This document shows positions 1 to 62,573 of a DNA stretch of 62,573 bases, one piece after another. Location: positions 515,271 to 577,843 of the forward strand of contig JAUJMR010000001.1 of NCBI GenBank assembly GCA_030446765.1, written 5' to 3'. The stretch is from Chloroflexia bacterium. GTDB lineage: Bacteria > Chloroflexota > Chloroflexia > Thermobaculales > Thermobaculaceae. Numbering within the stretch: position 1 is the first letter of the stretch; every line of letters starts with the position of its first letter. The notes below the pieces were generated by a model. It was not told the origin of the DNA. It saw only the letters and a program-made list of their open reading frames with translations, and ran no database searches. Both the position numbers and the translations under genes were made by a program.

Positions 1-3000
1 ACGATCATCACGACGGCGCTCGGTACCGGAGACACGATGAGCCATGCCATCCGTAGCGTGGTGACGGCCAGCCTCGGGCGCGCTGACGAGGTCATCGTTC
101 CCGGCGACACTTCAGGGTGGCGGGCCGACCGCCGCGCAGTCCGCGGCCTCGGGCGCGGTGATGTGGTCGCGAGCGCGGCACGTGGCACCTTCTCATACGC
201 CGAGTATGAACGCATCGCTCAGGGCGCCAGACGGCTCGATTCCGTCGGGGCAATGGCTCCTGCAATAGTGCAGCTGCGCACCGTCGTGGACACGCGCTCG
301 AAGCTTACCGTTCCAGACATCAAGCTCCTTGCCGTGCTGCCCAGCTACGACTCGGCGTTCGGTCAGATACTCGGCCCATCCGGTCCGGTCGGCCTGGACA
401 GACTTCGCGCCAGCGAGGTGTACCTCAACAAGGAGGCGGCTGACGCACTGCTGGCCCGCGCTGGCGACACCATCGAGATCACCGATGCCGAATATCGATC
501 AAGCGACGCACCTTGGCGCGTGCGCGTCCGCGACGTCGTGCGGGCACCGGGGCTGGCGGGAGCACAGGCCTCTATCCTGTTGCCCTTGAACCGCGTATGG
601 ACAGAAGATCCTTCGTGGTGGGATGACGCCAGCATCAATGTAGTCCTCGTGGCGAACAAGGGTGATGATGAAAGCAGTGTGGACCGCTCCGCGGAGGTAA
701 CGAGGGCGCTTCGGAGCACCATCGCAGATCGCAGGGTTGGCGAAGAACTGTACGGACTCATGTCTGCTCAGGAGTTCCGGCGTGCGTTTACCGACTTTGT
801 TCGGGAGCGCGAAATGCAAGCAGACCTTACGGACGAAGCGGAGGTCCGGGTGCTGCGCCGCCTCGGGGAGGAGTTGGGCCGGGGCGAGATGACGGATGAA
901 TTTCTTAGCTTGATGGGCGACCCCACGTTCCTGGGCGAGCTGAGCGACTTCGCCTCTTACGCGTGGGACCTGGAAGGCGTGTACCAGGCGGGCGATCTGA
1001 TCTCACGGCTGCATCCCCTCTCGGTGCGAGAGATCAAGAGCGAGGGACTGGCAAGAGCGGATCTCGCGGGCAGTGTCCTCACGAGTATCTTCCTCGTGCT
1101 CGGTCTCTTCAGCATCGCGGTCGGCATGATGTTGGTCTTTCTGATCTGGGTCATGCTCGCTGCGGAGCGACGCGCCGAGATGGGCACCGCTCGGGCGGTC
1201 GGGATGCAGCGCCGCCACCTTATCCAGACCTTCCTTTTCGAGGGCGCGGTGTACAGCGTTCTGTCCTCCGTGTGCGGCGTGCTCGCCGGCGTCCTGGTGG
1301 GCAGGCTTGCTGTCGAGCTCATGGCCGATATCGTCCGCCGGTACGGGGTGGAGGTCGAGCTGTACTTCGCTCCACGCTCGCTCGTGATCGCGTTTTGCCT
1401 CGGCAGCCTGCTCACGTTCGCCATCGTCCTGTACTGCTCTGATCGCGTTTTGCCTCGGCAGCCTGCTCACGTTCGCCATCGTCCTGTACTGCTCATGGCG
1501 AGTCAGCCGGCTGAACATCGTCGCCGCAGTTCGACACCTGCCGGAGATCGCAGATCGGCGTGTAGGGCGTGCTACCCTGCACACGCTGGTACGCTCGTCG
1601 GTGCTCCATGCGGCGCTCCTGGGGGCTATCGGCGCGCTCTCACTGGCCACGGCCGGACGCTTTCGGCAAGCGTCTTTGTGGGGGCTCGGCATCACCCTAC
1701 TCATTGTGAGCGTCGCGGTGCTCTCCCGCTGGCTACTCGCTCGTGCGCGCCTTCACCACGCAGAACGGGTCGCCTGGACCCTTGCCGGGATGGCGCTACT
1801 GGCGGTCTGGAGCCGCCCTATAGACGGCACGGGCTGGGTCCATCCATACTTGGTCGGCGCGCACGTAGAGGTGTATGTCCTCGCCGGCGTTTTAATGGTC
1901 CTCGGCGCGGTGTGGATCGTGGTCTACAATCTGCCGGCTCTACTACGAGTCATGGAGCGCACGCTCGGGCGGCTCCCGCGAGCAGCGGCGATCCTGCGGA
2001 CGGCGATAGCGTACCCGCAGACCTCGCGCCTCCGCACGGGGATCGTGCTCGCGATGTTCGCCCTGGTCATCTTCACGATGGTGGTCGGCTCGGTCCTCAC
2101 GAGCACGGTATCGGCGGCATACTCGAACGTCCCCGCGATGACCGGCGGCTTCCAGCTCACCGCGACCGCCCGCAGCCCTATCCTGGACGTTCACGAAGCC
2201 CTACGCTCCGCGTCGGCAATCCGGCCCGAGACCTTCACCACCGCGGGCAGCCTGTCCACCCTCAGCGCGGAGGCGCTACGACTGGATATCTCCCCCAGCA
2301 TCTGGCGATCCACGGGGCTCACCGTCGTGGACGACGGCTGGCTACGAGGAGCGGAGTATTCGTTTACGGCCCGCGCGCCCGGTTACGGCTCCGACGCCGA
2401 CATATGGCGTGGGCTACGGGACCGTCCTGGACTGGCCGTGGCGGTCCAGGACGGGGTTTCACAGGTGACCGGGTCAACCAGCCTCAAGAACACCCGACTG
2501 CCCATGGACATCTGGGTACGGGATCCGCGGGGCGGGAAGGCGCTCCGCCTGACGGTGATCGCGTTGCTCGACCCGCGGTCTGACGTGAGCGGTGTGCTGA
2601 CTTCGGAGCAGAACGTGACGCGCAGCATCCCCCGGTGGGACTGGTCGTCCTACGCCTTCAAGGTGGCTCCGGGCGCGGACGTGCGCGCCGCGGCGCTCGG
2701 CCTGGAGCTCTCGTTCAGCGACCAACTGATGACGGTCGATCTCTCGGGCGAGCAAGCGTTGCGCCGGGAGGCGGTGCGCATCCTGTTGAACTATCTGCTC
2801 ACGGGTTTCATGGGACTCGGGCTCATTGTTGGGATCGCGGCACTCGGCGTCATCGCAACACGCGCGGTCGTCGAGCGGCGGCGCCAGATAGCGACCCTTC
2901 GCGCCGTCGGCTTCCGCGCCGGGGCGGTGCAGCTTGGACTCCTCCTGGAGGCCAGCACGGTCGCCGCGCTGGGCATCCTCCTTGGTGTTGCCCTCGGCCT

Positions 3001-3184
3001 TGTCATCGCCCGCAATCTCGTAGCGCACTTATCGGCGAACTACCCGGAACTGGTGCTTACCGTGCCGTGGACACAGGTTGTTCTGCTCTCGATGGGGGCG
3101 TGGGCGTCCGTCCTGCTTACGACCGTGCTTCCCGCATGGCAGGCCGCGCGCATACCACCCGCGGCGAGCCTCCGAACAACATAG
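1..3184 (+). CDS. FtsX-family (MacB/LolC-type) ABC transporter permease, 5'-truncated by the window and frameshifted
   Basis: The reading frame is open from base 1, so the true start lies upstream; the ATG at 37 is internal, because the residues before it (ending GTGDT) already match the early part of FtsX permeases. A first FtsX block of membrane segments with a cytosolic ERRAEMGTARAVG stretch lies near 1070-1440. A second, with ERRRQIATLRAVGF, lies near 2790-3170, and the protein ends in the usual P-A-ASLR tail. Large extracytoplasmic regions separate the two. An exact 55-bp tandem duplication (1385-1494) shifts the frame from 1 to 2; collapsing it rejoins the two halves. The ATPase partner is not in the window. 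The family exports lipids, peptides or drugs, or regulates envelope hydrolases; the substrate cannot be told here. Confidence 0.85.
1385..1494. repeat. Exact 55-bp tandem duplication inside the permease gene
   Basis: Bases 1385-1439 and 1440-1494 are identical (both begin TGATCGCGTT and end TGTACTGCTC). Because 55 is not a multiple of three, the copy breaks the reading frame, and removing one copy restores it. It is either a replication-slippage mutation or an assembly artefact. Confidence 0.95.
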
Positions 3185-3369
3185 ACGTTCCGTCCGACCG
3201 CAGTGCGTCCGGACGTATCCGTGGGCATGAATGCACAGGATTTGTAATTCGAGTGTGGTGACAAACGTCCATTTGGGAAGAGTCTGGTACGCGGTGTGCG
3301 TAATGAGACCTCGCGCGATTAAGGACGCGTAGTACGAAACACCTCAAACCAGTCAGGAGAACCCGAGTA

Positions 3370-3777
3370 ATGGCAAAGACATTCATGGACATGGTCCAGG
3401 AGGCACGACAGGAAGTACAGCCTGTGAGTGCCCAGGAAGCACAGACAAAGGTCGAGCAGGAGCCGAACACGCTCATTGTAGATGTACGCGAGCCGTCGGG
3501 AATAGCTGAGACGGGCGCGATTCCGGGCTCGCTTAACGTGCCACTCGGTACGCTCGCCATGAGCGCCGACCAGCAGCTGCCCGAGGAGATGCGCAACGCG
3601 GAGCTGCAGGACCGCTCTCGTCCGGTGATCACGACGTGTGGGCTCGGTGGACAGGCCGCGCTTGCGGCGAAGACCCTTAAGGATATGGGTTTCACGAACG
3701 TCCAATTCATCGATGAGGGCTTCAAGGGATGGCAGGAGGCTGGCCTCCCCGTCGAGCAACGCGCCACATCGAGCTAG
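3370..3777 (+). CDS. Single-domain rhodanese-like sulfurtransferase
   Basis: This 135-residue protein is one rhodanese domain with a short N-terminal helix. The CDC25/rhodanese motif VDVREPSGIAETGAIPGS sits at about residues 37-54. The catalytic loop TTCGLGGQA contains Cys90, the residue that carries the persulfide, so it is predicted to be active. It would act in the cytosol in sulfur transfer or cyanide/thiosulfate handling. A good ribosome site (AGGAGA, 9 nt upstream) supports the ATG. It stands alone between the permease and the proteases and is followed by a strong hairpin. Confidence 0.9.
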   Translation: MAKTFMDMVQEARQEVQPVSAQEAQTKVEQEPNTLIVDVREPSGIAETGAIPGSLNVPLGTLAMSADQQLPEEMRNAELQDRSRPVITTCGLGGQAALAAKTLKDMGFTNVQFIDEGFKGWQEAGLPVEQRATSS

Positions 3778-3791
3778 AAGTCCCATTGCCA

Positions 3792-3824
3792 GTGGGGGAG
3801 GCGTTTGGGACAGACCTCCCCCAC
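3792..3824 (+). terminator. Hairpin after the rhodanese gene
   Basis: A perfect 10-bp stem, GTGGGGGAGG (3792-3801) with CCTCCCCCAC (3815-3824), and a 13-nt loop lie 15 bp after the stop codon. There is no long T run, so it resembles an intrinsic terminator of the GC-rich type. Confidence 0.7.
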
Positions 3825-3929
3825 CCTTACCGTCAGGCCCGCGCCTAGTCAGATGACCGATGTCGAGTCCGTGTGTCCATGGGTATCCTGTAGCCAGTAA
3901 GCAGGGATACAACGAACGGAGGTTCAACC

Positions 3930-4853
3930 ATGACACAGACTTTTGATACCGCATCGAGCGGAACGCTTTCGGCTCTATCCGACGAGCTTGCGAAGGCAGT
4001 CGAGGTGGCGGGAAACTCGGTCGTCTGCGTTGATGCCCGGCGGGGAAATGCCTCCAGCGGCATCGTCTGGAACGCAGAGGGGCACATCCTCACCGCCGAT
4101 CACACCATTGAGCACGACGCGGAGATTCCGGTACACGCTGGCGATGGCCGGTCGATGCAGGCGACGATCGTCGGCCGCGATCCTGGCTCCGACCTCGCGC
4201 TTCTCAAGGTTGATCCGGATGGACTCACGCCAATCGAACACGCACCCGAAACCAGCGCGCGCGTCGGCAGCCTGGTCCTCGCCATCGGACGCCCCGGTCC
4301 GGCTGGCACAATGGCCACGATGGGTATCATCAGCGCAGTCGGCGGCTCGTGGCGAACAGCCCGCGGCAGCCAGCTCGACCAGTACGTCCGCACCGATGCG
4401 ACGCTTTATCCGGGCTTCTCGGGCGGGCCGCTCGTGGACGCCGCGGGCCGGCTCGTCGCGGTCAATAGCTGGACCCTCAGCCAGGGCGCCGGACTGGCGA
4501 TCCCCGTGAGCACGGCCTCGCGCCTTGTACAGGCTCTTGCGCACGGCGGGGTGAAGCGCGCGTTTCTCGGCGTCGGCACACAGGTTGTCCCCCTGCCCCA
4601 GGTCGTCCGCGAGGCCATCGGCGGACAGGAGACGGGTCTCATTGTCCTCTCGCTCGTTCAGGATGGACCTGCCGAGCGAGCAGGGTTCTTCATCGGCGAT
4701 GTCCTGGTCTCTATCGACGGCACCGTCCTCGCAAATCCGGACGCGCTGCAGGCACAGCTCACACCCGAGCGCGTAGGCACGCCGGTGCAGATGCGGATCG
4801 TCCGTGGCGGCGAGCTGCGGGACATCACGGTGGAACTCGGCCAGCGGGATTAG
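3930..4853 (+). CDS. HtrA/DegP-like trypsin-fold serine protease with PDZ domain
   Basis: This 307-residue S1C protease has its catalytic triad visible as His58 (TADHTI), Asp88 (GSDLALL) and Ser164 (GFSGGPL). A PDZ domain follows at about residues 215-305. There is no signal peptide or membrane anchor, unlike DegP or classical HtrA, so it is predicted to act in the cytosol. The ribosome site (ACGGAGG, 8 nt upstream) supports the ATG. A paralogue lies 122 bp downstream and a perfect hairpin separates the two. The substrate is unknown; the family does protein quality control or regulated proteolysis. Confidence 0.88.
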   Translation: MTQTFDTASSGTLSALSDELAKAVEVAGNSVVCVDARRGNASSGIVWNAEGHILTADHTIEHDAEIPVHAGDGRSMQATIVGRDPGSDLALLKVDPDGLTPIEHAPETSARVGSLVLAIGRPGPAGTMATMGIISAVGGSWRTARGSQLDQYVRTDATLYPGFSGGPLVDAAGRLVAVNSWTLSQGAGLAIPVSTASRLVQALAHGGVKRAFLGVGTQVVPLPQVVREAIGGQETGLIVLSLVQDGPAERAGFFIGDVLVSIDGTVLANPDALQAQLTPERVGTPVQMRIVRGGELRDITVELGQRD

Positions 4854-4883
4854 GACAGGCTGATGACTACTAGCCGCCAACGC

Positions 4884-4905
4884 GGGGCGTTCGATTGAAC
4901 GCCCC
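4884..4905 (+). terminator. Hairpin between the two HtrA genes
   Basis: A perfect 9-bp stem GGGGCGTTC/GAACGCCCC with a GATT loop lies 30 bp after the first protease stop. No T run follows. It probably separates the two transcripts or stabilises the 3' end. Confidence 0.65.
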
Positions 4906-4975
4906 GGAGCGTCCCTTCCGATGCTAAGTCACCATCCGTCCTTACCAACCTCGCATACCAGCAAAGGCACAAGCG

Positions 4976-5866
4976 ATGGCAATAGAAACCAGGTCTTCCA
5001 GCGTCGCAACCTCACTCTCTTCCCAGTTCTCGGCCGTTTCGGAACGGCTACTGGCGGGCGTGGTTCTGGTCAATTCCGGCCACGGTAGCGGCTCCGGCAC
5101 AATATGGCGCAGAGACGGGTTGATCGTCACGAATCACCACGTCGTCCGAGATGAGACGGCCAGCGTCACCCTATCTACCGGCGAGCGGTTCTCCGCAGAA
5201 GTTGAGATGCGCGATCACAATCACGACCTCGCTGCCCTACGGATCGACGCGACCGACCTTCCCGCCCTCCCACCTGGTGACTCTATCCACACGCATGCCG
5301 GCCAGTGGGTGCTCGCGGCTGGCAACCCGATGGGCATGCGCGGCGTCGTGACCGTGGGCATTATCACGGGGGTTGGCCAGGTGCCGGGACCAGAGCGCAC
5401 CTGGCTCGACAACCTGATTCAGGCGGATGTGCTGCTCGCGCCCGGCAACTCCGGCGGTCCGCTCGCAGACGCTCAAGGCCGGGTGCTCGGGATCAATGCG
5501 ATGATTGCCGCCTCAGGCATCGCGCTCGCGGTGCCGACACACATCGTCGAGCGCTTCCTGGAGCCCGCGGAATCCGACCGTACCTATCTGGGCATCACCG
5601 GGACTGAGGTGCACGTCCGAATCAACGGCACGACCCGAAGCGCAATTGTGCTGCTCTCCGTCGAGGAGTGGGGGCCCGCCGAGCGAGCCGGATTGTTTCA
5701 AGGCGATGTTCTGCTCTCGCTCAACGGCACCGACGTTCGGTCCACGGAAGAACTGCAGAGAGTGCTCTGGACCCATGGAGGGCATGCCTCCCTCGAGATT
5801 GTCGCACTGCGCCAAAGTGCGACCCGTCATTTCACCGTGGCGCCAGCGGTCCGGGCGGCGGCATAG
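4976..5866 (+). CDS. Second HtrA-like serine protease with PDZ domain
   Basis: This 296-residue paralogue of the preceding protease has its triad at His55 (TNHHVV), Asp84 (HNHDLAAL) and Ser159 (PGNSGGPL), with a PDZ domain at about residues 200-290. It too lacks a signal peptide. Its TAG stop shares a base with the GTG start of the next gene, a NarL-type regulator, so protease and regulator are probably translationally coupled. No strong ribosome site is visible before the ATG. The two proteases look like a local duplication followed by divergence. Confidence 0.88.
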   Translation: MAIETRSSSVATSLSSQFSAVSERLLAGVVLVNSGHGSGSGTIWRRDGLIVTNHHVVRDETASVTLSTGERFSAEVEMRDHNHDLAALRIDATDLPALPPGDSIHTHAGQWVLAAGNPMGMRGVVTVGIITGVGQVPGPERTWLDNLIQADVLLAPGNSGGPLADAQGRVLGINAMIAASGIALAVPTHIVERFLEPAESDRTYLGITGTEVHVRINGTTRSAIVLLSVEEWGPAERAGLFQGDVLLSLNGTDVRSTEELQRVLWTHGGHASLEIVALRQSATRHFTVAPAVRAAA

Positions 5867-6524
5867 TGATTCGCGTGCTCGTGATCTCGCCGTTTCCGAC
5901 GGTCCGTGCGGGACTGCGTGCGCTCATCGAAGGGCACGACAATCTCGAAGTGGCGGAGGCAAGGGTGTCCATCGACCAGAGCTCCCTCGTGCAGGACACG
6001 GCGGATGTGGCGCTGATCGATGGCGAGTCAGATATCGCTGCAATCGAAGCACTGGCACGGACGCGACCGGATCTCGCGGTCATCCTGATGGGGGGCAAGG
6101 TCCCCGGCGACCTCACCGCCACGCACGGGGCTCGTGGGTACCTCCGGCGAGATGCGGGCGAGGACGAGATCGTAGCGGCAGTGCGCGCTGTGGGGAGCGG
6201 ACTCACCGTCGTCGACCCGGTCAGGATCGAGGAGGTGCTGGCACGCCCCGAAGGCCGGCAACCAGTGCAGTCTCCCACCGGTGAGACGCTGACGCGCCGA
6301 GAGATGGAAGTGCTCCAGCTAATCGCGGATGGACTGCCAAATAAGACGATCGCGATGCAGCTGGTGCTCCAACTAATCGCGGATGGACTGCCAAATAAGA
6401 CGATCGCGATGCAGCTTGGGATCAGCGAGCACACGGCAAACAACTTCTCTCCTCGCCAAGCGGTGCATTCAGCCGCACAGAAGCGGTGAGCACCGCTGCG
6501 CGGCGGGGTCTTCTCGTTCTGTAG
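5866..6524 (+). CDS. NarL/LuxR-type response regulator with degenerate receiver, duplicated helix and frameshifts
   Basis: The GTG start overlaps the stop of the protease gene by one base. Residues 1-115 form a receiver-like domain. The acidic pair that normally binds Mg2+ is replaced by Ser-Pro (VISPFPTVRAGL), while the possible phospho-Asp52 (LIDGES) remains, so it may be a pseudo-receiver. The LuxR helix-turn-helix begins LTRREMEVLQLIADG. An 18-residue in-frame duplication (6311-6418) follows, and the end is out of frame. The expected C-terminus (TEAVSTAARRGLLVL, stop at 6522-6524) is found in another frame, and small deletions near 6442 and 6463 would explain this. No histidine kinase gene is nearby. 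Confidence 0.75.
6311..6418. repeat. 54-bp near-exact tandem duplication in the HTH coding region
   Basis: Bases 6311-6364 and 6365-6418 match at all but two positions. The duplication is in frame (18 residues) and repeats LQLIADGLPNKTIAMQL, the first helices of the LuxR-type DNA-binding domain. The two differences argue somewhat against a pure assembly artefact. Confidence 0.93.
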
Positions 6525-6551
6525 CCATCCCATGAGCCATTCGAATGTCCG

Positions 6552-6697
6552 CCTTATACGAAATCCGTCTGATCAATAGCGTATTTGTCATTCCGAACCT
6601 GCGAGGAATCCGCAGTATGGGCTACGGATCGCTCACTGCGTACGGGATGACATGCGATAGTTTTCAACCGGATTGCGTGTTACTCGTATCGCCGGCA
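6552..6697 (-). repeat. Dispersed intergenic palindromic element, copy 1 (reverse orientation)
   Basis: The core at 6586-6653 has inverted arms TGTCATTCCGAAC and GGGATGACA. On the minus strand the flanks (GATACGAGTAACACGCAATCC on one side, GATCAG-CGGATTTCG on the other) align with copies 2 and 3. It lies between the convergent 3' ends of the NarL-type regulator and the flavin oxidoreductase, and contains no gene. Confidence 0.75.
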
Positions 6698-6768
6698 CGG
6701 CAGGTAAAGGCGACCGCAACGTCGCACTGTGCCGCCGAGCAGGCTCGACCGCACTCCTGTAAGGTCCG

Positions 6769-7709
6769 TCAGCGTGCGCTCTTCAAGCGGGGCATTACAT
6801 CCCGCGCGAACAGCTCAATGCCCGCGGTGTCAGGGAAGTCCACCACGCGCACGATGAGATATTCGACGCCGAGATCGAGGAACGGCTGCAGTTGGTCCGC
6901 CACCTGCTCCGGTGTGCCGATGATCGGATGGTTGTCGTAGGGTGATGCTTCGGCGATACGGCGCGCCTCGGTCTCGGTGGGCGCGACCGCTATGGCCTCC
7001 GCCGACCAGGTCTTGACGATACTATCGTAGTCACGCCCCACATCCACACAGTGTTTGCGCAGCACGTCGAGCTTGTGGGCGTAGTTGGCCGCGGTCCCGC
7101 CCGGGATGTTCCACCAGTCCGCGTACTGGGCCACCAGGCGCAACGTCCGACGCTCGCCCCCGCCACCGATCATCACCGGCGGGAGGGATTTGGGCGCGGT
7201 TCGCAGTAGGCGTTCTCTATCCGGTAGTGGCTGCCGTCAAAGCTCGCGGGCGATTCGGTCCACATGCACCGCACGACCCGAAGCGTCTCTTCTAGCTGAG
7301 CAAGGCGTGTTGCGGCCCTGGGGAACGCGAAATCGTACGCCTGATACTCTTCCTCCGCCCACCCTGCGCCGATGCCGAACAGCAGCCGTCCACCCGTCAG
7401 GAGTTGCAGATTAGCCGCCATCTTCGCCAGCAGAGCCGGGTTCCGATATGACTGGCAGAGCACGCTCGCGCCGACGTCCAGCGCCGGGTACATGGCGGCG
7501 AGATACGTCATGGTGGTCACGCATTCCAGATATGGCGTGTCGTTGGACTGCCACTTTGCCCACGGCATAAGGTGGTCATCGACCCAGATCGAGTTGAAGA
7601 ACGGATGAATCGTTCGCAGAGTGTGGTGGATTTGCGCGACGAACGTCGCCCCGTCACTGCCATCCACCGGAAACGAGGGTATGTGCCAGCCGAAGCGAAG
7701 GTCGTGCAC
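6769..7709 (-). CDS. LLM-class (luciferase-like) flavin-dependent oxidoreductase, one frameshift
   Basis: Two abutting minus-strand fragments form one bacterial-luciferase-like TIM barrel of about 313 residues. The N-terminal part (7709-7180) has LRFGWHIPSFP and the TGGRLLFGIGAGWAEEEY motif typical of F420- or FMN-dependent monooxygenases. The C-terminal part (about 7180-6769) begins PPVMIGGGGERRTLRLVAQYADWWN, continuing directly after ENAYCEPRPNPS. One missing base near 7180 splits them. A GTG at 7709 with GGAGGA 10 nt upstream is the likely start; an upstream in-frame GTG at 7733 has no such site. Substrate and cofactor (FMN or F420) cannot be decided. Confidence 0.85.
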
Positions 7710-7776
7710 CGTTGATGTTCCTCCGTACCGCACTACAGTTGTCGCGCACGCCCCGCCGGTACCCGTCTCCCCGCGT

Positions 7777-8181
7777 CTAACCTCGAATGAAGCTGAGCCG
7801 GACGGTGCGCTCCGGGTTATCGCCGTTCGTGTCGACGATCACGAGCGACTGCCATGTGCCCAGATCCAACCGCCCATTTCGCACAGCAAGCACCAGTGCA
7901 GGACTGATAAAGGCGGGCAGGACATGGTCACGGCCGTGCCCCGGCGAACCGTGTCGGTGCCGGTACACGTCCGCGCGCGGTAGCAGCTCCTCCAGCCGAT
8001 CGAGAAGATCGGGATCGCTGCCCGAGCCCAGCTCCATCAGCGCCAGTCCGGCGGTCGCGTGTGGCAGAAAGACGTGCAACAGACCATCGCCCAGGCCCGC
8101 AACGGCCCGGTTGACGCGCTCGGTCAGGTCGGTGACTACCGGTTTCTCGCCGGTATGTATGGTAAACTCCGAACTCCACAT
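7777..8181 (-). CDS. YjbQ / UPF0047 family protein (secondary thiamine-phosphate synthase-like)
   Basis: A 134-residue protein of the YjbQ family, of typical length. It carries HATAGLALME, the His-rich segment HGSPGHGRDHVLPAF and the closing LDLGTWQSLVIVDTNG motif. E. coli YjbQ was reported to have weak thiamine-phosphate synthase activity; the physiological role is unresolved. The start is the ATG at 8181. The frame stays open far upstream, but that stretch lies antisense to the glycosyltransferase gene and shows no homology. It is divergent from the glycosyltransferase with 78 bp between starts. A TACAAT box ends only about 8 nt before the ATG, so the mRNA may be leaderless. Confidence 0.85.
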   Translation of the reverse strand: MWSSEFTIHTGEKPVVTDLTERVNRAVAGLGDGLLHVFLPHATAGLALMELGSGSDPDLLDRLEELLPRADVYRHRHGSPGHGRDHVLPAFISPALVLAVRNGRLDLGTWQSLVIVDTNGDNPERTVRLSFIRG

Positions 8182-8259
8182 GGCTGTATTGTACCGGCTC
8201 TGGGCAGGCACCGGAGTCATCGGGATACGCAGCGCAACGTCGCCAGGCAGGAGGACCGC

Positions 8260-10785
8260 ATGCACATCGCCTTCCTCAACCCTCAGGGCAACTTCGATCC
8301 CGCCGATAGCTACTGGACGGCGCACCCGGACTTCGGTGGACAACTCGTATACGTGAAGGAGTTGGCGCTCGCGATGGGGCGCCTCGGCCACCGCATCGAC
8401 ATCGCGACTCGCCAGGTCGTTGACACCGCGTGGCCGGAGTTCGCGTCCGTCGACGATGCCTATCCAGGGCACCCAAACGTTCGAATCGTGCGGGTGCCGT
8501 GCGGGCCGCCCACGTTCCTCCGAAAAGAAGATCTGTGGCCATACCTCGGCTCCGGGTTCGTGCCGAACCTTCTGGAACGGTACCGACGCGAAGGTTCGAT
8601 GCCCGATCTCACCACCGCCCACTATGGTGACGGTGGGCTCTGCGGCGCGCTGATCGAGGAGCGCACCGGGATACCGTTCAGCTTCACCGCGCACTCGCTT
8701 GGTGCACAGAAGATGGACAAGCTGAACACCGCTCGACGCAACCTCGCCGCACTCGACGAGGAGTACCACTTCACGCAGCGCATCGTGGCGGAGCGCCTCG
8801 CGATGAATCGCTCCAGGGTGAACATCACCAGCACCTCCCAGGAGCGCTACAGCCAGTACTCCCACAACGCCTACCGGGGCGCGGTGGATGCCACCGACGA
8901 CGAGCGCTTCGCCGTCGTCCCGCCCGGCGTCGCGATGGATGTCTTCGACCGAGCCAGCAAGTACGCCGGAGAGGAGGCCGTACACCAGCATGTGCGCGCA
9001 TGCCTGATCCGAGATCTGCGACCGGAGCGAACAGAACTACCCTGCGTGGTCGCATCCAGCCGACTGGATCCGAAGAAGAACCACATCGGACTCTTCGAGG
9101 CATTCGCGGCGAGCCCCGCACTACGCCAGGCAGCAAACCTGGTGATCATCACCGGTGACCTCAATGACCCGCTCTCAGACTACTCCACCACCGGTCCCGG
9201 TGAGCGCGCCGTGCTGGACTCACTAATGGCCGTAGTCGAGCGTGCGGGACTGCGCGGCGAGGTTTCGATGTTCGCGCTTCGAGGCCAGGGCGCACTTGCG
9301 GCTGGATATCGCTACCTCGCGCAAAAGCGCTCTGTATTCGCGCTCACTGCTCTGTATGAGCCGTTCGGTCTCGCACCACTGGAAGCTATGGCGGCGGGCC
9401 TGCCTGCGGTGGTCACGAAGTACGGCGGACCGAGCGAGAGTATGCGTTCCGGAGACGACGAGTACGGCATACTGATAGATCCGCACGACCCCATGGTCGT
9501 CAGCGCCGGACTGTACGCGCTCGTGGCGAACGCGGATCGCTGGAAGCGCTACGCGGACGCCGGCTACAACCGCGTACTTGCGCGCTATACCTGGCGGCGC
9601 ACCGCGGAAGGCTATCTCCAGGCACTGGCCGGAACGCGCACCGCGCTCGACGAGACGGAGCACGAGGTGCGCGCCACCGCCGGTACGACGACCGACGCCG
9701 TCCTGGAGGCGGTGGCACCCGTCGATATTCCCACCGAGCATACCCTGCCCATCCCCCGCTACTTCACGGAGCCGGACTCCGGTGCAGGACTCCCCCTCTC
9801 GATCCTTGATGAGGTGTACTTGAGCCTCGAAGTTCTCACCGTGGGGGAGACGCTCGTCGACTTCATCTCCCACGAGCAGGTACAGTCATTGCGCACCGCG
9901 AGCCAGTTCGTCCGATACCTGGGCGGTCAACCGGCCAACGTCGCGGTGTACGTGGCGAAGCTCGGCTGCCGCTCTGCGGTGCTCTCGAAGGTGGGAACCG
10001 AGTACTTCGGGGAGTTCCTTGAGGAGCAGCTCCAGCGCCACGGGGTCAGCACGGAGGCACTGCATCGCACCGACGCCGCGCCCACCACTAGCGCATTTAT
10101 CACCCGCACGATCAGCGTGCCGGACTTCCAGATCAACCGCGGCGCGGATGCGCTGCTGGAGATCCGCGATGTGCCGGAGGAGTTGATCGAGCGTACGCGG
10201 GCGGTTCACACATCCACCTTCGCGTTGTCCCAGGAACCACAGCGCTCCGCGATTCGCCGCGCACTCCGCCTGGCACATCGTCATGGCAAACTCGTTTCCC
10301 TCGATCCAAACTATTCGCCCCGCGTCTGGCCCGACAAGGAAGAAGCGTGGGAGGTGCTTGCGGAGATCCTGCCGCACGTCACGATCGTCAAGCCGTCGCT
10401 GGAGGACGCGCGCCGTCTCTTCGATCCGAATATGAGTGAGGATGCACTGGAGGAGGCGTGTCTGCGCGAGTTCCACGACCTTGGCGCATCGGTCGTCATC
10501 GTGACGCGGAGCGGCGGCACCGTGACGGTTTCGACCGAGGGACGGGTGGAGCGGGTCGGTCCGCTGCCATTGGTGCCGGTGCAGAATATTACGGGTGGCC
10601 GCGACGCCTTCTGGTCCGCACTGCTCGTCGCTCACCTGGATGGGAAGCCCTGGTCGCTCGCCGTGGCGTTCGCCCACGAGGTCGCCGCGCTGAAGTTGCG
10701 CATTGTCGGCCACGTCGAGCGAGCAATCGACCGCGAGGTCCTCTACCAGAAGCTCGAGCGGCAGTTGGCCGGTCACGGTGTCTGA
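8260..10785 (+). CDS. Sucrose-phosphate-synthase-like GT4 glycosyltransferase fused to a PfkB-type domain
   Basis: An 841-residue fusion. Residues 1-480 form a GT-B glycosyltransferase of the sucrose synthase/sucrose-phosphate synthase group: DFGGQLVYVKEL near 24, FTAHSLGAQK near 142, SRLDPKKN near 266, and the nucleotide-sugar site EPFGLAPLEAMAAGLP near 367. A linker leads to a PfkB ribokinase fold from about 523 to the end. There the usual DTTGAGD catalytic motif reads NITGGRD (776-782): the catalytic Asp is kept but the anion-hole glycine is replaced. AGGAGG six nt before the ATG fixes the start. The next gene, overlapping by 8 nt, is a complete PfkB kinase. Likely role: sucrose or mannosylfructose metabolism; donor and acceptor are unknown. 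Confidence 0.85.
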   Translation: MHIAFLNPQGNFDPADSYWTAHPDFGGQLVYVKELALAMGRLGHRIDIATRQVVDTAWPEFASVDDAYPGHPNVRIVRVPCGPPTFLRKEDLWPYLGSGFVPNLLERYRREGSMPDLTTAHYGDGGLCGALIEERTGIPFSFTAHSLGAQKMDKLNTARRNLAALDEEYHFTQRIVAERLAMNRSRVNITSTSQERYSQYSHNAYRGAVDATDDERFAVVPPGVAMDVFDRASKYAGEEAVHQHVRACLIRDLRPERTELPCVVASSRLDPKKNHIGLFEAFAASPALRQAANLVIITGDLNDPLSDYSTTGPGERAVLDSLMAVVERAGLRGEVSMFALRGQGALAAGYRYLAQKRSVFALTALYEPFGLAPLEAMAAGLPAVVTKYGGPSESMRSGDDEYGILIDPHDPMVVSAGLYALVANADRWKRYADAGYNRVLARYTWRRTAEGYLQALAGTRTALDETEHEVRATAGTTTDAVLEAVAPVDIPTEHTLPIPRYFTEPDSGAGLPLSILDEVYLSLEVLTVGETLVDFISHEQVQSLRTASQFVRYLGGQPANVAVYVAKLGCRSAVLSKVGTEYFGEFLEEQLQRHGVSTEALHRTDAAPTTSAFITRTISVPDFQINRGADALLEIRDVPEELIERTRAVHTSTFALSQEPQRSAIRRALRLAHRHGKLVSLDPNYSPRVWPDKEEAWEVLAEILPHVTIVKPSLEDARRLFDPNMSEDALEEACLREFHDLGASVVIVTRSGGTVTVSTEGRVERVGPLPLVPVQNITGGRDAFWSALLVAHLDGKPWSLAVAFAHEVAALKLRIVGHVERAIDREVLYQKLERQLAGHGV

Positions 10786-11740
10786 CCCAACCGCCACCTC
10801 TCCCAACACGCCGGACCTCGACGTCGTGGCGATTGGCGAGTTGCTCATCGACCTGATCTCCACGGAGCCTGCCCCGTCGCTACGAGACTCTGCCGGCTTT
10901 GGCAGGCACCAGGGCGGGGCGGCGGCGAACCTGGCGGTCAACGTGGCGAAGCTAGGTGGCCGCTCCGCGCTCGTGGCAAAGACGGGCATTGGGGCGTTCG
11001 GACAGTACTGCAAGAACGAGTTGAATCGCTTCGGCGTGCTCACCGACTACCTGGTTATGGACCACCGCGTCCGCACCACCATGGTGTTTGTGGCCCGAAC
11101 CGCCGGGACTCCGGACTTCGAGGTCGCGCGTCAGGGCGACGCCGAGCTCCGGCCCGACGAGGTAGCAGGGGAGGCCATCGCGCGCGCACGGCTCGTGCAC
11201 ACCACCGCCTTCGCCCTGTCACGAGAACCATGTCGCTCCGCGGTGCTCCACGCAGTTCGCCTTGCCAAGCAACATGGTAGGCTGGTCTCGCTCGACCCGA
11301 ACTACCACCCAGATGTGTGGCGCAACCTGTTCGAGGCTCGTGTGGTACTCAGCAAGCTGTACCGCCTGGTGGACCTTACCAAGCCGTCGCTCGACGACGC
11401 CGAGCGATTGTGGGGTCCAGGACGCCCTCCTGAAGAATACGTTGAAATCTACTCCGAGCTTGGCGCGGGTACTGTTGTGCTCACGATGGGGTCCGAAGGC
11501 GCGATCGTACGGCATGACGGCAAGACCACCTATCTGGCGCCGCGCGCCCTTGAGGTCGCGGATACCACGGGCGCAGGTGACGCCTACTGGTCAGGGTTCC
11601 TGGTAGCGTGGCTCGACGGTCACGCTCCGGAACAATGCGCCCTCTTCGCAAGGGAGGTGGTTGAGCATAAACTGCGCACCGTCGGTCCGCTACCCCAGAA
11701 CCTCGACCGGCGGGACCTGTATGCGGCAGTCACGGGTTAG
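10778..11740 (+). CDS. PfkB-family carbohydrate kinase (fructokinase-like)
   Basis: A 320-residue free-standing ribokinase-fold sugar kinase. It has the N-terminal substrate-lid region (GRHQGGAAANLAVNVAKLGG) and the canonical DTTGAGDAYWSGF motif near residue 260, so it should be active. It starts at a GTG that overlaps the stop region of the fusion gene by 8 nt, which implies translational coupling. It is clearly paralogous to the PfkB domain fused to the glycosyltransferase (shared VHTTAFALSREP / VHTSTFALSQEP and VSLDPNY segments). A fructokinase would supply or remove the hexose for the neighbouring enzyme; that assignment is inference. Confidence 0.88.
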   Translation: MSDPTATSPNTPDLDVVAIGELLIDLISTEPAPSLRDSAGFGRHQGGAAANLAVNVAKLGGRSALVAKTGIGAFGQYCKNELNRFGVLTDYLVMDHRVRTTMVFVARTAGTPDFEVARQGDAELRPDEVAGEAIARARLVHTTAFALSREPCRSAVLHAVRLAKQHGRLVSLDPNYHPDVWRNLFEARVVLSKLYRLVDLTKPSLDDAERLWGPGRPPEEYVEIYSELGAGTVVLTMGSEGAIVRHDGKTTYLAPRALEVADTTGAGDAYWSGFLVAWLDGHAPEQCALFAREVVEHKLRTVGPLPQNLDRRDLYAAVTG

Positions 11741-11852
11741 CCCGAGCCAACCTGTCCGCCGCACGCCACGGCGCCGAGCATAGTACCAGCGCGCAAGCCA
11801 AGCGGACGATCAACCGGCGAACCTGCCTGTATTTTCTGACGGATCGTGCGAC

Positions 11853-12407
11853 CTATTCGTTGGCGAGCGTATTCCGCGTCGAAGCTGCGCTCGCCTGCAT
11901 CCCAGGCCGGGACCAGATGTTCGCGCACGCTGCACAGACCTGTTCTGGGATCAGTCCCATGGCCATGAGCACACCGAAGATTTTGCAGCCGACGCAGAAG
12001 GCGAGTACGGACTCCAGCGTCGCGAACACCCCGATCATCCCAACGAGCCAGTAGGCTGCTCCCGTCTGTCCAAAGCCGAAGGCAAGCACCAGCGCCGCAA
12101 GCGAGATGACTGCCCCGATGGTCTGCGCGAAGCGCTTCGGGGGCCCAGCCACATACTTCGGAGGCATGTGCAGACGCGGTGTCACTACCTGAGTGACTAG
12201 CCGGCCGAGCGGGCTGAAACGTGGTCCGGCGAGCGCACGGGCGACGAAGCCGAAGGCAAGTGGCACGATGATCAGTGGCTCCTGCAGTGCCAGCGTGAGC
12301 GCGGCCATGACCACCACACCAGCGGCGACGAGACGCGCCGACACCTCGTTCACCGGGTTGGGGAAACTGAATATATCTTGCATACTCACGAGGTTGTCTG
12401 AACCCAT
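11853..12407 (-). CDS. DUF4395 integral membrane protein
   Basis: About 184 residues with the family signature FPNPVNEVSARLVAAGVV at the N-terminus, four hydrophobic segments and a conserved AFCVGCKIFG motif near the C-terminus. Its function is unknown; some relatives occur beside thioredoxin or sulfur-transfer genes. The frame also opens at a TTG (12455) and a later ATG (12383). I prefer the ATG at 12407, although its AAGAGA is very close. It is a single gene on the minus strand, convergent with the PfkB kinase. Confidence 0.8.
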   Translation of the reverse strand: MGSDNLVSMQDIFSFPNPVNEVSARLVAAGVVVMAALTLALQEPLIIVPLAFGFVARALAGPRFSPLGRLVTQVVTPRLHMPPKYVAGPPKRFAQTIGAVISLAALVLAFGFGQTGAAYWLVGMIGVFATLESVLAFCVGCKIFGVLMAMGLIPEQVCAACANIWSRPGMQASAASTRNTLANE

Positions 12408-12514
12408 TCTCTTACGGTATAGCTCGCGCTGGCCGAGTGCCTCGGCACCTGTCAATTATTAACGCCCCAGGCGCGGCTTGTATGCCCACCTGCGGTGCAG
12501 TACCGAGTCAAACG

Positions 12515-12646
12515 TCTGATACGCAATTCAAATAAACTGTGGTGGATGTCAGCCCGAACGCGGTGAAGAATCCAAAGTCTATAACACGGCTTTCTCGCAC
12601 ACTCGGAATGACATTTGCCCTACCATTCAGCCGAAGTCCATATGGG
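12515..12646 (+). repeat. Dispersed intergenic palindromic element, copy 2
   Basis: The core at 12546-12614 has arms ATGTCAGCCCGAACGCG and CACTCGGAATGACAT. It is flanked on the left by GATACGCAATTC and on the right by CAGCCGAAGTCC, both shared with copy 3. It occupies most of the 341-bp gap between the DUF4395 and methyltransferase genes, and I see no gene in that gap. Confidence 0.78.
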
Positions 12647-12748
12647 CGATCACTCTTCCCACCGTCGCCGCTGAGTGAACGAACTTTCGTGCTACCCACA
12701 CTGCACGTCGGGGAAAAGGGGACAAAGGCAAGGACTCGCCACGCGCTG

Positions 12749-13543
12749 CTAGCGGTTCTGGTGCTGGTGGAACACCTCATAGAGCACCACACCCGTTGCA
12801 ACAGCGAGATTCAGGGAGTCCGCCGTGCCGGCCATCGGGATGCGCACCACCGCATCGCATATCGCTCGCTGGGCGTCCGTAAGTCCGTGTCGCTCGCTGC
12901 CCATCAACAGAACCAGCGGCGTGGGATACGCCACCGCACGATACGGCTGCTCCGCCTGGTCGGACGTCCCCACCAGTGGGTGCCCATACTCCGTCCTCCA
13001 GGAAGCGAAATCATCGAAGTTTGCACGTGCCAGCCGTTGCGAGAAGACGGCGCCCATACTCGCCCGCACTGCCGACGGGTCGTGGGGGTCAGTGGTGTCG
13101 CCGAGCAGAAGCACCCCCTCACAGCCCACGGCATCACAGGTGCGCAGGATTGTGCCGAGGTTGCCAGGATCAGCGACCCCATCGAGCGCAACCCATCCGA
13201 GCCCATGCATCTCGGTAATATCCCCAAGGTCCGACCAGCACTGGTGAACCACCGCCCCGATGCCCTGTGGATTATCCTTCATCGCAAGTCCACGGAAGAC
13301 CTCGGGCGTCACATCGAGCACAACAGCGCCGGAAACGCGCAACTGATCTGCTAACCCACGGGCGTATGGACTGGACAGTAACGCTGGCGCGACGACGCAG
13401 GTCTCGACGGAGGCACCCGAGGCTACTGCTTGGCCTACGAGGCGGATACCTTCGATGTAGAAGGTGCCACTCTCATCACGTAATTTCCGCTGCCGTAGAT
13501 GCCGAATCGCCTTGATCGTCGCATTGGCGGAACTAGAGATCAC
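12749..13543 (-). CDS. TrmH/SpoU-family RNA 2'-O-ribose methyltransferase
   Basis: A 264-residue SPOUT methyltransferase. The N-terminal substrate-binding domain contains SGTFYIEGIRLVGQA. The knotted catalytic domain has the three motifs: PGNLGTILRTCDAVG (motif 1, catalytic Arg), LLMGSERHGL (motif 2) and IPMAGTADSLNLAVA (motif 3). It probably methylates rRNA (RlmB/TsnR-like) or tRNA; the exact base cannot be told. It starts at a GTG without a clear ribosome site, 12 bp after the DUF1360 gene, and is probably cotranscribed with it. Confidence 0.9.
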   Translation of the reverse strand: MISSSANATIKAIRHLRQRKLRDESGTFYIEGIRLVGQAVASGASVETCVVAPALLSSPYARGLADQLRVSGAVVLDVTPEVFRGLAMKDNPQGIGAVVHQCWSDLGDITEMHGLGWVALDGVADPGNLGTILRTCDAVGCEGVLLLGDTTDPHDPSAVRASMGAVFSQRLARANFDDFASWRTEYGHPLVGTSDQAEQPYRAVAYPTPLVLLMGSERHGLTDAQRAICDAVVRIPMAGTADSLNLAVATGVVLYEVFHQHQNR

Positions 13544-13555
13544 GGAGAGTTTGTG

Positions 13556-14050
13556 CTATCCCTCTGCCTTCTTGCGCACATACTCTCGTCCGTACTGTAG
13601 GAAGTCAGAAAGCGCGACAATACCAAACACCGTCGCAAGGATTCGGGTCACCCGCGGAGCGAAAAGTAATCCCCCGATCAGTGCCGTGGCGATCCACTGA
13701 CTGATGCAGAACGGACAACTGAGCAACTCACCGATAGCGAGCCTCAGGCCGCTCCCCTTTGGTGTCCCCATGACCTCCGCATCACCGATTGCCTCTTCGC
13801 CCTCCGTGAAAGGTGCCCGTACCGTGCTCGTCACCTTGGCACGCGTGATAATACGGCTTAGCCTGAAGGTCGCGACGGCAAACAGAACCATATCACTTGT
13901 TGCCACCCGCTCGGGTATCCTGCGACCCGATCGTGTCGCCAGTACAAGCAAACCGGCGAAGAACGTATTGTATAGTGCCATAAGACCAAGATAGGCGGGG
14001 AGGGGCTTCTCCTCTTGATAACTGCTGACCGCGTCTGCTGTTGCCGACAT
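13556..14050 (-). CDS. DUF1360 membrane protein
   Basis: A 164-residue protein with the DUF1360 pattern: ATFRLSRIITRAKVTSTVRAPF, then GELLSCPFCISQWIATAL with paired cysteines and a membrane segment, and a final hydrophobic helix. Sporulation protein YjcA of Bacillus is a known relative; function elsewhere is unknown. GGAGG eight nt before the ATG supports the start. The rRNA methyltransferase follows 12 bp downstream. The 253 bp upstream, towards the divergent sugar isomerase, hold no recognised gene. Confidence 0.82.
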   Translation of the reverse strand: MSATADAVSSYQEEKPLPAYLGLMALYNTFFAGLLVLATRSGRRIPERVATSDMVLFAVATFRLSRIITRAKVTSTVRAPFTEGEEAIGDAEVMGTPKGSGLRLAIGELLSCPFCISQWIATALIGGLLFAPRVTRILATVFGIVALSDFLQYGREYVRKKAEG

Positions 14051-14303
14051 CCTAGACCTCCATACAGGTACTGCTTCGGTCGGATCGCCAACCTTTGCCG
14101 CGTCGAACTGCTGGCTTCAAGAACGCAAGCCCGATGCCTACAGCGGTCATCTGGCACACTGACTGCTATGCCAATAGCACAGCAGAGCAGATCGATCCAA
14201 CTCGATGCGTTGGCACTTCCTCCAACCCATCTCGTTGGACGAGTCAGGCGCCGTCGTAATCCGGAGCCGGTAAGCGTTCGACTATATGGTCGAAGGAGAG
14301 AAT

Positions 14304-15164
14304 GTGGCAACAGGTGTCCCAAGCGCCGCGTACCGCGGCATTAGTGCCATCCCCATGATCTTCTTCAAGGACATGGTCCTGGACCGCACGATGGAGCCAC
14401 CCGAGTGGTTCGACATCGCCGCCGAGCTCGGCCTCGATGCGACAGAGGTGCATGATCGCTACTTGCGCAGCCACGAGCCCAACTACATCGAGGAGTTGGC
14501 CGAGCAAATTCGGGCGCGAGGCCTCGCCGTCTCGCAGGTGATCGGAGCGGCAGACCTCACGAACCCAGACCCAGAGCAACGCGAGGCGGCGCTCACGAAG
14601 ACCCGGCAAAACCTCGACGCCGCCGCCGTTCTCGGCGCAACGTGCGTGCGGCTAACCGCCGGCCAAGAGCATGCCGGCCAAGCGCACGCGGAGGGAGTCC
14701 GGCTAGCGGTGGATGGTATGAAGCGCGCGTTGGAGTACGCGGAGACCAAAGGGGTATTCCTCGCCTACGAGAACCACTACAAGGACTACTTCTGGCCGGA
14801 ACCGGACTTCTCCCGACACACGGCGACCTTTCTGGAGATCCTCGACGGCCTCCGTGACACCTCGATCAAGGTGAACTTCGACTGCTCGAACCAGGTGGTG
14901 AATGGTGAAGACCCCGTCGCGTTGCTGCGCCAGGTGCGCGAGTACGTCGTTCACGTCCATTGCAGTGACCGCGTCGCCCCCAACGAGTATCCCCATGCCG
15001 TGACCGGCGAGGGCGTCGTGGACTTCCCGGCGCTCTTCCAACTGCTGAAGGCAGTCGGATACTCAGGCTGGCTCTCTGTCGAATACGGCGGCGACGATGG
15101 GCTGGACGGCCTGCTCCGCTCGATTCGGAACGTCCGCGCTCTTTGGACCAACACGCCCGCCTGA
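14304..15164 (+). CDS. Sugar phosphate isomerase/epimerase (AP-endonuclease family 2 TIM barrel)
   Basis: A xylose-isomerase-like TIM barrel of 286 residues. Metal and substrate ligands are visible as Glu in ATEVHDRY, Glu-His in YENHYKDYFWP, Asp in VNFDCSNQ, His in VHVHCSDR and a final Glu in LSVEYGG. I prefer the GTG at 14304 because AAGGAG lies 6 nt before it; an ATG at 14286 in the same frame lacks such a site. A zinc-dependent dehydrogenase follows 149 bp downstream and a MocA-type oxidoreductase lies much later, which suggests inositol or rare-sugar oxidation. The substrate is not known. Confidence 0.85.
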   Translation: MATGVPSAAYRGISAIPMIFFKDMVLDRTMEPPEWFDIAAELGLDATEVHDRYLRSHEPNYIEELAEQIRARGLAVSQVIGAADLTNPDPEQREAALTKTRQNLDAAAVLGATCVRLTAGQEHAGQAHAEGVRLAVDGMKRALEYAETKGVFLAYENHYKDYFWPEPDFSRHTATFLEILDGLRDTSIKVNFDCSNQVVNGEDPVALLRQVREYVVHVHCSDRVAPNEYPHAVTGEGVVDFPALFQLLKAVGYSGWLSVEYGGDDGLDGLLRSIRNVRALWTNTPA

Positions 15165-15313
15165 CCGGCACCCGAAGTGCAGGCACGAGTGATTCCTTCG
15201 GCGCACTTGTCTTCAACTGTGGCGCAATGTCGCGCTTACACGCCCAGCAGGACGGACGTGCTACCATGCGGGCACATTCAGCTCGACCATCAGTCGAGCC
15301 CAAAGGAGACAAA

Positions 15314-16336
15314 ATGCGCGCACTGGTATGGCATGGTCCACACGACATGACCCTTGAAGAAATAGAGACGCCGCAGCCTGAACAAGGCGATGCCCTCGTT
15401 CGGGTTTCAGCGGTGGGTATCTGCGGCAGTGACCTGCACGGCTACACAGGCGCGTCCGGCCGCCGCACGCCGGGAACCGTGATGGGCCACGAGCTGTCCG
15501 GCGTTGTCGAGCGACTTGAGGGAGAAAACTCCGCGCCACCCACGCAAGGACAGCGCGTTGCCGTGAATCCGATGAAGACCTGCGGGACCTGCGCGTACTG
15601 CGTCGCGGGTATGGAGCAGATCTGTCCAAACCGACTGGTCCTCGGGGTGAACATGGGTGCGGCGGGCGCGTTCTCCGACTACGTCGTTGTTCCCGCTCCC
15701 AACGCAGTTCCCCTTGCGGATGAGACGTCGGACGCCGAGGGCGCAATGGCGGAGCCGCTGGCCGTCGCGTTGCGGGCAGTGAACCTGTCGGGGCTGCAAG
15801 AGGGGCAACCCGCGCTCGTAGTGGGTGGTGGCACGATCGGTCTGTGTATCGTCCTCGCGCTGCGCAGCCGGGGTGTTGGCCCGATTTTTGTCACCGATCG
15901 CATACAGCACCGCCTCGACGTGGCCCGCACGATCGGCGCTGAGGCGCTGAGCGCCGAAGACAACGTGACGGGCCGGATCATGGCAGTGACGAACGACCTC
16001 GGCGTTACGAGCACCCTCGACGCCGTCGGCATCGGTCCGACGATCAAGCAGGCGCTCCAGTGTACGCAGCGCGGCGGAACGCTTGTCCTGGTCGGGCTCG
16101 CCAATCCCAGTGTCGATCTCGCTCTATACGAGCTCGTGCCCCAGGAACGGGTCATCAAAGGCTCGTACGCGTATTCCCCGGACGAATACCGCGAAGCCGT
16201 GCGACTTATTAACGAGCGCGTCGTGGATGTCCGCCCTCTGGTCGAAGGAACCGTATCGCTGGACAATGCGACATCGGCCTTCGAGGCGCTGTCCAGCGGG
16301 AAGGATGAGTCAGTGAAAGTGATTGTCGAGCCATAG
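15314..16336 (+). CDS. Zn-dependent alcohol/polyol dehydrogenase (threonine dehydrogenase-like, MDR)
   Basis: A 340-residue medium-chain dehydrogenase. The catalytic zinc ligands are in GICGSDLHGY and GHELSG. The structural zinc site has all four cysteines (CGTCAYCVAGMEQIC). The Rossmann motif is VVGGGTIG. AAGGAG seven nt before the ATG fixes the start, although the frame is open further upstream. It may oxidise a sugar alcohol or threonine together with the upstream isomerase; the specific substrate is inference. It converges on the end of the nuo operon, 75 bp away. Confidence 0.88.
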   Translation: MRALVWHGPHDMTLEEIETPQPEQGDALVRVSAVGICGSDLHGYTGASGRRTPGTVMGHELSGVVERLEGENSAPPTQGQRVAVNPMKTCGTCAYCVAGMEQICPNRLVLGVNMGAAGAFSDYVVVPAPNAVPLADETSDAEGAMAEPLAVALRAVNLSGLQEGQPALVVGGGTIGLCIVLALRSRGVGPIFVTDRIQHRLDVARTIGAEALSAEDNVTGRIMAVTNDLGVTSTLDAVGIGPTIKQALQCTQRGGTLVLVGLANPSVDLALYELVPQERVIKGSYAYSPDEYREAVRLINERVVDVRPLVEGTVSLDNATSAFEALSSGKDESVKVIVEP

Positions 16337-16411
16337 ACCGCAAGAACGGTTCGAGGCAGCCGCACCACCACACGGGTAATAGCCGGGGGCCTTGCCGCGA
16401 GAGCTTCGTCC

Positions 16412-17869
16412 CTACGCACCGGCGGCGCGCTGGGCGTACTCCCACACCGGCGAGAAGAACACGCCGAGCCCGACTGTCCCGACAACCGACGCAACCAGAC
16501 CGATAACCATCAGTGGCTGGCTGGGTGAGGCGAGCGCGTAGCGCGGCTCGTACATGAACATGCGGAACATCACCCGGAGGTAGAACACGGCCGCAAGCGC
16601 ACTGAGCAGTACGAGCACGATGCCCAGCCAGAGGTAGTCAGCCTCGATCGTGGCCTGGACCAGAAAGATCTTGGCGGGCAGACCGACGGTGAGCGGGAAG
16701 CCCATCAGGCCCAGCAGAAAGATCGAGAGCGCGCCGGCTGCTGCGGGTGCCCTGCCAAAGAGGCCGTTCATGTGGTCCAGGGTCGTGCCTCCCCCGTGGT
16801 TCTCCATCCAGGCCAGGACTCCGAACGCACCAAGGTTCGCAAAGACGTACGCGAAGGCATAGAACAGCACGCTCGCTACCGCCAGCCTGTTCTCCGGAGT
16901 CCAGACCGCGAGGCCGACGAGCATGAAGCCAGTGTGACCCACGCTGGAGTACGCCAGCATCCGCTTCACGTCATCCTGAACGATTGCCACTACATTGCCG
17001 AGCAGCATGGTGAGCACCGAGAGCACCACGAGCACTATGCCCCATTCCCGGTACATACCCGGAAACGCCTCGGTCATCAGCCGCACGAGCGCACCGAAGC
17101 CGGCGGCTTTGACGGAGACAGACATGTACGCGGTGACCACCGTGGGCGCTCCCTGGTATGCGTCCGGTGTCCACATATGGAACGGCACGGCGGCAACCTT
17201 GAAGCTGAGCCCCGCAATGATGAGCAGGATCGCCAGCAGGAAGGCGGCACGCGCCTCCCCGCCGCCGTTCGCCGTGAACTCCCCGATGCGTGCGAGGTTC
17301 GTACTGCCGCTCAGGCCAAACGCCCACGTGAAGCCATACAGCAGGATCGCGCTGGAGAACGCACCGAGCAGGAAGTACTTCATCGCGCCTTCGTTCGATC
17401 TCTGCTCGTGCTTCGCAAATCCCGTGAGGAGGTACGTAGGCACGCTCATTAGCTCGATACCAACGAAAAGGGTCATTAGATCTGTCGCAGAAACCACGGT
17501 GATCATCCCCACCAGCGAACAGAGGAGCACGGTGTAGAACTCTGCCTGCCCGACATTGTGCAGTCGGAGCCAGGAGTCGCTGATGAGCACGGCGAGGATG
17601 CCAGAGGTGAGAATGACAAACGTCAGGAAAAGCGAAAGCGTATCGGAACGCCAACTACCGCTGAAGGTGCTGACCGGGGCACTCCCCGATTGCGCGACCG
17701 CCAGCGCCAGCGCGGTACCGATCCCCGCGAGAGTGATCGCGGCATAGATCGCACCCCGCACGCGGGGGGCGGCAACGGCGAGCATGAGCACCACCAGCAC
17801 GGTCACGACGAGCGCGATGATCGACGAGATCGCAAATAGGTTTACGGACGGATATACCACGGGAGGCAA
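16412..17869 (-). CDS. nuoN: NADH-quinone oxidoreductase subunit N
   Basis: Last gene of the nuo operon; 485 residues and about 14 membrane helices. It is an antiporter-like proton-pumping subunit of the complex I membrane arm. The proton-antiporter core shows the conserved Glu (GIELMSVPTYLL), Lys in transmembrane helices (TGFAKHEQRSNEGAMKYFLLG) and the KAAAVPFHMW-type segment (FKVAAVPFHMWTPDAYQGAP). It lies 43 bp after nuoM on the same strand. Confidence 0.97.
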   Translation of the reverse strand: MPPVVYPSVNLFAISSIIALVVTVLVVLMLAVAAPRVRGAIYAAITLAGIGTALALAVAQSGSAPVSTFSGSWRSDTLSLFLTFVILTSGILAVLISDSWLRLHNVGQAEFYTVLLCSLVGMITVVSATDLMTLFVGIELMSVPTYLLTGFAKHEQRSNEGAMKYFLLGAFSSAILLYGFTWAFGLSGSTNLARIGEFTANGGGEARAAFLLAILLIIAGLSFKVAAVPFHMWTPDAYQGAPTVVTAYMSVSVKAAGFGALVRLMTEAFPGMYREWGIVLVVLSVLTMLLGNVVAIVQDDVKRMLAYSSVGHTGFMLVGLAVWTPENRLAVASVLFYAFAYVFANLGAFGVLAWMENHGGGTTLDHMNGLFGRAPAAAGALSIFLLGLMGFPLTVGLPAKIFLVQATIEADYLWLGIVLVLLSALAAVFYLRVMFRMFMYEPRYALASPSQPLMVIGLVASVVGTVGLGVFFSPVWEYAQRAAGA

Positions 17870-17912
17870 TTCAATCTCTCCAGATTAGCCTAGTTTCAGG
17901 CAATAGTATCAC

Positions 17913-19448
17913 TTACGGCAAGAGTGCCGTGCCCGTGTCCGGAGCGACCGGCAGGTAATCCAGCAGCGCGGATACCGCGGGCTCCATCGTCTCGAGGAAC
18001 GGCGTTGCCCAGACGCCCATCAGCACACTTAGCAGGGCCAGGCCGACTAGCGGCACCGCCTCTTGCCAAATCTTCATCGGGGGCATCTCATGGTACTCCT
18101 GTGGCTTACCAAGGTAGAAGACCCGCGCCACCATCCACAACATATACGCCGCGGATACGATGATATATGCGTAGACCGGCACCGCCAGCCACCACTGTAC
18201 TCGGAAGGCCGCAAGTGTCACCAGGATCTCCGCCACGAACGCGCTCATCCCCGGCAGGCCGAGGTTCGCGAGACTGAGCACAACGAAGAGTGCGGTGAAT
18301 ACGCCCATCAGGTTCGCGATGCCGCCCATTCGAGCGATCTCACGCGTGTGCAGCCGCTCGTAGATAACGCCGACTCCAAGGAAGAGGGCACCCGAGATCA
18401 ATCCGTGACTGACCATCTGCAGGATCGCGCCCTGCACACCTTGCTGCGTGAAGGTGAAGATGCCCAGCACCGTGAAACCCATCGAGGCAACAGAGGAGTA
18501 CGCGATGAGCTTCTTGAGGTCGCGCTGCACGAGCGTGATATATGCTCCGTACAGGATCGCCACCACCGAGAGCGCCAGCGGCACCACCGCAAAGTTCACG
18601 CTTGCTTCCGGGGAGAGTGGGATGAGCCAGCGTAGAAAACCGTAGCCCCCCATCTTCAGGAGCACTCCCGCGAGGATGATACTCCCCGCGGTCGGCGCGT
18701 CCACGTGCGCGTCCGGGAGCCAGGTGTGGAACGGGAAGAGCGGCATCTTCACTGCGAAGGCGAAGAAAAAGCCCCAGAACATCCACGTCTGGAATCCATA
18801 GCTCCAGTTCGGCGCCAGCTGGATGAGGTCCACGTAGTTCAGCGTCGCGCCGCCGGGCCGTCCAGACGCCTGTACGTACACGCTGACGATCGCGGCGAGC
18901 ATTACGAGGCTCCCCGCGAAGGTGTACAGGAAGAACTTCATCGCCGAGTACAGCTTGCGCCCGTGCCCCCATACCCCGATTAGAAGCGCCATTGGGATCA
19001 GCGTCAGCTCGAAGAAGACATAGAAGAGCGATAGGTCAAGCGCGACGAAGACGCCGAGCATACCCGTCTCGAGCACGAGCAGGCTCGCGTAGTACTCCTT
19101 GAGGCGGTGGTTTACGAAGCTAAAGCTGTACACCACAGCCACGAGCGACAGGAGAGAGGTGAGGAAGTACAGCAGAACAGCGATGCCGTCCACGCCGAGG
19201 TAATACTCCAGCCCGAGACCCTGAGCCCACCGGAATCGATCCACGAGTTGAAAGCCCGCGCCTGCACTGTCGTAGCTGAACAGCACCACGAGCATCAGCA
19301 GCATGTCGATCCCGGCGATCGCAATCGCGGTCCACCGGATCGCATTCGCCGCGTTTTTCGGCAACAGCGCGACGAGCAGTGCGCCGACGAGCGGCAACAG
19401 CGTGACGATGGTGAGTATCGGGATGCCGAGAGCGTTATCGCCGTACAT
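17913..19448 (-). CDS. nuoM: NADH-quinone oxidoreductase subunit M
   Basis: An antiporter-like subunit of 511 residues. The conserved Glu of helix 5 is in YVFFELTLIPMALLIGVWG, and the helix-7/8 region KMPLFPFHTWLPDAHVDAPTAGS is intact, as is the KLIAYSSVASMG segment. It is one of three proton-translocating channels with NuoL and NuoN. It starts 13 bp after nuoL and is fully in frame. Confidence 0.97.
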   Translation of the reverse strand: MYGDNALGIPILTIVTLLPLVGALLVALLPKNAANAIRWTAIAIAGIDMLLMLVVLFSYDSAGAGFQLVDRFRWAQGLGLEYYLGVDGIAVLLYFLTSLLSLVAVVYSFSFVNHRLKEYYASLLVLETGMLGVFVALDLSLFYVFFELTLIPMALLIGVWGHGRKLYSAMKFFLYTFAGSLVMLAAIVSVYVQASGRPGGATLNYVDLIQLAPNWSYGFQTWMFWGFFFAFAVKMPLFPFHTWLPDAHVDAPTAGSIILAGVLLKMGGYGFLRWLIPLSPEASVNFAVVPLALSVVAILYGAYITLVQRDLKKLIAYSSVASMGFTVLGIFTFTQQGVQGAILQMVSHGLISGALFLGVGVIYERLHTREIARMGGIANLMGVFTALFVVLSLANLGLPGMSAFVAEILVTLAAFRVQWWLAVPVYAYIIVSAAYMLWMVARVFYLGKPQEYHEMPPMKIWQEAVPLVGLALLSVLMGVWATPFLETMEPAVSALLDYLPVAPDTGTALLP

Positions 19449-19461
19449 GGGTCATCCTCAC

Positions 19462-21369
19462 TTACAGAAAGAAGAGCGCGCCCACGAGCGCGATCAGCCC
19501 CACCGCTATGCTCAGCGCATAATTGCCCACGAAGCCGGTCTGTATGCGCCGGAGCGTCCCGCCCGTGTCTGCAACGCTGTCCGCGACCCCATTCACGACG
19601 CCATCCACCACCCGGGCGTCAAATCGCCACAGCCCGTTGCCTAGTGCACGGGATGGGCGCACGAGCAAGGCGTTGTAGATCTCGTCGAAGTAGTACTTGT
19701 TGTACAGCATCCGGTAAAGGAACTTGAACCGGCCGGCCCACACCTGTGGGTCCAGCGCGGGCACTCGGCGGGCATACACCGCGAGCCCGAGCAGAATGCC
19801 GGCGATGGACACGGCGGTGGCGACCACCATCAAGGAGAAAACCTCAAGGGAGAACCCCGCGGAGTGCCCTCCCTCGCCCACAGCCTCCCCGCCATGGGCA
19901 GCAAACACAGGCTCGAGGAAGTGGTGAATGAAGCCCGCCTCCGGCGGGATCCCGACGAATCCCGCGACGACCGACAGCCCCGCGAGAATCCACAGCGGCA
20001 CGGTCATGGTCCGCGGCGACTCGTGCGGATGTATGGCATGGGTATCGAATCGGGGCTCGCCGAGGAAGGTCATCGCGATCAGCCGTGTGATGTAGAAGGC
20101 GGTCAGGAACGAGGCGAGCGTCCCGAAGCCGTAGACCCAGTAATGATGCTGAATAAAAGAGAAGCCGAGTATCTCGTCCTTGCTCCAGAATCCGGCGAGT
20201 GGTGGGAAGCCCGCCAGCGCGAGGCTGCCGATCACCAGGGTCGCGAAGGTCTGCGGCATGTAGCGTCGCAGGCCACCCATTCGGCGCATGTCAGTCTCTC
20301 CGCCGACGCCGTGCATGACGCTGCCCGCGCCAAGGAACAGGAGCGCCTTGAAGAACGCGTGCGTGAAGAGGTGGAAGATGGCGGATACGTACGCGCCCAC
20401 GCCCAGCGCGAAGAACATATAACCAAGTTGACTGATTGTCGAGTACGCCATCACGCGCTTTATGTCGTTCTGCACCAGCCCGATCGTCGCGCCGAGCAGT
20501 GCCGTGACGAGACCGATCACCGCGATGACCTGCAGCGTGCCTGCTGCCTCATTGAACAGCGGGTTGGCACGCGCCACGAGATAGACACCCGCCGTTACCA
20601 TCGTCGCCGCGTGGATCAGCGCGCTTACCGGCGTGGGACCCTCCATCGCGTCCGGCAACCAGGTGTGGAGCGGCCACTGCGCGGACTTGCCCATCGAGCC
20701 GGTGAACAGGAGCAGCGTGATAATCGTCAGCGTCCCGGTGGATACTTCTCCGGCGCGATCGAACACGGGCACGTACGCGAGCGTGCCAAACGTCACGAAT
20801 AGCAGGATCACCCCAAGACCAAAGCCGAAGTCGCCGACCCGGTTCACGATGAATGCCTTCATCGCCGCGTCGGACGCCGACCGTTTGGTGTACCAGAATC
20901 CGATCAGCAGATACGAGCAGAGCCCCACCGCCTCCCAGAACACGTACAGCTCCAGGAAGTTGTTCGCGAGCACAAGCATCAGCATGCTGAACGTAAAGAG
21001 CGGCAGGTACGAGAAGAATCGGTAGTTGCCCGGATCACCGTGCATGTAGCCGATGCTGTAGACGTGGACCAACAGGCTGACGCTTGTCACGACAAGGAGC
21101 ATTATGGAGGTAAGCTGGTCGACGTAGAAGCCGATACCGACGTCAAAATCGCCCGAAACGATCCAGCTATAGAGCTCGATGTTCCACGCTTCGAACTCTT
21201 CGGCGCCGAGTACTTCGGCAAAGATCAGCACCGAGAGGATGAAGGAGACGAGCACACCAGCGATACCAACAAGCGCCGTTGCGTTGCCACTCCAGCGCTT
21301 GCCGAACAAAATGTTTACGGCAAACGCCAGAAGCGGCGCAAGCGGTATGAGCCAGACGTAACTCTCCAA
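19462..21369 (-). CDS. nuoL: NADH-quinone oxidoreductase subunit L
   Basis: This 635-residue protein is the distal antiporter-like subunit of complex I, with a long C-terminal part that should include the lateral helix. Visible motifs are FWEAVGLCSYLLIGFWY (functional Glu), AQWPLHTWLPDAMEGPTPVSALIHAATMV and AYSTISQLGYMFFA. It lies between nuoK and nuoM with short spacers and has no frame errors. Confidence 0.97.
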   Translation of the reverse strand: MESYVWLIPLAPLLAFAVNILFGKRWSGNATALVGIAGVLVSFILSVLIFAEVLGAEEFEAWNIELYSWIVSGDFDVGIGFYVDQLTSIMLLVVTSVSLLVHVYSIGYMHGDPGNYRFFSYLPLFTFSMLMLVLANNFLELYVFWEAVGLCSYLLIGFWYTKRSASDAAMKAFIVNRVGDFGFGLGVILLFVTFGTLAYVPVFDRAGEVSTGTLTIITLLLFTGSMGKSAQWPLHTWLPDAMEGPTPVSALIHAATMVTAGVYLVARANPLFNEAAGTLQVIAVIGLVTALLGATIGLVQNDIKRVMAYSTISQLGYMFFALGVGAYVSAIFHLFTHAFFKALLFLGAGSVMHGVGGETDMRRMGGLRRYMPQTFATLVIGSLALAGFPPLAGFWSKDEILGFSFIQHHYWVYGFGTLASFLTAFYITRLIAMTFLGEPRFDTHAIHPHESPRTMTVPLWILAGLSVVAGFVGIPPEAGFIHHFLEPVFAAHGGEAVGEGGHSAGFSLEVFSLMVVATAVSIAGILLGLAVYARRVPALDPQVWAGRFKFLYRMLYNKYYFDEIYNALLVRPSRALGNGLWRFDARVVDGVVNGVADSVADTGGTLRRIQTGFVGNYALSIAVGLIALVGALFFL

Positions 21370-21432
21370 CGGTATCTCCCGTACGCTGAGAACTGCACGC
21401 GGGCAGGGAAGGGTCGCGCCCCGCCTCCCGAT

Positions 21433-21738
21433 CTACTGCTTCAGGATGTCCATCTCGCCGACGTCCACCGTATCCTTGTGGCGGGCCAGGGAGAGAATGA
21501 TTCCCAGCCCCACGGCAGCTTCAGCCGCCGCGACCGTGACGACAAACACCACGAAGTTCTGCCCTGTGAGCGTGTCCAGGTGCCGCCCAAATGCGACGAG
21601 TGCGACGTTGCAGGCGTTCAACATCAGCTCGACGCTCATAAAGATGACGAGCACGTGACGGCGCACCAGCACACCTACGAGCCCAATCGTAAACAGCGCG
21701 GCGCTGAAGAGCAGGTACCACTCCAGTGGCGGTGTCAC
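21433..21738 (-). CDS. nuoK: NADH-quinone oxidoreductase subunit K
   Basis: A 101-residue, three-helix subunit of the complex I membrane arm. The two membrane glutamates of the family appear in MSVELMLNACNVAL and VAAAEAAVGLGI. It follows nuoJ by 2 bp and precedes nuoL by 63 bp. Confidence 0.97.
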   Translation of the reverse strand: MTPPLEWYLLFSAALFTIGLVGVLVRRHVLVIFMSVELMLNACNVALVAFGRHLDTLTGQNFVVFVVTVAAAEAAVGLGIILSLARHKDTVDVGEMDILKQ

Positions 21739-21740
21739 GC

Positions 21741-22262
21741 TTACAAATCCTCCTTGGCGAGGTAGATCGCACCTACCGCCGCCACCAGCAACAGCACGGA
21801 AGCTATCTCAAAGGGAAGCAGCCACGTCGTGTAGAGTTGCCTACCCAACGCCTCGATGTTCCCGCCGACCGCCGCAATATGCTCCGGGCTGTCGGGTCCG
21901 CGTTGGCCACCACCAACGGTGCTCGTTAGTACCACCAGGGCCAGCTCGGACACGAGCACCAGCCCGACAATCACGGCAGCGCGCGCCTGGAGCGGCTGGT
22001 TCAACACGGGCAGCGGACGCTCACCACCAGCGAGCAGCATCACCACGAACAGGAACAAAACCAGAATCGCCCCCGAGTACACGAGTATCTGGATCGCGGC
22101 GATGAACTCCGCCTGCAGGAGCACAAACATCGCGGCGACGTTCACAAACGTCAGCAGCATGAACAGTACGCTATGGACGGGGTTGCGGGACAGAAGCATC
22201 AGCACCGCCGCTACCAACGCGACGGCCGCGAACGCGAGGAAAAGTAGAGAGTGAAGCTCCAC
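21741..22262 (-). CDS. nuoJ: NADH-quinone oxidoreductase subunit J
   Basis: This 173-residue protein has five predicted helices. The NuoJ signature NPVHSVLFMLLTFVNVAAMFVLL is followed by AEFIAAIQILVYSGAILVLFLFVVMLL, the segment around the pi-bulge helix TM3 that gates proton transfer. The start directly abuts the nuoI stop. Confidence 0.97.
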   Translation of the reverse strand: MELHSLLFLAFAAVALVAAVLMLLSRNPVHSVLFMLLTFVNVAAMFVLLQAEFIAAIQILVYSGAILVLFLFVVMLLAGGERPLPVLNQPLQARAAVIVGLVLVSELALVVLTSTVGGGQRGPDSPEHIAAVGGNIEALGRQLYTTWLLPFEIASVLLLVAAVGAIYLAKEDL

Positions 22263-22754
22263 TTAGCGCGTCACCGCCTCTTCCGGGAAGCGGGTGACTT
22301 CCAGCCACGCACCGCTCTCCGTCTGCTCAATCTCATCGTAGATCCCCCGGCCCAACTCAAGGAGCTTCTCCTTGTCGTACAGGAGGTTGTTTCGATCCGT
22401 GGTCGCGAGCTCGAAAACGTGCGACATCTGGATCGCCTTCACCGGGCACGACTCCACACACAACCCGCAGAACAGGCAACGGGGCGCCTGTATGGTGTAT
22501 GTCACCGGGTGGCGGCCCTTCGTCGCGTGCGGCTCGCTCGTCATGCTGATCACGTTATTCGGGCACGCCGTCGCGCAAAGCCCACAGGCGGTGCACTTTT
22601 CCTCACCCGTCGTGACATCCGTCACGAGAACCGGCAAGCCGCGAAATCGATGTCCCATATCGCGGTGTTCCTTCGGGTACTGCACCGTGGTCGGCGACTT
22701 GAAGCCCTCGCCAAGGGTGACGTAGAAGCCCCTGAACCTGTCAATCAAACTCAC
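22263..22754 (-). CDS. nuoI: NADH-quinone oxidoreductase subunit I (two [4Fe-4S] clusters)
   Basis: A 163-residue ferredoxin-type subunit that carries clusters N6a and N6b in the peripheral arm. Both cysteine sets are complete: CTACGLCATACP and CLFCGLCVESCP. It sits between nuoH (19 bp before) and nuoJ. Confidence 0.97.
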   Translation of the reverse strand: MSLIDRFRGFYVTLGEGFKSPTTVQYPKEHRDMGHRFRGLPVLVTDVTTGEEKCTACGLCATACPNNVISMTSEPHATKGRHPVTYTIQAPRCLFCGLCVESCPVKAIQMSHVFELATTDRNNLLYDKEKLLELGRGIYDEIEQTESGAWLEVTRFPEEAVTR

Positions 22755-22773
22755 AGAAAAGCCCCCCGATGGA

Positions 22774-23793
22774 CTAGATGAACAGCTTAACTATACCAGT
22801 AACCACGATGTTCAGTAGCGCAAGCGGCAGCATAACCTTCCAGCAGAGGGAGATCAGCTGGTCGTATCGGAAGCGCGGCAGCGTGGCCCGCAGCCAGAAG
22901 TAGAAGAAGATGAAGATCGCCATTTTTGCCGAGAACCAGAACAGCCCGTCGATCACAGGAGGCAGCAACGGAATGTCTGGTCCGAGCCACCCACCGAGGA
23001 AGATCGTGGACGCGACCGCTCCGATGGCCAGCATGCTGATGTACTCGGCGAGGAAGAACATTGCAAAACCAAAGCCGGAATACTCCACGTGGAAGCCCGC
23101 GACGAGCTCGGTCTCTGCTTCCGGCAGGTCAAACGGTGCTCGGTTTGTCTCCGCGATCGAACTCACGAGAAACAGTGCGAAACCGAGTGCTTGAGGAAGC
23201 ACGAACCACCGCGGCAAGAAGCCGAACCAGAGCCCATCCTGCGCGGTCACGATGTCTGAGAGGTTCATCGAGCCGGCCATCATCAGGGAGCCGACGAGCG
23301 AGAGCCCGAGCGTCACTTCATAGCTGATCACCTGTGCCGAGGAGCGCAGCCCTCCGATCATCGCATACTTATTGTTCGAGGCCCATCCGGCCATTACGAG
23401 GCCGTACACTCCCACGGAGCCCATCGCGAGGAAATACAGAACCGCGACATTGATGTTCGCGATGGACTGGCCGATCTCACGACCGAAGGCTGTAAACCCC
23501 GGCCCGAACGGCACCACGGCCCACGTAAGCAGCGCGGGCACGAACACCATCACCGGCGCAAGATAGAACACCCGCTTGTCCGCATTTGCCGGGATCGGTG
23601 ACTCTTTGACGAGGAGTTTCACCCCGTCCGCCACAGGCTGCAAAAGGCCCAGCGGACCAGTCCGGTTGGGACCAATGCGCGACTGCATCCGCGCGAGCAC
23701 CTTTCGCTCGAAGTAGGTCATGTACGCCATACCTGTGAGCACAGCCCCAAAGACCACCACTATCTTAGTCAGCGTTATCAGAAGCTCAGCCAA
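22774..23793 (-). CDS. nuoH: NADH-quinone oxidoreductase subunit H
   Basis: A 339-residue multi-pass subunit at the junction of the two arms that helps form the quinone chamber. Conserved elements are YFERKVLARMQSRIGPNRTGP, the charged loop AETNRAPFDLPEAETELVAGFHVEYSG, and RATLPRFRYDQLISLCWK near the C-terminus. It starts 56 bp after the nuoG stop. Confidence 0.97.
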   Translation of the reverse strand: MAELLITLTKIVVVFGAVLTGMAYMTYFERKVLARMQSRIGPNRTGPLGLLQPVADGVKLLVKESPIPANADKRVFYLAPVMVFVPALLTWAVVPFGPGFTAFGREIGQSIANINVAVLYFLAMGSVGVYGLVMAGWASNNKYAMIGGLRSSAQVISYEVTLGLSLVGSLMMAGSMNLSDIVTAQDGLWFGFLPRWFVLPQALGFALFLVSSIAETNRAPFDLPEAETELVAGFHVEYSGFGFAMFFLAEYISMLAIGAVASTIFLGGWLGPDIPLLPPVIDGLFWFSAKMAIFIFFYFWLRATLPRFRYDQLISLCWKVMLPLALLNIVVTGIVKLFI

Positions 23794-23849
23794 GTCCGCT
23801 CCCTGTTATCAGATATCGAGCGCCACAAGGTACCAACCGACACCATTTG

Positions 23850-26519
23850 CTATATATCCGTCAGTTGCCCGGTGCTGTAGCCGGACTGCTTGAGGTTCGG
23901 GCTCTGCAACATCCCGACACCGCGGCCACGCTCCGGGCTACTGTCCGCCGCACCGTTCTCGTGCAGGCTGACCAGTGTCGGGCATCGGCTGGTCATCGTG
24001 CCCGTCCCCTGATGATACAGCGACACCTGGACGGTCCCGCCATATACGCCGTCCCCCATGATCTGCCCCTGGCGGAACGGCACCGGGATGAGCCTAGCTT
24101 TGCCACCGGGGAAGCCGTCTGCATAAAGGACTGGAGTCCCGTGCGGGTCATTCTCCGTAGTCGGCCAGTGCGCTCCCACGCGCTTCACCTCATCGATAGA
24201 AGGATTGCGATACACCTTGCCGGGGCGCAGCGTTATGACCGTGCCTGGCCGCTCGAGCGTCCGCCGATCCACCCCACCATACTGTGGGACAACGGTCGCG
24301 ATCTCCGCAAGGATCTGGTCCGATGAGGTGTACAGTCGCTCAAAGCCCATACGCTCCAGTACATGCACCAGTATCGTCCAGTCCGGGATGCTCTGTCCGT
24401 GGTTCGTGAGCGCCTTGTTCACGCGCTGGATACGCCGCTCTGCGCTGGTGTACGTACCGTCCTTCTCGGCCCAGGAGCACGCGGGCAACACAACGTCCGC
24501 ATACTCCGCCGTTGGGGTGCGGAACATGTCTTGAACCACGAGGAACTCGAGGTTCGCAAGAGCTTCTCTCGCGATCTGCGGATTACCGTGCGCCTGTGCC
24601 GGGTTCGAGCCCATAATATACATTGCGCGAATCCTGCCCGCGCGCGCGGCTTGCAGCATCGCCGCCAGTCCCAGGCCGGGACGAGACGGCAGCGGATCGG
24701 ATAGTCCCCATGCCTGCTCCAGCGCCCGACGATCCTCAGCGTTTTCGAGCGGGCGCTCGCCCGGAAGCAGAAACGGCACGCAGCCCATATCGAGCGCACC
24801 TTGGCCATTGTTCGCTACCTTGAGCGGATTAACGCCCGCGCCGGAACGTCCGACATTCCCCGTGAGGAGGGCAAGAGCAGCCGCACCATACTCGATCTCT
24901 TCACCACCATCCCGGAGCGTCAGTCCTGCCGAGTAGACGATGGTAGACGGTGGGAACAGCCCATTGTCCAGCCGGCCATCAGCCCCAGCACCGCCCGTTG
25001 CGTATATCTCCGCGGCCTGCTCCAGCAACGCGACCGGGACACCGGTGTTCGCAGCAATCCCCTCAGGGGTGTACGTCTGCGCTGTCTGGATCCACTCTTC
25101 GATTCCGTCGACGCGGTCGCCGACGTAGTCCCGCGCCACGAGATCCCGCCGGGCCACGAGCGCGGCCAGTCCGTTGAGCAAGTCCGCCTCCGCGCCCGCG
25201 CGGTATTGCAGGTTAATGTCCGCGATCTGGCTCAGGGGGAGAGCCTGTGGTGCGGCGATAATGAGCTTGATGCCCTTGCGTCGGATCGCAGCCTGCAGCT
25301 TGTACGAGAAGACCGGGTGCGTCGCACTCAGGTTCGAGCCGAGGATTAGCACGCAGCGAGCGTTTTCAAAGATGTCCAGGAAGGCGTTCGTCGGAGCGTC
25401 CGAGCCGAACACGTCGCGCAACCCTGCCTGCCGGACACCCTGGCCGACTCCCGCATCGTGGTCGATGTGATTGCTCCCCATCACGCCACGGACGAACTTG
25501 TTGAACAGGTAGTTCTCCTCGTTCGTATTATGCGCCCCAGCGATCCCGGCGAAGCTGTCTCCCCGATACTGCGGCAGCCGCTCCGCGATGAGAGCGAGCG
25601 CCTCCTGCCAGGTACTCTCCACGAGCTCGCCGTCCTTACGGACGAGTGGTGTCTGCAAGCGATCCTTGCCCTGCACGAACTCGTAACCGAAGAATCCACG
25701 GGCACACAGCTGCTCGCCGTTCATGCCGGAGTCCTGCTTGCCGATGATGCGCTTAATCTGGCCGGTGGCCTCTTCGACGTGCAGCTCCATGTTGCAGCCC
25801 ACGCCGCAGAATGTGCAGATCGTCTGTACGCGCTTCAGGAACCAGGCACGGGCGGTATCGTGGTATGAGGTGTTGAGCAGCGCGCCGACAGGACAGACCT
25901 CGATGCACAGGCCGCACGAGACGCAAGGCGAGTCCTTGAGATCCTGCCCGAACGCGCCGTCGATGTATGACTGGAAGCCGCGCTCCGCCCACGCGAGTGC
26001 CGTTGCACCCACCAGCTCATCGCAAACCCGCACACAGCGACCACACAGTACGCAACGGTCGCGCTTGATCATCACGGACTCGCTGAGGGTTTCGTATTCC
26101 CAGCTCATCTTCGGACGCGCAAGGGGGTTGTTGACGCGCACGTTCGTGTAATACGCGTGATTCTGCAACTCACACTCGCCGGACTTGTCGCAGATGGGAC
26201 AATCGATCGGGTGATCCACTAGCAGCGACTCCACTGCGAATCGCTGGGCATCGAGCACCTTCTGGGATCTCGTGAATACCTGCATGCCCTCGCTGACCGG
26301 AGCCGAACACGAGATATCGATCGTGCTCCGCCGCGTGACGATCTCGACCATGCAGGTGCGGCACGCGCCAAACGGCCGGAGGTCGGGGTACTGACAGAAG
26401 TTCGGGATCTCGACGCCCACCTGCTTTGCCGCATGCAGGACAAACGTCCCCTTCGGGACGGTGACCTCCTTGCCATCGATGGTGAGCGTTACCATGTCTA
26501 TGTTCTGCTCTGTGGTCAT
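23850..26519 (-). CDS. nuoG: NADH-quinone oxidoreductase subunit G
   Basis: An 889-residue iron-sulfur subunit. The N-terminal [2Fe-2S] ligands are in NFCQYPDLRPFGACRTC and a later Cys. The His/Cys cluster N5 is HPIDCPICDKSGEC. Two further [4Fe-4S] sets are CVLCGRCVRVC and CVSCGLCIEVCP. The N7-type set CTFCGVGC plus a distant Cys (GEQLCARGF) is also complete, a cluster many NuoG proteins have lost. The rest is a molybdopterin-oxidoreductase-like fold. It follows nuoF by 85 bp. Confidence 0.96.
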   Translation of the reverse strand: MTTEQNIDMVTLTIDGKEVTVPKGTFVLHAAKQVGVEIPNFCQYPDLRPFGACRTCMVEIVTRRSTIDISCSAPVSEGMQVFTRSQKVLDAQRFAVESLLVDHPIDCPICDKSGECELQNHAYYTNVRVNNPLARPKMSWEYETLSESVMIKRDRCVLCGRCVRVCDELVGATALAWAERGFQSYIDGAFGQDLKDSPCVSCGLCIEVCPVGALLNTSYHDTARAWFLKRVQTICTFCGVGCNMELHVEEATGQIKRIIGKQDSGMNGEQLCARGFFGYEFVQGKDRLQTPLVRKDGELVESTWQEALALIAERLPQYRGDSFAGIAGAHNTNEENYLFNKFVRGVMGSNHIDHDAGVGQGVRQAGLRDVFGSDAPTNAFLDIFENARCVLILGSNLSATHPVFSYKLQAAIRRKGIKLIIAAPQALPLSQIADINLQYRAGAEADLLNGLAALVARRDLVARDYVGDRVDGIEEWIQTAQTYTPEGIAANTGVPVALLEQAAEIYATGGAGADGRLDNGLFPPSTIVYSAGLTLRDGGEEIEYGAAALALLTGNVGRSGAGVNPLKVANNGQGALDMGCVPFLLPGERPLENAEDRRALEQAWGLSDPLPSRPGLGLAAMLQAARAGRIRAMYIMGSNPAQAHGNPQIAREALANLEFLVVQDMFRTPTAEYADVVLPACSWAEKDGTYTSAERRIQRVNKALTNHGQSIPDWTILVHVLERMGFERLYTSSDQILAEIATVVPQYGGVDRRTLERPGTVITLRPGKVYRNPSIDEVKRVGAHWPTTENDPHGTPVLYADGFPGGKARLIPVPFRQGQIMGDGVYGGTVQVSLYHQGTGTMTSRCPTLVSLHENGAADSSPERGRGVGMLQSPNLKQSGYSTGQLTDI

Positions 26520-26604
26520 TACTGAGAGCTTGCGCTCGATCCTCCTGTCGCGTCTTTCACATGCTCACCAAATTGTACCCGCGAAAACGCATGTTATTTC
26601 GTCA

Positions 26605-28368
26605 TTAGCTCCCCGCCACGGGCGCGAGATGGATGCGTTGCGGAGACACGACAAACTGATCCGCCACTGGCGCCATCTGCGGGTGCATCCTGCAGACGCC
26701 CGCCCGGCATCGCTTCTCGTTGGTATGTTCCAGGTACTCATCTTTAAAGTGTTTGAGGGTACTCAGAATCGGCACCGGGGCCGCCTGTCCGAGCCCGCAC
26801 AGCGAGTAGGCGATGATGTCGTTCGAGCTCTGAACCAGCGTCGCGAGGTCCTGCTCCGTCGCCGCTCCGGTCCGCACGCGATCGAGCATCTCCAGCTGGC
26901 TGGCCGTCCCAATGCGACAGGGCACGCACTTGCCGCAACTCTCGTTCCGGTTGAACCGGGTGCAATACCACGCGAGGTCCACCATGCAGGTGCCCTCGTC
27001 GTAGATGATGTATCCACCCGAGCCCATCATCGAGCCCTCTTCCTCCAGCGTACCGAACTCGTTGGTCAAATGCAGCGTGCTCTCGGGCAGTGCGCCGCCG
27101 GAGATGCCGCCCGCGAGCACGGCGCGGAACTTCCCGCCGTCGCGCATGCCGCCTCCCGCCACAAAGAGCAAGTCCTGCATCGTCACGCCCATATCGATCT
27201 CGGCCAGACCGACGTTCACGATGTCACCAGCGAGCGAGAAGACGCTCGTACCCTTGCTCTTCTCGGTGCCGATCGCCGCGTACCACTCACTGCCGTTCTT
27301 GATGATATGCGGGATGTTGGCGAGGGTCTCCGTGTTGTTCACAACGGTCGGCTTGCCCCAAAGCCCAGCCTCCGCGGAACGCGGAGGCTTGGTTCGTGGC
27401 ATCCCCTTCTGGCCCTGTATGCCGTAGATCGCCGCCGATGCCTCACCGGAGATGTACGCGCCGGCACCCGGCACCACTTTCACATCAAAGCTGTGACCCG
27501 TGCCAAGAATGTTCTCGCCCAGCAACCCAAGCTCCTGAAGCTGGCGCACCGCGTTCTTGCTCCGCGCGATGGCAAGAGGGTACTCGGACCCAATATAGAC
27601 GTATCCCGTCTTCGCGCCCACGGCGTAGCCACAGATCAGTAGCCCCTCAATGAACCCGTGCGGGTCCCCCTCCATGAGGCGGCGGTCCTTGAAGACGTTC
27701 GGCTCACCTTCGTGGGAGTTAACAATGATGTACTTCGGCCTGCTCTTCTCGGCCTTCGCGCTCTCCCACTTGATGCCGGCGGGGAAACCCGCCCCGCCGC
27801 GACCGCGAACGTTCGCCGCTTTCACTTCCGCAATGACATCGTCCTGCGACATCTCCAGCATGGCCCTGATATAGGCCTCGTACGCTCCGTTTGCCACCGC
27901 TTCCAGCAGACTCTCGGGGTTGACGGTACCGCAGCGGCGGAGCAGAACGCGCCGTTGCAGCCGCCACCAGTCCGTCGACGCCAGGGACGGAATACCCTGG
28001 AACGTCTGATCGGACCAGTTGGCGTATGCCAGGTCGGCGCGGGGGTCGTTACCGAGCAGCACCGCTTCGAGTAGGCCGTCCACCCGTTCCTCGTGCACGT
28101 GGCCATACGTCACGCGCGGAGCGCCGAGCTTTTGTATGTCAACGACAGGCTCAAGCCAGGTGGTGCCAAAGGACGACGTCTCGCGCACCTGCGCCCTGAT
28201 GCCCCGCACCTGGACAAAGCGCTGTATCGCCGCAAGCGTGCGCAACGCACCGGAGGCGATCGCCCCGCTGTCCGTGCTCACCCAAATCGTGGCACCGTCA
28301 AACTCCTCGATTCGCTGCCACGCCTCCTGCGCCTGCTGCTTGTAGCGCTGCCAATCCTGTGGTGTCAT
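26605..28368 (-). CDS. nuoF: NADH-quinone oxidoreductase subunit F with a cysteine-less N-terminal ferredoxin-like domain
   Basis: The NADH/FMN subunit. The core from about residue 135 is normal: GRGGAGFPAGIKW (FMN/NADH loop), SHEGEPNVFKDR, and the [4Fe-4S] ligands CGKCVPC plus a later Cys (SLCGLG). At 587 residues it is about 150 longer than E. coli NuoF. The extra N-terminus matches the thioredoxin-like [2Fe-2S] domain seen in HoxF/HndC-type subunits, but the four ligand positions are Ser31, Ala36, Ser66 and Thr70 by my alignment, so it should bind no cluster. Stop and start are coupled with nuoE (TGATG). Confidence 0.95.
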   Translation of the reverse strand: MTPQDWQRYKQQAQEAWQRIEEFDGATIWVSTDSGAIASGALRTLAAIQRFVQVRGIRAQVRETSSFGTTWLEPVVDIQKLGAPRVTYGHVHEERVDGLLEAVLLGNDPRADLAYANWSDQTFQGIPSLASTDWWRLQRRVLLRRCGTVNPESLLEAVANGAYEAYIRAMLEMSQDDVIAEVKAANVRGRGGAGFPAGIKWESAKAEKSRPKYIIVNSHEGEPNVFKDRRLMEGDPHGFIEGLLICGYAVGAKTGYVYIGSEYPLAIARSKNAVRQLQELGLLGENILGTGHSFDVKVVPGAGAYISGEASAAIYGIQGQKGMPRTKPPRSAEAGLWGKPTVVNNTETLANIPHIIKNGSEWYAAIGTEKSKGTSVFSLAGDIVNVGLAEIDMGVTMQDLLFVAGGGMRDGGKFRAVLAGGISGGALPESTLHLTNEFGTLEEEGSMMGSGGYIIYDEGTCMVDLAWYCTRFNRNESCGKCVPCRIGTASQLEMLDRVRTGAATEQDLATLVQSSNDIIAYSLCGLGQAAPVPILSTLKHFKDEYLEHTNEKRCRAGVCRMHPQMAPVADQFVVSPQRIHLAPVAGS

Positions 28369-28907
28369 CAGTGATTCCCCTCGTGGTGCCGTGGCGGGTT
28401 ATCGATAACCTGTCGCAGACCTTCCTCTGAAAGCGGTCCCAGGATCTCGTGATTCAGGTCAATAAGTGGGGCGAGGTGGCAGGCACCGTAGCAAAAGTCG
28501 GCACGGTGCAGGGTCCACTCGCCATCAGGCGTTGTCTCGTTATACGCGACCCCAAGCCGCTGCTGAGCCGCCTCTCCCAAAGCCGTGGCGCCCATGAAGT
28601 AGCACGCGGCTCCCTCGCAAACCCAGAGTTGGTTCCGCCCCATTGGCTGCGTGCTGAAGTCCGCATAGAACGTCACGACCCCGAAAATATCCGTAAGCGG
28701 GATGTGCCACTCCTCACTGATAACGCGCGCCCCGCCCTCAGGGATATACCGATACACCTTCTGAAGTTCATGGAGCGCCGGGATCAAGGATTCCATCGGG
28801 TCCATCCCCTCGAATCCAGCCAGGATGCCGAGCACCTTGCCACGGTCCTCCTCGGTGTCCTTCCAGAGGTCCTCGATGCCCGTGCTCTGTGTTGAGTTGG
28901 CGCTCAT
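28368..28907 (-). CDS. nuoE: NADH-quinone oxidoreductase subunit E
   Basis: A 179-residue thioredoxin-like subunit carrying [2Fe-2S] cluster N1a. All four ligands are present: VCEGAAC and DFCYGAC. Its start overlaps the nuoD stop and its stop overlaps the nuoF start, both as TGATG, so D, E and F are translationally coupled. Confidence 0.97.
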   Translation of the reverse strand: MSANSTQSTGIEDLWKDTEEDRGKVLGILAGFEGMDPMESLIPALHELQKVYRYIPEGGARVISEEWHIPLTDIFGVVTFYADFSTQPMGRNQLWVCEGAACYFMGATALGEAAQQRLGVAYNETTPDGEWTLHRADFCYGACHLAPLIDLNHEILGPLSEEGLRQVIDNPPRHHEGNH

Positions 28908-30114
28908 CAGCGGTCAACCTCACCAAGCACAATGTCCAAGCTGCCGATTACCGCAACGATGTCCGCGATGAGCCCGTTCTGCGACATCCGTGGGAGTCCG
29001 GCGAGGTTGTAGTAACTGGGAGCACGCACGTGCATGCGATATGGCTCGGTCTCGCCAGTACTGACGATGTAATAACCCAACTCACCTTTGGGTGCCTCGA
29101 CCGCCTTATACACCTCACCGGGTGGTGCCTTGAAGCCGTGAATGATAAGCACGAAGTGGCGCGTTTGCCCCTCAATCGTGGTCATCGTGTCTACCTTACT
29201 TGGCAGTACGTAGTCGGGCAGATCCGCGATCCAGTGGCCGTCACGCGGCATCTGCACTACCGCTTGCCTCAGTATACGCAGACTCTGACGCATCTCCTCG
29301 ACGCGCACCCGGTAGCGGGCGTACACATCACCTTCCGTGTGCACCGGCACTTCGAAGTCGAACCGGTCGTACACCTGGTAGGGCCGCGCCTTGCGCACGT
29401 CGTAATTCACGCCGGACCCACGCAAGCACGCTCCCGAAAGGCCATAACTCACGGCGTCCTCGGCGGAGATGACGCCCACTCCCCGCGTGCGACGGATCCA
29501 GATCGGGTTGTTCTTGAGCAGGTTCTCATACTCCTGGATGCGCTCGGGCATGATTTTCAGAAAGTCCCCGAGCAGCTCCATCCAGCCATCCGGCAGGTCC
29601 GCGGGCATCCCGCCGACGCGCATCATGCTCGTAGTCAGACGCGCGCACCGCAGTACTTCTCGAACAAATCATTGATCATTTCCCGTTCCCGGAAGGTGTA
29701 CAGGAAGAGACTAAGTGCTCCTATGTCGAGAGCGTGGGTGCCGAGCCATACCAGGTGACTCGCGATACGAGCGAGTTCGGCCATGACTACGCGCATATAC
29801 TGCGCGCGCTCCGGCACATCGCTCTCGATACCGAGCAACTTCTCCACGGCCTGCACATAACCCAGGTTATTGGACGGCGCGGCGAGGTAATCCATTCGGT
29901 CGGTGTAGGGGACGATGTGGTAGTACTTGTGGACCTCGGCGAGCTTCTCGGTACCTCGGTGCAGATACCCGATATAAGGGGTAGCCTTGCGGATATTCTC
30001 GCCCTCGAGGTGGAGCATCACCCGGAGCACACCGTGTGTGCTGGGGTGCTGCGGGCCCATGTTCAGGACCATTTCCTGTTCTTTTAGCTCGTGGACGTCA
30101 TACCGACTACTCAT
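28907..30114 (-). CDS. nuoD: NADH-quinone oxidoreductase subunit D, one frameshift
   Basis: The quinone-site subunit. The N-terminal 159 residues (30114-29635) include [17 protein letters not shown] and LHRGTEKL. The remaining 239 (29626-28907) start [12 protein letters not shown]. The join should read [15 protein letters not shown] 2-bp CG insertion in a GCGCGCG run near 29638-29645 breaks it, and removing CG gives a 401-residue protein of normal length. Since the other 13 nuo genes are intact, a consensus error is the simplest explanation. His and Tyr residues around the quinone pocket (QHPSTHG) are present. Confidence 0.95.
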
Positions 30115-30147
30115 TCAAATCATTCCTGGTCTCGTTAGTAGCCAGCG

Positions 30148-30672
30148 CTATCGAAAAGGCACATTATCCGCCGCCCAGATCCCATAGCCACCGATCGCGA
30201 AGTCCTTGCGCAACGGGAAACCGTCCTCCCAATCCTCTGGCATCAGGATCCGACGCAGATCGGGATGCCCGTCGAACGGGATGCCAAACATATCATACGT
30301 CTCGCGCTCACCCCAGTTCGCGGAGTGCCACAGTCCCGTGAGGGAGGGCACAGGCACGCCATCATCCACGCCGACCTTGATCCGCAGGTTGTGATTCAGC
30401 GGGATGCTGTAGAGGTGATACACCACATCGAAGCGCGGCTCACGTAGATCCCAGTCCACGGCGGTCGCATCTACGAGGTAGTCGAAGTTCGTCTGCTCGT
30501 CGTCACGGAGCACCGCACACACATCTGCAATACGCTCGCGCGGTACGCGGATCGTGGTGTCCCCACGGTGCACGATGGTCTCCTCCACCACGCCGGGCAG
30601 CAGTTGCTCCAGGCGCGCGACCGCTGGTATGGGTTGATCGTCTGACTCGGCAGTGCTCTGCTCTTCGGTCAC
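30148..30672 (-). CDS. nuoC: NADH-quinone oxidoreductase subunit C
   Basis: A 174-residue peripheral-arm subunit. The family motif [36 protein letters not shown] is present (quoted here in part: YDMFGI, GHPDLRR, LRKDF). The start is GTG, overlapping the nuoB stop by 4 nt (GTGA). It is separated from nuoD by 33 bp. Confidence 0.96.
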
Positions 30673-31184
30673 GGCGCGCTCGTCTCCAGTTCAGGCAGTG
30701 GATCGACTGGCGACTCCTTGACCTGACGATCGCCGCGCTGGATCATCCGCTGCAGCTCGAGGATCCCGTAGAACAACGCCTCTGGGATAGGGGGGCATCC
30801 GGGGACGTACACATCCACCGGCACAACCTTATCAACGCCCTGGAGATGCGAGTACGTGGGATAGGGGCCACCCGCGGTAGCGCAGGAGCCCATCGAGATG
30901 ACCCACTTCGGGTCGGGCATCTGGTCATACAACCGGCGCAATACCGGCGCCATCTTGAGCGTCACTGAGCCGGAGACGATCATCAGGTCCGACTGGCGGG
31001 GCGACGCTCGAAAGAGCATGCCACTACGCTCCATGATGTCGAAACGCGCCGCGCTTGCCGCCATCATCTCGATGGCGCAGCAGGCCAGGCCGAACGTCAT
31101 CGGCCAGAGCGAGCTCTTGCGCGCCCAGCCGAACAACGCGGTCCTCGTACTCGCGATAAGGTTCTGCCGCTGCTTATCACTCAT
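30669..31184 (-). CDS. nuoB: NADH-quinone oxidoreductase subunit B (cluster N2)
   Basis: A 171-residue subunit holding the terminal [4Fe-4S] cluster N2. The tandem cysteines are in [11 protein letters not shown], with further ligands in [11 protein letters not shown] and [11 protein letters not shown]. It overlaps nuoA and nuoC by 4 nt each. Confidence 0.97.
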
Positions 31185-31537
31185 CCCAGGTCCAGAGCTC
31201 CCTTCCGCCAGGCATACGCGTAGGCCGCGAGCAACAATACGATGAACAACATCATCTCCACGAACCCGTACAAGCCCAGCACGTCGTACGTCACGGCCCA
31301 GGGATAGAGGAAGATCGCCTCAATGTCGAAGAGGACGAAGAGCATCGCGATCGTGTAGTAGCGGATGTCGAAACGCCGCTGCGCCTCGCCCGTCGGCTCG
31401 ATGCCGCTCTCATACGTCTCGCCCTTGACCCGGGTGGGGTTGCGCGGGGCAAGCAAACGGCTGAGTCCGAGGCTTACGGCGGCGAAGCCAATGACGATCA
31501 CAAAGAAGATAGCGACGGGTCCGTAGTCAGAAACCAT
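31181..31537 (-). CDS. nuoA: NADH-quinone oxidoreductase subunit A
   Basis: First gene of the operon: 118 residues with three helices. The loop between the first two helices, [20 protein letters not shown] (normally containing the Cys of ND3, here Ser), is characteristic, followed by [25 protein letters not shown]. Its ribosome site is TAGGAA just before the ATG, and a TATAAT box lies about 77 bp upstream. Confidence 0.97.
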
Positions 31538-31613
31538 TTCCTACCAACCACCTAGCAGTGCTGCTGAACTCTGAGAAAGTACGTAAGCCGCTTGCCCGTG
31601 CCCTTCTTTGTGC

Positions 31614-31619
31614 ATTATA
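31614..31619 (-). promoter_or_regulatory. Candidate -10 box of the nuo operon
   Basis: A perfect TATAAT (minus strand) lies about 77 bp before the nuoA start. No good -35 hexamer is visible at 16-18 bp, so this is only a candidate. It sits in the 191-bp gap shared with the divergent HIT gene, for which TATACT at 31669-31674 is a possible -10. Confidence 0.45.
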
Positions 31620-31728
31620 TCACGAAGTCGAACGGTCACCTGATCGCCTCGTAGCGCCATGGGGCGGCTATACTGCGAGCGCGCGGACCCGACAACGAAT
31701 CATCCGATACGCAGACAGGAGCTGAAAG

Positions 31729-32232
31729 ATGCAAAGACTGTGGAGCCCCTGGCGCTCCGAGTACGTCACTGAGGCGGAACTCGCATCGGAGGGATGTATC
31801 TTCTGCCGCTTTCCCGAGGCGCAGCACGACCACGACAACCTCGTAGCGTGGCGGGGGGACCACACGTACGTCATACTGAACCGGTATCCGTACAACACCG
31901 GACACCTGATGGTGGTGCCATATCACCACACCGCCGATATCGCCGAGCTGACGCCGGAGACGCTCCTGGAGATGATGACGACGCTGCGCCGCTGCGTTGC
32001 GGCCCTTGGCGAGTCGTACGGGCCGGATGGTTATAACACCGGGATGAACCTCGGAAGCGCTGCGGGGGCAGGTATCGCCGACCACCTGCACCTGCATATC
32101 GTACCGCGCTGGGCGGGGGACACGAACTTCATGCCCGTGCTCGCCGACGTGAAGGTCATGCCCGAGCTGCTGGTGCAGAGCTACGAGAAGATCGCAACCG
32201 CACTCGGACGGGACGATGTCGCAACACGGTGA
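31729..32232 (+). CDS. HIT-family nucleotide hydrolase/phosphorylase
   Basis: A 167-residue histidine-triad protein with the triad DHLHLHIVPRW at His119, His121 and His123. The N-terminal WRSEYV and GCIFC segment, half of a zinc site, and NRYPYNTGHLMVVPYHH are typical of the Ap4A phosphorylase-like branch. It presumably cleaves dinucleoside polyphosphates or AMP conjugates in the cytosol. AGGAG lies 7 nt before the ATG. The next gene starts inside its last 17 nt. Confidence 0.9.
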   Translation: MQRLWSPWRSEYVTEAELASEGCIFCRFPEAQHDHDNLVAWRGDHTYVILNRYPYNTGHLMVVPYHHTADIAELTPETLLEMMTTLRRCVAALGESYGPDGYNTGMNLGSAAGAGIADHLHLHIVPRWAGDTNFMPVLADVKVMPELLVQSYEKIATALGRDDVATR

Positions 32233-33358
32233 GAATCACCACGACCTGCGGGAGCTGATACTCGCCGAGATCCGTTCCGACGGTCCGGTTACCTTTGAAC
32301 GATACATGGAACTGGCGCTGTATCACCCACAACTCGGTTATTACAGTGGCACGGCTCCCCGCATCGGCCCGGACGGGGACTTTTATACGAGCACCGATGT
32401 TTCTCCGCTGTTCGGTGCGGCCATCGGCCGCCAACTCCGGGAGATGTGGGACGTGCTGGATCGCGCGACCCCGTTCACCATCCTGGAGTACGGCGCCGGG
32501 AAAGGTCTGCTCGCTGCCGATGTGCTCGGCTGGGCGGGTGCGGCGCACCCGGACTTCTACGCCACGATTGATTACCAGATCGTCGAGCGTAGCCCCGGCC
32601 TGCGCCACAATCAGGAAGACCGGTTAGGCGCCTTGCCCGTCCGCTGGGTAGACGACGGCACTCCAGCGGGGAAGCAGATCGGCTGCGTAATCTCCAATGA
32701 GGTCGCAGACGCTCTCCCTTTCCATCGGGTACGCCAGGTGCAAGGGGTGTTACGAGAGCTTCGGGTGGATGAGTCGGACGGCCTCCTTCGAGAGCAACCG
32801 GGACCGCTCTCGACACCAGGTCTCGCGGCATATCTGGAGAACGCGGGCATCACGCTGCAGGAGGGACACACGGCGGAGATCAACCTGAACGCAGCAGCGT
32901 GGATGCGCTCGCAGATGGACATCCTCCGAAAGGGATTCGCGCTCACCATCGACTATGGCGCGACCGCGGACCGATTATATGATGGGCGCTATCCGGAGGG
33001 GACGCTCGCGTGTTACCACCAGCACGCGCTCAATACGGAGCCCTTCGAGAGGATGGGGCAGCAGGACATCACTGCGCACGTTGACTTCTCTGCGCTGGCC
33101 CGAGCGGTTCGCGATGCCGGCGCTGAGGTGACAGGCTATACGACCCAGGCGTACTTCCTCGCGGCGCTCGGCCTGGGAGACGCCCTCGCAAGCGGCGATC
33201 AGCGGTATGACTCCCCGCAGGAGTTCGAGCGCGAGCGCGCCGCCATCGAGCAACTCATTCGACCGGATGGTCTTGGCGGGTTCGGGGTTCTTGTCGCCCA
33301 TAAGGGTATTAAGCGGCCAACCCTTCGCGGTCTCTCGCTCCACAATGAGCCACTTTAG
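32216..33358 (+). CDS. MidA/NDUFAF7-family SAM-dependent protein-arginine methyltransferase
   Basis: This 380-residue protein is of the family whose eukaryotic member NDUFAF7 (MidA) dimethylates an arginine of the complex I 49-kDa subunit. Visible motifs are GDFYTSTDVSPLFGAAIGRQL, the SAM-binding loop ILEYGAGKGLLAADVL, SNEVADALPFHRV and LTIDYGAT. It overlaps the HIT gene by 17 nt, and the two form an operon diverging from nuoA-N. The NuoD segment that carries the methylated arginine in eukaryotes (LHRGTEKL) is present here. Bacterial members of this family are little studied, so the target here is inference. Confidence 0.85.
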   Translation: MSQHGENHHDLRELILAEIRSDGPVTFERYMELALYHPQLGYYSGTAPRIGPDGDFYTSTDVSPLFGAAIGRQLREMWDVLDRATPFTILEYGAGKGLLAADVLGWAGAAHPDFYATIDYQIVERSPGLRHNQEDRLGALPVRWVDDGTPAGKQIGCVISNEVADALPFHRVRQVQGVLRELRVDESDGLLREQPGPLSTPGLAAYLENAGITLQEGHTAEINLNAAAWMRSQMDILRKGFALTIDYGATADRLYDGRYPEGTLACYHQHALNTEPFERMGQQDITAHVDFSALARAVRDAGAEVTGYTTQAYFLAALGLGDALASGDQRYDSPQEFERERAAIEQLIRPDGLGGFGVLVAHKGIKRPTLRGLSLHNEPL

Positions 33359-33411
33359 GACGCAGTAACAGCCCGTCTGTTCCGCTCGAACCAGAGCCAT
33401 AACGCCCATGC

Positions 33412-34260
33412 TCACAGGTCAGCCAGGGCTACGACCCTGCGCCGCCGCCCTTCGAACCGGACCAGCGATGCGCAGCCCGCCGCGCGCAGTTCGCGCACCG
33501 CAGCACCCAGGTCGCGCCCGGCGTCCTCCGGCGCGTGTGCATCGGAGCCCAGAGTGATCTGCACCCCTGCAGCAAGCAACTCCGCGAGCAGTGCCGGACC
33601 GGGATACAGTTCCGCGCACGCCTTGCGATAGCCTGCGGAGTTCGCCTCGACCGCGACCCCGCTCGTCGCCAGTTCAAGCGCCACCGCCCGGTACAGCTCC
33701 ATCGGCGGGGCTGGTGGACGATGCCCCCACTTCTTGATCACATCCAGGTGCCCGAGCACGTCGAATAAGCCGGTCTGCGCGGTCGCCACCATGAGCGCAA
33801 AGTAGCGCTCGTACAGACTCTCAATCTGCCACTCCGCATAGCGGTGGCTGTATGCCGGATTGTCGAAGCCCCAGCCATCGATATAATGCACGGAGCCGTA
33901 CACGTAATCCCACGGATACGGCGCGAGCATCGCCTCCAGCTGCCGCTCGTAACCCGGCACGAAGTCCGCCTCCACCCCGAGGCGTATGGTGATCTCCGGG
34001 TATGCTTCCCGCAGGTCCAGCACCGTCCGAACGTACCCCTCGAAACGCTCCTCCGGCATCGCGATCTCCGGGTCGCGCTCCTCTCGGGGCAGCCAGTACA
34101 TCGGGATGTGCTCTGCAAAGCCGATCTCGACCAGACCGCACCGTATCGCGGCGAGTACATACTCCTCCGCCGAACCAACTGCGTGCCCGCAAAGGTGTGT
34201 ATGCAGGTGATAGTCGAACAATCCAGCCACCGGCACAATCCTCTCGCTCGCCTGTATCAT
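33412..34260 (-). CDS. PHP-domain phosphatase (histidinol-phosphatase HisK-like)
   Basis: This 282-residue PHP metallophosphoesterase starts with the metal motif DYHLHTHLCGHA, then GFAEHIPMY, a Glu-rich GVEADFVPG, GSVHYIDGWGF, and the closing GSDAHAPEDAG. This order matches HisK-type histidinol phosphate phosphatases. I chose the ATG at 34260 because GAGGTG lies about 10 nt upstream; the frame also opens at 34302. It is convergent with the methyltransferase and divergent from nadE. No other his genes are near, so the substrate is not certain. Confidence 0.85.
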   Translation of the reverse strand: MIQASERIVPVAGLFDYHLHTHLCGHAVGSAEEYVLAAIRCGLVEIGFAEHIPMYWLPREERDPEIAMPEERFEGYVRTVLDLREAYPEITIRLGVEADFVPGYERQLEAMLAPYPWDYVYGSVHYIDGWGFDNPAYSHRYAEWQIESLYERYFALMVATAQTGLFDVLGHLDVIKKWGHRPPAPPMELYRAVALELATSGVAVEANSAGYRKACAELYPGPALLAELLAAGVQITLGSDAHAPEDAGRDLGAAVRELRAAGCASLVRFEGRRRRVVALADL

Positions 34261-34324
34261 AGCTGCTTTCACCTCTGTGACCGGACCACGCCATGTCGGC
34301 ACAACCGTTATCCGCGCTCGCTGT

Positions 34325-34353
34325 TTGACGCCATGTTGGCGCTGGCGTAGAAT
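34325..34353 (+). promoter_or_regulatory. Sigma-70-type promoter of nadE
   Basis: TTGACG (34325-34330), a 17-bp spacer and TAGAAT (34348-34353) give five of six matches in both hexamers. Transcription would begin near 34360, about 14 nt before the TTG start and just before the AGGAGG ribosome site. Confidence 0.7.
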
Positions 34354-34373
34354 CGTGGGCAGGAGGTCGCGCT

Positions 34374-36107
34374 TTGATAGGGAAGCTACGGGTAGCCCTG
34401 GCCCAGATCAACACTACCGTCGGTGACATCGCGGGCAACGCCGATCTCATCTCATCTTACGCTGCCTCCGCGGTCGAGCAGGGCGCGGACATCGTCGCGT
34501 TCCCGGAGCTCGCGATCACCGGCTACCCACCTGAGGATCTGCTGCTCAAGCCGACGTTCCTGCAGGACAACCTTGCCTGCCTGCACCAGCTCGCGGAGCT
34601 ATCGCACGAGATCACCATGATCGTCGGCTTCGTCGACGTGGACGAGGATATCTACAACGCCGCTGCCGTGCTGCACGGTGGCGAGTTGAAGGCAGTCTAC
34701 CGCAAAATGTTCCTGCCGAATTACAGCGTCTTCGACGAGGAGCGCTACTTCCAGCAAGGCACGACGAGCGGCCTCTATGAGCTTGGCGGCGCGGGCATCG
34801 GGGTGAACATCTGCGAGGACATGTGGTACCCAATCGGACCCACCGACGTCCAAGCCATCGGCGGTGCCGAGGTAATCATCAATATCAGCGGATCACCGTA
34901 TCGCCGAGGTGTACTCCAACACCGGGAGCGCATGCTCGCCACACGCGCTCAGGACCACGGGGTGTATTTGTGCTACCTCAACCTCGTGGGCGGTCAGGAT
35001 GAGCTGATATTCGATGGCGGCAGCACGATCTATGATACGGCTGGACGGCTCATCGCGCGCGGCCCGGCGTTTCAGGAGTCGCTGATCGTTGCCGATCTTG
35101 ATGTCGAGTCTGTGTTCCGACAGCGGCTCCATGACCCACGGGGCAGGAAGGCCGACGCCTCCTTCCGCTCGAGCCAGCCGCTACACCGGGTCGATCTCGG
35201 CGCACCGCTTGGCGAGCGGGAACCACCGGGCATCAAACCACCCATCTGTCCCCCCCTGGACCCAACGGCGGAAGTATACGAGGCGCTCACGCTGGCGCTG
35301 CGCGATTATGTCGTCAAGTCAGGCATTGGGCACGTCGTGATCGGCCTCTCGGGAGGGATCGACTCCAGCCTGACCGCGACGATTGCAGCGGATGCGCTGG
35401 GCCCGGAAAACGTCATCGGGGTCTCGATGCCCTCGCGCTACAGCTCAGAACACAGCTTGTCCGATGCGGAACAGCTCGCACGAAACCTTGGCATTCGCCA
35501 TACAACTGTTTCCATCGAGGAGCCATACAGCGCCTTTTTGCAGGCGCTCTCCGACGAGTTCGCGGGGACGGAATTCGGCCTCGCGGAAGAGAATCTGCAA
35601 GCGCGCGCCCGCGGTGTCATCCTCATGGCACTGACAAACAAGTTCGGCGGTATTGCCGTCACGGCAGGCAACAAGAGCGAGACCTCCGTCGGGTACGCGA
35701 CGCTGTATGGCGCAGATACCACGGGCGGCTTCGCGCTCCTCAAGGATGTGCTGAAGACACAGGTCTATGAACTCTGCCGCTACCGTAATACACGGGGCGA
35801 GGTGATTCCCCAAAGCGTGCTGGAGAAACCGCCGAGCGCGGAATTGCGTCCAGACCAGCGCGACGTCGACAGTCTCCCACCATACGACGTGCTTGATCCC
35901 ATCCTCCAGAACTATATCGAAGGCGATCACAGTCTCGACGAAATTGTCCGCATGGGCTACGAACGGGAGACCGTCGCGCGCGTGCTCAAGCTCGTGGACG
36001 CAGCGGAATACAAACGGAGACAGTCCCCCCCCGGACCGAAGATCACGCCCCGTGCGTTCGGCCGCGATCGGCGTTTGCCCATCGTGAATCGCTACGGTCG
36101 GGTCTGA
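34374..36107 (+). CDS. nadE: Glutamine-dependent NAD+ synthetase
   Basis: A 577-residue two-domain enzyme. The N-terminal nitrilase-type glutaminase has its triad at Glu45 (FPELAITG), Lys111 (VYRKMFLPN) and Cys147 (VNICEDMWY). The C-terminal synthetase has the PP-loop LSGGIDSSLTA and the GNKSETSVGYATLYGD-like motif (GNKSETSVGYATLYGAD). It makes NAD+ from nicotinate adenine dinucleotide using glutamine. The start is TTG, supported by AGGAGG 8 nt upstream and by a good promoter. Confidence 0.96.
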   Translation: MIGKLRVALAQINTTVGDIAGNADLISSYAASAVEQGADIVAFPELAITGYPPEDLLLKPTFLQDNLACLHQLAELSHEITMIVGFVDVDEDIYNAAAVLHGGELKAVYRKMFLPNYSVFDEERYFQQGTTSGLYELGGAGIGVNICEDMWYPIGPTDVQAIGGAEVIINISGSPYRRGVLQHRERMLATRAQDHGVYLCYLNLVGGQDELIFDGGSTIYDTAGRLIARGPAFQESLIVADLDVESVFRQRLHDPRGRKADASFRSSQPLHRVDLGAPLGEREPPGIKPPICPPLDPTAEVYEALTLALRDYVVKSGIGHVVIGLSGGIDSSLTATIAADALGPENVIGVSMPSRYSSEHSLSDAEQLARNLGIRHTTVSIEEPYSAFLQALSDEFAGTEFGLAEENLQARARGVILMALTNKFGGIAVTAGNKSETSVGYATLYGADTTGGFALLKDVLKTQVYELCRYRNTRGEVIPQSVLEKPPSAELRPDQRDVDSLPPYDVLDPILQNYIEGDHSLDEIVRMGYERETVARVLKLVDAAEYKRRQSPPGPKITPRAFGRDRRLPIVNRYGRV

Positions 36108-36207
36108 AGCTCCAATACCCCGACAGTCCTGGCAGACCGCTGGCTCTCCCGCACGGCAGAACATCGCTCCACCATCCACATACGGCATGCACTACGAGGA
36201 CGAACCG

Positions 36208-37659
36208 ATGAAGCGGACGGCGCGACGAATCGCTCCCCGGGTACGTACCGTCGATCCGCTCGGCGTGGCGTGGCGGCTGCTCGCTTCCTCACGCATCGCA
36301 ACCCTCCTGCTGACCCTGACAGCATTGCCAGTTCTCGCAGGCGCCGTGCTACCACAAGCGACTCAGTCCATTCGCGCAGATCGGGTCGCCTATGCGGCCT
36401 GGATTGAGGAGCGCCGCGGCACGCTGGGACAAGCGGTTGGCCCGCTCGACGCGCTCTCGCTGTTCGCGGTATACAGCGCCTGGTGGTTTCGCCTCCTGCT
36501 CTGCACGGTCGCCCTGTGCTGTGGCGTGTACGTCGCCAGTCGCTTGGAGCCACGCATCCGGCGCATGCATTTGGCGGCACCAAGTGGGCACGACCCGAGC
36601 ATGCGCGCAATCGCGCGGCTTCCCTCCCCCCTGCGCCCGGAGGACGTTTCGAGCCGGATCGCCGACGGGCTTCGCGTGGCCGGCTACACCACACATATAA
36701 CGGAGACGGCGGACGCCGTGCATATCCGAGCGGAGCGGAACCGGCGTCAGCGTCTCGCGAGCGCCGCAGCCCACCTCGGCTTCGTTGTCCTGCTCGCCGC
36801 TGCGGTGGTCGGCCACTTGATCGGCTGGCAGGAGCTGACCCTGGCGGTCGCGGAGGGCTCTACCGTCGAGATCGGTCATGACACAGGCCTCGCGATTCGC
36901 AACGGCGGCTTCACGCACACTCGCTATCCGGGCGGAAAGGTTCCCAAGGATTATCGGACGGAGATCACCCTCCTCAAGGATGGACAGCCGGTACGTGAGC
37001 GATACGAGCTTCGCGTCAATTCCCCGCTCGCGTACGAAGGGGTGCGTATCCATCAAGCATTCTTCGGCCCCGCCGCCGGGATGCGCGTTGCTAGTGCCGA
37101 AGGGCAGATACTCCTGATGGGGGGCATCCCGCTCCTCTACCGCGATCCCGAGAACCGGCCCACCGGCAGGGCACGGGCTGGCGGGTATGAGCTTGAGGTG
37201 CTCGCGCCGAGGACGGACCGGCCAGATCAGGCGGTGCCAGCCGGTACGGTCCGGGTGCGGGTCTACCGTGCGGGAGCTGAGTCACGCGTGCCACTTGCCG
37301 AGATGGATGCGCCGTTCGGCCGACCTGTTAGCGCGGCGGGACTTACGCTGCTGTACGAGGGTCCGAGGCAGTACAGTGGCCTGCACGTAACCAGGAACCC
37401 GGCAGTTGGATGGGTTTGGGGCGGGGCGGTCCTCACACTCGCCGGAACGCTCTACGTCTTCGCTTTCCCCTACCGATCTGCTCGTGTTGTCATCTACCCA
37501 GTCACGGACGGCAGCCAGATCACCGTTCGACGGCTGATCGGTCGACCGATGGGTCGGGAGCAGGAAACGGCGCGGGTAATCACCGCGGTGCGTACCGCGA
37601 TTACCCCCGACCCGACGCGCACGCCGAACGGTCACTTTGTGGTGGCGCGAAAGGGGTGA
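36208..37659 (+). CDS. resB: ResB-like cytochrome c biogenesis protein (System II)
   Basis: This 483-residue membrane protein has the ResB layout: a first pair of helices (LLASSRIATLLLTLTALPVL and AWWFRLLLCTVALCCGVYVASRLE), a third helix at ASAAAHLGFVVLLAAAVVGHL, a large extracytoplasmic domain, and a last helix near WGGAVLTLAGTLYVFAFPYR. His within AAHLGF and the EGVRIHQAFFGP segment are family features. With CcsA it moves and attaches heme to apocytochrome c. I take the ATG at 36208 (GAGG 10 nt upstream) over 36187. One base separates it from the next gene. Confidence 0.85.
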   Translation: MKRTARRIAPRVRTVDPLGVAWRLLASSRIATLLLTLTALPVLAGAVLPQATQSIRADRVAYAAWIEERRGTLGQAVGPLDALSLFAVYSAWWFRLLLCTVALCCGVYVASRLEPRIRRMHLAAPSGHDPSMRAIARLPSPLRPEDVSSRIADGLRVAGYTTHITETADAVHIRAERNRRQRLASAAAHLGFVVLLAAAVVGHLIGWQELTLAVAEGSTVEIGHDTGLAIRNGGFTHTRYPGGKVPKDYRTEITLLKDGQPVRERYELRVNSPLAYEGVRIHQAFFGPAAGMRVASAEGQILLMGGIPLLYRDPENRPTGRARAGGYELEVLAPRTDRPDQAVPAGTVRVRVYRAGAESRVPLAEMDAPFGRPVSAAGLTLLYEGPRQYSGLHVTRNPAVGWVWGGAVLTLAGTLYVFAFPYRSARVVIYPVTDGSQITVRRLIGRPMGREQETARVITAVRTAITPDPTRTPNGHFVVARKG

Positions 37660-37660
37660 G

Positions 37661-38548
37661 ATGAGTTCCGAGACACTCGCGCGGCTCTCGCTATATGGGT
37701 ACTTCGCCGCGGGTGCCACCCTGGCCGCGGGGCTACTACTCGCCTGGGCGGGGCTGGTCGGCAAAGAGCTCGCGCGCACATCGTCACAGACCACTCGTAT
37801 GAGCACCTTGCGCATCTCGGGCTGGAGTGCAATCGGGGTGGCGTCGGGACTCGGTTGGCTTGGACTGCTCACGCTGACTGCATCCATCACTGCGCGGGGA
37901 CTCGCGGCAGGCAGGCCGCCGTACGCCAATCAGTACGAGTTCGCCATCGCGTTTGCGTGGGGCATCTTAGCGATCTATCTGCTGCTCCGGCGCACCTGTA
38001 CCACCCTGCTTCCGGCAGTTCTTACCCTGGTGCTGGGGATGCTCCTGTACGCCGGAACGCTCCCATCGGAAATCACACCACCCGTGCCCGCCTTGCAGAA
38101 CCGGCTGATCCTGGCGTTGCACGTTGGCTGCGCGGTGATTGCGTATGGCGCCAACGGAGTCGCGTTCGTGGCCGCGTGCCTCTTCCTCATACAACTCGCC
38201 ATCCGGCGGCGTACTGGGGAGACGAGCCGCCGACTACCGAATCTGAGTGCACTCGACGACCTCGGCTATCAGGCGGTAATGCTCGGATTTCCCACGCTTG
38301 GAGCGGTACTCCTCCTGGGGTCGTGGTGGAGTTGGGTGGCTTGGGGGTCGTACTGGAGCTGGGATCCGAAGCAAAGCGCCACGCTAGCAACGTGGCTGTT
38401 GTATGGGGCGTACCTGCACACGCGGACACTGCGCAAACGGCAAGGTCTGCTGAGCGCGCTCCTGCTGATCGCAGGCTTTGGCTCCACTCTTCTGACCTAT
38501 CTGGGAAACCTGTTCTTTGGCGGGCTACACAGCTATTCAGGCTTGTAG
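37661..38548 (+). CDS. ccsA: CcsA/ResC-like heme-handling cytochrome c assembly protein
   Basis: This 295-residue multi-pass protein contains the tryptophan-rich heme motif WGSYWSWDPKQSATLATWLLYGAYLH and histidines in nearby helices (LALHVGCAVIAYGAN). It partners ResB in System II cytochrome c maturation. It starts one base after the resB stop, with AGGGGTGAG just before the ATG, so it is coupled to resB. Confidence 0.9.
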   Translation: MSSETLARLSLYGYFAAGATLAAGLLLAWAGLVGKELARTSSQTTRMSTLRISGWSAIGVASGLGWLGLLTLTASITARGLAAGRPPYANQYEFAIAFAWGILAIYLLLRRTCTTLLPAVLTLVLGMLLYAGTLPSEITPPVPALQNRLILALHVGCAVIAYGANGVAFVAACLFLIQLAIRRRTGETSRRLPNLSALDDLGYQAVMLGFPTLGAVLLLGSWWSWVAWGSYWSWDPKQSATLATWLLYGAYLHTRTLRKRQGLLSALLLIAGFGSTLLTYLGNLFFGGLHSYSGL

Positions 38549-38582
38549 CCGCTACCATGGAGGTAGGAGGGATTCGATACCA

Positions 38583-39185
38583 ATGATCGCAGTGCCGGAC
38601 AACGAACAACCGGGATCCGAGCCCGCGCAGGCCGCGAGCTCGAAGCGTCCACTCGTCATCGGCATCGGTATCGGCCTGGCGCTGATCGGCATACTCGCAC
38701 TCTCGATGTTGCTGGGCGTGGTATGGCTCCTCACCCAGCGCGATGGTGGGGTGAATACGTCGCCGAATCTGCTCAACCAGCCCGCGCCTGAGTTTCAGGT
38801 ACGGACGCTAGACAATGAATCGGTTCGTCTCACCGATCTCCGGGGACAACCGGTCTGGTTGAGCTTCTGGGCGGTTTGGTGCGGTCCGTGTCTCAAGGAG
38901 ATGCCGGCGATCGCGGAGGCGAGACGAGATGCTGAGGCGAGCGGAGTACGGCTGCTAGTCGTGAACACCGGAGAGCCAGAGAAGACCGTACGCACCTTTC
39001 TGCGAGAGAACCCGTACCCCGGTCTCCCCGTTGCGCTGGACGAGAATGGTTCTACCGGCACAGCATATCAGGTATACAGCCTGCCGACGAACGTCTACAT
39101 CGACGCGCAGGGGATCGTTCGCGCGGTGAAGGTCGGAACGATGGACGCAGACGAGATGCGAGCCGCCATCAAGGACGTGCGCTAG
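38583..39185 (+). CDS. Membrane-anchored TlpA/ResA-like thiol-disulfide oxidoreductase
   Basis: This 200-residue protein has one N-terminal membrane anchor (residues 23-50) and a thioredoxin fold outside the membrane. The redox site is WCGPC, with Cys100 and Cys103, and the cis-proline loop is SLPTNVYID. In System II it reduces the heme-binding cysteines of apocytochrome c. I take the ATG at 38583; AGGAGG lies about 11 nt before it. It is third in the resB-ccsA cassette. Confidence 0.88.
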   Translation: MIAVPDNEQPGSEPAQAASSKRPLVIGIGIGLALIGILALSMLLGVVWLLTQRDGGVNTSPNLLNQPAPEFQVRTLDNESVRLTDLRGQPVWLSFWAVWCGPCLKEMPAIAEARRDAEASGVRLLVVNTGEPEKTVRTFLRENPYPGLPVALDENGSTGTAYQVYSLPTNVYIDAQGIVRAVKVGTMDADEMRAAIKDVR

Positions 39186-39797
39186 GTGGGCGCGTCGTTG
39201 TATCGACCGCTTGTGCTGTGCTTGCTTCTGATGAGTGCGCTCGCGGGCTTCGCTGCCGCGGGGAACCCGTCGTACCCCGCAGCGGTAGAACAGCTTGGCA
39301 CCACAGGAAGCAGCACCATCAGTGGCACGGACAACGCTGCTCCGACCGGCAGTGGTCTGGCGGCACCACCAAAGCCGGAAGGCGCTGCTCTCGCCAGGAC
39401 CGAGTTCGAAGCGATGCTTGCAAAGCACCTAGAAAATCCGTACTCCCTCCTCACACTGGCGACGGAGATCCGGAAGAACGATGCCGAGGAGGGCTTGCGG
39501 GCACACGAGCGGCTTGTGACCGCCTACCCGCGCTCGGCCGTCGTCCAGGCGGCACTGGCCGATGCCCTGTACCGAACCGGAAAGATCGAGGATAGCCAGT
39601 TGGTGCTCCATCGAGCGCTGCAACAGCAGCCCGATCTGCCTGAAGGTCGGCTGCTACGAGGGAAGCTCCTCGCAGCGAACGGACCGGAGGGTCTAAAGGG
39701 AGCGCTCAGGGAGTGGCGTCTGGCAATCGAGGGAGCACCGGGCAGCCCCACTGCCAGTGAGGCAGCCCGACTGATTCATCTCCACGAAGGACGGTAA
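39186..39797 (+). CDS. Exported TPR protein of the cytochrome c cassette (CcmH/CycH-like)
   Basis: A 203-residue protein with a signal peptide (YRPLVLCLLLMSALAGFAAAG) and a low-complexity linker. Tetratricopeptide-type helices follow at about 75-200: HERLVTAYPRSAVVQAALADALYRTGKIEDSQLVLHRALQQQPDLPEGRLL, quoted here only by its ends. It starts with GTG immediately after the TlpA stop. Position and TPR fold suggest an apocytochrome chaperone like the C-terminal part of CcmH/CcmI; that role is inferred. Confidence 0.75.
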   Translation: MGASLYRPLVLCLLLMSALAGFAAAGNPSYPAAVEQLGTTGSSTISGTDNAAPTGSGLAAPPKPEGAALARTEFEAMLAKHLENPYSLLTLATEIRKNDAEEGLRAHERLVTAYPRSAVVQAALADALYRTGKIEDSQLVLHRALQQQPDLPEGRLLRGKLLAANGPEGLKGALREWRLAIEGAPGSPTASEAARLIHLHEGR

Positions 39798-39802
39798 GCG
39801 GC

Positions 39803-40474
39803 CTAGCGCGCCAGCTCGGGCGTCTTGATCTCGTCAATCTGGCCGAGCACCATGAACACCGTGCTCTCACAGATGTTTGTCACCCGGTCCGCGATCCGCT
39901 CGAGGTTATGACTGGCCCACAAAAGACGCGTCGCGCGGTTGATCGTGGTCGGGTCCGCGATCATGAACGCCAGCAACTCGTGGTACACCTCGTCGTACAA
40001 TTCGTCGATTTGATCGTCCTCATTCCAGATGCGCTTCGCCGCCTCAACATCGTGTCTGATGAACGCGTCCAGACTCCGGTCGAGCATGTCGCGCGCGCGG
40101 TCCGCCATCCGCGGAATGATCGTGATCGGTGGCAGCGCTGGCTCTCCGGCGATGCTGATGCAGATCTTCGCGATGCCCTCCGCATAGTCGCCAATGCGCT
40201 CCAACTCCGTGGCAACGGTCATGACTGCCGCGATCGTGCGCAGGTCGCTCGCGACGGGCTGTTGCGTGGCAATGAGCAGCAGTGCCCGCCGCTCGATCTC
40301 CGTGCGCTTATCATCGAGCAGGTCGTCGTCCTCGATGACCTGCCGGGCCGTCATGACGTGGCGAGTCGTGAGTGCCTCGATAGCACGTGCAATCGCCTTC
40401 TCGGCCATGCTTCCCAGGGCGAGCATCTCATCCTGCAGCTCGCGCACCTCGCGCATGAAGCTTTCTCTTGGCAT
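39803..40474 (-). CDS. phoU: Phosphate transport system regulator PhoU
   Basis: This 223-residue protein has two three-helix PhoU repeats. The conserved metal-binding segments are ELERIGDYAEGIAK in the first repeat and NLERIADRVTNICE in the second. PhoU restrains the PstSCAB transporter and the PhoR kinase when phosphate is ample. It is the last gene of the pst operon. The ATG at 40474 is preferred to the upstream opening at 40513. Confidence 0.93.
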   Translation of the reverse strand: MPRESFMREVRELQDEMLALGSMAEKAIARAIEALTTRHVMTARQVIEDDDLLDDKRTEIERRALLLIATQQPVASDLRTIAAVMTVATELERIGDYAEGIAKICISIAGEPALPPITIIPRMADRARDMLDRSLDAFIRHDVEAAKRIWNEDDQIDELYDEVYHELLAFMIADPTTINRATRLLWASHNLERIADRVTNICESTVFMVLGQIDEIKTPELAR

Positions 40475-40516
40475 TACTCTCAGCCTTTCCCTATGCGTCG
40501 TTACCGGCGGCAAACC

Positions 40517-41379
40517 CTAGCCAAACCGGCCCGTAATATAGTCCTCCGTGCGCTTGTCTTTCGGCGCGGTGAAGATGTCGTTTGTCGCCCCGAACTCCAC
40601 CAGCTGCCCCTTGGTCTGTTCGTCTGAGAGCATGAACCCGGTGTAGTCGGAGACCCGAGCGGCCTGTTGCAGGTTGTGGGTAACGACGATGATCGTGTAG
40701 TTCGCCACCAGTTCCCGCATCAAGTCCTCGATCTTGACGGTGGAGATCGGATCGAGCGCAGATGCCGGCTCATCCATCAGGAGCACTTCCGGGGAGATGG
40801 CTATTGCGCGGGCGATGCACAGGCGCTGTTGCTGGCCGCCGGACAAGGCGAGCCCACTCCGCTTCAGATTTCCCCTTCACCTCATCCCAGATGGCGGCCT
40901 GCCGGAGCGAGCGCTCGACGAGCTCGTCGTAATCGCCACGGTAACCATTTATCTTCGCGCCATACAGAATGTTCTCGCGAATGGAGCGGGGGAAGGGATT
41001 CGGCTTCTGAAAGACCATACCGACGCGGCGGCGCACTTCTACTGAGTCGACGTTCTTGCCGTAGACGTCCACACCGTTTAGCAGGACCTCGCCTTCGGTG
41101 CGCACCCCGGAATAAGCTCGTTCATTCGGTTAATGGTGCGCAACAGGGTGCTCTTGCCACAGCCCGATGGACCAATAAGCGCCGTTACCTTGTTCCTGGG
41201 AAGCCCATGGAGACGTTCGTCAACGCCTGCGTATCGCCGTACCACAGGCTGAGATTCCGCACCTCGACGACGTGGTCTGTCGCAAGCGCCGGCGCTGGCT
41301 GCCGGGGGATTGCTACCGCGCCCGAATCGGCGTGCCCCGGTATGTCGGACATGGACCCGCCAGCACGCGTCGGCGCCAT
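40517..41379 (-). CDS. pstB: Phosphate ABC transporter ATP-binding protein, three frameshifts
   Basis: Four consecutive fragments in changing frames make one PstB. They are the N-terminus [19 protein letters not shown]; the Walker [24 protein letters not shown]; the Q-loop section [20 protein letters not shown]; and the signature [14 protein letters not shown] with Walker [14 protein letters not shown] and the H-loop VVTHNLQQA. Frames break near 41210, 41105 and 40860. The residues essential for ATPase function are all present. The start is the ATG at 41379 with GGGAGGA upstream. Given the conserved motifs, I regard the breaks as probable sequencing errors. Confidence 0.88.
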
Positions 41380-41477
41380 TGATCGATCCTCCCTGTCTGA
41401 CTCGGACGGAGCATCCGGTCGCTCCACTCGGTTTGACTCGAATGTAACTCAAATCTTCTCCCTGTGTGGAACGAGAA

Positions 41478-42269
41478 TTAAAACCTCTTGTGCAGCCGCT
41501 GGCGCAGGTAGATCGCTACCGAGTTCATCGAGAGCAATACCACCAGGAGCAGGAGTATACCGGCCGCCGCCAATCCGTGAAAATCCTTCTGTGGCTTTGA
41601 GGTCCAGTTAAAAGATCTGGATTGGCAGTACGGTAAAGCGACTGAGGGGGCCATTGGGCGTGGTCGCGACGTACGCAAGCGCGCCGATAACGAGGAGTGG
41701 CGCGGTCTCACCGATGGCACGCGATGCGGCCAGGATGTTGCCGGTGAGTATGCCCGGGAATGCGTAGGGCAGACATGGTACCGCACCGTCTGGCTGCGCG
41801 TGGCGCCCAGGGCGAACGACGCATCCGCATGTCGATGGACGGCGCGGATGGCTCCGCGTCCTGCGACGATGATGATCGGCAGCACCAGAAGCGCCATGGT
41901 GAGAGCACCGGCGAGTATGCTGCGATTCAGTTGAAATAGTCGCACGAAAATCTGGAGTCCCAACAGGCCGTACACGATCGAGGGCACACCTGCCAGGTTC
42001 GAGATATTCACCTGGATGAACCGGGTGAACCAATTGTCGCCGGCGTACTCTTCCAGGTAGATCGCGCTCAAGACCCCTAGCGGTAGTGCGACAAGAATCG
42101 TCAGTGCCATCATCCAGAGCGTTCCCATCAGTGCGGCCCTGAGCCCGGCCCGCTCCGCAAACCGACTGTCGAAGCTGGTGAGGAAGTCCCAGTTCAACCA
42201 CGGCAGGCCGTCCCGGGCAACGTCAACGAGGAGCGTGAGCAGGGTCCCCAGCGCGATCGCGATGCTCAA
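41478..42269 (-). CDS. pstA: Phosphate ABC transporter permease PstA, frameshifted
   Basis: PstA membrane segments run through [26 protein letters not shown] and [19 protein letters not shown]. The inner-loop segment [16 protein letters not shown] is followed, in another frame, by [27 protein letters not shown]. The end ([31 protein letters not shown]) returns to the first frame. Breaks lie near 41765 and 41607. No ATG exists at the 5' end: the frame is open back to about 42360, past the TTG given here, so the true start may be lost to another error. Confidence 0.83.
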
Positions 42270-42357
42270 GATACCAAGTCCCGCGAAAAGATACCCTTGA
42301 GCTTGCGTACCCGCACGTTTGGCCGGAACAGAGCAGCGGTTTTCCCTGGTGTCTACC

Positions 42358-43310
42358 CTACTTCGCCATTAGTCGTATACCTCTCGGAACCGGCGAACGA
42401 ACCAGAAACGAACAGGTCATGATAAAGGTGAGCACGAACAGCGTCGTGCCGACCGCAAAGATCGTCTGATACTGCACCGAGCCGACGGAAGCTTCGCCCT
42501 GACTGACCTGCACGATGTACGAGGTCATCGTCTGCATTTGCTTCCTGGGATCCGCCGTCAGCTTCGGCAGCTGTCCCGCCGCGAGGGCAACGATCATCGT
42601 CTCACCGACCGCTCGGGAGAGTGCCAGGATTATCGAGGCCACAATGCCGGAGAGCGCGGCGGGGAGCACGACTCGGGTCGCCACTTCAAACCGCGTCGCA
42701 CCCAGTCCGTACGCGCCCTCCCGGAGGGACAGCGGCACGGACGTCATCGCGCGTCCTCGCTGAGGGACGAGACCAGCGGCAGGATAGCGATGCCCATCAC
42801 GATGCCGGCGCTCAGGCGTTAAAGATGCTCATCCCAGGAATGATGTCACGGATAAGCGGCGTCACGAATAGCAGAGCAAAGAATCCGAATACCACTGTTG
42901 GGATCCCGGCAAGGACCTCCAGAGCGGGCTTGATGATGTTGCGTGCCCGACGGGAGGCGAACTCGCTCAGGTACACGGCGGCGAGCAGACCGAGCGGCAC
43001 TGCAATGAGCAGCGCGATGAACGATGTCACCAGCGTCGCCGATATCAACGGCCAGATACCGAACCGCCCGTTCGATCCGCCTGGCGACCACCGGGTATCC
43101 CCGAAGAACTGTGCCGGAGATACCTCACGGAAGAACGCGACCGCCTCACTGGTGAGTGAGACGAGTATGCCGATCGTGGTGAGGATGGATACGGCCGCAG
43201 CGGCCATCAGTACCCCGTGAATTACGCGTTCGCGGAGGTCCCTGGCCGCATTCCGTCCCAGCGTGCCGCGCTGCGGGTAATGCCCCGTATGCCTGAAAAC
43301 TCATTGCCAT
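42358..43310 (-). CDS. pstC: Phosphate ABC transporter permease PstC, frameshifted
   Basis: The main fragment (43207-42812) includes [55 protein letters not shown] and GMSIFNA. The second (42747-42358) has [27 protein letters not shown] and [17 protein letters not shown]. The missing linker ([20 protein letters not shown]) is present in the third frame, so single bases are missing near 42818 and 42752. The N-terminus can be restored to the ATG at 43310 by reading TTTT as TTT near 43299. GGTGAG lies before that ATG. It is the transmembrane channel with PstA. Confidence 0.85.
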
Positions 43311-43392
43311 TGTTCTCACCGCACCAAACAGTAGAGGGACGGGCGGAGCTATTATACTCTGCCCGTCTTCTGCGTTCTACGTTCGGGGTGCG

Positions 43393-44559
43393 TTAGCTCC
43401 CAGCGTAGTCTGCGATGTTAAACTCGCCGTTCTTGATCTCCGTGCCCTTCGTCCGCTTTCAAAGCGCTGGCGCACGCCCTGGTACTGCTGGTCTGTGAGC
43501 TCAACGTAACCCACTTCCGGGGTGGCGACTACCGGCGTGAACTCCTTGCTGAGATAGAAGTTCACGAAGGCCTCCAGCGCGGGCTGCTTCTCCGCATCGT
43601 CCGCGTTTACGTAGATGAACAGCGGGCGGCTAAGCGGGTACGTACCGTCGTTGACCGTCTTCGAGGGCTTCACACACTTCCCATCGCCACCGTCCACACC
43701 GAGCAGCTTCAGGGCCTCCTGGTTCGCGTAGTATGCAAAGCCGAAGTAGCCGAGTGAGTTTGCCTCGCCGGAGATACCCTGAACGAGTACGTTGTCGTCC
43801 TCGCTCGCCGCCGTATAGTCCTACGGCTTGCACCTTCCTCGCCATTGACCCGTCGGTGAAGAAGTCGAACGTGCCGGACTGTTCGCCGGGACCGAAAAGT
43901 GCCATCTCCTGGTCGGGGAAGTTCTTGCGCACCTGGTTCCAATTGGTGACCTTGCCCTCCGCACTCGGCTGCCAAATCTTCTTGAGATCAGCCATCGTCA
44001 GACAGTCAACAAACTCTGTCTCGGGATTGGTCATCACCGCGAGGCCATCCAAAGCGACGGGCAGCTCGATGAACTCGACGCCCGCCTCCTTGCACGCCGC
44101 GATCTCATCTTCCTTGATCGGCCGAGACGCATCGCTGATCTGGGTCTCACCGCTACAGAAGCGCTCGAAACCACCGCCCGTGCCGGAGCTGGCTACCGTA
44201 ACGTCCACGTTCTCGGCACCGGCCGCCTTGAACTCCTGTGCCGCGGCCTCAGATACTCAACGCAGCACCGTGCTGGAGCCGTCGATCTCGATCCGCCCGC
44301 TTAGAGAACCAAGATCAGCCGAGCACCCGCTCCCGCCCTCAGTCTTTCCGCAGGCGCAGTCCCTCGCCGCCTGCAGCTTCCGTTGGCTCAGACCCCGCAC
44401 CCGTCGCGGTCGCCGCCGCCGGCTCCTCCTCCGTCGTCGTCCCCCGTGGTCGTCCTGCCGCCGCCGCAGGCCACGAGCAACAACGCAACCACCATCGCCA
44501 GGGACATCCATCTTCTTACGAAAGTCCGCTCCAAAATCGGGGCGTTTTTTCACGTGCAT
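43393..44559 (-). CDS. pstS: Phosphate-binding lipoprotein PstS, multiple frameshifts
   Basis: The parts of a PstS lie in order but in alternating frames. They are a lipoprotein signal with lipobox LLLVACGGG; IEIDGSSTVLR; then VTVASSGTGGGFERFCSGETQISDASRPI (the phosphate-binding S-G-T-G loop) and GEQSGTFDFFTD; then KTVNDGTYPLSRPLFIYVNAD and FVNFYLS. The natural end NGEFNIADYAGS and stop (43395-43393) are recovered by one more shift. At least five small indels are needed. The start is uncertain (ATG 44559 or GTG 44553). A Pho-box-like repeat lies 40 bp upstream. It is the first gene of pstSCAB-phoU. Confidence 0.85.
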
Positions 44560-44598
44560 CAGCGCTTCGATCAACAGCGCTATCGTATCGGAGCCGCA

Positions 44599-44630
44599 TT
44601 AAGCGAATGTTAAGACGTCGTTAAACTGAA
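44599..44630 (-). promoter_or_regulatory. Pho-box-like direct repeats before pstS
   Basis: TTAA occurs at 44599-44602, 44610-44613 and 44621-44624, exactly 11 bp apart. On the pstS strand it reads TTAAC-N6-TTAAC-N6-TTAAT. An 11-bp period is how PhoB/PhoP-type regulators contact tandem half-sites, and a matching two-component system lies just upstream. The site ends about 40 bp before the pstS start. Confidence 0.65.
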
Positions 44631-44950
44631 CACGTTCGCCGGAGCCGCAACGAGAGCGACTCAACAATGCCTGAAATTTAATGTTTCTCCGGCAAGCCTC
44701 AGCTGCGTCCCAACCCGGGCACGCCTGCCTCTGACCGAGCGGGCGACCTCGAGGCAGCGGGGACCACGATAGCCTCGCTGCCACAGCACCAGATCGACGA
44801 TTGATGACAGGCTCTCGAACGGTGCGGCTGTGCCGGGGAACATGACGGCATACACGCTTTCCGAGGCAGGGGCGGCATGACGGGGCTGGTACGCGACCGC
44901 AAATGTAATGTGAGTATGAAATGAACTTTCACGCACGCGTACTCAGCTGC
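44631..44950. other. Intergenic region between pstS and the histidine kinase
   Basis: About 320 bp without a recognisable gene. A 91-codon minus-strand frame (44936-44661) directly follows the kinase stop, but it has no homology I recognise, no ribosome site and arginine-rich composition, so I do not call it. Confidence 0.5.
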
Positions 44951-46085
44951 CTATTTCTCGGAAATGGGAAGGGTGAAATAGAAGCTGGCGCCCCTGCCTT
45001 CGTCGCTCTCGGCCCATATCCGCCCGCCGTGCATCTGGACCGTGTGCTTCGCCATTGCCAGTCCGAGACCGGTACCCCGGCCGGTACGGGCTTCGTCGCC
45101 GGTATAGAAACAGGCCGTTTCGGCAAACGCTGCTTCGGAATGCCCGGGCCGGTGTCGTGAATCGCGAACCGGACATAGCCGCCCTCGAGCGCCGCCCCTG
45201 CCGAAGCTCGCCGCCGCGCGGGGTTACCTTGATCGCGTTATCGAGCACATTCGTGATGACGCGGCTCACTTGATCGAAGTCGGCTCGTACGCACGGCAGC
45301 GCTTCGGGCATCTCCAGCGTCATCCGCAGCCCCGCCTGCTCAACCTGCGGAGTAAGCCGGTCCATGCAGCTTTCCATCAGGCCGCGGACAGAAACCGGGC
45401 CAAGCATCATCCGCGCCTCGCCGGTCTCCATCGCAGCTAGCGCAAGCGACTGCTCCACGATCTCCGACATATGGGCTACCTGCTCGTGCAGCTTGCCCAG
45501 AAACAGTGTGCGCGCCTCCTCATCGTCCGCCGCGCCCCCAGTAAGCGTCTCGACGAGCAATTGGAGCGTCGCGAGCGGAGTACGCAACTCATGGGACACG
45601 TTCGCAACCAGTTCCCGGCGTACTTGCTGGAGGTGACGCAGTTCCGTGAGATCCCTGAGCACCATCACAATACCCACATGCGGCACCGGCCGCACCATGG
45701 CGCGCACCACACGTTGTGGCCGGCTCAACTGGACAGTCGCAGACTGCTGCTCCCCCTGGGCGATACTGCGGCGCAGCAAGTTCTCCAGATCGTGGTCGCG
45801 CAGTGCCTCGATCAGGGGGCGGCCCTTCTCGACGCCAACCAGCTCTCGTGCCGCCCGGTTAACATCTATGACCTGACGCTCACCGTCCAGTAATAGGACT
45901 GCCTCATCAATGAGATCCAGGCCTGTGTAACCAAGCTCCGCTAACTGAGCCTGCCGGTTCTCCTCCAAACCTGGTAGACGCTCGACAGCGAGCGGCGCTG
46001 AAGGTCGAGGGCGCCGTTGCACCATGCCCACGAGCAGCAGAATAAGCGAGATGACGAGTGCCACCGCGATCCACCGCTCCAGCAT
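44951..46085 (-). CDS. PhoR-type sensor histidine kinase, two frameshifts
   Basis: One N-terminal membrane helix ([14 protein letters not shown]), a PAS domain at about 50-150, then HisKA with the phospho-acceptor His165 in [14 protein letters not shown]. The ATPase domain has the N box ([14 protein letters not shown]), and after a frame change HDTGPGIP, then [22 protein letters not shown] in a further frame. Breaks lie near 45220 and 45125. The natural end LPISEK and stop are at 44951-44953. Membrane topology matches PhoR of Gram-positive type. It is paired with the response regulator 40 bp upstream. Confidence 0.88.
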
Positions 46086-46125
46086 GACCCTCGCCTCACT
46101 TCCGTGAGCGCCCCTCGACCGACGG

Positions 46126-46827
46126 CTAGAGCGCCAGCTTGTAGCCGGTACCGCGCATCGTCTGAATGTACCGCGGCTTGCTGGGTTCCCGCTCCAGTTT
46201 CTCCCGAATCCACCGTATGTGCACATCGACGGTGCGCACATCGCCCACGTAATCGTACCCCCAGACCCCTTCGAGCAGAGATGCACGGGTAAGCACGCGT
46301 CCGTGGTTCTGCGCGAGATAGAAGAGCAGGTCGAATTCTTTCGGCCGCAAGTCCAGATCCTGTCCGTGCCAAATCGCCTCGCGGCTTGCCGAGTTCATCT
46401 TCAGGGGACCAGCTTCGATGACCTCTTGCCGGTCGCCGCCGGGGCTAGCAGGGCGATGAGTGGTCATCTGCGTTCGGCGCAGCATCGCCTTGATACGCGC
46501 CAGAAGCTCGCGGAGCCCGACGGGCTTGATCACGTACTCGTCCGCCCCCAGCTCGAGGCCGAGCACGCGGTCCATCTCGTCGGATCGGGCGGTCAGCATA
46601 AGGATCGGGACCGTGCTTTCGCCGCGAATCGTGCGGCAAACCTCCAGCCCGCTGAGTCCCGGCAACATCAGGTCAAGCACGATCACGTCCGGCTGCTCTG
46701 ATCGAGCAGTCGCCACAGCCTGCATGCCGTCCGCCGCTGTTACAACGTCGTACCCCTCCTTCTTGAGGTTGTACGCGAGCGCCTGCAACAGCGTCTGTTC
46801 GTCGTCGACGAGAAGCACCTTTGCCAC
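46126..46827 (-). CDS. PhoB/PhoP-type OmpR-family response regulator
   Basis: A 233-residue regulator. The receiver has Asp8-Asp9 (LVDDEQ), phospho-acceptor Asp52 (VLDLMLPG), and the conserved Lys (VIKPVGLREL). The winged-helix domain includes LRPKEFDLLFYLAQNHGRVLTR and DVHIRWIREKLE. It starts with GTG, 11 bp after the LCP gene, and the kinase follows in the same operon. Its position next to pstSCAB-phoU and the TTAA repeats makes phosphate control the likely role. Confidence 0.92.
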   Translation of the reverse strand: MAKVLLVDDEQTLLQALAYNLKKEGYDVVTAADGMQAVATARSEQPDVIVLDLMLPGLSGLEVCRTIRGESTVPILMLTARSDEMDRVLGLELGADEYVIKPVGLRELLARIKAMLRRTQMTTHRPASPGGDRQEVIEAGPLKMNSASREAIWHGQDLDLRPKEFDLLFYLAQNHGRVLTRASLLEGVWGYDYVGDVRTVDVHIRWIREKLEREPSKPRYIQTMRGTGYKLAL

Positions 46828-46838
46828 GGGCAGTTGCT

Positions 46839-47828
46839 CTACTTTCCGGCGGTGACCGGAGCCTCCAACCGAGCGCGCACGAAGCGATGGAGCGCGGTAT
46901 AATCGCCGCCTTCGGGTAAGAGTATACTCTGTCCGTCGGTCGATACGTCGTTCACCAGCACGTTCTGCGTGCTCAACACAACGCTATGCTGCTCGTCCGC
47001 CCGCTGCCGGAAGATCCGCGCCAGATCACCAGCGGAAACGTTCGTCCGCACTTCATCCTCGACGGCTCGTGACACCGCGAACCCGCGCACAATACCTGCG
47101 GGACTCAAGAGTTTCCTTTTGATCGCATTGACCAACCGCTGCTGGCGGGCTGCGCGGCCGAAGTCGCTGCCCTCGACCGGGTTCGCTGAGTACCGGGCGC
47201 GGGCGTACTGGATAGCGCGCTCGCCGTCCATCTCCTCCTGGCCCTTCTCGAACTTGATCTTCTGCCAACCCGTGTTCTTCGTAGCGTCGTCGTCGCCGGG
47301 ATACCGCGCGGTGAAGGTGCGCTGCACATCCACTTCGACGCCGCCTAGCGCATCCACGAGGTCGCGGAAACCGGTGAAGTCCACCGTGAGCCAGCCGTGT
47401 ATGGGTACGCCAAGCGCCTGGCCAATCACCTTGGAGGCGAGGTTCGCCGCCGTGCGCGGATTAGATCTGTTTGCTATGGCGTTCGCGTACGCCGAGTTCA
47501 CCTTGCGATACTGGCCGCTCCCCACCGGTGCCTCGACCCAGAGATCGCGGGGAACACTGATCTGCGCCGCCGCCCCACCGTCGTGGGAGATGCTGTAGAC
47601 AAGAATGGAGTCAGTCAGGTTCGCACCCTCGTGCTTTTTGCCACCATAACCGAGGACGAGTAGATTGAACCGCTTTCCGTCACCAGCCCGGTCACTGATC
47701 TCGGAGGTCATCAACCCCTTCCCGCTCGTCGCCTTGCTGAAGCTATTCAGCCGGGAAACCCCAGCGCCCACGAACACGATTGCGAGGATGAGCGCCAGCA
47801 CCCCACCGACCTTCAGAACGCGTCTCAA
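46839..47828 (-). CDS. LytR-CpsA-Psr (LCP) family phosphotransferase
   Basis: A 329-residue protein with one N-terminal membrane helix (VGGVLALILAIVFVGAGV) and an extracytoplasmic LCP domain. Family motifs include NLLVLGYGG followed by LTDSILV, SVPRDLWVE, DALGGVEVDV, and the arginine-rich ERAIQYARARY and RQQRLVNAIKRKLL. LCP enzymes attach polyprenyl-linked glycopolymers to the cell envelope. The likely start is a TTG with GGAGGA 5 nt upstream; the longer open frame upstream lacks homology. It is cotranscribed with the PhoP/PhoR-type pair. Confidence 0.88.
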   Translation of the reverse strand: MRRVLKVGGVLALILAIVFVGAGVSRLNSFSKATSGKGLMTSEISDRAGDGKRFNLLVLGYGGKKHEGANLTDSILVYSISHDGGAAAQISVPRDLWVEAPVGSGQYRKVNSAYANAIANRSNPRTAANLASKVIGQALGVPIHGWLTVDFTGFRDLVDALGGVEVDVQRTFTARYPGDDDATKNTGWQKIKFEKGQEEMDGERAIQYARARYSANPVEGSDFGRAARQQRLVNAIKRKLLSPAGIVRGFAVSRAVEDEVRTNVSAGDLARIFRQRADEQHSVVLSTQNVLVNDVSTDGQSILLPEGGDYTALHRFVRARLEAPVTAGK

Positions 47829-48231
47829 CTTTCCTCCTCCAAACACCTCTTCCCTGGGACCCGGTCTCGACTGTAGCACACGCACTGGCTCATTGCCGCA
47901 GCAGGGCCATACCATGCCCATGATAGCGAACCACCGTGCCGTCAAGCACTGATTGGAAGCAGGCATCTGCATCACCGCGCAGCCACCGGGCCCCACACGA
48001 AGGCACGTAAGGCGTGCCCCGAAGCAGGGAGCGGTGATCAGAAACGCCAGCCACCGTTCGAGCTTGAGAATCGGCACTGCAGCTTAAAGCGTCGCGGCCA
48101 GGCACGGGATGTCCAACACCACGAGGCAGCACACGACCGTGTCGGGTTCAGCATCCGTGCGGGTATGGGTAACAGCGGGCGAAGGGGAGCGCCACTTTCA
48201 TACATCGAGCCACCTTGATCAATGTCGCGAG
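47829..48231. other. 403-bp intergenic region between the LCP and orphan regulator genes
   Basis: No recognisable gene, repeat or RNA. A histidine kinase gene would be expected downstream of the orphan regulator, but no kinase motif is visible here in any frame. Confidence 0.5.
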
Positions 48232-48918
48232 TTACCCGAGGACAGCCGGCTCCTTCATCACGTACCCGATGCCCCGGACGGTATGAATCAGGTCCGGTTC
48301 CCCCGCCGCCGTCAGCTTCGCGCGAAGGTAGCTGATATAGACCTTCACGGCGTCGGAATCGATGTCGAAGGTGTAGCCCCAGACGCGCTCGAAGATGGCT
48401 TCTCGGCTTACGACCTGTCCGGAATTGCGGACGAGAAACTCCAGCAGGTCAAACTCGCGAGTCGTCAACTCAACGATTCTGCCGCCGCGCGTCACCTCGC
48501 GGCCAGCCGTGTTCAGCGTGAGATCGTCGACGCGGAGCATTTCCCGACTTGGCGGTTGGCGCCTGCGGAGCGCCGCGCGGATGCGCGCCAAAAGCTCCTC
48601 GAAGACGAACGGCTTCGCGACGTAATCGTCAGCCCCCGCGTCCAAGCCCTCGATCTTGTCTTCGGTCGAGTCCTTCGCGGTGAGCATAATGACCGGCAGG
48701 CTCGTGTCTAGGCCCTCGCGCAGGCGCCGGCACACCTCAACACCGCTGATCCCCGGCAGCATCAGGTCGAGCACGACGACGTCCGGCGGGTTGTCGCGAG
48801 CGAGGTCCAGCCCATCCTCCCCCGTGTGCGCCACATCCACGGTGTACCCTTTGAAGGTAAGCCCGCGGCGTAGCAGGTCGGCTATCTGTTCCTCATCCTC
48901 GATGACCAGGATGCGCAT
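48232..48918 (-). CDS. Orphan OmpR-family response regulator (MprA/TcrA-like)
   Basis: A 228-residue regulator. The receiver has Glu7-Asp8, phospho-acceptor Asp51 (VVLDLMLPG) and Lys in VAKPFVFEEL. The winged-helix domain has VELTTREFDLLEFLVRN and AVKVYISYLRAKL, and a conserved VRGIGYVM end. No kinase gene accompanies it. A TATAAT box (48951-48956, minus strand) lies about 33 bp before the ATG. It diverges from dnaX. Confidence 0.92.
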   Translation of the reverse strand: MRILVIEDEEQIADLLRRGLTFKGYTVDVAHTGEDGLDLARDNPPDVVVLDLMLPGISGVEVCRRLREGLDTSLPVIMLTAKDSTEDKIEGLDAGADDYVAKPFVFEELLARIRAALRRRQPPSREMLRVDDLTLNTAGREVTRGGRIVELTTREFDLLEFLVRNSGQVVSREAIFERVWGYTFDIDSDAVKVYISYLRAKLTAAGEPDLIHTVRGIGYVMKEPAVLG

Positions 48919-48950
48919 GTGCGTCTCCCAATGCTGAAGCTTCGTAAGGA

Positions 48951-48956
48951 ATTATA
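48951..48956 (-). promoter_or_regulatory. Candidate -10 box of the orphan regulator
   Basis: TATAAT on the minus strand about 33 bp before the start codon. There is no convincing -35 hexamer. It is paired back to back with the dnaX -10 box 60 bp away. Confidence 0.4.
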
Positions 48957-49015
48957 GCAGCGACTGTCTGATGCACCCTGGACGCCGAACGCTGTCTACC
49001 GACACCGGCCAGGGG

Positions 49016-49021
49016 TATAAT
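49016..49021 (+). promoter_or_regulatory. Candidate -10 box of dnaX
   Basis: TATAAT 27 bp before the GTG start of dnaX; a weak CTGTCT lies in the -35 region. Transcription would start just before the AGGAG ribosome site. Confidence 0.45.
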
Positions 49022-49048
49022 GACCCCGTATCCCAGGAGCAGATTGCC

Positions 49049-50905
49049 GTGTCGCAGTCCTTGTATAGAAAATATCGCTCCCAAACGTTCGACGAGCTTG
49101 TCGGCCAGGAGCACATCACCCGCACCCTGCGCAACGCCGTCGCGAGCGGCAAGGTGGCACATGCGTATCTATTCTGCGGGCCACGCGGCACCGGAAAGAC
49201 CAGCACCGCGCGCCTGCTTGCGAAGGCGGCAAACTGCCTGAACGAAGGCGAAAGGCCGTGCAATGAGTGCGTGGCGTGCGTGAGCATCAACGAGGGACGC
49301 GCGCTCGATTTGATCGAGATCGATGCAGCAAGCCGCCGAAAGGTGGAGGACATCACCGAGGTCATCGAGCGCGTCAACTTCTCTCCCGTCGAGTTGCGGT
49401 ACAAGGTGTACATCATCGACGAGGTCCACATGCTCACGGCGCACGCCTTCAATGCGCTGCTCAAGACGCTTGAGGAGCCGCCCGAGACGGCGATCTTCAT
49501 TCTCGCGACGACGGAGGTTTGGAAGGTCCTGCCGACCATTATCTCCCGTTGTCAGCGCTTCGACTTTCGCCGCATCTCGACCACCGAGGTGGTCCGGCGT
49601 CTGGAAACGGTCGCGCACGACGAAGGGCTACGGGTGCAACCACAGGCCCTCGCGGCGATCGCGCGCCTCAGTACGGGCAGCTTGCGCGACGCGCTTGGTC
49701 TGCTGGATCAGCTGACGGTCTATGGCGCGGAGGAAATCACGCTGGAGCAACTCCAGGGACTCCTGGGTACCGTGGGCAGTGAGCGAGTCTCCCAGATCGT
49801 GGACGCGATGATCGATAGGGACGCGGCAGCGGGTCTCGCTCGGCTGACGGACTGGGCGCAGGAAGGCATGGACGCCCGTCAGTTTACCCAGGAGCTCGTG
49901 GAATACCTGCGCGGCGTGATGCTGCTCAAGGTATCGGGGAACGACCAGCAATCCGGACTGGACCTCACGCACGAGGCGATGGAGATGATGCGCGCGCAAG
50001 CAGAGCGGGCAAGCCTGCACCAGTTGATCGACATCACCGAACGATTCAGCACGCTCGACCACACGCTGCGCACCGGACCGTACGGCTATCTGCCTCTGGA
50101 GTTGGCGCTGGTCGCATCGACAACAGAGTCGGCAAAATCCCAACCCGCACGCCAGCCCGACGCTGCCTACTCTACGAGGCCGACGGCACCTTCCGATGCA
50201 CGGCCCAAGCAAACCGACGACAGACCAACGCCGCGAATCGAAGAGCGGCCGGCCGCGCGTCCCAACTGTACGCCCCCACGCAGCCAGCGCGCACCTCGGT
50301 TGAGGCTCGCGCCACGACTGAAAGCAACGGGGCCAATGGAAGCCACCCCGGCATCAACGTCCGTGGAACAGCACAACGGGCCGCTCACGCTGGAGCGAGT
50401 CGAGCGACTCTGGCCGAGGGTGCTCAACTCCACCTTGCTGAACCGCTCGGTGCAGGCACTCCTGAAGGGATGCCGGCCCGTCGGGTTCCAGGGGAACACC
50501 GTGGTGCTCGATTTCCAGTATGAGTTCCACAAGACGAAGATCCAGGAGCCGGCGACCACCGCGGCGGTAGAGCAGGCACTCGGCAAGGTGCTCGGCCAAG
50601 CTGCTACTATACGCTGTACCTTCGGCGAGCGACAGGCGGAAGCGCCCGCGCGCGCTCCCTCCGCTGGCGAACAGGTGCTCGCCGACCCGCTGGTGAAGGC
50701 GACGATAAGCATCTTCAACGGGAAGATCACCGAGATCAATGGAGGGAGTCGGACAATTGAACCAGAAAATGATGCGCGACCTGCAGAACAAGATGGTCAA
50801 GATCCAGGAGGAGCTCGCCGAGGAGACGGTCGAGGTCACGGTCGGCGGCGGCGCGGTGACGGCCGTGATGACCGGTCAGCAGCAGCTCCGCAGCGTGAAG
50901 ATTGA
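49049..50905 (+). CDS. dnaX: DNA polymerase III subunit gamma/tau
   Basis: The clamp-loader ATPase. Walker A is GPRGTGKTST (Lys50), zinc cysteines are 63, 71, 74 and 77 (PCNECVAC), Walker B is IIDEVHMLT, and sensor 1 is ILATTE. A Pro/Arg-rich linker at about 380-450 precedes a C-terminal domain. The GTG at 49049 is chosen because AGGAG lies 9 nt upstream. The last 50 or so residues (Gly/Arg-rich) lie across ybaB in another frame and are probably not natural, so a lost stop or small indel near 50740-50760 is likely. It forms the usual dnaX-ybaB pair, but recR is not downstream. Confidence 0.92.
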   Translation: MSQSLYRKYRSQTFDELVGQEHITRTLRNAVASGKVAHAYLFCGPRGTGKTSTARLLAKAANCLNEGERPCNECVACVSINEGRALDLIEIDAASRRKVEDITEVIERVNFSPVELRYKVYIIDEVHMLTAHAFNALLKTLEEPPETAIFILATTEVWKVLPTIISRCQRFDFRRISTTEVVRRLETVAHDEGLRVQPQALAAIARLSTGSLRDALGLLDQLTVYGAEEITLEQLQGLLGTVGSERVSQIVDAMIDRDAAAGLARLTDWAQEGMDARQFTQELVEYLRGVMLLKVSGNDQQSGLDLTHEAMEMMRAQAERASLHQLIDITERFSTLDHTLRTGPYGYLPLELALVASTTESAKSQPARQPDAAYSTRPTAPSDARPKQTDDRPTPRIEERPAARPNCTPPRSQRAPRLRLAPRLKATGPMEATPASTSVEQHNGPLTLERVERLWPRVLNSTLLNRSVQALLKGCRPVGFQGNTVVLDFQYEFHKTKIQEPATTAAVEQALGKVLGQAATIRCTFGERQAEAPARAPSAGEQVLADPLVKATISIFNGKITEINGGSRTIEPENDARPAEQDGQDPGGARRGDGRGHGRRRRGDGRDDRSAAAPQRED

Positions 50906-51047
50906 TCCCAGTGTCGTGGACGCCGACGATACCGAGACCCTGGAAGATTTGATGGTCGCCGCGGTGAACGAGGCAATCACACAGTCGCAAGACCTCGCGG
51001 CTAAGCGGATGGGCGTGCTGACTGGTGGGCTGCTGCCAGGCATGTAA
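50757..51047 (+). CDS. ybaB: YbaB/EbfC-family nucleoid-associated protein
   Basis: A 96-residue DNA-binding protein of the YbaB family: an N-terminal helix (QNKMVKIQEELAEETVEV), the Gly-rich turn VGGGAVTAVMTGQQ, and VKIDPSVVDADDTETLEDLMVAAVNEA, followed by MGVLTGGL. I chose TTG at 50757 because GGAGGG lies 8 nt before it; ATG at 50739 or 50769 are alternatives. It overlaps the end of the dnaX reading frame. Confidence 0.88.
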   Translation: MNQKMMRDLQNKMVKIQEELAEETVEVTVGGGAVTAVMTGQQQLRSVKIDPSVVDADDTETLEDLMVAAVNEAITQSQDLAAKRMGVLTGGLLPGM

Positions 51048-51350
51048 CCGTTCGCGCTACCAACCGGTCGGGCAGCTAGCGCTCAAAGCGCACAGTATGC
51101 CCCCGATGTCGGTGGGCAAGTATAGCCAGTCAAAAGACCACCACTACGACGGTTCTATCTCCGTTCGGCCGCCATGTTCTGACATGAACGTGGTAGAGGG
51201 TCACGGAGTCTCCTCAGTCACGCCGTGCGAATTGACCTCGTTCGGTTATCCGGTCCGCATAACTGAACAGTAGCGCCAAAATCTCCGCCTCAGGGTGGAA
51301 CCGCCACTGCCGTCTAGCCGAAGTGGGAGGCAAGCTCTCACCCGCGACAG
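51048..51350. other. Intergenic region after ybaB
   Basis: About 300 bp with no recognisable coding sequence; recR, the common next gene, is absent. The palindromic element copy 3 follows, then another 140 bp without a gene. Confidence 0.5.
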
Positions 51351-51481
51351 GTGATACGCAATCCGCTTGAACCCTCGTGAATGTCATCCCGAACGCGGTA
51401 AGGATCCGTAACCCGTACCACAGAGTCCTCGCACGCTCGGAATGACATGTGCCCGACCGCTCAGCCGAAGTCCGAGAAAGG
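51351..51481 (+). repeat. Dispersed intergenic palindromic element, copy 3
   Basis: The core at 51381-51448 has arms ATGTCATCCCGAACGCG and GCACGCTCGGAATGACAT, pairing at about 14 of 17 positions. Left flank GATACGCAATCC and right flank CAGCCGAAGTCC match the other copies. It lies in the 576-bp gap between ybaB and the metallopeptidase. Confidence 0.8.
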
Positions 51482-51623
51482 GAACCGGAAACGGTCGGCC
51501 AACCCCATGATACCGCGCATCGCCGCCCCGCGATGACCGCTCGAACGACGATGAGCGGCTGTATGGCACTGCGCGTGCATAATGTCCGCGTCGCGGATGA
51601 TGTCGATGCAGGGAGGTTCGGAT

Positions 51624-52510
51624 ATGCCCGATTTCGATGAGGATGTGCGGCTCGACACGTCGCAGGTCGAGGACCGCCGCGGTCTCGGTAGGCGAGGTGC
51701 GGTGGCCGGGTTGGTGGCGGCGCAGGCTTGATCGTCCTCATCATCACGCCGCTGCTGCTTGGCGGGAACCCACTGCCCAGTGATCCAGGCATCCAGGCAC
51801 CTGTCGGACAGGAGGGCGGTCGTCCGGCGGCAAGCGGTAATCTCACACAGAACTGCCGCGTTGGTGCTGACGCTGATCGACAGGAGGACTGCCGCATCGT
51901 TGGCTACGTGAACAGCATCCAGAGCTACTGGACGGCGGAGTTCAAGCGACGAAACACGCGCTATCGACCGTCCCGCACGGCGTTGTTCACAGACTACACC
52001 GAGACCGCCTGCGGCGGGGCGACCTCTCAAGTCGGTCCTTTTATTGCCCGGCCGACCAGGTGGTCTACATCGACCTCGCGTTCTTCGATGAGTTGCGCCG
52101 AAAGTTCGGCGCGCAGGCTGGGCCCTTCGCAGAGGCGTACGTGCTCGCCCACGAGTACGGGCACCACGTGCAGGATCTCCAGGGTATCCTGGACCAGATA
52201 CAGGGCGACCGCGAGGGACCGCAGAGCCTCGCCGTGCGCTCCGAGTTACAGGCAGATCTGCTACGCGGGCACCTGGACGCATCACGCGACGCAGACCGGC
52301 TATATCGACGAGTTGACGCGCGCTGACATCGCGGATGGGCTCGATGCCGCGGCCGCCGTGGGCGACGACCGGATCCAGTCGCGGACCCAGGGCCAGGTCA
52401 ACCCCGAGTCATGGACGCACGGCTCCTCGGAGCAGCGTCAACGATGGTTCCTTACCGGCTACCGGTCGGGCGATGTGGCGGACTGCGACACGTTCCAGGG
52501 CAGTATCTGA
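51624..52510 (+). CDS. YpfJ/KPN_02809-family neutral zinc metallopeptidase, frameshifted
   Basis: Fragments of one metallopeptidase in three frames. The N-terminus [10 protein letters not shown] and a Gly-rich stretch lead into a membrane helix ([13 protein letters not shown]). Next comes the SYWTAEF-like segment ([12 protein letters not shown]), then [17 protein letters not shown] and the zinc motif [12 protein letters not shown], and lastly [27 protein letters not shown] to the stop. Breaks lie near 51710, 52045 and 52265. The catalytic HExxH is intact. The family is membrane-anchored with the protease domain outside; substrates are unknown. GGGAGG lies 8 nt before the ATG. Confidence 0.82.
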
Positions 52511-52673
52511 GCCAAGTGGGTCGTCCTCAGACGGACAATAGGCATTCACGCCGGGCGCGCATCCACACATCCCAGCGACTCCGCGAGCCTCCAGCACAGC
52601 AAGGGCGAGCCGTGCGTGGGCCCTTGTTTGCCCGGGAAACTGGTCAAAGTGGTTACAGCCGGTACGTGGCTAG

Positions 52674-53409
52674 TAACCAATGGTGCTAGTTTGACGGAGA
52701 CATAGGGCATTCTCCATCTTGTTGTTGTCGAAGCAGCAAGAGAGGAGCGCCCTATGTCTACGCAGGATTTTATCATCGACGTTGCAAGGTCGACGACGTG
52801 ATGCGAGAGGGTGGCACCCGCAGGCCTGTCCGAGCGAGATTGTGACGCTCACTGTTCGCCAGGGCGTAGGGAATCGGGCTTACTACCGGTGGATCAAGCG
52901 CGACGGTTTGTCTTTGTTCCCACACTTACCTGCCTGTCGGCTCTTCGCCACTCATCGGGACTGGGCGCAGCGACTGGCGGACCCGACGTTGGGCATCGCA
53001 GACTCATACGGCATCGAGCTGCTGCACCCGATCCGTGAAGGCAGGAGCGAGGCGCAGATCGGCAAGAAGGGCAAGAGCAACTACCGCTGGATCGTGGGAG
53101 GCGTCAGCTTCGTGCTCAATCAGCGAGGTCAGGTGGTTGCTTGGGAGGTCGCCACCGCAAATGTGCACGCGCTACCTTTCATCCCCATCATCCGGTGGTG
53201 CTCACGGACTCGGGCTTCCACAGCGACCCAGCACGATGAAGATCTGCAACCGCGTGGAATGTGCGAATGGTGGTCGCAAGCGATGCTGACGGTGTGTGCC
53301 ACTTCAAACACCTCAGTCACCCTTGCTTTCGCCTGGACCATGGCCGCGTACAACGTGCTCGTCTCCTGGCACGGACTCAAAGACTTCAGCCTTTGATACG
53401 CACCACTGG

Positions 53410-53412
<3 letters not shown>
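52674..53412. mobile_element. IS982-like insertion sequence
   Basis: A 739-bp element with terminal inverted repeats TAACCAATGGTGC (52674-52686) and GCACCACTGGTTA (53400-53412), 12 of 13 matching. It carries a broken DDE transposase on the plus strand. No target-site duplication is clear. The right end supplies the stop codon of glnA. Confidence 0.75.
52754..53396 (+). pseudogene. IS982-like transposase, multiple frameshifts
   Basis: The start MSTQDFIIDV is typical of this transposase group. After a frame change KVDDVM and then SEIVTLTVRQGVGNRAYYRW appear, followed by GIADSYGIELLHPIREGRS (DDE-fold Asp), KSNYRWIVGGVSFVLNQRGQVVAWEVATANVH, and LTDSGFHSDPA in another frame. The end is LAFAWTMAAYNVLVSWHGLKDFSL. 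At least four indels, and the protein is shorter than the roughly 280-300 residues expected. Either decayed or affected by the same base errors as its neighbours. Confidence 0.8.
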
Positions 53413-54746
<1,334 letters not shown>

Positions 54747-54783
54747 TTGCTTCCTCCCAGATTCCAGATTTCTGCTGTTTGTG

Positions 54784-54812
54784 ATTACGGCTTACACTGA
54801 ATACCCTGTCGA
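54784..54812 (-). promoter_or_regulatory. Sigma-70-type promoter of glnA
   Basis: On the minus strand TCGACA (54812-54807), a 17-bp spacer and CGTAAT (54789-54784), matching the consensus at five and four positions. It lies in the 87-bp gap between pucR and glnA and would give a short leader with GGGAGGA. Confidence 0.6.
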
Positions 54813-54833
54813 TGACTGCTGCACTCTAGCGGG

Positions 54834-56360
54834 TCAGGCAAGTTTCTGCAACCGCAGGGCCAAGGCAAGCAGCAGACGGTTCTCCGCCACGGAGAGTGGT
54901 AGGTTCGTGAGATCCTCGATTCGGCGGAGGCGGTACGCGAGGCTGTTGCGATGCAGGTTCAGCTGACTCGCCGTCACTGAGGCATTACCGTTGCTCACGA
55001 TGTACGTCTCCAGCGTCTCCGTGAGCGAGGCATGGTGCTGTACGTCGTACCGCAGGAGAGGGTCGAGCAGCTGCCCGACCATCCGGCGCGCGAGCGGCGT
55101 GTTGCGTAACGGCACGAGCAAGCCATACGCCCCCGTCTCTGAGAAGCGCGTCGGCGCTCCACTGCGTGTCCGGCGGCTGACGAGCAGCGCGGTCTGCGCC
55201 TCCTCGACCGCGTCCGCGACGCGCGCCGGCTCGGTGACCGGATCGCTCACCCCCACCGCGAAGCGGCCACCCAGCGGCGCTAGCGTGCGTAGTACCAGTC
55301 CCGTGGAGCTGTCACCACGCAGCACCGGTGGCAGGAGCATAAGGACGGACTTGCCTTGATCCAGTAGCGGGTAGGATGCCGGTCGGTGCAACAGGCCGTG
55401 CAGGCGATCTTTCACCAACTCAGGCAGCGACGCGTTCTCGTCTTCGGCGGCGACGATCGTCACGAACCCCTCAGTGGGCAGGGTAATGCTCAACGAGCGC
55501 GCGCGTCCATACAGCGTGTCCAGCGCTCGGCCGGCAAAGAGGTCCTCACTGAACATCGTGCGCTGCCGCTGCTGCGCCTCCTCGGCCGCGTCGAGCCTGC
55601 CCTGCTCCACGGAAACCGCTGCCGCAACCTGGCGAATCGACAGCGCTTCTCCCGCACTCGGCGGTCCGCCTGCGCCAGCGACAGCAAGTACGCCCAAACG
55701 CGCGCCGCGGTGCAACACCGGTGTCAGCCATAGCCCGCCATCCTTGCCGTCCAATGACACGGTCGTCACTTCCGGCGTGGTGCCCAAACCTTGCAGGATA
55801 GACTGATCGGGCACAACCGCCTGGCTGGAGGAGGTCACGACCGCCCCGGTTGACGGCACGTATGCCACCGTGCGCCCCACATGCTCCGACAGCACGCGGA
55901 TGATCGCGTCAAGGCCGCGGTTCGCTGCGAGGGTGTCGAGCAGATGCGTTTGCCGGTCCTGCTGCTGGCGGAGTCCGCTGCGCATCTGCCCCGCGATCTG
56001 GTCGAGCAGTCCGCGCTCAACGTCCACCGGTGAGCCATCCGAAATCTCGACGAGCGGCATCTGCGCGCGGTCCGCCGCAGCACGTGCATCGTCATTAACC
56101 GCCGACCAGACACACACCGCCGCCGCACCAGCGCCGTGAAAGCCGGGGATGAGGGACGCCAGCGCTTTCTCCCCACCGAGGAACCGCAGTGCCGTCTGGG
56201 GCAGCAGGACGATCTCGCCGCCCTGCAACGGATCAAGCGAGGGGGTGCGAGTCCGAGCCGTAACGGCCCAGCTTACCGTTCGGTCCAAGCCCGGCTCGCC
56301 GGCCACCAACCGTCCCGAAGTGGAAAGAGTGTCGCGTAGCAGATCGCCAACGGTGGTCAT
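54834..56360 (-). CDS. PucR/CdaR-family transcriptional regulator
   Basis: This 508-residue regulator has an N-terminal PucR domain (VGDLLRDTLSTSGRLVAGEPGLDRTVSW), a GAF-like middle part, a GGDEF-like (degenerate) segment, and the C-terminal HTH_30 domain: ETYIVSNGNASVTASQLNLHRNSLAYRLRRIEDLT. The family usually responds to purine or nitrogen metabolites. It lies directly upstream of glnA on the same strand, which suggests nitrogen control. The ATG at 56360 is chosen because a promoter places transcription start almost at this codon. Confidence 0.9.
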   Translation of the reverse strand: MTTVGDLLRDTLSTSGRLVAGEPGLDRTVSWAVTARTRTPSLDPLQGGEIVLLPQTALRFLGGEKALASLIPGFHGAGAAAVCVWSAVNDDARAAADRAQMPLVEISDGSPVDVERGLLDQIAGQMRSGLRQQQDRQTHLLDTLAANRGLDAIIRVLSEHVGRTVAYVPSTGAVVTSSSQAVVPDQSILQGLGTTPEVTTVSLDGKDGGLWLTPVLHRGARLGVLAVAGAGGPPSAGEALSIRQVAAAVSVEQGRLDAAEEAQQRQRTMFSEDLFAGRALDTLYGRARSLSITLPTEGFVTIVAAEDENASLPELVKDRLHGLLHRPASYPLLDQGKSVLMLLPPVLRGDSSTGLVLRTLAPLGGRFAVGVSDPVTEPARVADAVEEAQTALLVSRRTRSGAPTRFSETGAYGLLVPLRNTPLARRMVGQLLDPLLRYDVQHHASLTETLETYIVSNGNASVTASQLNLHRNSLAYRLRRIEDLTNLPLSVAENRLLLALALRLQKLA

Positions 56361-56367
56361 GGCCCCA

Positions 56368-56396
56368 AGTATAGTGCAACTTGCACAATGGCGCAA
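56368..56396 (-). promoter_or_regulatory. Putative leaderless promoter and operator of pucR
   Basis: TTGCGC (56396-56391), 17-bp spacer, TATACT (56373-56368) on the minus strand, only 7 bp before the ATG, so the mRNA would have almost no leader. The spacer contains a perfect dyad, GTGCAA-N-TTGCAC (56374-56386), touching the -10 box: a plausible repressor site, perhaps autoregulatory. Confidence 0.6.
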
Positions 56397-56635
56397 CAGG
56401 CTCGCCCGCCTACGCTGCTAGGCTGGTCGCTGTAACGTAGGATCGCCACGCCGTACCACGGGCATGGTGGCGCTGCCTTCTCGACGATTGCCGTCCAGCA
56501 TCGACCGTCCTCCGCCATTTCCAACAGGACTGTAACGGACCCCCGGCTCACAGTCATCCGTCTGTCAGCGAACAAAAGCATAATGAGCATGGGCGGCCGT
56601 ATCTGGGTGCTGGGATGCAGCGCGAGGGGATGACA

Positions 56636-57161
56636 ATGAATCTGGACTTTGAAGAGGATGAATCCGAGCCTGGAAGTGGATGGTCGCTTAGCAACCTCCT
56701 GTTTGGGCTCGTAGGACTCGTGGTGTTGATCGCAGTGCCGATCACCGTTCCGAAGTGCCAGCCCCGACCCCATCGCGTGGATCCGCGGTGAAAGCTCGTT
56801 TTGCACCACCAGTGGCGTCAGCTCCCACAGTCAGCGGAGCGGACACATCACGCGCCAATACCATGGCGCCGGCGCCCTCAGCGGCCTCGATGAGATCGAG
56901 GTTTACGCCCTCAAAGGTGAGCGGATCGACTTCACGTACAGCGCCACCATCAGCCGGGGTGCGATTAAGCTTGAATTGAAAGAGAAGCAGACCTTCGGCA
57001 GCGTGCGCGCCGGCCCGAGCGCATGGTCTTCCGGGTATATGGAGCGAAGCGGCAGGGAGACGTCTAGTGTCACCGCAAGCCGCATGGATGTCTACTACTT
57101 CGTAATCCAGCCTGCGTCGTCTGCCGAGGGCAGCATAGACCTGTCCTGGGAGGTCAACTAA
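56636..57161 (+). CDS. Hypothetical single-pass membrane-anchored extracytoplasmic protein, one frameshift
   Basis: I do not recognise this protein. The first fragment (MNLDFEEDESEPGSGWSL) is acidic and leads into one membrane helix (LLFGLVGLVVLIAVPITV). One extra base near 56752 then shifts the frame. The continuation is a polar, probably beta-rich domain of about 130 residues (GLDEIEVYALKGERIDFTYSA to SSAEGSIDLSWEVN, stop 57159-57161). AGGGGA lies about 6 nt before the ATG. With the frame corrected it is about 174 residues, N-terminus inside and domain outside. It stands alone between pucR and the MocA gene. Confidence 0.6.
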
Positions 57162-57214
57162 GTCCAGCCACTTCAGTTTTGACTCCGAGACGGACCGATC
57201 AGGATGGCTTGCTA

Positions 57215-57246
57215 CACGGCCAATGCGGTGCTCGCCGTGTTATACT
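57215..57246 (+). promoter_or_regulatory. Possible promoter and inverted repeat before the MocA-type gene
   Basis: TATACT (57241-57246) is a good -10 candidate about 70 bp before the ATG. An inverted repeat CACGGC (57215-57220) and GCCGTG (57234-57239) ends one base before it, in operator position. No clear -35. Confidence 0.4.
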
Positions 57247-57316
57247 GGCCGCCGACTAGCTGCCATGAACGGCGAAAGTCCCAGGACGGTCTTCCGCTTG
57301 CAAGCGAGAAGGAGCG

Positions 57317-58561
57317 ATGATGCCAGGCAACCCGATCAGCCCGCTGCGCGTCGGGATCATCGGTAGCGGCTTCATCGCGCACTTCCATCTACAAGGGTTC
57401 CTTGGCGTCCGCCACGTGGAGATTCGCGGGGTATGCAGCCCGACGGCCGCCAACCGCGATGCACTCGCACGAGCGGCGAACGAAGCGGGGCTGGGACCCT
57501 GCCGTGCATACAGCACCGTCGAGGATATGCTGGCGTCAGGTGACGTCGACGCCGTTTGGATCCTCGCCCCGAACGACACGCGCCTGCAGCATATGAGAGC
57601 GATCCACGCCGTGGTCCATGAGCGCAGATCCACCCTGCTGGGTGTGGCGTGCGAGAAACCACTGGCGCGCAATGTTGCCGAGGCTCGGGAGATGTTGTAC
57701 CTAGCCGAGGAAGCGGGGCTTAACCACGGGTATCTAGAGAACCAGGTCTTTGCACCTGCCGTGCAGCGAGGCAAAGAGATCGTGTGGCGGCGGGCAGTGC
57801 CGAGCGGCGGACGCCCCTATCTGGCGCGCGCGGCCGAGGAGCATAGCGGGCCGCACAAGCCCTGGTTCTGGCAGGGCGAGACGCAGGGCGGTGGGGTGCT
57901 GCTCGACATGATGTGCCACAGCGTGGAGGTGGCCCGGTACCTGCTCACTGAGCCGGGCGCACCACGCGACAGCCTGCGCCCGGTGAGTGCGAACGCCACC
58001 GTCGCGCACCTCAAGTGGACCCGCCCCGTGTACGCGGAGCGCCTCCGACAGACAATGGGCGATGCCGTGGATTACTCGCGCCATCCGGCGGAGGACTTCG
58101 CTCGTGGCACGGTGCTGCTGGAAGATGAGCAGGGCAATACGGTCGTGATCGAGACGACAACCTCATGGGCATACGTTGGCGCGGGGCTCCGAATCCAGCT
58201 GGAAGTGCTCGGCGCGGAATACGCGATGGAGTTCAGCAGCTTGAACGCCGGATTGAAGGTCTTTCTATCGCGAAACGTCGGTGGCGGCGAGGGTGAGGAC
58301 CTGGTGGAGAAGCAGAACGCCGAGCACGGACTGATGCCCGTCATCGACGACGAAGCCGCGCTGTATGGCTACACCAACGAGAACCGCCACATGGTCGAGG
58401 CGTTCCGCAATCGGGAGCGGCCAATGGAAACGTTCCACGACGGCGTCGCCGTGGTGGAGATGCTGATGGCCCTCTACCGGTCCGCGGAGACCGGCAGCAC
58501 CGTCCGCCTGCCCGCGGACGACCTCGAGACCTACATCCCCGTCCCCGCCCGCCCCGCGTGA
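57317..58561 (+). CDS. Gfo/Idh/MocA-family oxidoreductase
   Basis: A 414-residue NAD(P)-dependent dehydrogenase. The Rossmann motif is GIIGSGFIAHFHLQG, the cofactor-binding EKP motif is CEKPLARNVAEAREM, and a C-terminal alpha/beta substrate domain contains GGGVLLDMMCHSVEVARYLL (catalytic Asp and His). GAAGGAG lies a few nt before the ATG. It probably oxidises a sugar, inositol or sugar acid. It may share a transcript with the lactate-type permease 92 bp downstream; the substrate is unknown. Confidence 0.88.
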   Translation: MMPGNPISPLRVGIIGSGFIAHFHLQGFLGVRHVEIRGVCSPTAANRDALARAANEAGLGPCRAYSTVEDMLASGDVDAVWILAPNDTRLQHMRAIHAVVHERRSTLLGVACEKPLARNVAEAREMLYLAEEAGLNHGYLENQVFAPAVQRGKEIVWRRAVPSGGRPYLARAAEEHSGPHKPWFWQGETQGGGVLLDMMCHSVEVARYLLTEPGAPRDSLRPVSANATVAHLKWTRPVYAERLRQTMGDAVDYSRHPAEDFARGTVLLEDEQGNTVVIETTTSWAYVGAGLRIQLEVLGAEYAMEFSSLNAGLKVFLSRNVGGGEGEDLVEKQNAEHGLMPVIDDEAALYGYTNENRHMVEAFRNRERPMETFHDGVAVVEMLMALYRSAETGSTVRLPADDLETYIPVPARPA

Positions 58562-58652
58562 CGCCGCTCGTGCGCACCGGAACGCAGATTACGCCCGCCG
58601 CGGTTGGCGTCGAACTCCATCGCCTCCCCGCACGTCCGGACGCACGTCTTCT

Positions 58653-60203
58653 ATGACGATCCTCCGGTTCCTTGTCGCGATTGCCCCGGTGCTAGCGCTC
58701 TTAGGTGGCATCCTGGTGCTCCGGTGGCGCGCGTATCGCGCAGCAGCGCTTGCATGGCTCGTCGCGGTAGCCGGCGCCGCGACGGTGTACGGAGCGGGAC
58801 CGGTACTGATCACCTCCGCCAGTGCGAAAGGTCTGAGCCTGACGCTACTCGTCATGCTCATTGTCTGGTCCGCCGTGTTTCTCTATACGCTCGCCGCCGA
58901 CCTGGGCGCCGTGGACAGCATTGCGCGCCGTATCCTCGATAGCTCCGGCGACCCGCTAGTACTTGGCCTCCTGCTCGCGTGGACGTTCTCCGGCTTCATG
59001 CAAGGCATCGCCGGCTTTGGGGTGCCGGTGGCCATCGTCGCGCCGCTGATGGTGCTCGCGGGTCACTCGCCGGTGCGCAGCATCGCGGCGGTCATGATCG
59101 GTCACTCCTGGGCGATCACGTTCGGCTCGATGGGCTCCTCGTTTTTCGCGGTCCAGTTGGTAACGGGCGTGGACGGCGCCGCACTCGGGCCACCGCTCGC
59201 ACTGCTCTTCATCCTGCCGATCTTCTTCACGGGCCTCAGCGCCGCGCACATCGTCGCGGGCTGGGGCGGGGTGCGCCGGGCGCTGCCCCTCGTAGTGGCG
59301 GCATCCGGACTGATGGGCTCGCTGATGTGGGCGCTGAACCTGATTGGCGCCGCGCCAGTATCTAGCATGCTACCGGGATTGTTGGGCTCGCTCTTCCTAT
59401 GGCTTGTGGGCCGTAGCCGCACCACGACTACTACCATTGCGCGCATTGATCAGGTAACGCCGCGCCTCTCCTTCGGCTGGGCCTTTCTACCGTATGGGCT
59501 GCTGACGCTGCTTTCGCTGCTCGCCCAGGTACCGGCCATCAAAGATGCGGCTGCTGGCGCCAGCTTCGCCCTCGGCTACCCGGGTCTGCGGACCGCGCAA
59601 GGTTTCGCGGTGCCGGCACAGGAAGCGTACGCTCCGATCCGCCTGATCGGCCACCCCGCGCCGCTGCTGCTGCTCAGCACCTTGCTCACCTATCTGCTCT
59701 ACCGCCGGCGCGGACTCTGGCAGCCGGGTGCAGTGGGCCGCGCGCGGCGGGCGACTGTCCGACAGTCCACGGGCACCACGGTCGGTGTGGCGCTGATGGT
59801 GATGATGGCACTCGTGGTCGCGGACTCCGGGATGGCCGCGGTGCTTGCCGACGCCGCTGAGGAACTGGGTGGGCCGGTGTACCTGGTCGCCTCGCCGTTC
59901 ATTGGGCTGCTTGGCGCATTCGTGACTGGCAGCAACACGAACTCCAACGTGATGTTCGGCCCCCTGCAACTATTCGCGTCCCAGGCGCTCGCGCTATCAA
60001 CGCTGACCATCGCCGCGGCTCAGACGCTCGGGGGCTCCATCGGTTCCGGCGTCGCGCCCGACAAGGCCCTGATCGGAACCTCCGTGCTCGGCGGCGACGT
60101 CCGGGAGGCGGAGGTTATGCGCCGTGCTCTGCCCTATGGCCTGCTCGGCGTCCTGCTCATCGGGCTCGAAGTGCTTGCCGTCAGCCTGCTGGGATTCCGG
60201 TGA
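58653..60203 (+). CDS. LctP-family L-lactate permease
   Basis: A 516-residue protein with about 13 membrane helices. LctP family features are AWTFSGFMQGIAGFGVPVAIVAPLMVLAG, IGHSWAITFGSMGSSFFAVQLVTG and, near the end, GSNTNSNVMFGPLQLFASQALAL. The family imports lactate or glycolate with protons. No lactate dehydrogenase gene is close. The ATG has no evident ribosome site. Its stop overlaps the start of a small membrane protein gene (GTGA). Confidence 0.87.
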   Translation: MTILRFLVAIAPVLALLGGILVLRWRAYRAAALAWLVAVAGAATVYGAGPVLITSASAKGLSLTLLVMLIVWSAVFLYTLAADLGAVDSIARRILDSSGDPLVLGLLLAWTFSGFMQGIAGFGVPVAIVAPLMVLAGHSPVRSIAAVMIGHSWAITFGSMGSSFFAVQLVTGVDGAALGPPLALLFILPIFFTGLSAAHIVAGWGGVRRALPLVVAASGLMGSLMWALNLIGAAPVSSMLPGLLGSLFLWLVGRSRTTTTTIARIDQVTPRLSFGWAFLPYGLLTLLSLLAQVPAIKDAAAGASFALGYPGLRTAQGFAVPAQEAYAPIRLIGHPAPLLLLSTLLTYLLYRRRGLWQPGAVGRARRATVRQSTGTTVGVALMVMMALVVADSGMAAVLADAAEELGGPVYLVASPFIGLLGAFVTGSNTNSNVMFGPLQLFASQALALSTLTIAAAQTLGGSIGSGVAPDKALIGTSVLGGDVREAEVMRRALPYGLLGVLLIGLEVLAVSLLGFR

Positions 60204-60355
60204 AGCTGCGCCTTTCCCTCTTCGCCGTAATGATTGCCCTGCCGCTGCTGTACATCAGTGGGGCCCGCTTACAGGACGGGCAGCTAAGCACAGGGGCACT
60301 CATCTTCGTCGCCGTCCTCTGCCTCTGGCTGCTGGCACCGGAGCGGAACCGCTAG
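60200..60355 (+). CDS. Small two-helix membrane protein coupled to the lactate permease
   Basis: A 51-residue frame, start GTG overlapping the permease stop by 4 nt (GTGA), stop TAG at 60353-60355. It has two hydrophobic segments (LFAVMIALPLLYISG and ALIFVAVLCLWLLAP) separated by a short polar loop (RLQDGQLSTG), and ends in charged ERNR. Coupling and composition suggest an accessory subunit or stabiliser of the permease. I recognise no family, and the function is inference. Confidence 0.6.
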   Translation: MKLRLSLFAVMIALPLLYISGARLQDGQLSTGALIFVAVLCLWLLAPERNR

Positions 60356-60359
60356 CACA

Positions 60360-60779
60360 TGAGGCGGCGCACCCCTTTCACATCTCCTCCCATCGATCCT
60401 GGGTCAGAGCCTCGTCCGTCACGATCATAGGTAAAGGCGGGTTCGATTGGACACTGAGCTGCGGGCTACGCACGACCTGCCGCTCTCCTCCTTCGACGTC
60501 CTGTTTCAGCTCGCGCTCGCGCCCATGGGCAGGCTGCGCCTCTCGGAGCTCGGCGACAAGCTGCTGATCACCCTCAGCGGCATCTCGCGGCTGGTCGACC
60601 GGCTGGAGCGCGTGGGGCTTGTCCGGCGGGAGACCGATCCCGAGGACCGGCGCAGCTACTATGCGATGCTGACGGTTGAGGGAGAAGCGCGGCTGTGCCG
60701 TGCCCAACCCACGCACGTGGCCAGGGTGTGGTCCCCTACTCCACCACGCGCACCGGCACCCATCCCCGCACGCCGTTGA
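60360..60779 (+). pseudogene. MarR-family regulator, frameshifted and 3'-truncated
   Basis: The core is a clear MarR winged helix: TELRATHDLPLSSFDVLFQLALAP, LSELGDKLLITLSGISRLVDRLERVGLVRRE and DRRSYYAMLTVEGEARL. The N-terminal helix (HRSWVRASSVTI) is in another frame, so an indel lies between it and the core (near 60440). The frame then runs 44 bp into the 3' end of the convergent pabBC gene, ending in nonsense (PTPPRAPAPIP) without the normal C-terminal dimer helices. It looks truncated at its 3' end. Confidence 0.65.
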
Positions 60780-62475
60780 TCAGCCACAGGCGAGACGCCT
60801 GGTCAAGATCCTTCTCGTGCAGGATGCCCTCGATGATCCGGCCCGATTCCAGCAGTTCGGAACGGAGCGTGCCGGCGAGCAGGCCGCACCCGCGCGGCGG
60901 CGTCAGGAGCACGCCGCCGATCTCTGCTACGAGGTTGCCTGTGGTGAACTCCGTGAGCTCGCCCGCCTCGTTGCGCAGCAGCACGTCATATACATCCGGT
61001 CGCCGCGCTCGCCACCGCTCATACGTGCTCCGGTGCGTCGTCTTGTGGTACAGGAAGCGGTCCCGGCGGCATACGGGCTCCGCCGCGAGCGCGACGGGCA
61101 GGGCACCCTCCGGCAGCGACTGCAACGGCTCGGCCTCAACACGCACGGCGGCATCCTCGCCGACAAGGACGCGCACCCGCCACGCACCACGCGAGCGCTC
61201 CTGAGCGCAGCGCTCCAGGGCGAGGCGCGTATCTCGCTCATCGGCGGGCACGCCAAGGTGGCGCGCGGAGGACAGCAGTCGGTCCAGGTGCCGCTCCAGG
61301 AGCACGTACTTTCCTCGCTCAAGCTTCAGCGTCTCCAGCAGCGAGAAGGCTGGCCACTCCTCGGCGAGCACCGCTGCCTTGGCGCACACCTCCGCGTATT
61401 CAGCGTCAGCTTCGGAGTCCCATGTCACCCCGGCACCCGCGCCGTACTCGGCGAGTCCCTTGACCGTGTCTACCACGGCCGTGCGGATGGGCACGCTGAA
61501 CACCGCTTGGCCCGCCGGTCCGGCATACCCGACCGCGCCGCAGTATACCCCGCGCGGCGAATCCTCCAGCGCGGCAATCAGCCGCATGGTGCTGGACTTG
61601 GGCGCGCCGGTCACCGAGCCGCACGGGAAGAGCGCGCCGAACAGTTCCTCCAGGGTCACGCGGGTATCGAGATCCGCGGTGATCGTCGAGGTCATCTGGA
61701 GTACCGTGGGGTAGCGCTCCAGCGTGAAGAGTTCCGGTACCCGTACGGAGCCGACGCGGGCCACCCGGCCGAGGTCGTTACGCAGGAGATCCACGATCAT
61801 CAGGTTCTCGGCGCGCTCCTTTGGTGATGCCAGCAGCTGCTCCGCCTGCATGGCGTCCTCCTCCTCCCAGCGGCCGCGGGGCGCGGTGCCCTTCATCGGC
61901 CGTGCGGTGATCCGCCCGCCGTCCGTGCGGAAGAACAACTCAGGTGACGCGCTCACGATCTTATAGCGCCCTAGATCCATGTAGGCACAGTATGCGGAGC
62001 GCTGCGCTCGTCGGAGGAGCCCGTAGAAAGCGAGGGGGTCGCCGGAGAAGACGGCGCGGAAACGGAGCGAGAGGTTCGCCTGGTACGTCTCGCCCCGCGC
62101 GATCGCCTCCCGCACCGCCGCGACGCCGCGCGCCCACGCAGTCGGCCCCATCGATGGGCGCCACTCCGCGACGCGGAACTTGCCACCTTCTGGGAGGGGA
62201 GCGGACGACGGCGCCGCGAACACACCGAGCCAGACGAGGGGCATCGCCATCGACTCCTGGGTCTGCAGCACGGGATCCAGGCCGGTCGCCGCCTCGTACG
62301 CCACGTACCCCGCCACCCAGCAGCCCGCCAGCCGCGCCGCCTCAGCCTCGCGGAGCGCTGGCCGCACGTGCTCGGGGTCGTGCGCCGAGATCACGTGGAG
62401 CGGGTCGGCAAAGCGGAGCGGAGAGAGGCATCCATCAGCGCCCGGGAACTCGAAGAGCAGGAAGGGGTCGGACAT
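60736..62475 (-). CDS. pabB: PabB-PabC fusion: aminodeoxychorismate synthase component I plus 4-amino-4-deoxychorismate lyase
   Basis: A 579-residue fusion in the folate (p-aminobenzoate) pathway. Residues 1-330 are PabB: GETYQANLSLRFRA, the chorismate-binding SASPELFFR, RPMKGTAPRGR, LMIVDLLRNDLGRV and LFPCGSVTGAPK. The C-terminal 230 residues are a class-IV PLP enzyme (PabC): HKTTHRSTYERWRA with the PLP-binding Lys, NEAGELTEFTTGNL and LTPPRGCGLLAGTLR. The glutamine amidotransferase partner PabA is not in the window. It is the last gene; the 98 bp beyond it hold nothing recognisable. Confidence 0.93.
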   Translation of the reverse strand: MSDPFLLFEFPGADGCLSPLRFADPLHVISAHDPEHVRPALREAEAARLAGCWVAGYVAYEAATGLDPVLQTQESMAMPLVWLGVFAAPSSAPLPEGGKFRVAEWRPSMGPTAWARGVAAVREAIARGETYQANLSLRFRAVFSGDPLAFYGLLRRAQRSAYCAYMDLGRYKIVSASPELFFRTDGGRITARPMKGTAPRGRWEEEDAMQAEQLLASPKERAENLMIVDLLRNDLGRVARVGSVRVPELFTLERYPTVLQMTSTITADLDTRVTLEELFGALFPCGSVTGAPKSSTMRLIAALEDSPRGVYCGAVGYAGPAGQAVFSVPIRTAVVDTVKGLAEYGAGAGVTWDSEADAEYAEVCAKAAVLAEEWPAFSLLETLKLERGKYVLLERHLDRLLSSARHLGVPADERDTRLALERCAQERSRGAWRVRVLVGEDAAVRVEAEPLQSLPEGALPVALAAEPVCRRDRFLYHKTTHRSTYERWRARRPDVYDVLLRNEAGELTEFTTGNLVAEIGGVLLTPPRGCGLLAGTLRSELLESGRIIEGILHEKDLDQASRLWLINGVRGWVPVRVVE

Positions 62476-62573
62476 AGCACCGTTATACCACCTGGGCGCT
62501 CGCGATCATCGGGCGTAGGGCTCGCCTCACACGCCGGCACCGTTCGCGAGTAGCCGCCACAGACCCCTATTGG

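Follow-up and report, generated by a model that had tools for sequence, protein, structure and literature searches.

The locus holds an 841-residue fusion open reading frame and, directly downstream, a free kinase gene, both on the forward (+) strand of the 62,573-nucleotide stretch of Chloroflexia DNA that we analysed (the window). The fusion frame, read directly from the sequence, runs from an ATG at 8260 to position 10785 (8260-10785) and encodes a GT4 glycosyltransferase of the sucrose-phosphate-synthase (SPS) type with a PfkB domain immediately behind it. The free PfkB kinase was assigned to 10778..11740 by ORF reading and Pfam (E=1.8e-48); its possible GTG start at 10778 gives an 8-nt overlap between the two genes (10778-10785). 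The host assembly is at draft level, in 110 contigs, and other genes in the same window look disrupted.

Pfam placed GT-B/GT4 domains at residues 26-437 of the fusion protein and PF00294 at residues 524-814 (E=2.4e-46, 158.9 bits against a cut-off of 25.8). From homology to 2r60, Foldseek and key residues, we assign the glycosyltransferase (GT) domain to residues 1-456 (8260..9627), and from Pfam, AF2 pLDDT and ribokinase-fold matches the degenerate PfkB domain to residues 523-841 (9826..10782). Tail comparison indicates that the linker between them (9628..9825, partly of low pLDDT at residues 460-477 and 485-492) is the native C-terminal tail of the GT: the joint follows ...LDEVYLS, and unfused GTs end at about ...LYF. 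By alignment, the former DxTGAGD catalytic motif of the fused domain reads NITGGRD (residues 776-782; 10585..10605), with Arg781 encoded at 10600-10602 and the catalytic-base Asp782 retained; comparison with free and fused relatives places its former TxGxxG loop at TRSGGT (residues 749-754; 10504..10521). The free kinase carries DTTGAGD at 11561..11581, and the two PfkB regions are ~44% identical. Thus, direct reading bore out the coordinates, frame and motif of the fusion given in the original prediction, as well as its description of an overlapping, paralogous neighbour with the canonical motif.

The glycosyltransferase half and its pathway context

Within the GT-B fold, homology favors SPS over sucrose synthase. 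The closest solved relative of the GT is the Halothermothrix orenii SPS 2r60 (516 bits, E 7.5e-154, vs 141 bits for sucrose synthase 4rbn), with 51% identity across the whole GT, and the same structure ranked first in a Foldseek search with the AF2 model (TM 0.85 by target length). Residues H145, K151, R174, R268, K273 and E367 (HoSPS H151/K157/R180/R270/K275/E369) were invariant in 20/20 fused GTs and include the catalytic His and the acceptor-phosphate basic residues; the E-x7-E motif reads EPFGLAPLE. The roles of these residues follow those described for TeSPS in PMC7264703, carried over through a presumed TeSPS-HoSPS equivalence. Since the GT scored 286.4 bits against the NCBIfam SPS equivalog TIGR02472, which has a cut-off of 576, we call it SPS-like rather than a certified SPS. 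Judged from its sequence, the most likely reaction would be NDP-glucose + fructose-6-phosphate -> sucrose-6-phosphate.

Alternatively, the GT might make another ketose disaccharide phosphate (e.g. mannosylfructose phosphate), with the kinase pair acting on another ketose. In addition to the missed TIGR02472 cut-off, this reading could draw on the fructokinase equivalog NF006957, whose cut-off of 450 bits was reached by neither the fused (122 bits) nor the free (143 bits) PfkB domain; on the position of fructokinase Arg192, which is Asp/Ser in the fused domain and also lacks Arg in 58/59 free kinases; and on the finding of no strong sucrose-phosphate phosphatase (SPP) in the 19 fusion genomes searched. 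We nevertheless consider it unlikely, given the extent of identity to the H. orenii SPS, the retention of acceptor-side residues, and the fact that H. orenii fructokinase is the best solved relative of both the fused and the free PfkB domains.

The SPP search (PF05116) covered 19 of the 22 fusion genomes (not G190, G207 or G554) and returned only weak matches, the best at 39.7 bits, with none in G162; the one strong match (284 bits) was in G172, a genome with an unfused GT. Likewise, no S6PP/HAD domain (PF05116) was found on the fusion protein, which is therefore not a bidomain SPS-SPP. A match to GH32, an invertase-type family, was present in 8/15 genomes searched, including this one, where it lies elsewhere in the genome (270 bits). 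Among neighbors chosen from 162 listed, we found no universal operon around the fusion. An ABC sugar permease and trehalose synthase lie upstream of it in the Anaerolineae genome G176, ABC permeases precede an unfused GT/kinase pair in G170, and the remaining neighborhoods hold unrelated genes. This genome also possesses a second, unfused GT, in whose vicinity lie trehalose synthase and a protein of the APH type. The compact sucrose or mannosylfructose cycle that had been proposed for the locus, with channelling between the partners, is unproven: the SPS-type residues of the GT, the GH32 gene and the lack of a strong sucrose-phosphatase match are consistent with it, while a degenerate fusion without a detected free partner (G091) argues against obligatory channelling.

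Distribution and residue pattern of the fused PfkB domain

A search for the same fusion elsewhere, which the original prediction had called for, found it in 22 genomes of Thermobaculaceae-like Chloroflexota, Anaerolineae and Rubrobacteraceae; these counts rest on the best two candidates per genome in some searches and the best six in another. Most related Anaerolineae have separate GT and kinase genes. The catalytic motif was readable in 21/22 fusion genomes, 19 with GARD or GGRD, one with SGGD (G554) and one with GAGD (G207), so that it is non-canonical in 20/21, compared to 0/59 distinct free relatives, all of which (59/59) have GAGD. Canonical GAGD in many relatives was the outcome that had been named as speaking against the proposal, yet among readable fusions it was limited to G207 (1/21).

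For phylogeny, a 97.5% identity filter left 104 of 159 PfkB segments, and these, with 10/24 'other' PfkB left out and one reference added, gave a tree of 95 rows; of the 24 'other' rows, 22 have GAGD and 2 have no readable motif. The fused domains formed one clade (support 100/99), which shows a single origin of the fused kinase domain, and its earliest-branching member, G207, retains GAGD with a changed ATP loop. The original prediction had described a duplicated kinase of which one copy became fused. Paralogy of the pair and degeneracy of the fused copy hold; a recent duplication local to this gene pair does not, because the clade of fused domains is much older than that and spans several lineages. 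A canonical kinase adjoins the fusion in 20/22 fusion genomes, and no free partner was found in G091 (GARD fusion, genome 96% complete) or in G207, which rules out strict co-occurrence of fusion and free kinase.

Losses in the fused domain cluster at the ATP-phosphate site (the TxGxxG loop and GxGD), whereas sugar-pocket positions are near-invariant. In these counts G207 and G554 were kept apart from 19 fused rows, and 18 rows were readable at the catalytic motif since G169 ends before it. R781 was present in 18/18 fused rows (vs G267 in 59/59 free rows), S751 in 18/18 (vs G238 in 57/59), and R750 in 16/18, where free relatives have TMGxxG. On the sugar side, E530, D534, G555, G556, N560, R627 and D630 were found in 19/19 fused rows, and the catalytic-base D782 in 18/18. 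Q557 stands where Ala/Ser adjoins the GG motif and, taken with the Asp/Ser at the Arg192 position, indicates that the ligand may not be fructose. By descent and fold, including the N-terminal GG motif (G555-G556), the domain belongs to the PfkB (ribokinase) family; with GGRD in place of the catalytic G/AXGD motif, it would not be a competent kinase. Its AF2 model has pLDDT mostly >85 and, among 50 Foldseek matches listed, aligned with ribokinase folds at TM 0.76-0.89 by target length, including 1rkd, 3hj6 and 2qcv.

The fused domain is also conserved. Between lineages it was more alike than the free kinase (73.8% vs 56.0% identity, 36 cross-lineage pairs), as it was in 82/105 pairs from 15 genomes, but not in the other 23/105. 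Relative to its nearest relative, dN was 0.003 and dS 0.18 (dN/dS far <1). These values bear on whether the changed motif stems from faulty sequencing or assembly, or from a pseudogene in decay. Although the draft state of the genome and the disrupted look of other window genes would fit such an origin, it is extremely improbable: the same class of change recurs in 19/21 readable fusion genomes from separate assemblies, and the domain evolves more slowly than its intact paralog under a low dN/dS. Because relatives share the change, a base error as the cause of NITGGRD is ruled out.

Retention of Asp782 makes weak kinase activity possible, and the fused domain could be an active kinase that tolerates an unusual anion hole, making the protein a bifunctional kinase and SPS. 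Conservation of most sugar-site residues, the GAGD of the earliest-branching fusion, and the missing free partners of both G207 and G091 are compatible with activity. We regard it as quite unlikely, however, since two ATP-phosphate motifs that are invariant in 57-59/59 free kinases are altered and fixed, an Arg sits where the helix-starting Gly was, and nearly all fusion genomes still have an intact paralog next to the fusion.

A putative pseudo-fructokinase module and comparable systems

Degeneracy of the motif combined with purifying selection makes a regulatory or substrate-binding module plausible, in agreement with the original prediction. On balance we lean toward a functional SPS-like enzyme with a conserved pseudo-fructokinase domain that would bind a sugar or sugar phosphate and serve in regulation or docking. 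The domain would descend from a regular PfkB kinase whose gene lay just behind that of the GT and was then joined onto the native GT C-terminus. ATP-phosphate-binding features would have been lost afterwards, probably TxGxxG first and GAGD -> GARD/GGRD later, with Arg taking over the anion-hole position once held by Gly; the fold and most sugar-contacting residues would have been spared. We infer that the domain does not phosphorylate and instead binds a sugar or its phosphate, through which it may regulate the GT and/or dock the free intact paralog, such that acceptor phosphosugar would be made beside the GT. Docking as a universal role is weakened by G091, which lacks the free partner. More tentatively, Arg781 and Arg750 might replace ATP-phosphate contacts, creating a receptor that takes fructose-6-phosphate, the presumed product of the free kinase, in place of fructose and ATP and that switches or feeds the attached SPS as a built-in substrate sensor; we rate this possible, if somewhat improbable.

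Much is known about pseudoenzymes among the protein kinases and, to our knowledge, far less in the ribokinase family, and in the open-licence literature we found no account of this fusion or of a ribokinase-type pseudokinase. Here, a small-molecule kinase domain is fused to an enzyme that may consume the product of that kinase. Intermediates are visible, from G207 (GAGD, changed ATP loop) and G554 (SGGD) to the remaining GARD/GGRD forms, and the route from enzyme to regulator is therefore testable by swap experiments.

The solved chains closest in sequence are the H. orenii SPS (2r60, 2r66, 2r68) for the GT half and the H. orenii fructokinase (3hj6) for the two PfkB domains, but the matched chains are single-domain and unfused, and the fructokinase, unlike the fused domain, has canonical GAGD and TLGEEG. 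PfkB kinases are described as homodimers in which the lid provides most of the contact (PMC5864856), which fits docking of the free paralog. The same source describes FLN1/FLN2, plant PfkB-family proteins without fructokinase activity whose GXGD is altered to GSGD or A/QSGD and which nevertheless serve in a complex. They lend some weight to a purely structural role for the fused domain, in oligomerisation or stability and with no ligand, as does the match of its fold and model confidence to an intact domain. Such a role seems rather unlikely, since invariant sugar-side residues are needless in a scaffold; of seven residues proposed for the fructose site, the FLNs, by contrast, are reported to retain just the catalytic Asp (PMC5864856), whereas the fused domain keeps E530, D534, N560 and D782. 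The FLNs also differ in lacking a GT fusion and in having a long N-terminus and insertions.

In Synechococcus PCC 7002, an sps-spp-fructokinase-amylosucrase operon, as presented in PMC9971976, likewise sets SPS and fructokinase genes side by side, but as separate enzymes and together with SPP and amylosucrase, which are not seen beside the fusion here. Bidomain SPS of cyanobacteria and plants (e.g. Synechocystis SPS6803) is described as having a dead C-terminal SPP domain alongside a separate SPP, and channelling has been proposed for it (PMC9971976). In both cases an SPS or SPS-like enzyme is fused at its C-terminus to a dead, or here presumably dead, copy of a pathway neighbor whose intact copy is encoded separately. 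In bidomain SPS that domain, a HAD phosphatase, belongs to the step that follows SPS; the one here would be a PfkB kinase of a step presumed to precede it, and its other fold and origin make the parallel one of working only. If our preferred reading is correct, the fusion would be a second, independent SPS carrying a dead neighbor enzyme of its own pathway, and would bear on a long-standing puzzle, the retention of an inactive phosphatase domain by the SPS of plants and cyanobacteria.

Architecture of the fusion and its glycosyltransferase half

ORFs read directly in the window sequence agreed with the original prediction in coordinates, motif and overlap. The product of the fusion ORF (8260-10785, plus strand) is 841 residues long. 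A second plus-strand ORF, with a possible GTG start at 10778 and its end at 11740, shares 8 nt with the fusion ORF. Domain profile searches assigned fusion residues 1-456 to a GT4 glycosyltransferase (GT) and residues 524-814 to a PfkB domain (hereafter PfkB*), which carries NITGGRD, and identified the second product as a PfkB kinase (the free kinase, with the canonical DTTGAGD).

Compared with solved structures, the fusion GT was nearest to the sucrose-phosphate synthase (SPS) of Halothermothrix orenii (HoSPS, 2r60; 516 bits) and much more distant from sucrose synthase (141 bits). Likewise, 2r60 ranked first in a Foldseek search with an AF2 model of the fusion protein (mean pLDDT 88.9, pTM 0.85). 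HoSPS residues H151, K157, R180, R270, K275 and E369 correspond to fusion H145, K151, R174, R268, K273 and E367, which are present in 20/20 fused GTs; excerpts of PMC7264703 describe TeSPS residues of comparable roles, and we infer the equivalence of TeSPS and HoSPS numbering. Because the fusion GT scored below the NCBIfam SPS equivalog cut-off (286 of 576 bits), it is termed SPS-like here.

Altered ATP-side motifs and retained sugar-side residues in PfkB*

Ribokinase family members contact the ATP phosphates through a TxGxxG loop and GxGD. Our alignment comprised 59 rows for free kinases and 19 for the fused domain, 18 of the latter reaching the motif. Free kinases retained D262 and G267 throughout (59/59 each), together with loop residues G238 (57/59) and G241 (58/59). 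Among the 18 fused rows, position 776 was N (10) or S (8), R781 and S751 were invariant, R750 was present in 16, and position 754 was T, A, V or L in 16. Sugar-side residues E530, D534, G555, G556, N560, R627 and D630 were retained in 19/19 fused rows, as was the catalytic base D782 in 18/18. Judged from this alignment, the degeneracy of PfkB* is confined to one region; its fold and ancestry place PfkB* in the PfkB family, whose catalytic motif it lacks.

Seven fructose-site residues are given, after Chua 2010, in the excerpted text of PMC5864856. Mapped by motif onto these, PfkB* keeps E530, D534, N560, V/I614 and D782, while Q557 stands at the place of Ala60 and position 686 (D or S in 18/19 fused rows) at that of Arg192. 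The Arg192 equivalent is Arg in H. orenii fructokinase and non-Arg in 58/59 free kinases, so fructose is regarded only as a putative free kinase substrate.

We compared identities across 15 genomes bearing all three parts. Mean identities of GT, PfkB* and the free kinase were 77.0%, 76.6% and 69.0%, respectively, over all 105 pairs, and 72.4%, 73.8% and 56.0% over the 36 cross-lineage pairs; PfkB* exceeded the free kinase in 82 of the 105 pairs and failed to do so in the other 23. Relative to its nearest relative, PfkB* displayed dN 0.003 and dS 0.18, compared to dN 0.021 and dS 0.20 for the free kinase; dS of distant pairs was close to saturation. A decaying domain would not show such identity and dN/dS values.

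Distribution and order of events

The search for the same fusion elsewhere, proposed with the original prediction, found it in 22 genomes in total, scoring the best two (or six) candidates per genome: 5/158 of the window's own class, 14/39 Rubrobacter class genomes (plus one fragment, in G189) and 3/396 sampled Anaerolineae. Among 396 sampled Actinomycetota and 398 sampled Pseudomonadota, no further fusion turned up outside Rubrobacteria. A scan of genome contigs gave 24 loci, of which the majority carried the fusion and the remainder unfused GTs or fragments; the records bore the names Thermobaculum, Chloroflexia, Rubrobacter or Rubrobacteraceae, Actinobacteria and Anaerolineae. The motif was readable in 21 of the 22 fusion genomes, being GARD or GGRD in 19 and SGGD in genome G554. 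GAGD, which in many relatives would have pointed to a base error, occurred in one, genome G207.

In a PfkB tree of 95 rows with the motif masked, the fused rows formed one clade (21/21; support 100/99), the free kinase backbone lacking resolution. G207, the first branch within this clade, combines GAGD with an RSGG loop already in place, which suggests that the ATP loop was altered before the GAGD motif, as read from a G207 gene pieced together from two contig ends (L153 and L152). G554 splits off after G176, and its SGGD would thus have arisen by partial reversal or by independent loss. In a quick GT tree the fused GTs were not one strict group (3 changes), and a few unfused Anaerolineae GTs nested close to them; later fusion loss or domain exchange is therefore possible.

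Unfused GTs of Anaerolineae terminate around ...LYF and a few further residues, the same point from which fused proteins extend (...LYF-xLDVLAVGE), and in most unfused relatives in this tail comparison a canonical kinase directly adjoins the GT. The common end point and adjacent kinase point to the joining of a tandem pair, which would have become one gene through loss of the intervening stop, with a second kinase gene retained or acquired besides the fused copy.

Genomic setting and reading of the fusion

A canonical kinase neighbors the fusion in 20/22 genomes, following it in Chloroflexota and preceding it in Rubrobacter; no free partner kinase was found at E 1e-30 in G091 or G207. The G091 fusion (locus L189, 6156-8723) is degenerate (NVTGARD) and followed by a dihydroorotate dehydrogenase gene, in a genome 96% complete. 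Most Rubrobacter loci (L051-L059, e.g. L053:6134-7978) carry a second, unfused SPS-like GT between free kinase and fusion, 50-54% identical to the window GT. Its Trp at the positions of HoSPS Q156 (9/10) and S268 (10/10) suggests a different donor or acceptor. At locus L156 (G476; 1929-5532), one SPS-like GT, broken into two ORFs, lies between two canonical kinases.

The window's genome likewise has this second, unfused SPS-like GT, elsewhere (C56), close to a trehalose synthase and an APH-family protein, as well as a GH32 gene; a genome search found no strong sucrose-phosphatase. In G176, ABC sugar permease and trehalose synthase genes precede the fusion. A disaccharide setting, perhaps involving an osmolyte, would fit.

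The window also contains adjacent HtrA/DegP-like genes (Trypsin_2 plus PDZ; 3930-4853 and 4976-5866), an apparent tandem pair. Within the HTH portion of an ORF for a LuxR-type regulator (5668-6489), a 54-bp tandem duplication (6310-6416, 98% matches) repeats part of the GerE helix segment, the ORF stopping shortly after; this reflects disruption of the gene or else an artefact of assembly. On the minus strand (6769-7733), a luciferase-like monooxygenase is apparently split between ORFs 7173-7733 and 6769-7176, which overlap, differ in frame and match consecutive profile positions of PF00296, likely a frameshift.

We favor the view that the fusion is a working SPS-like enzyme bearing a pseudo-fructokinase domain that keeps its sugar pocket and serves in regulation or docking. 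In a bolder version, PfkB* might act as a receptor for fructose-6-phosphate, with Arg781 and Arg750 standing in for the ATP-phosphate contacts. A published parallel to the favored view, in the excerpted text of PMC9971976, is bidomain SPS, in which a dead phosphatase domain is attached to SPS and substrate hand-over to a separate phosphatase has been proposed.
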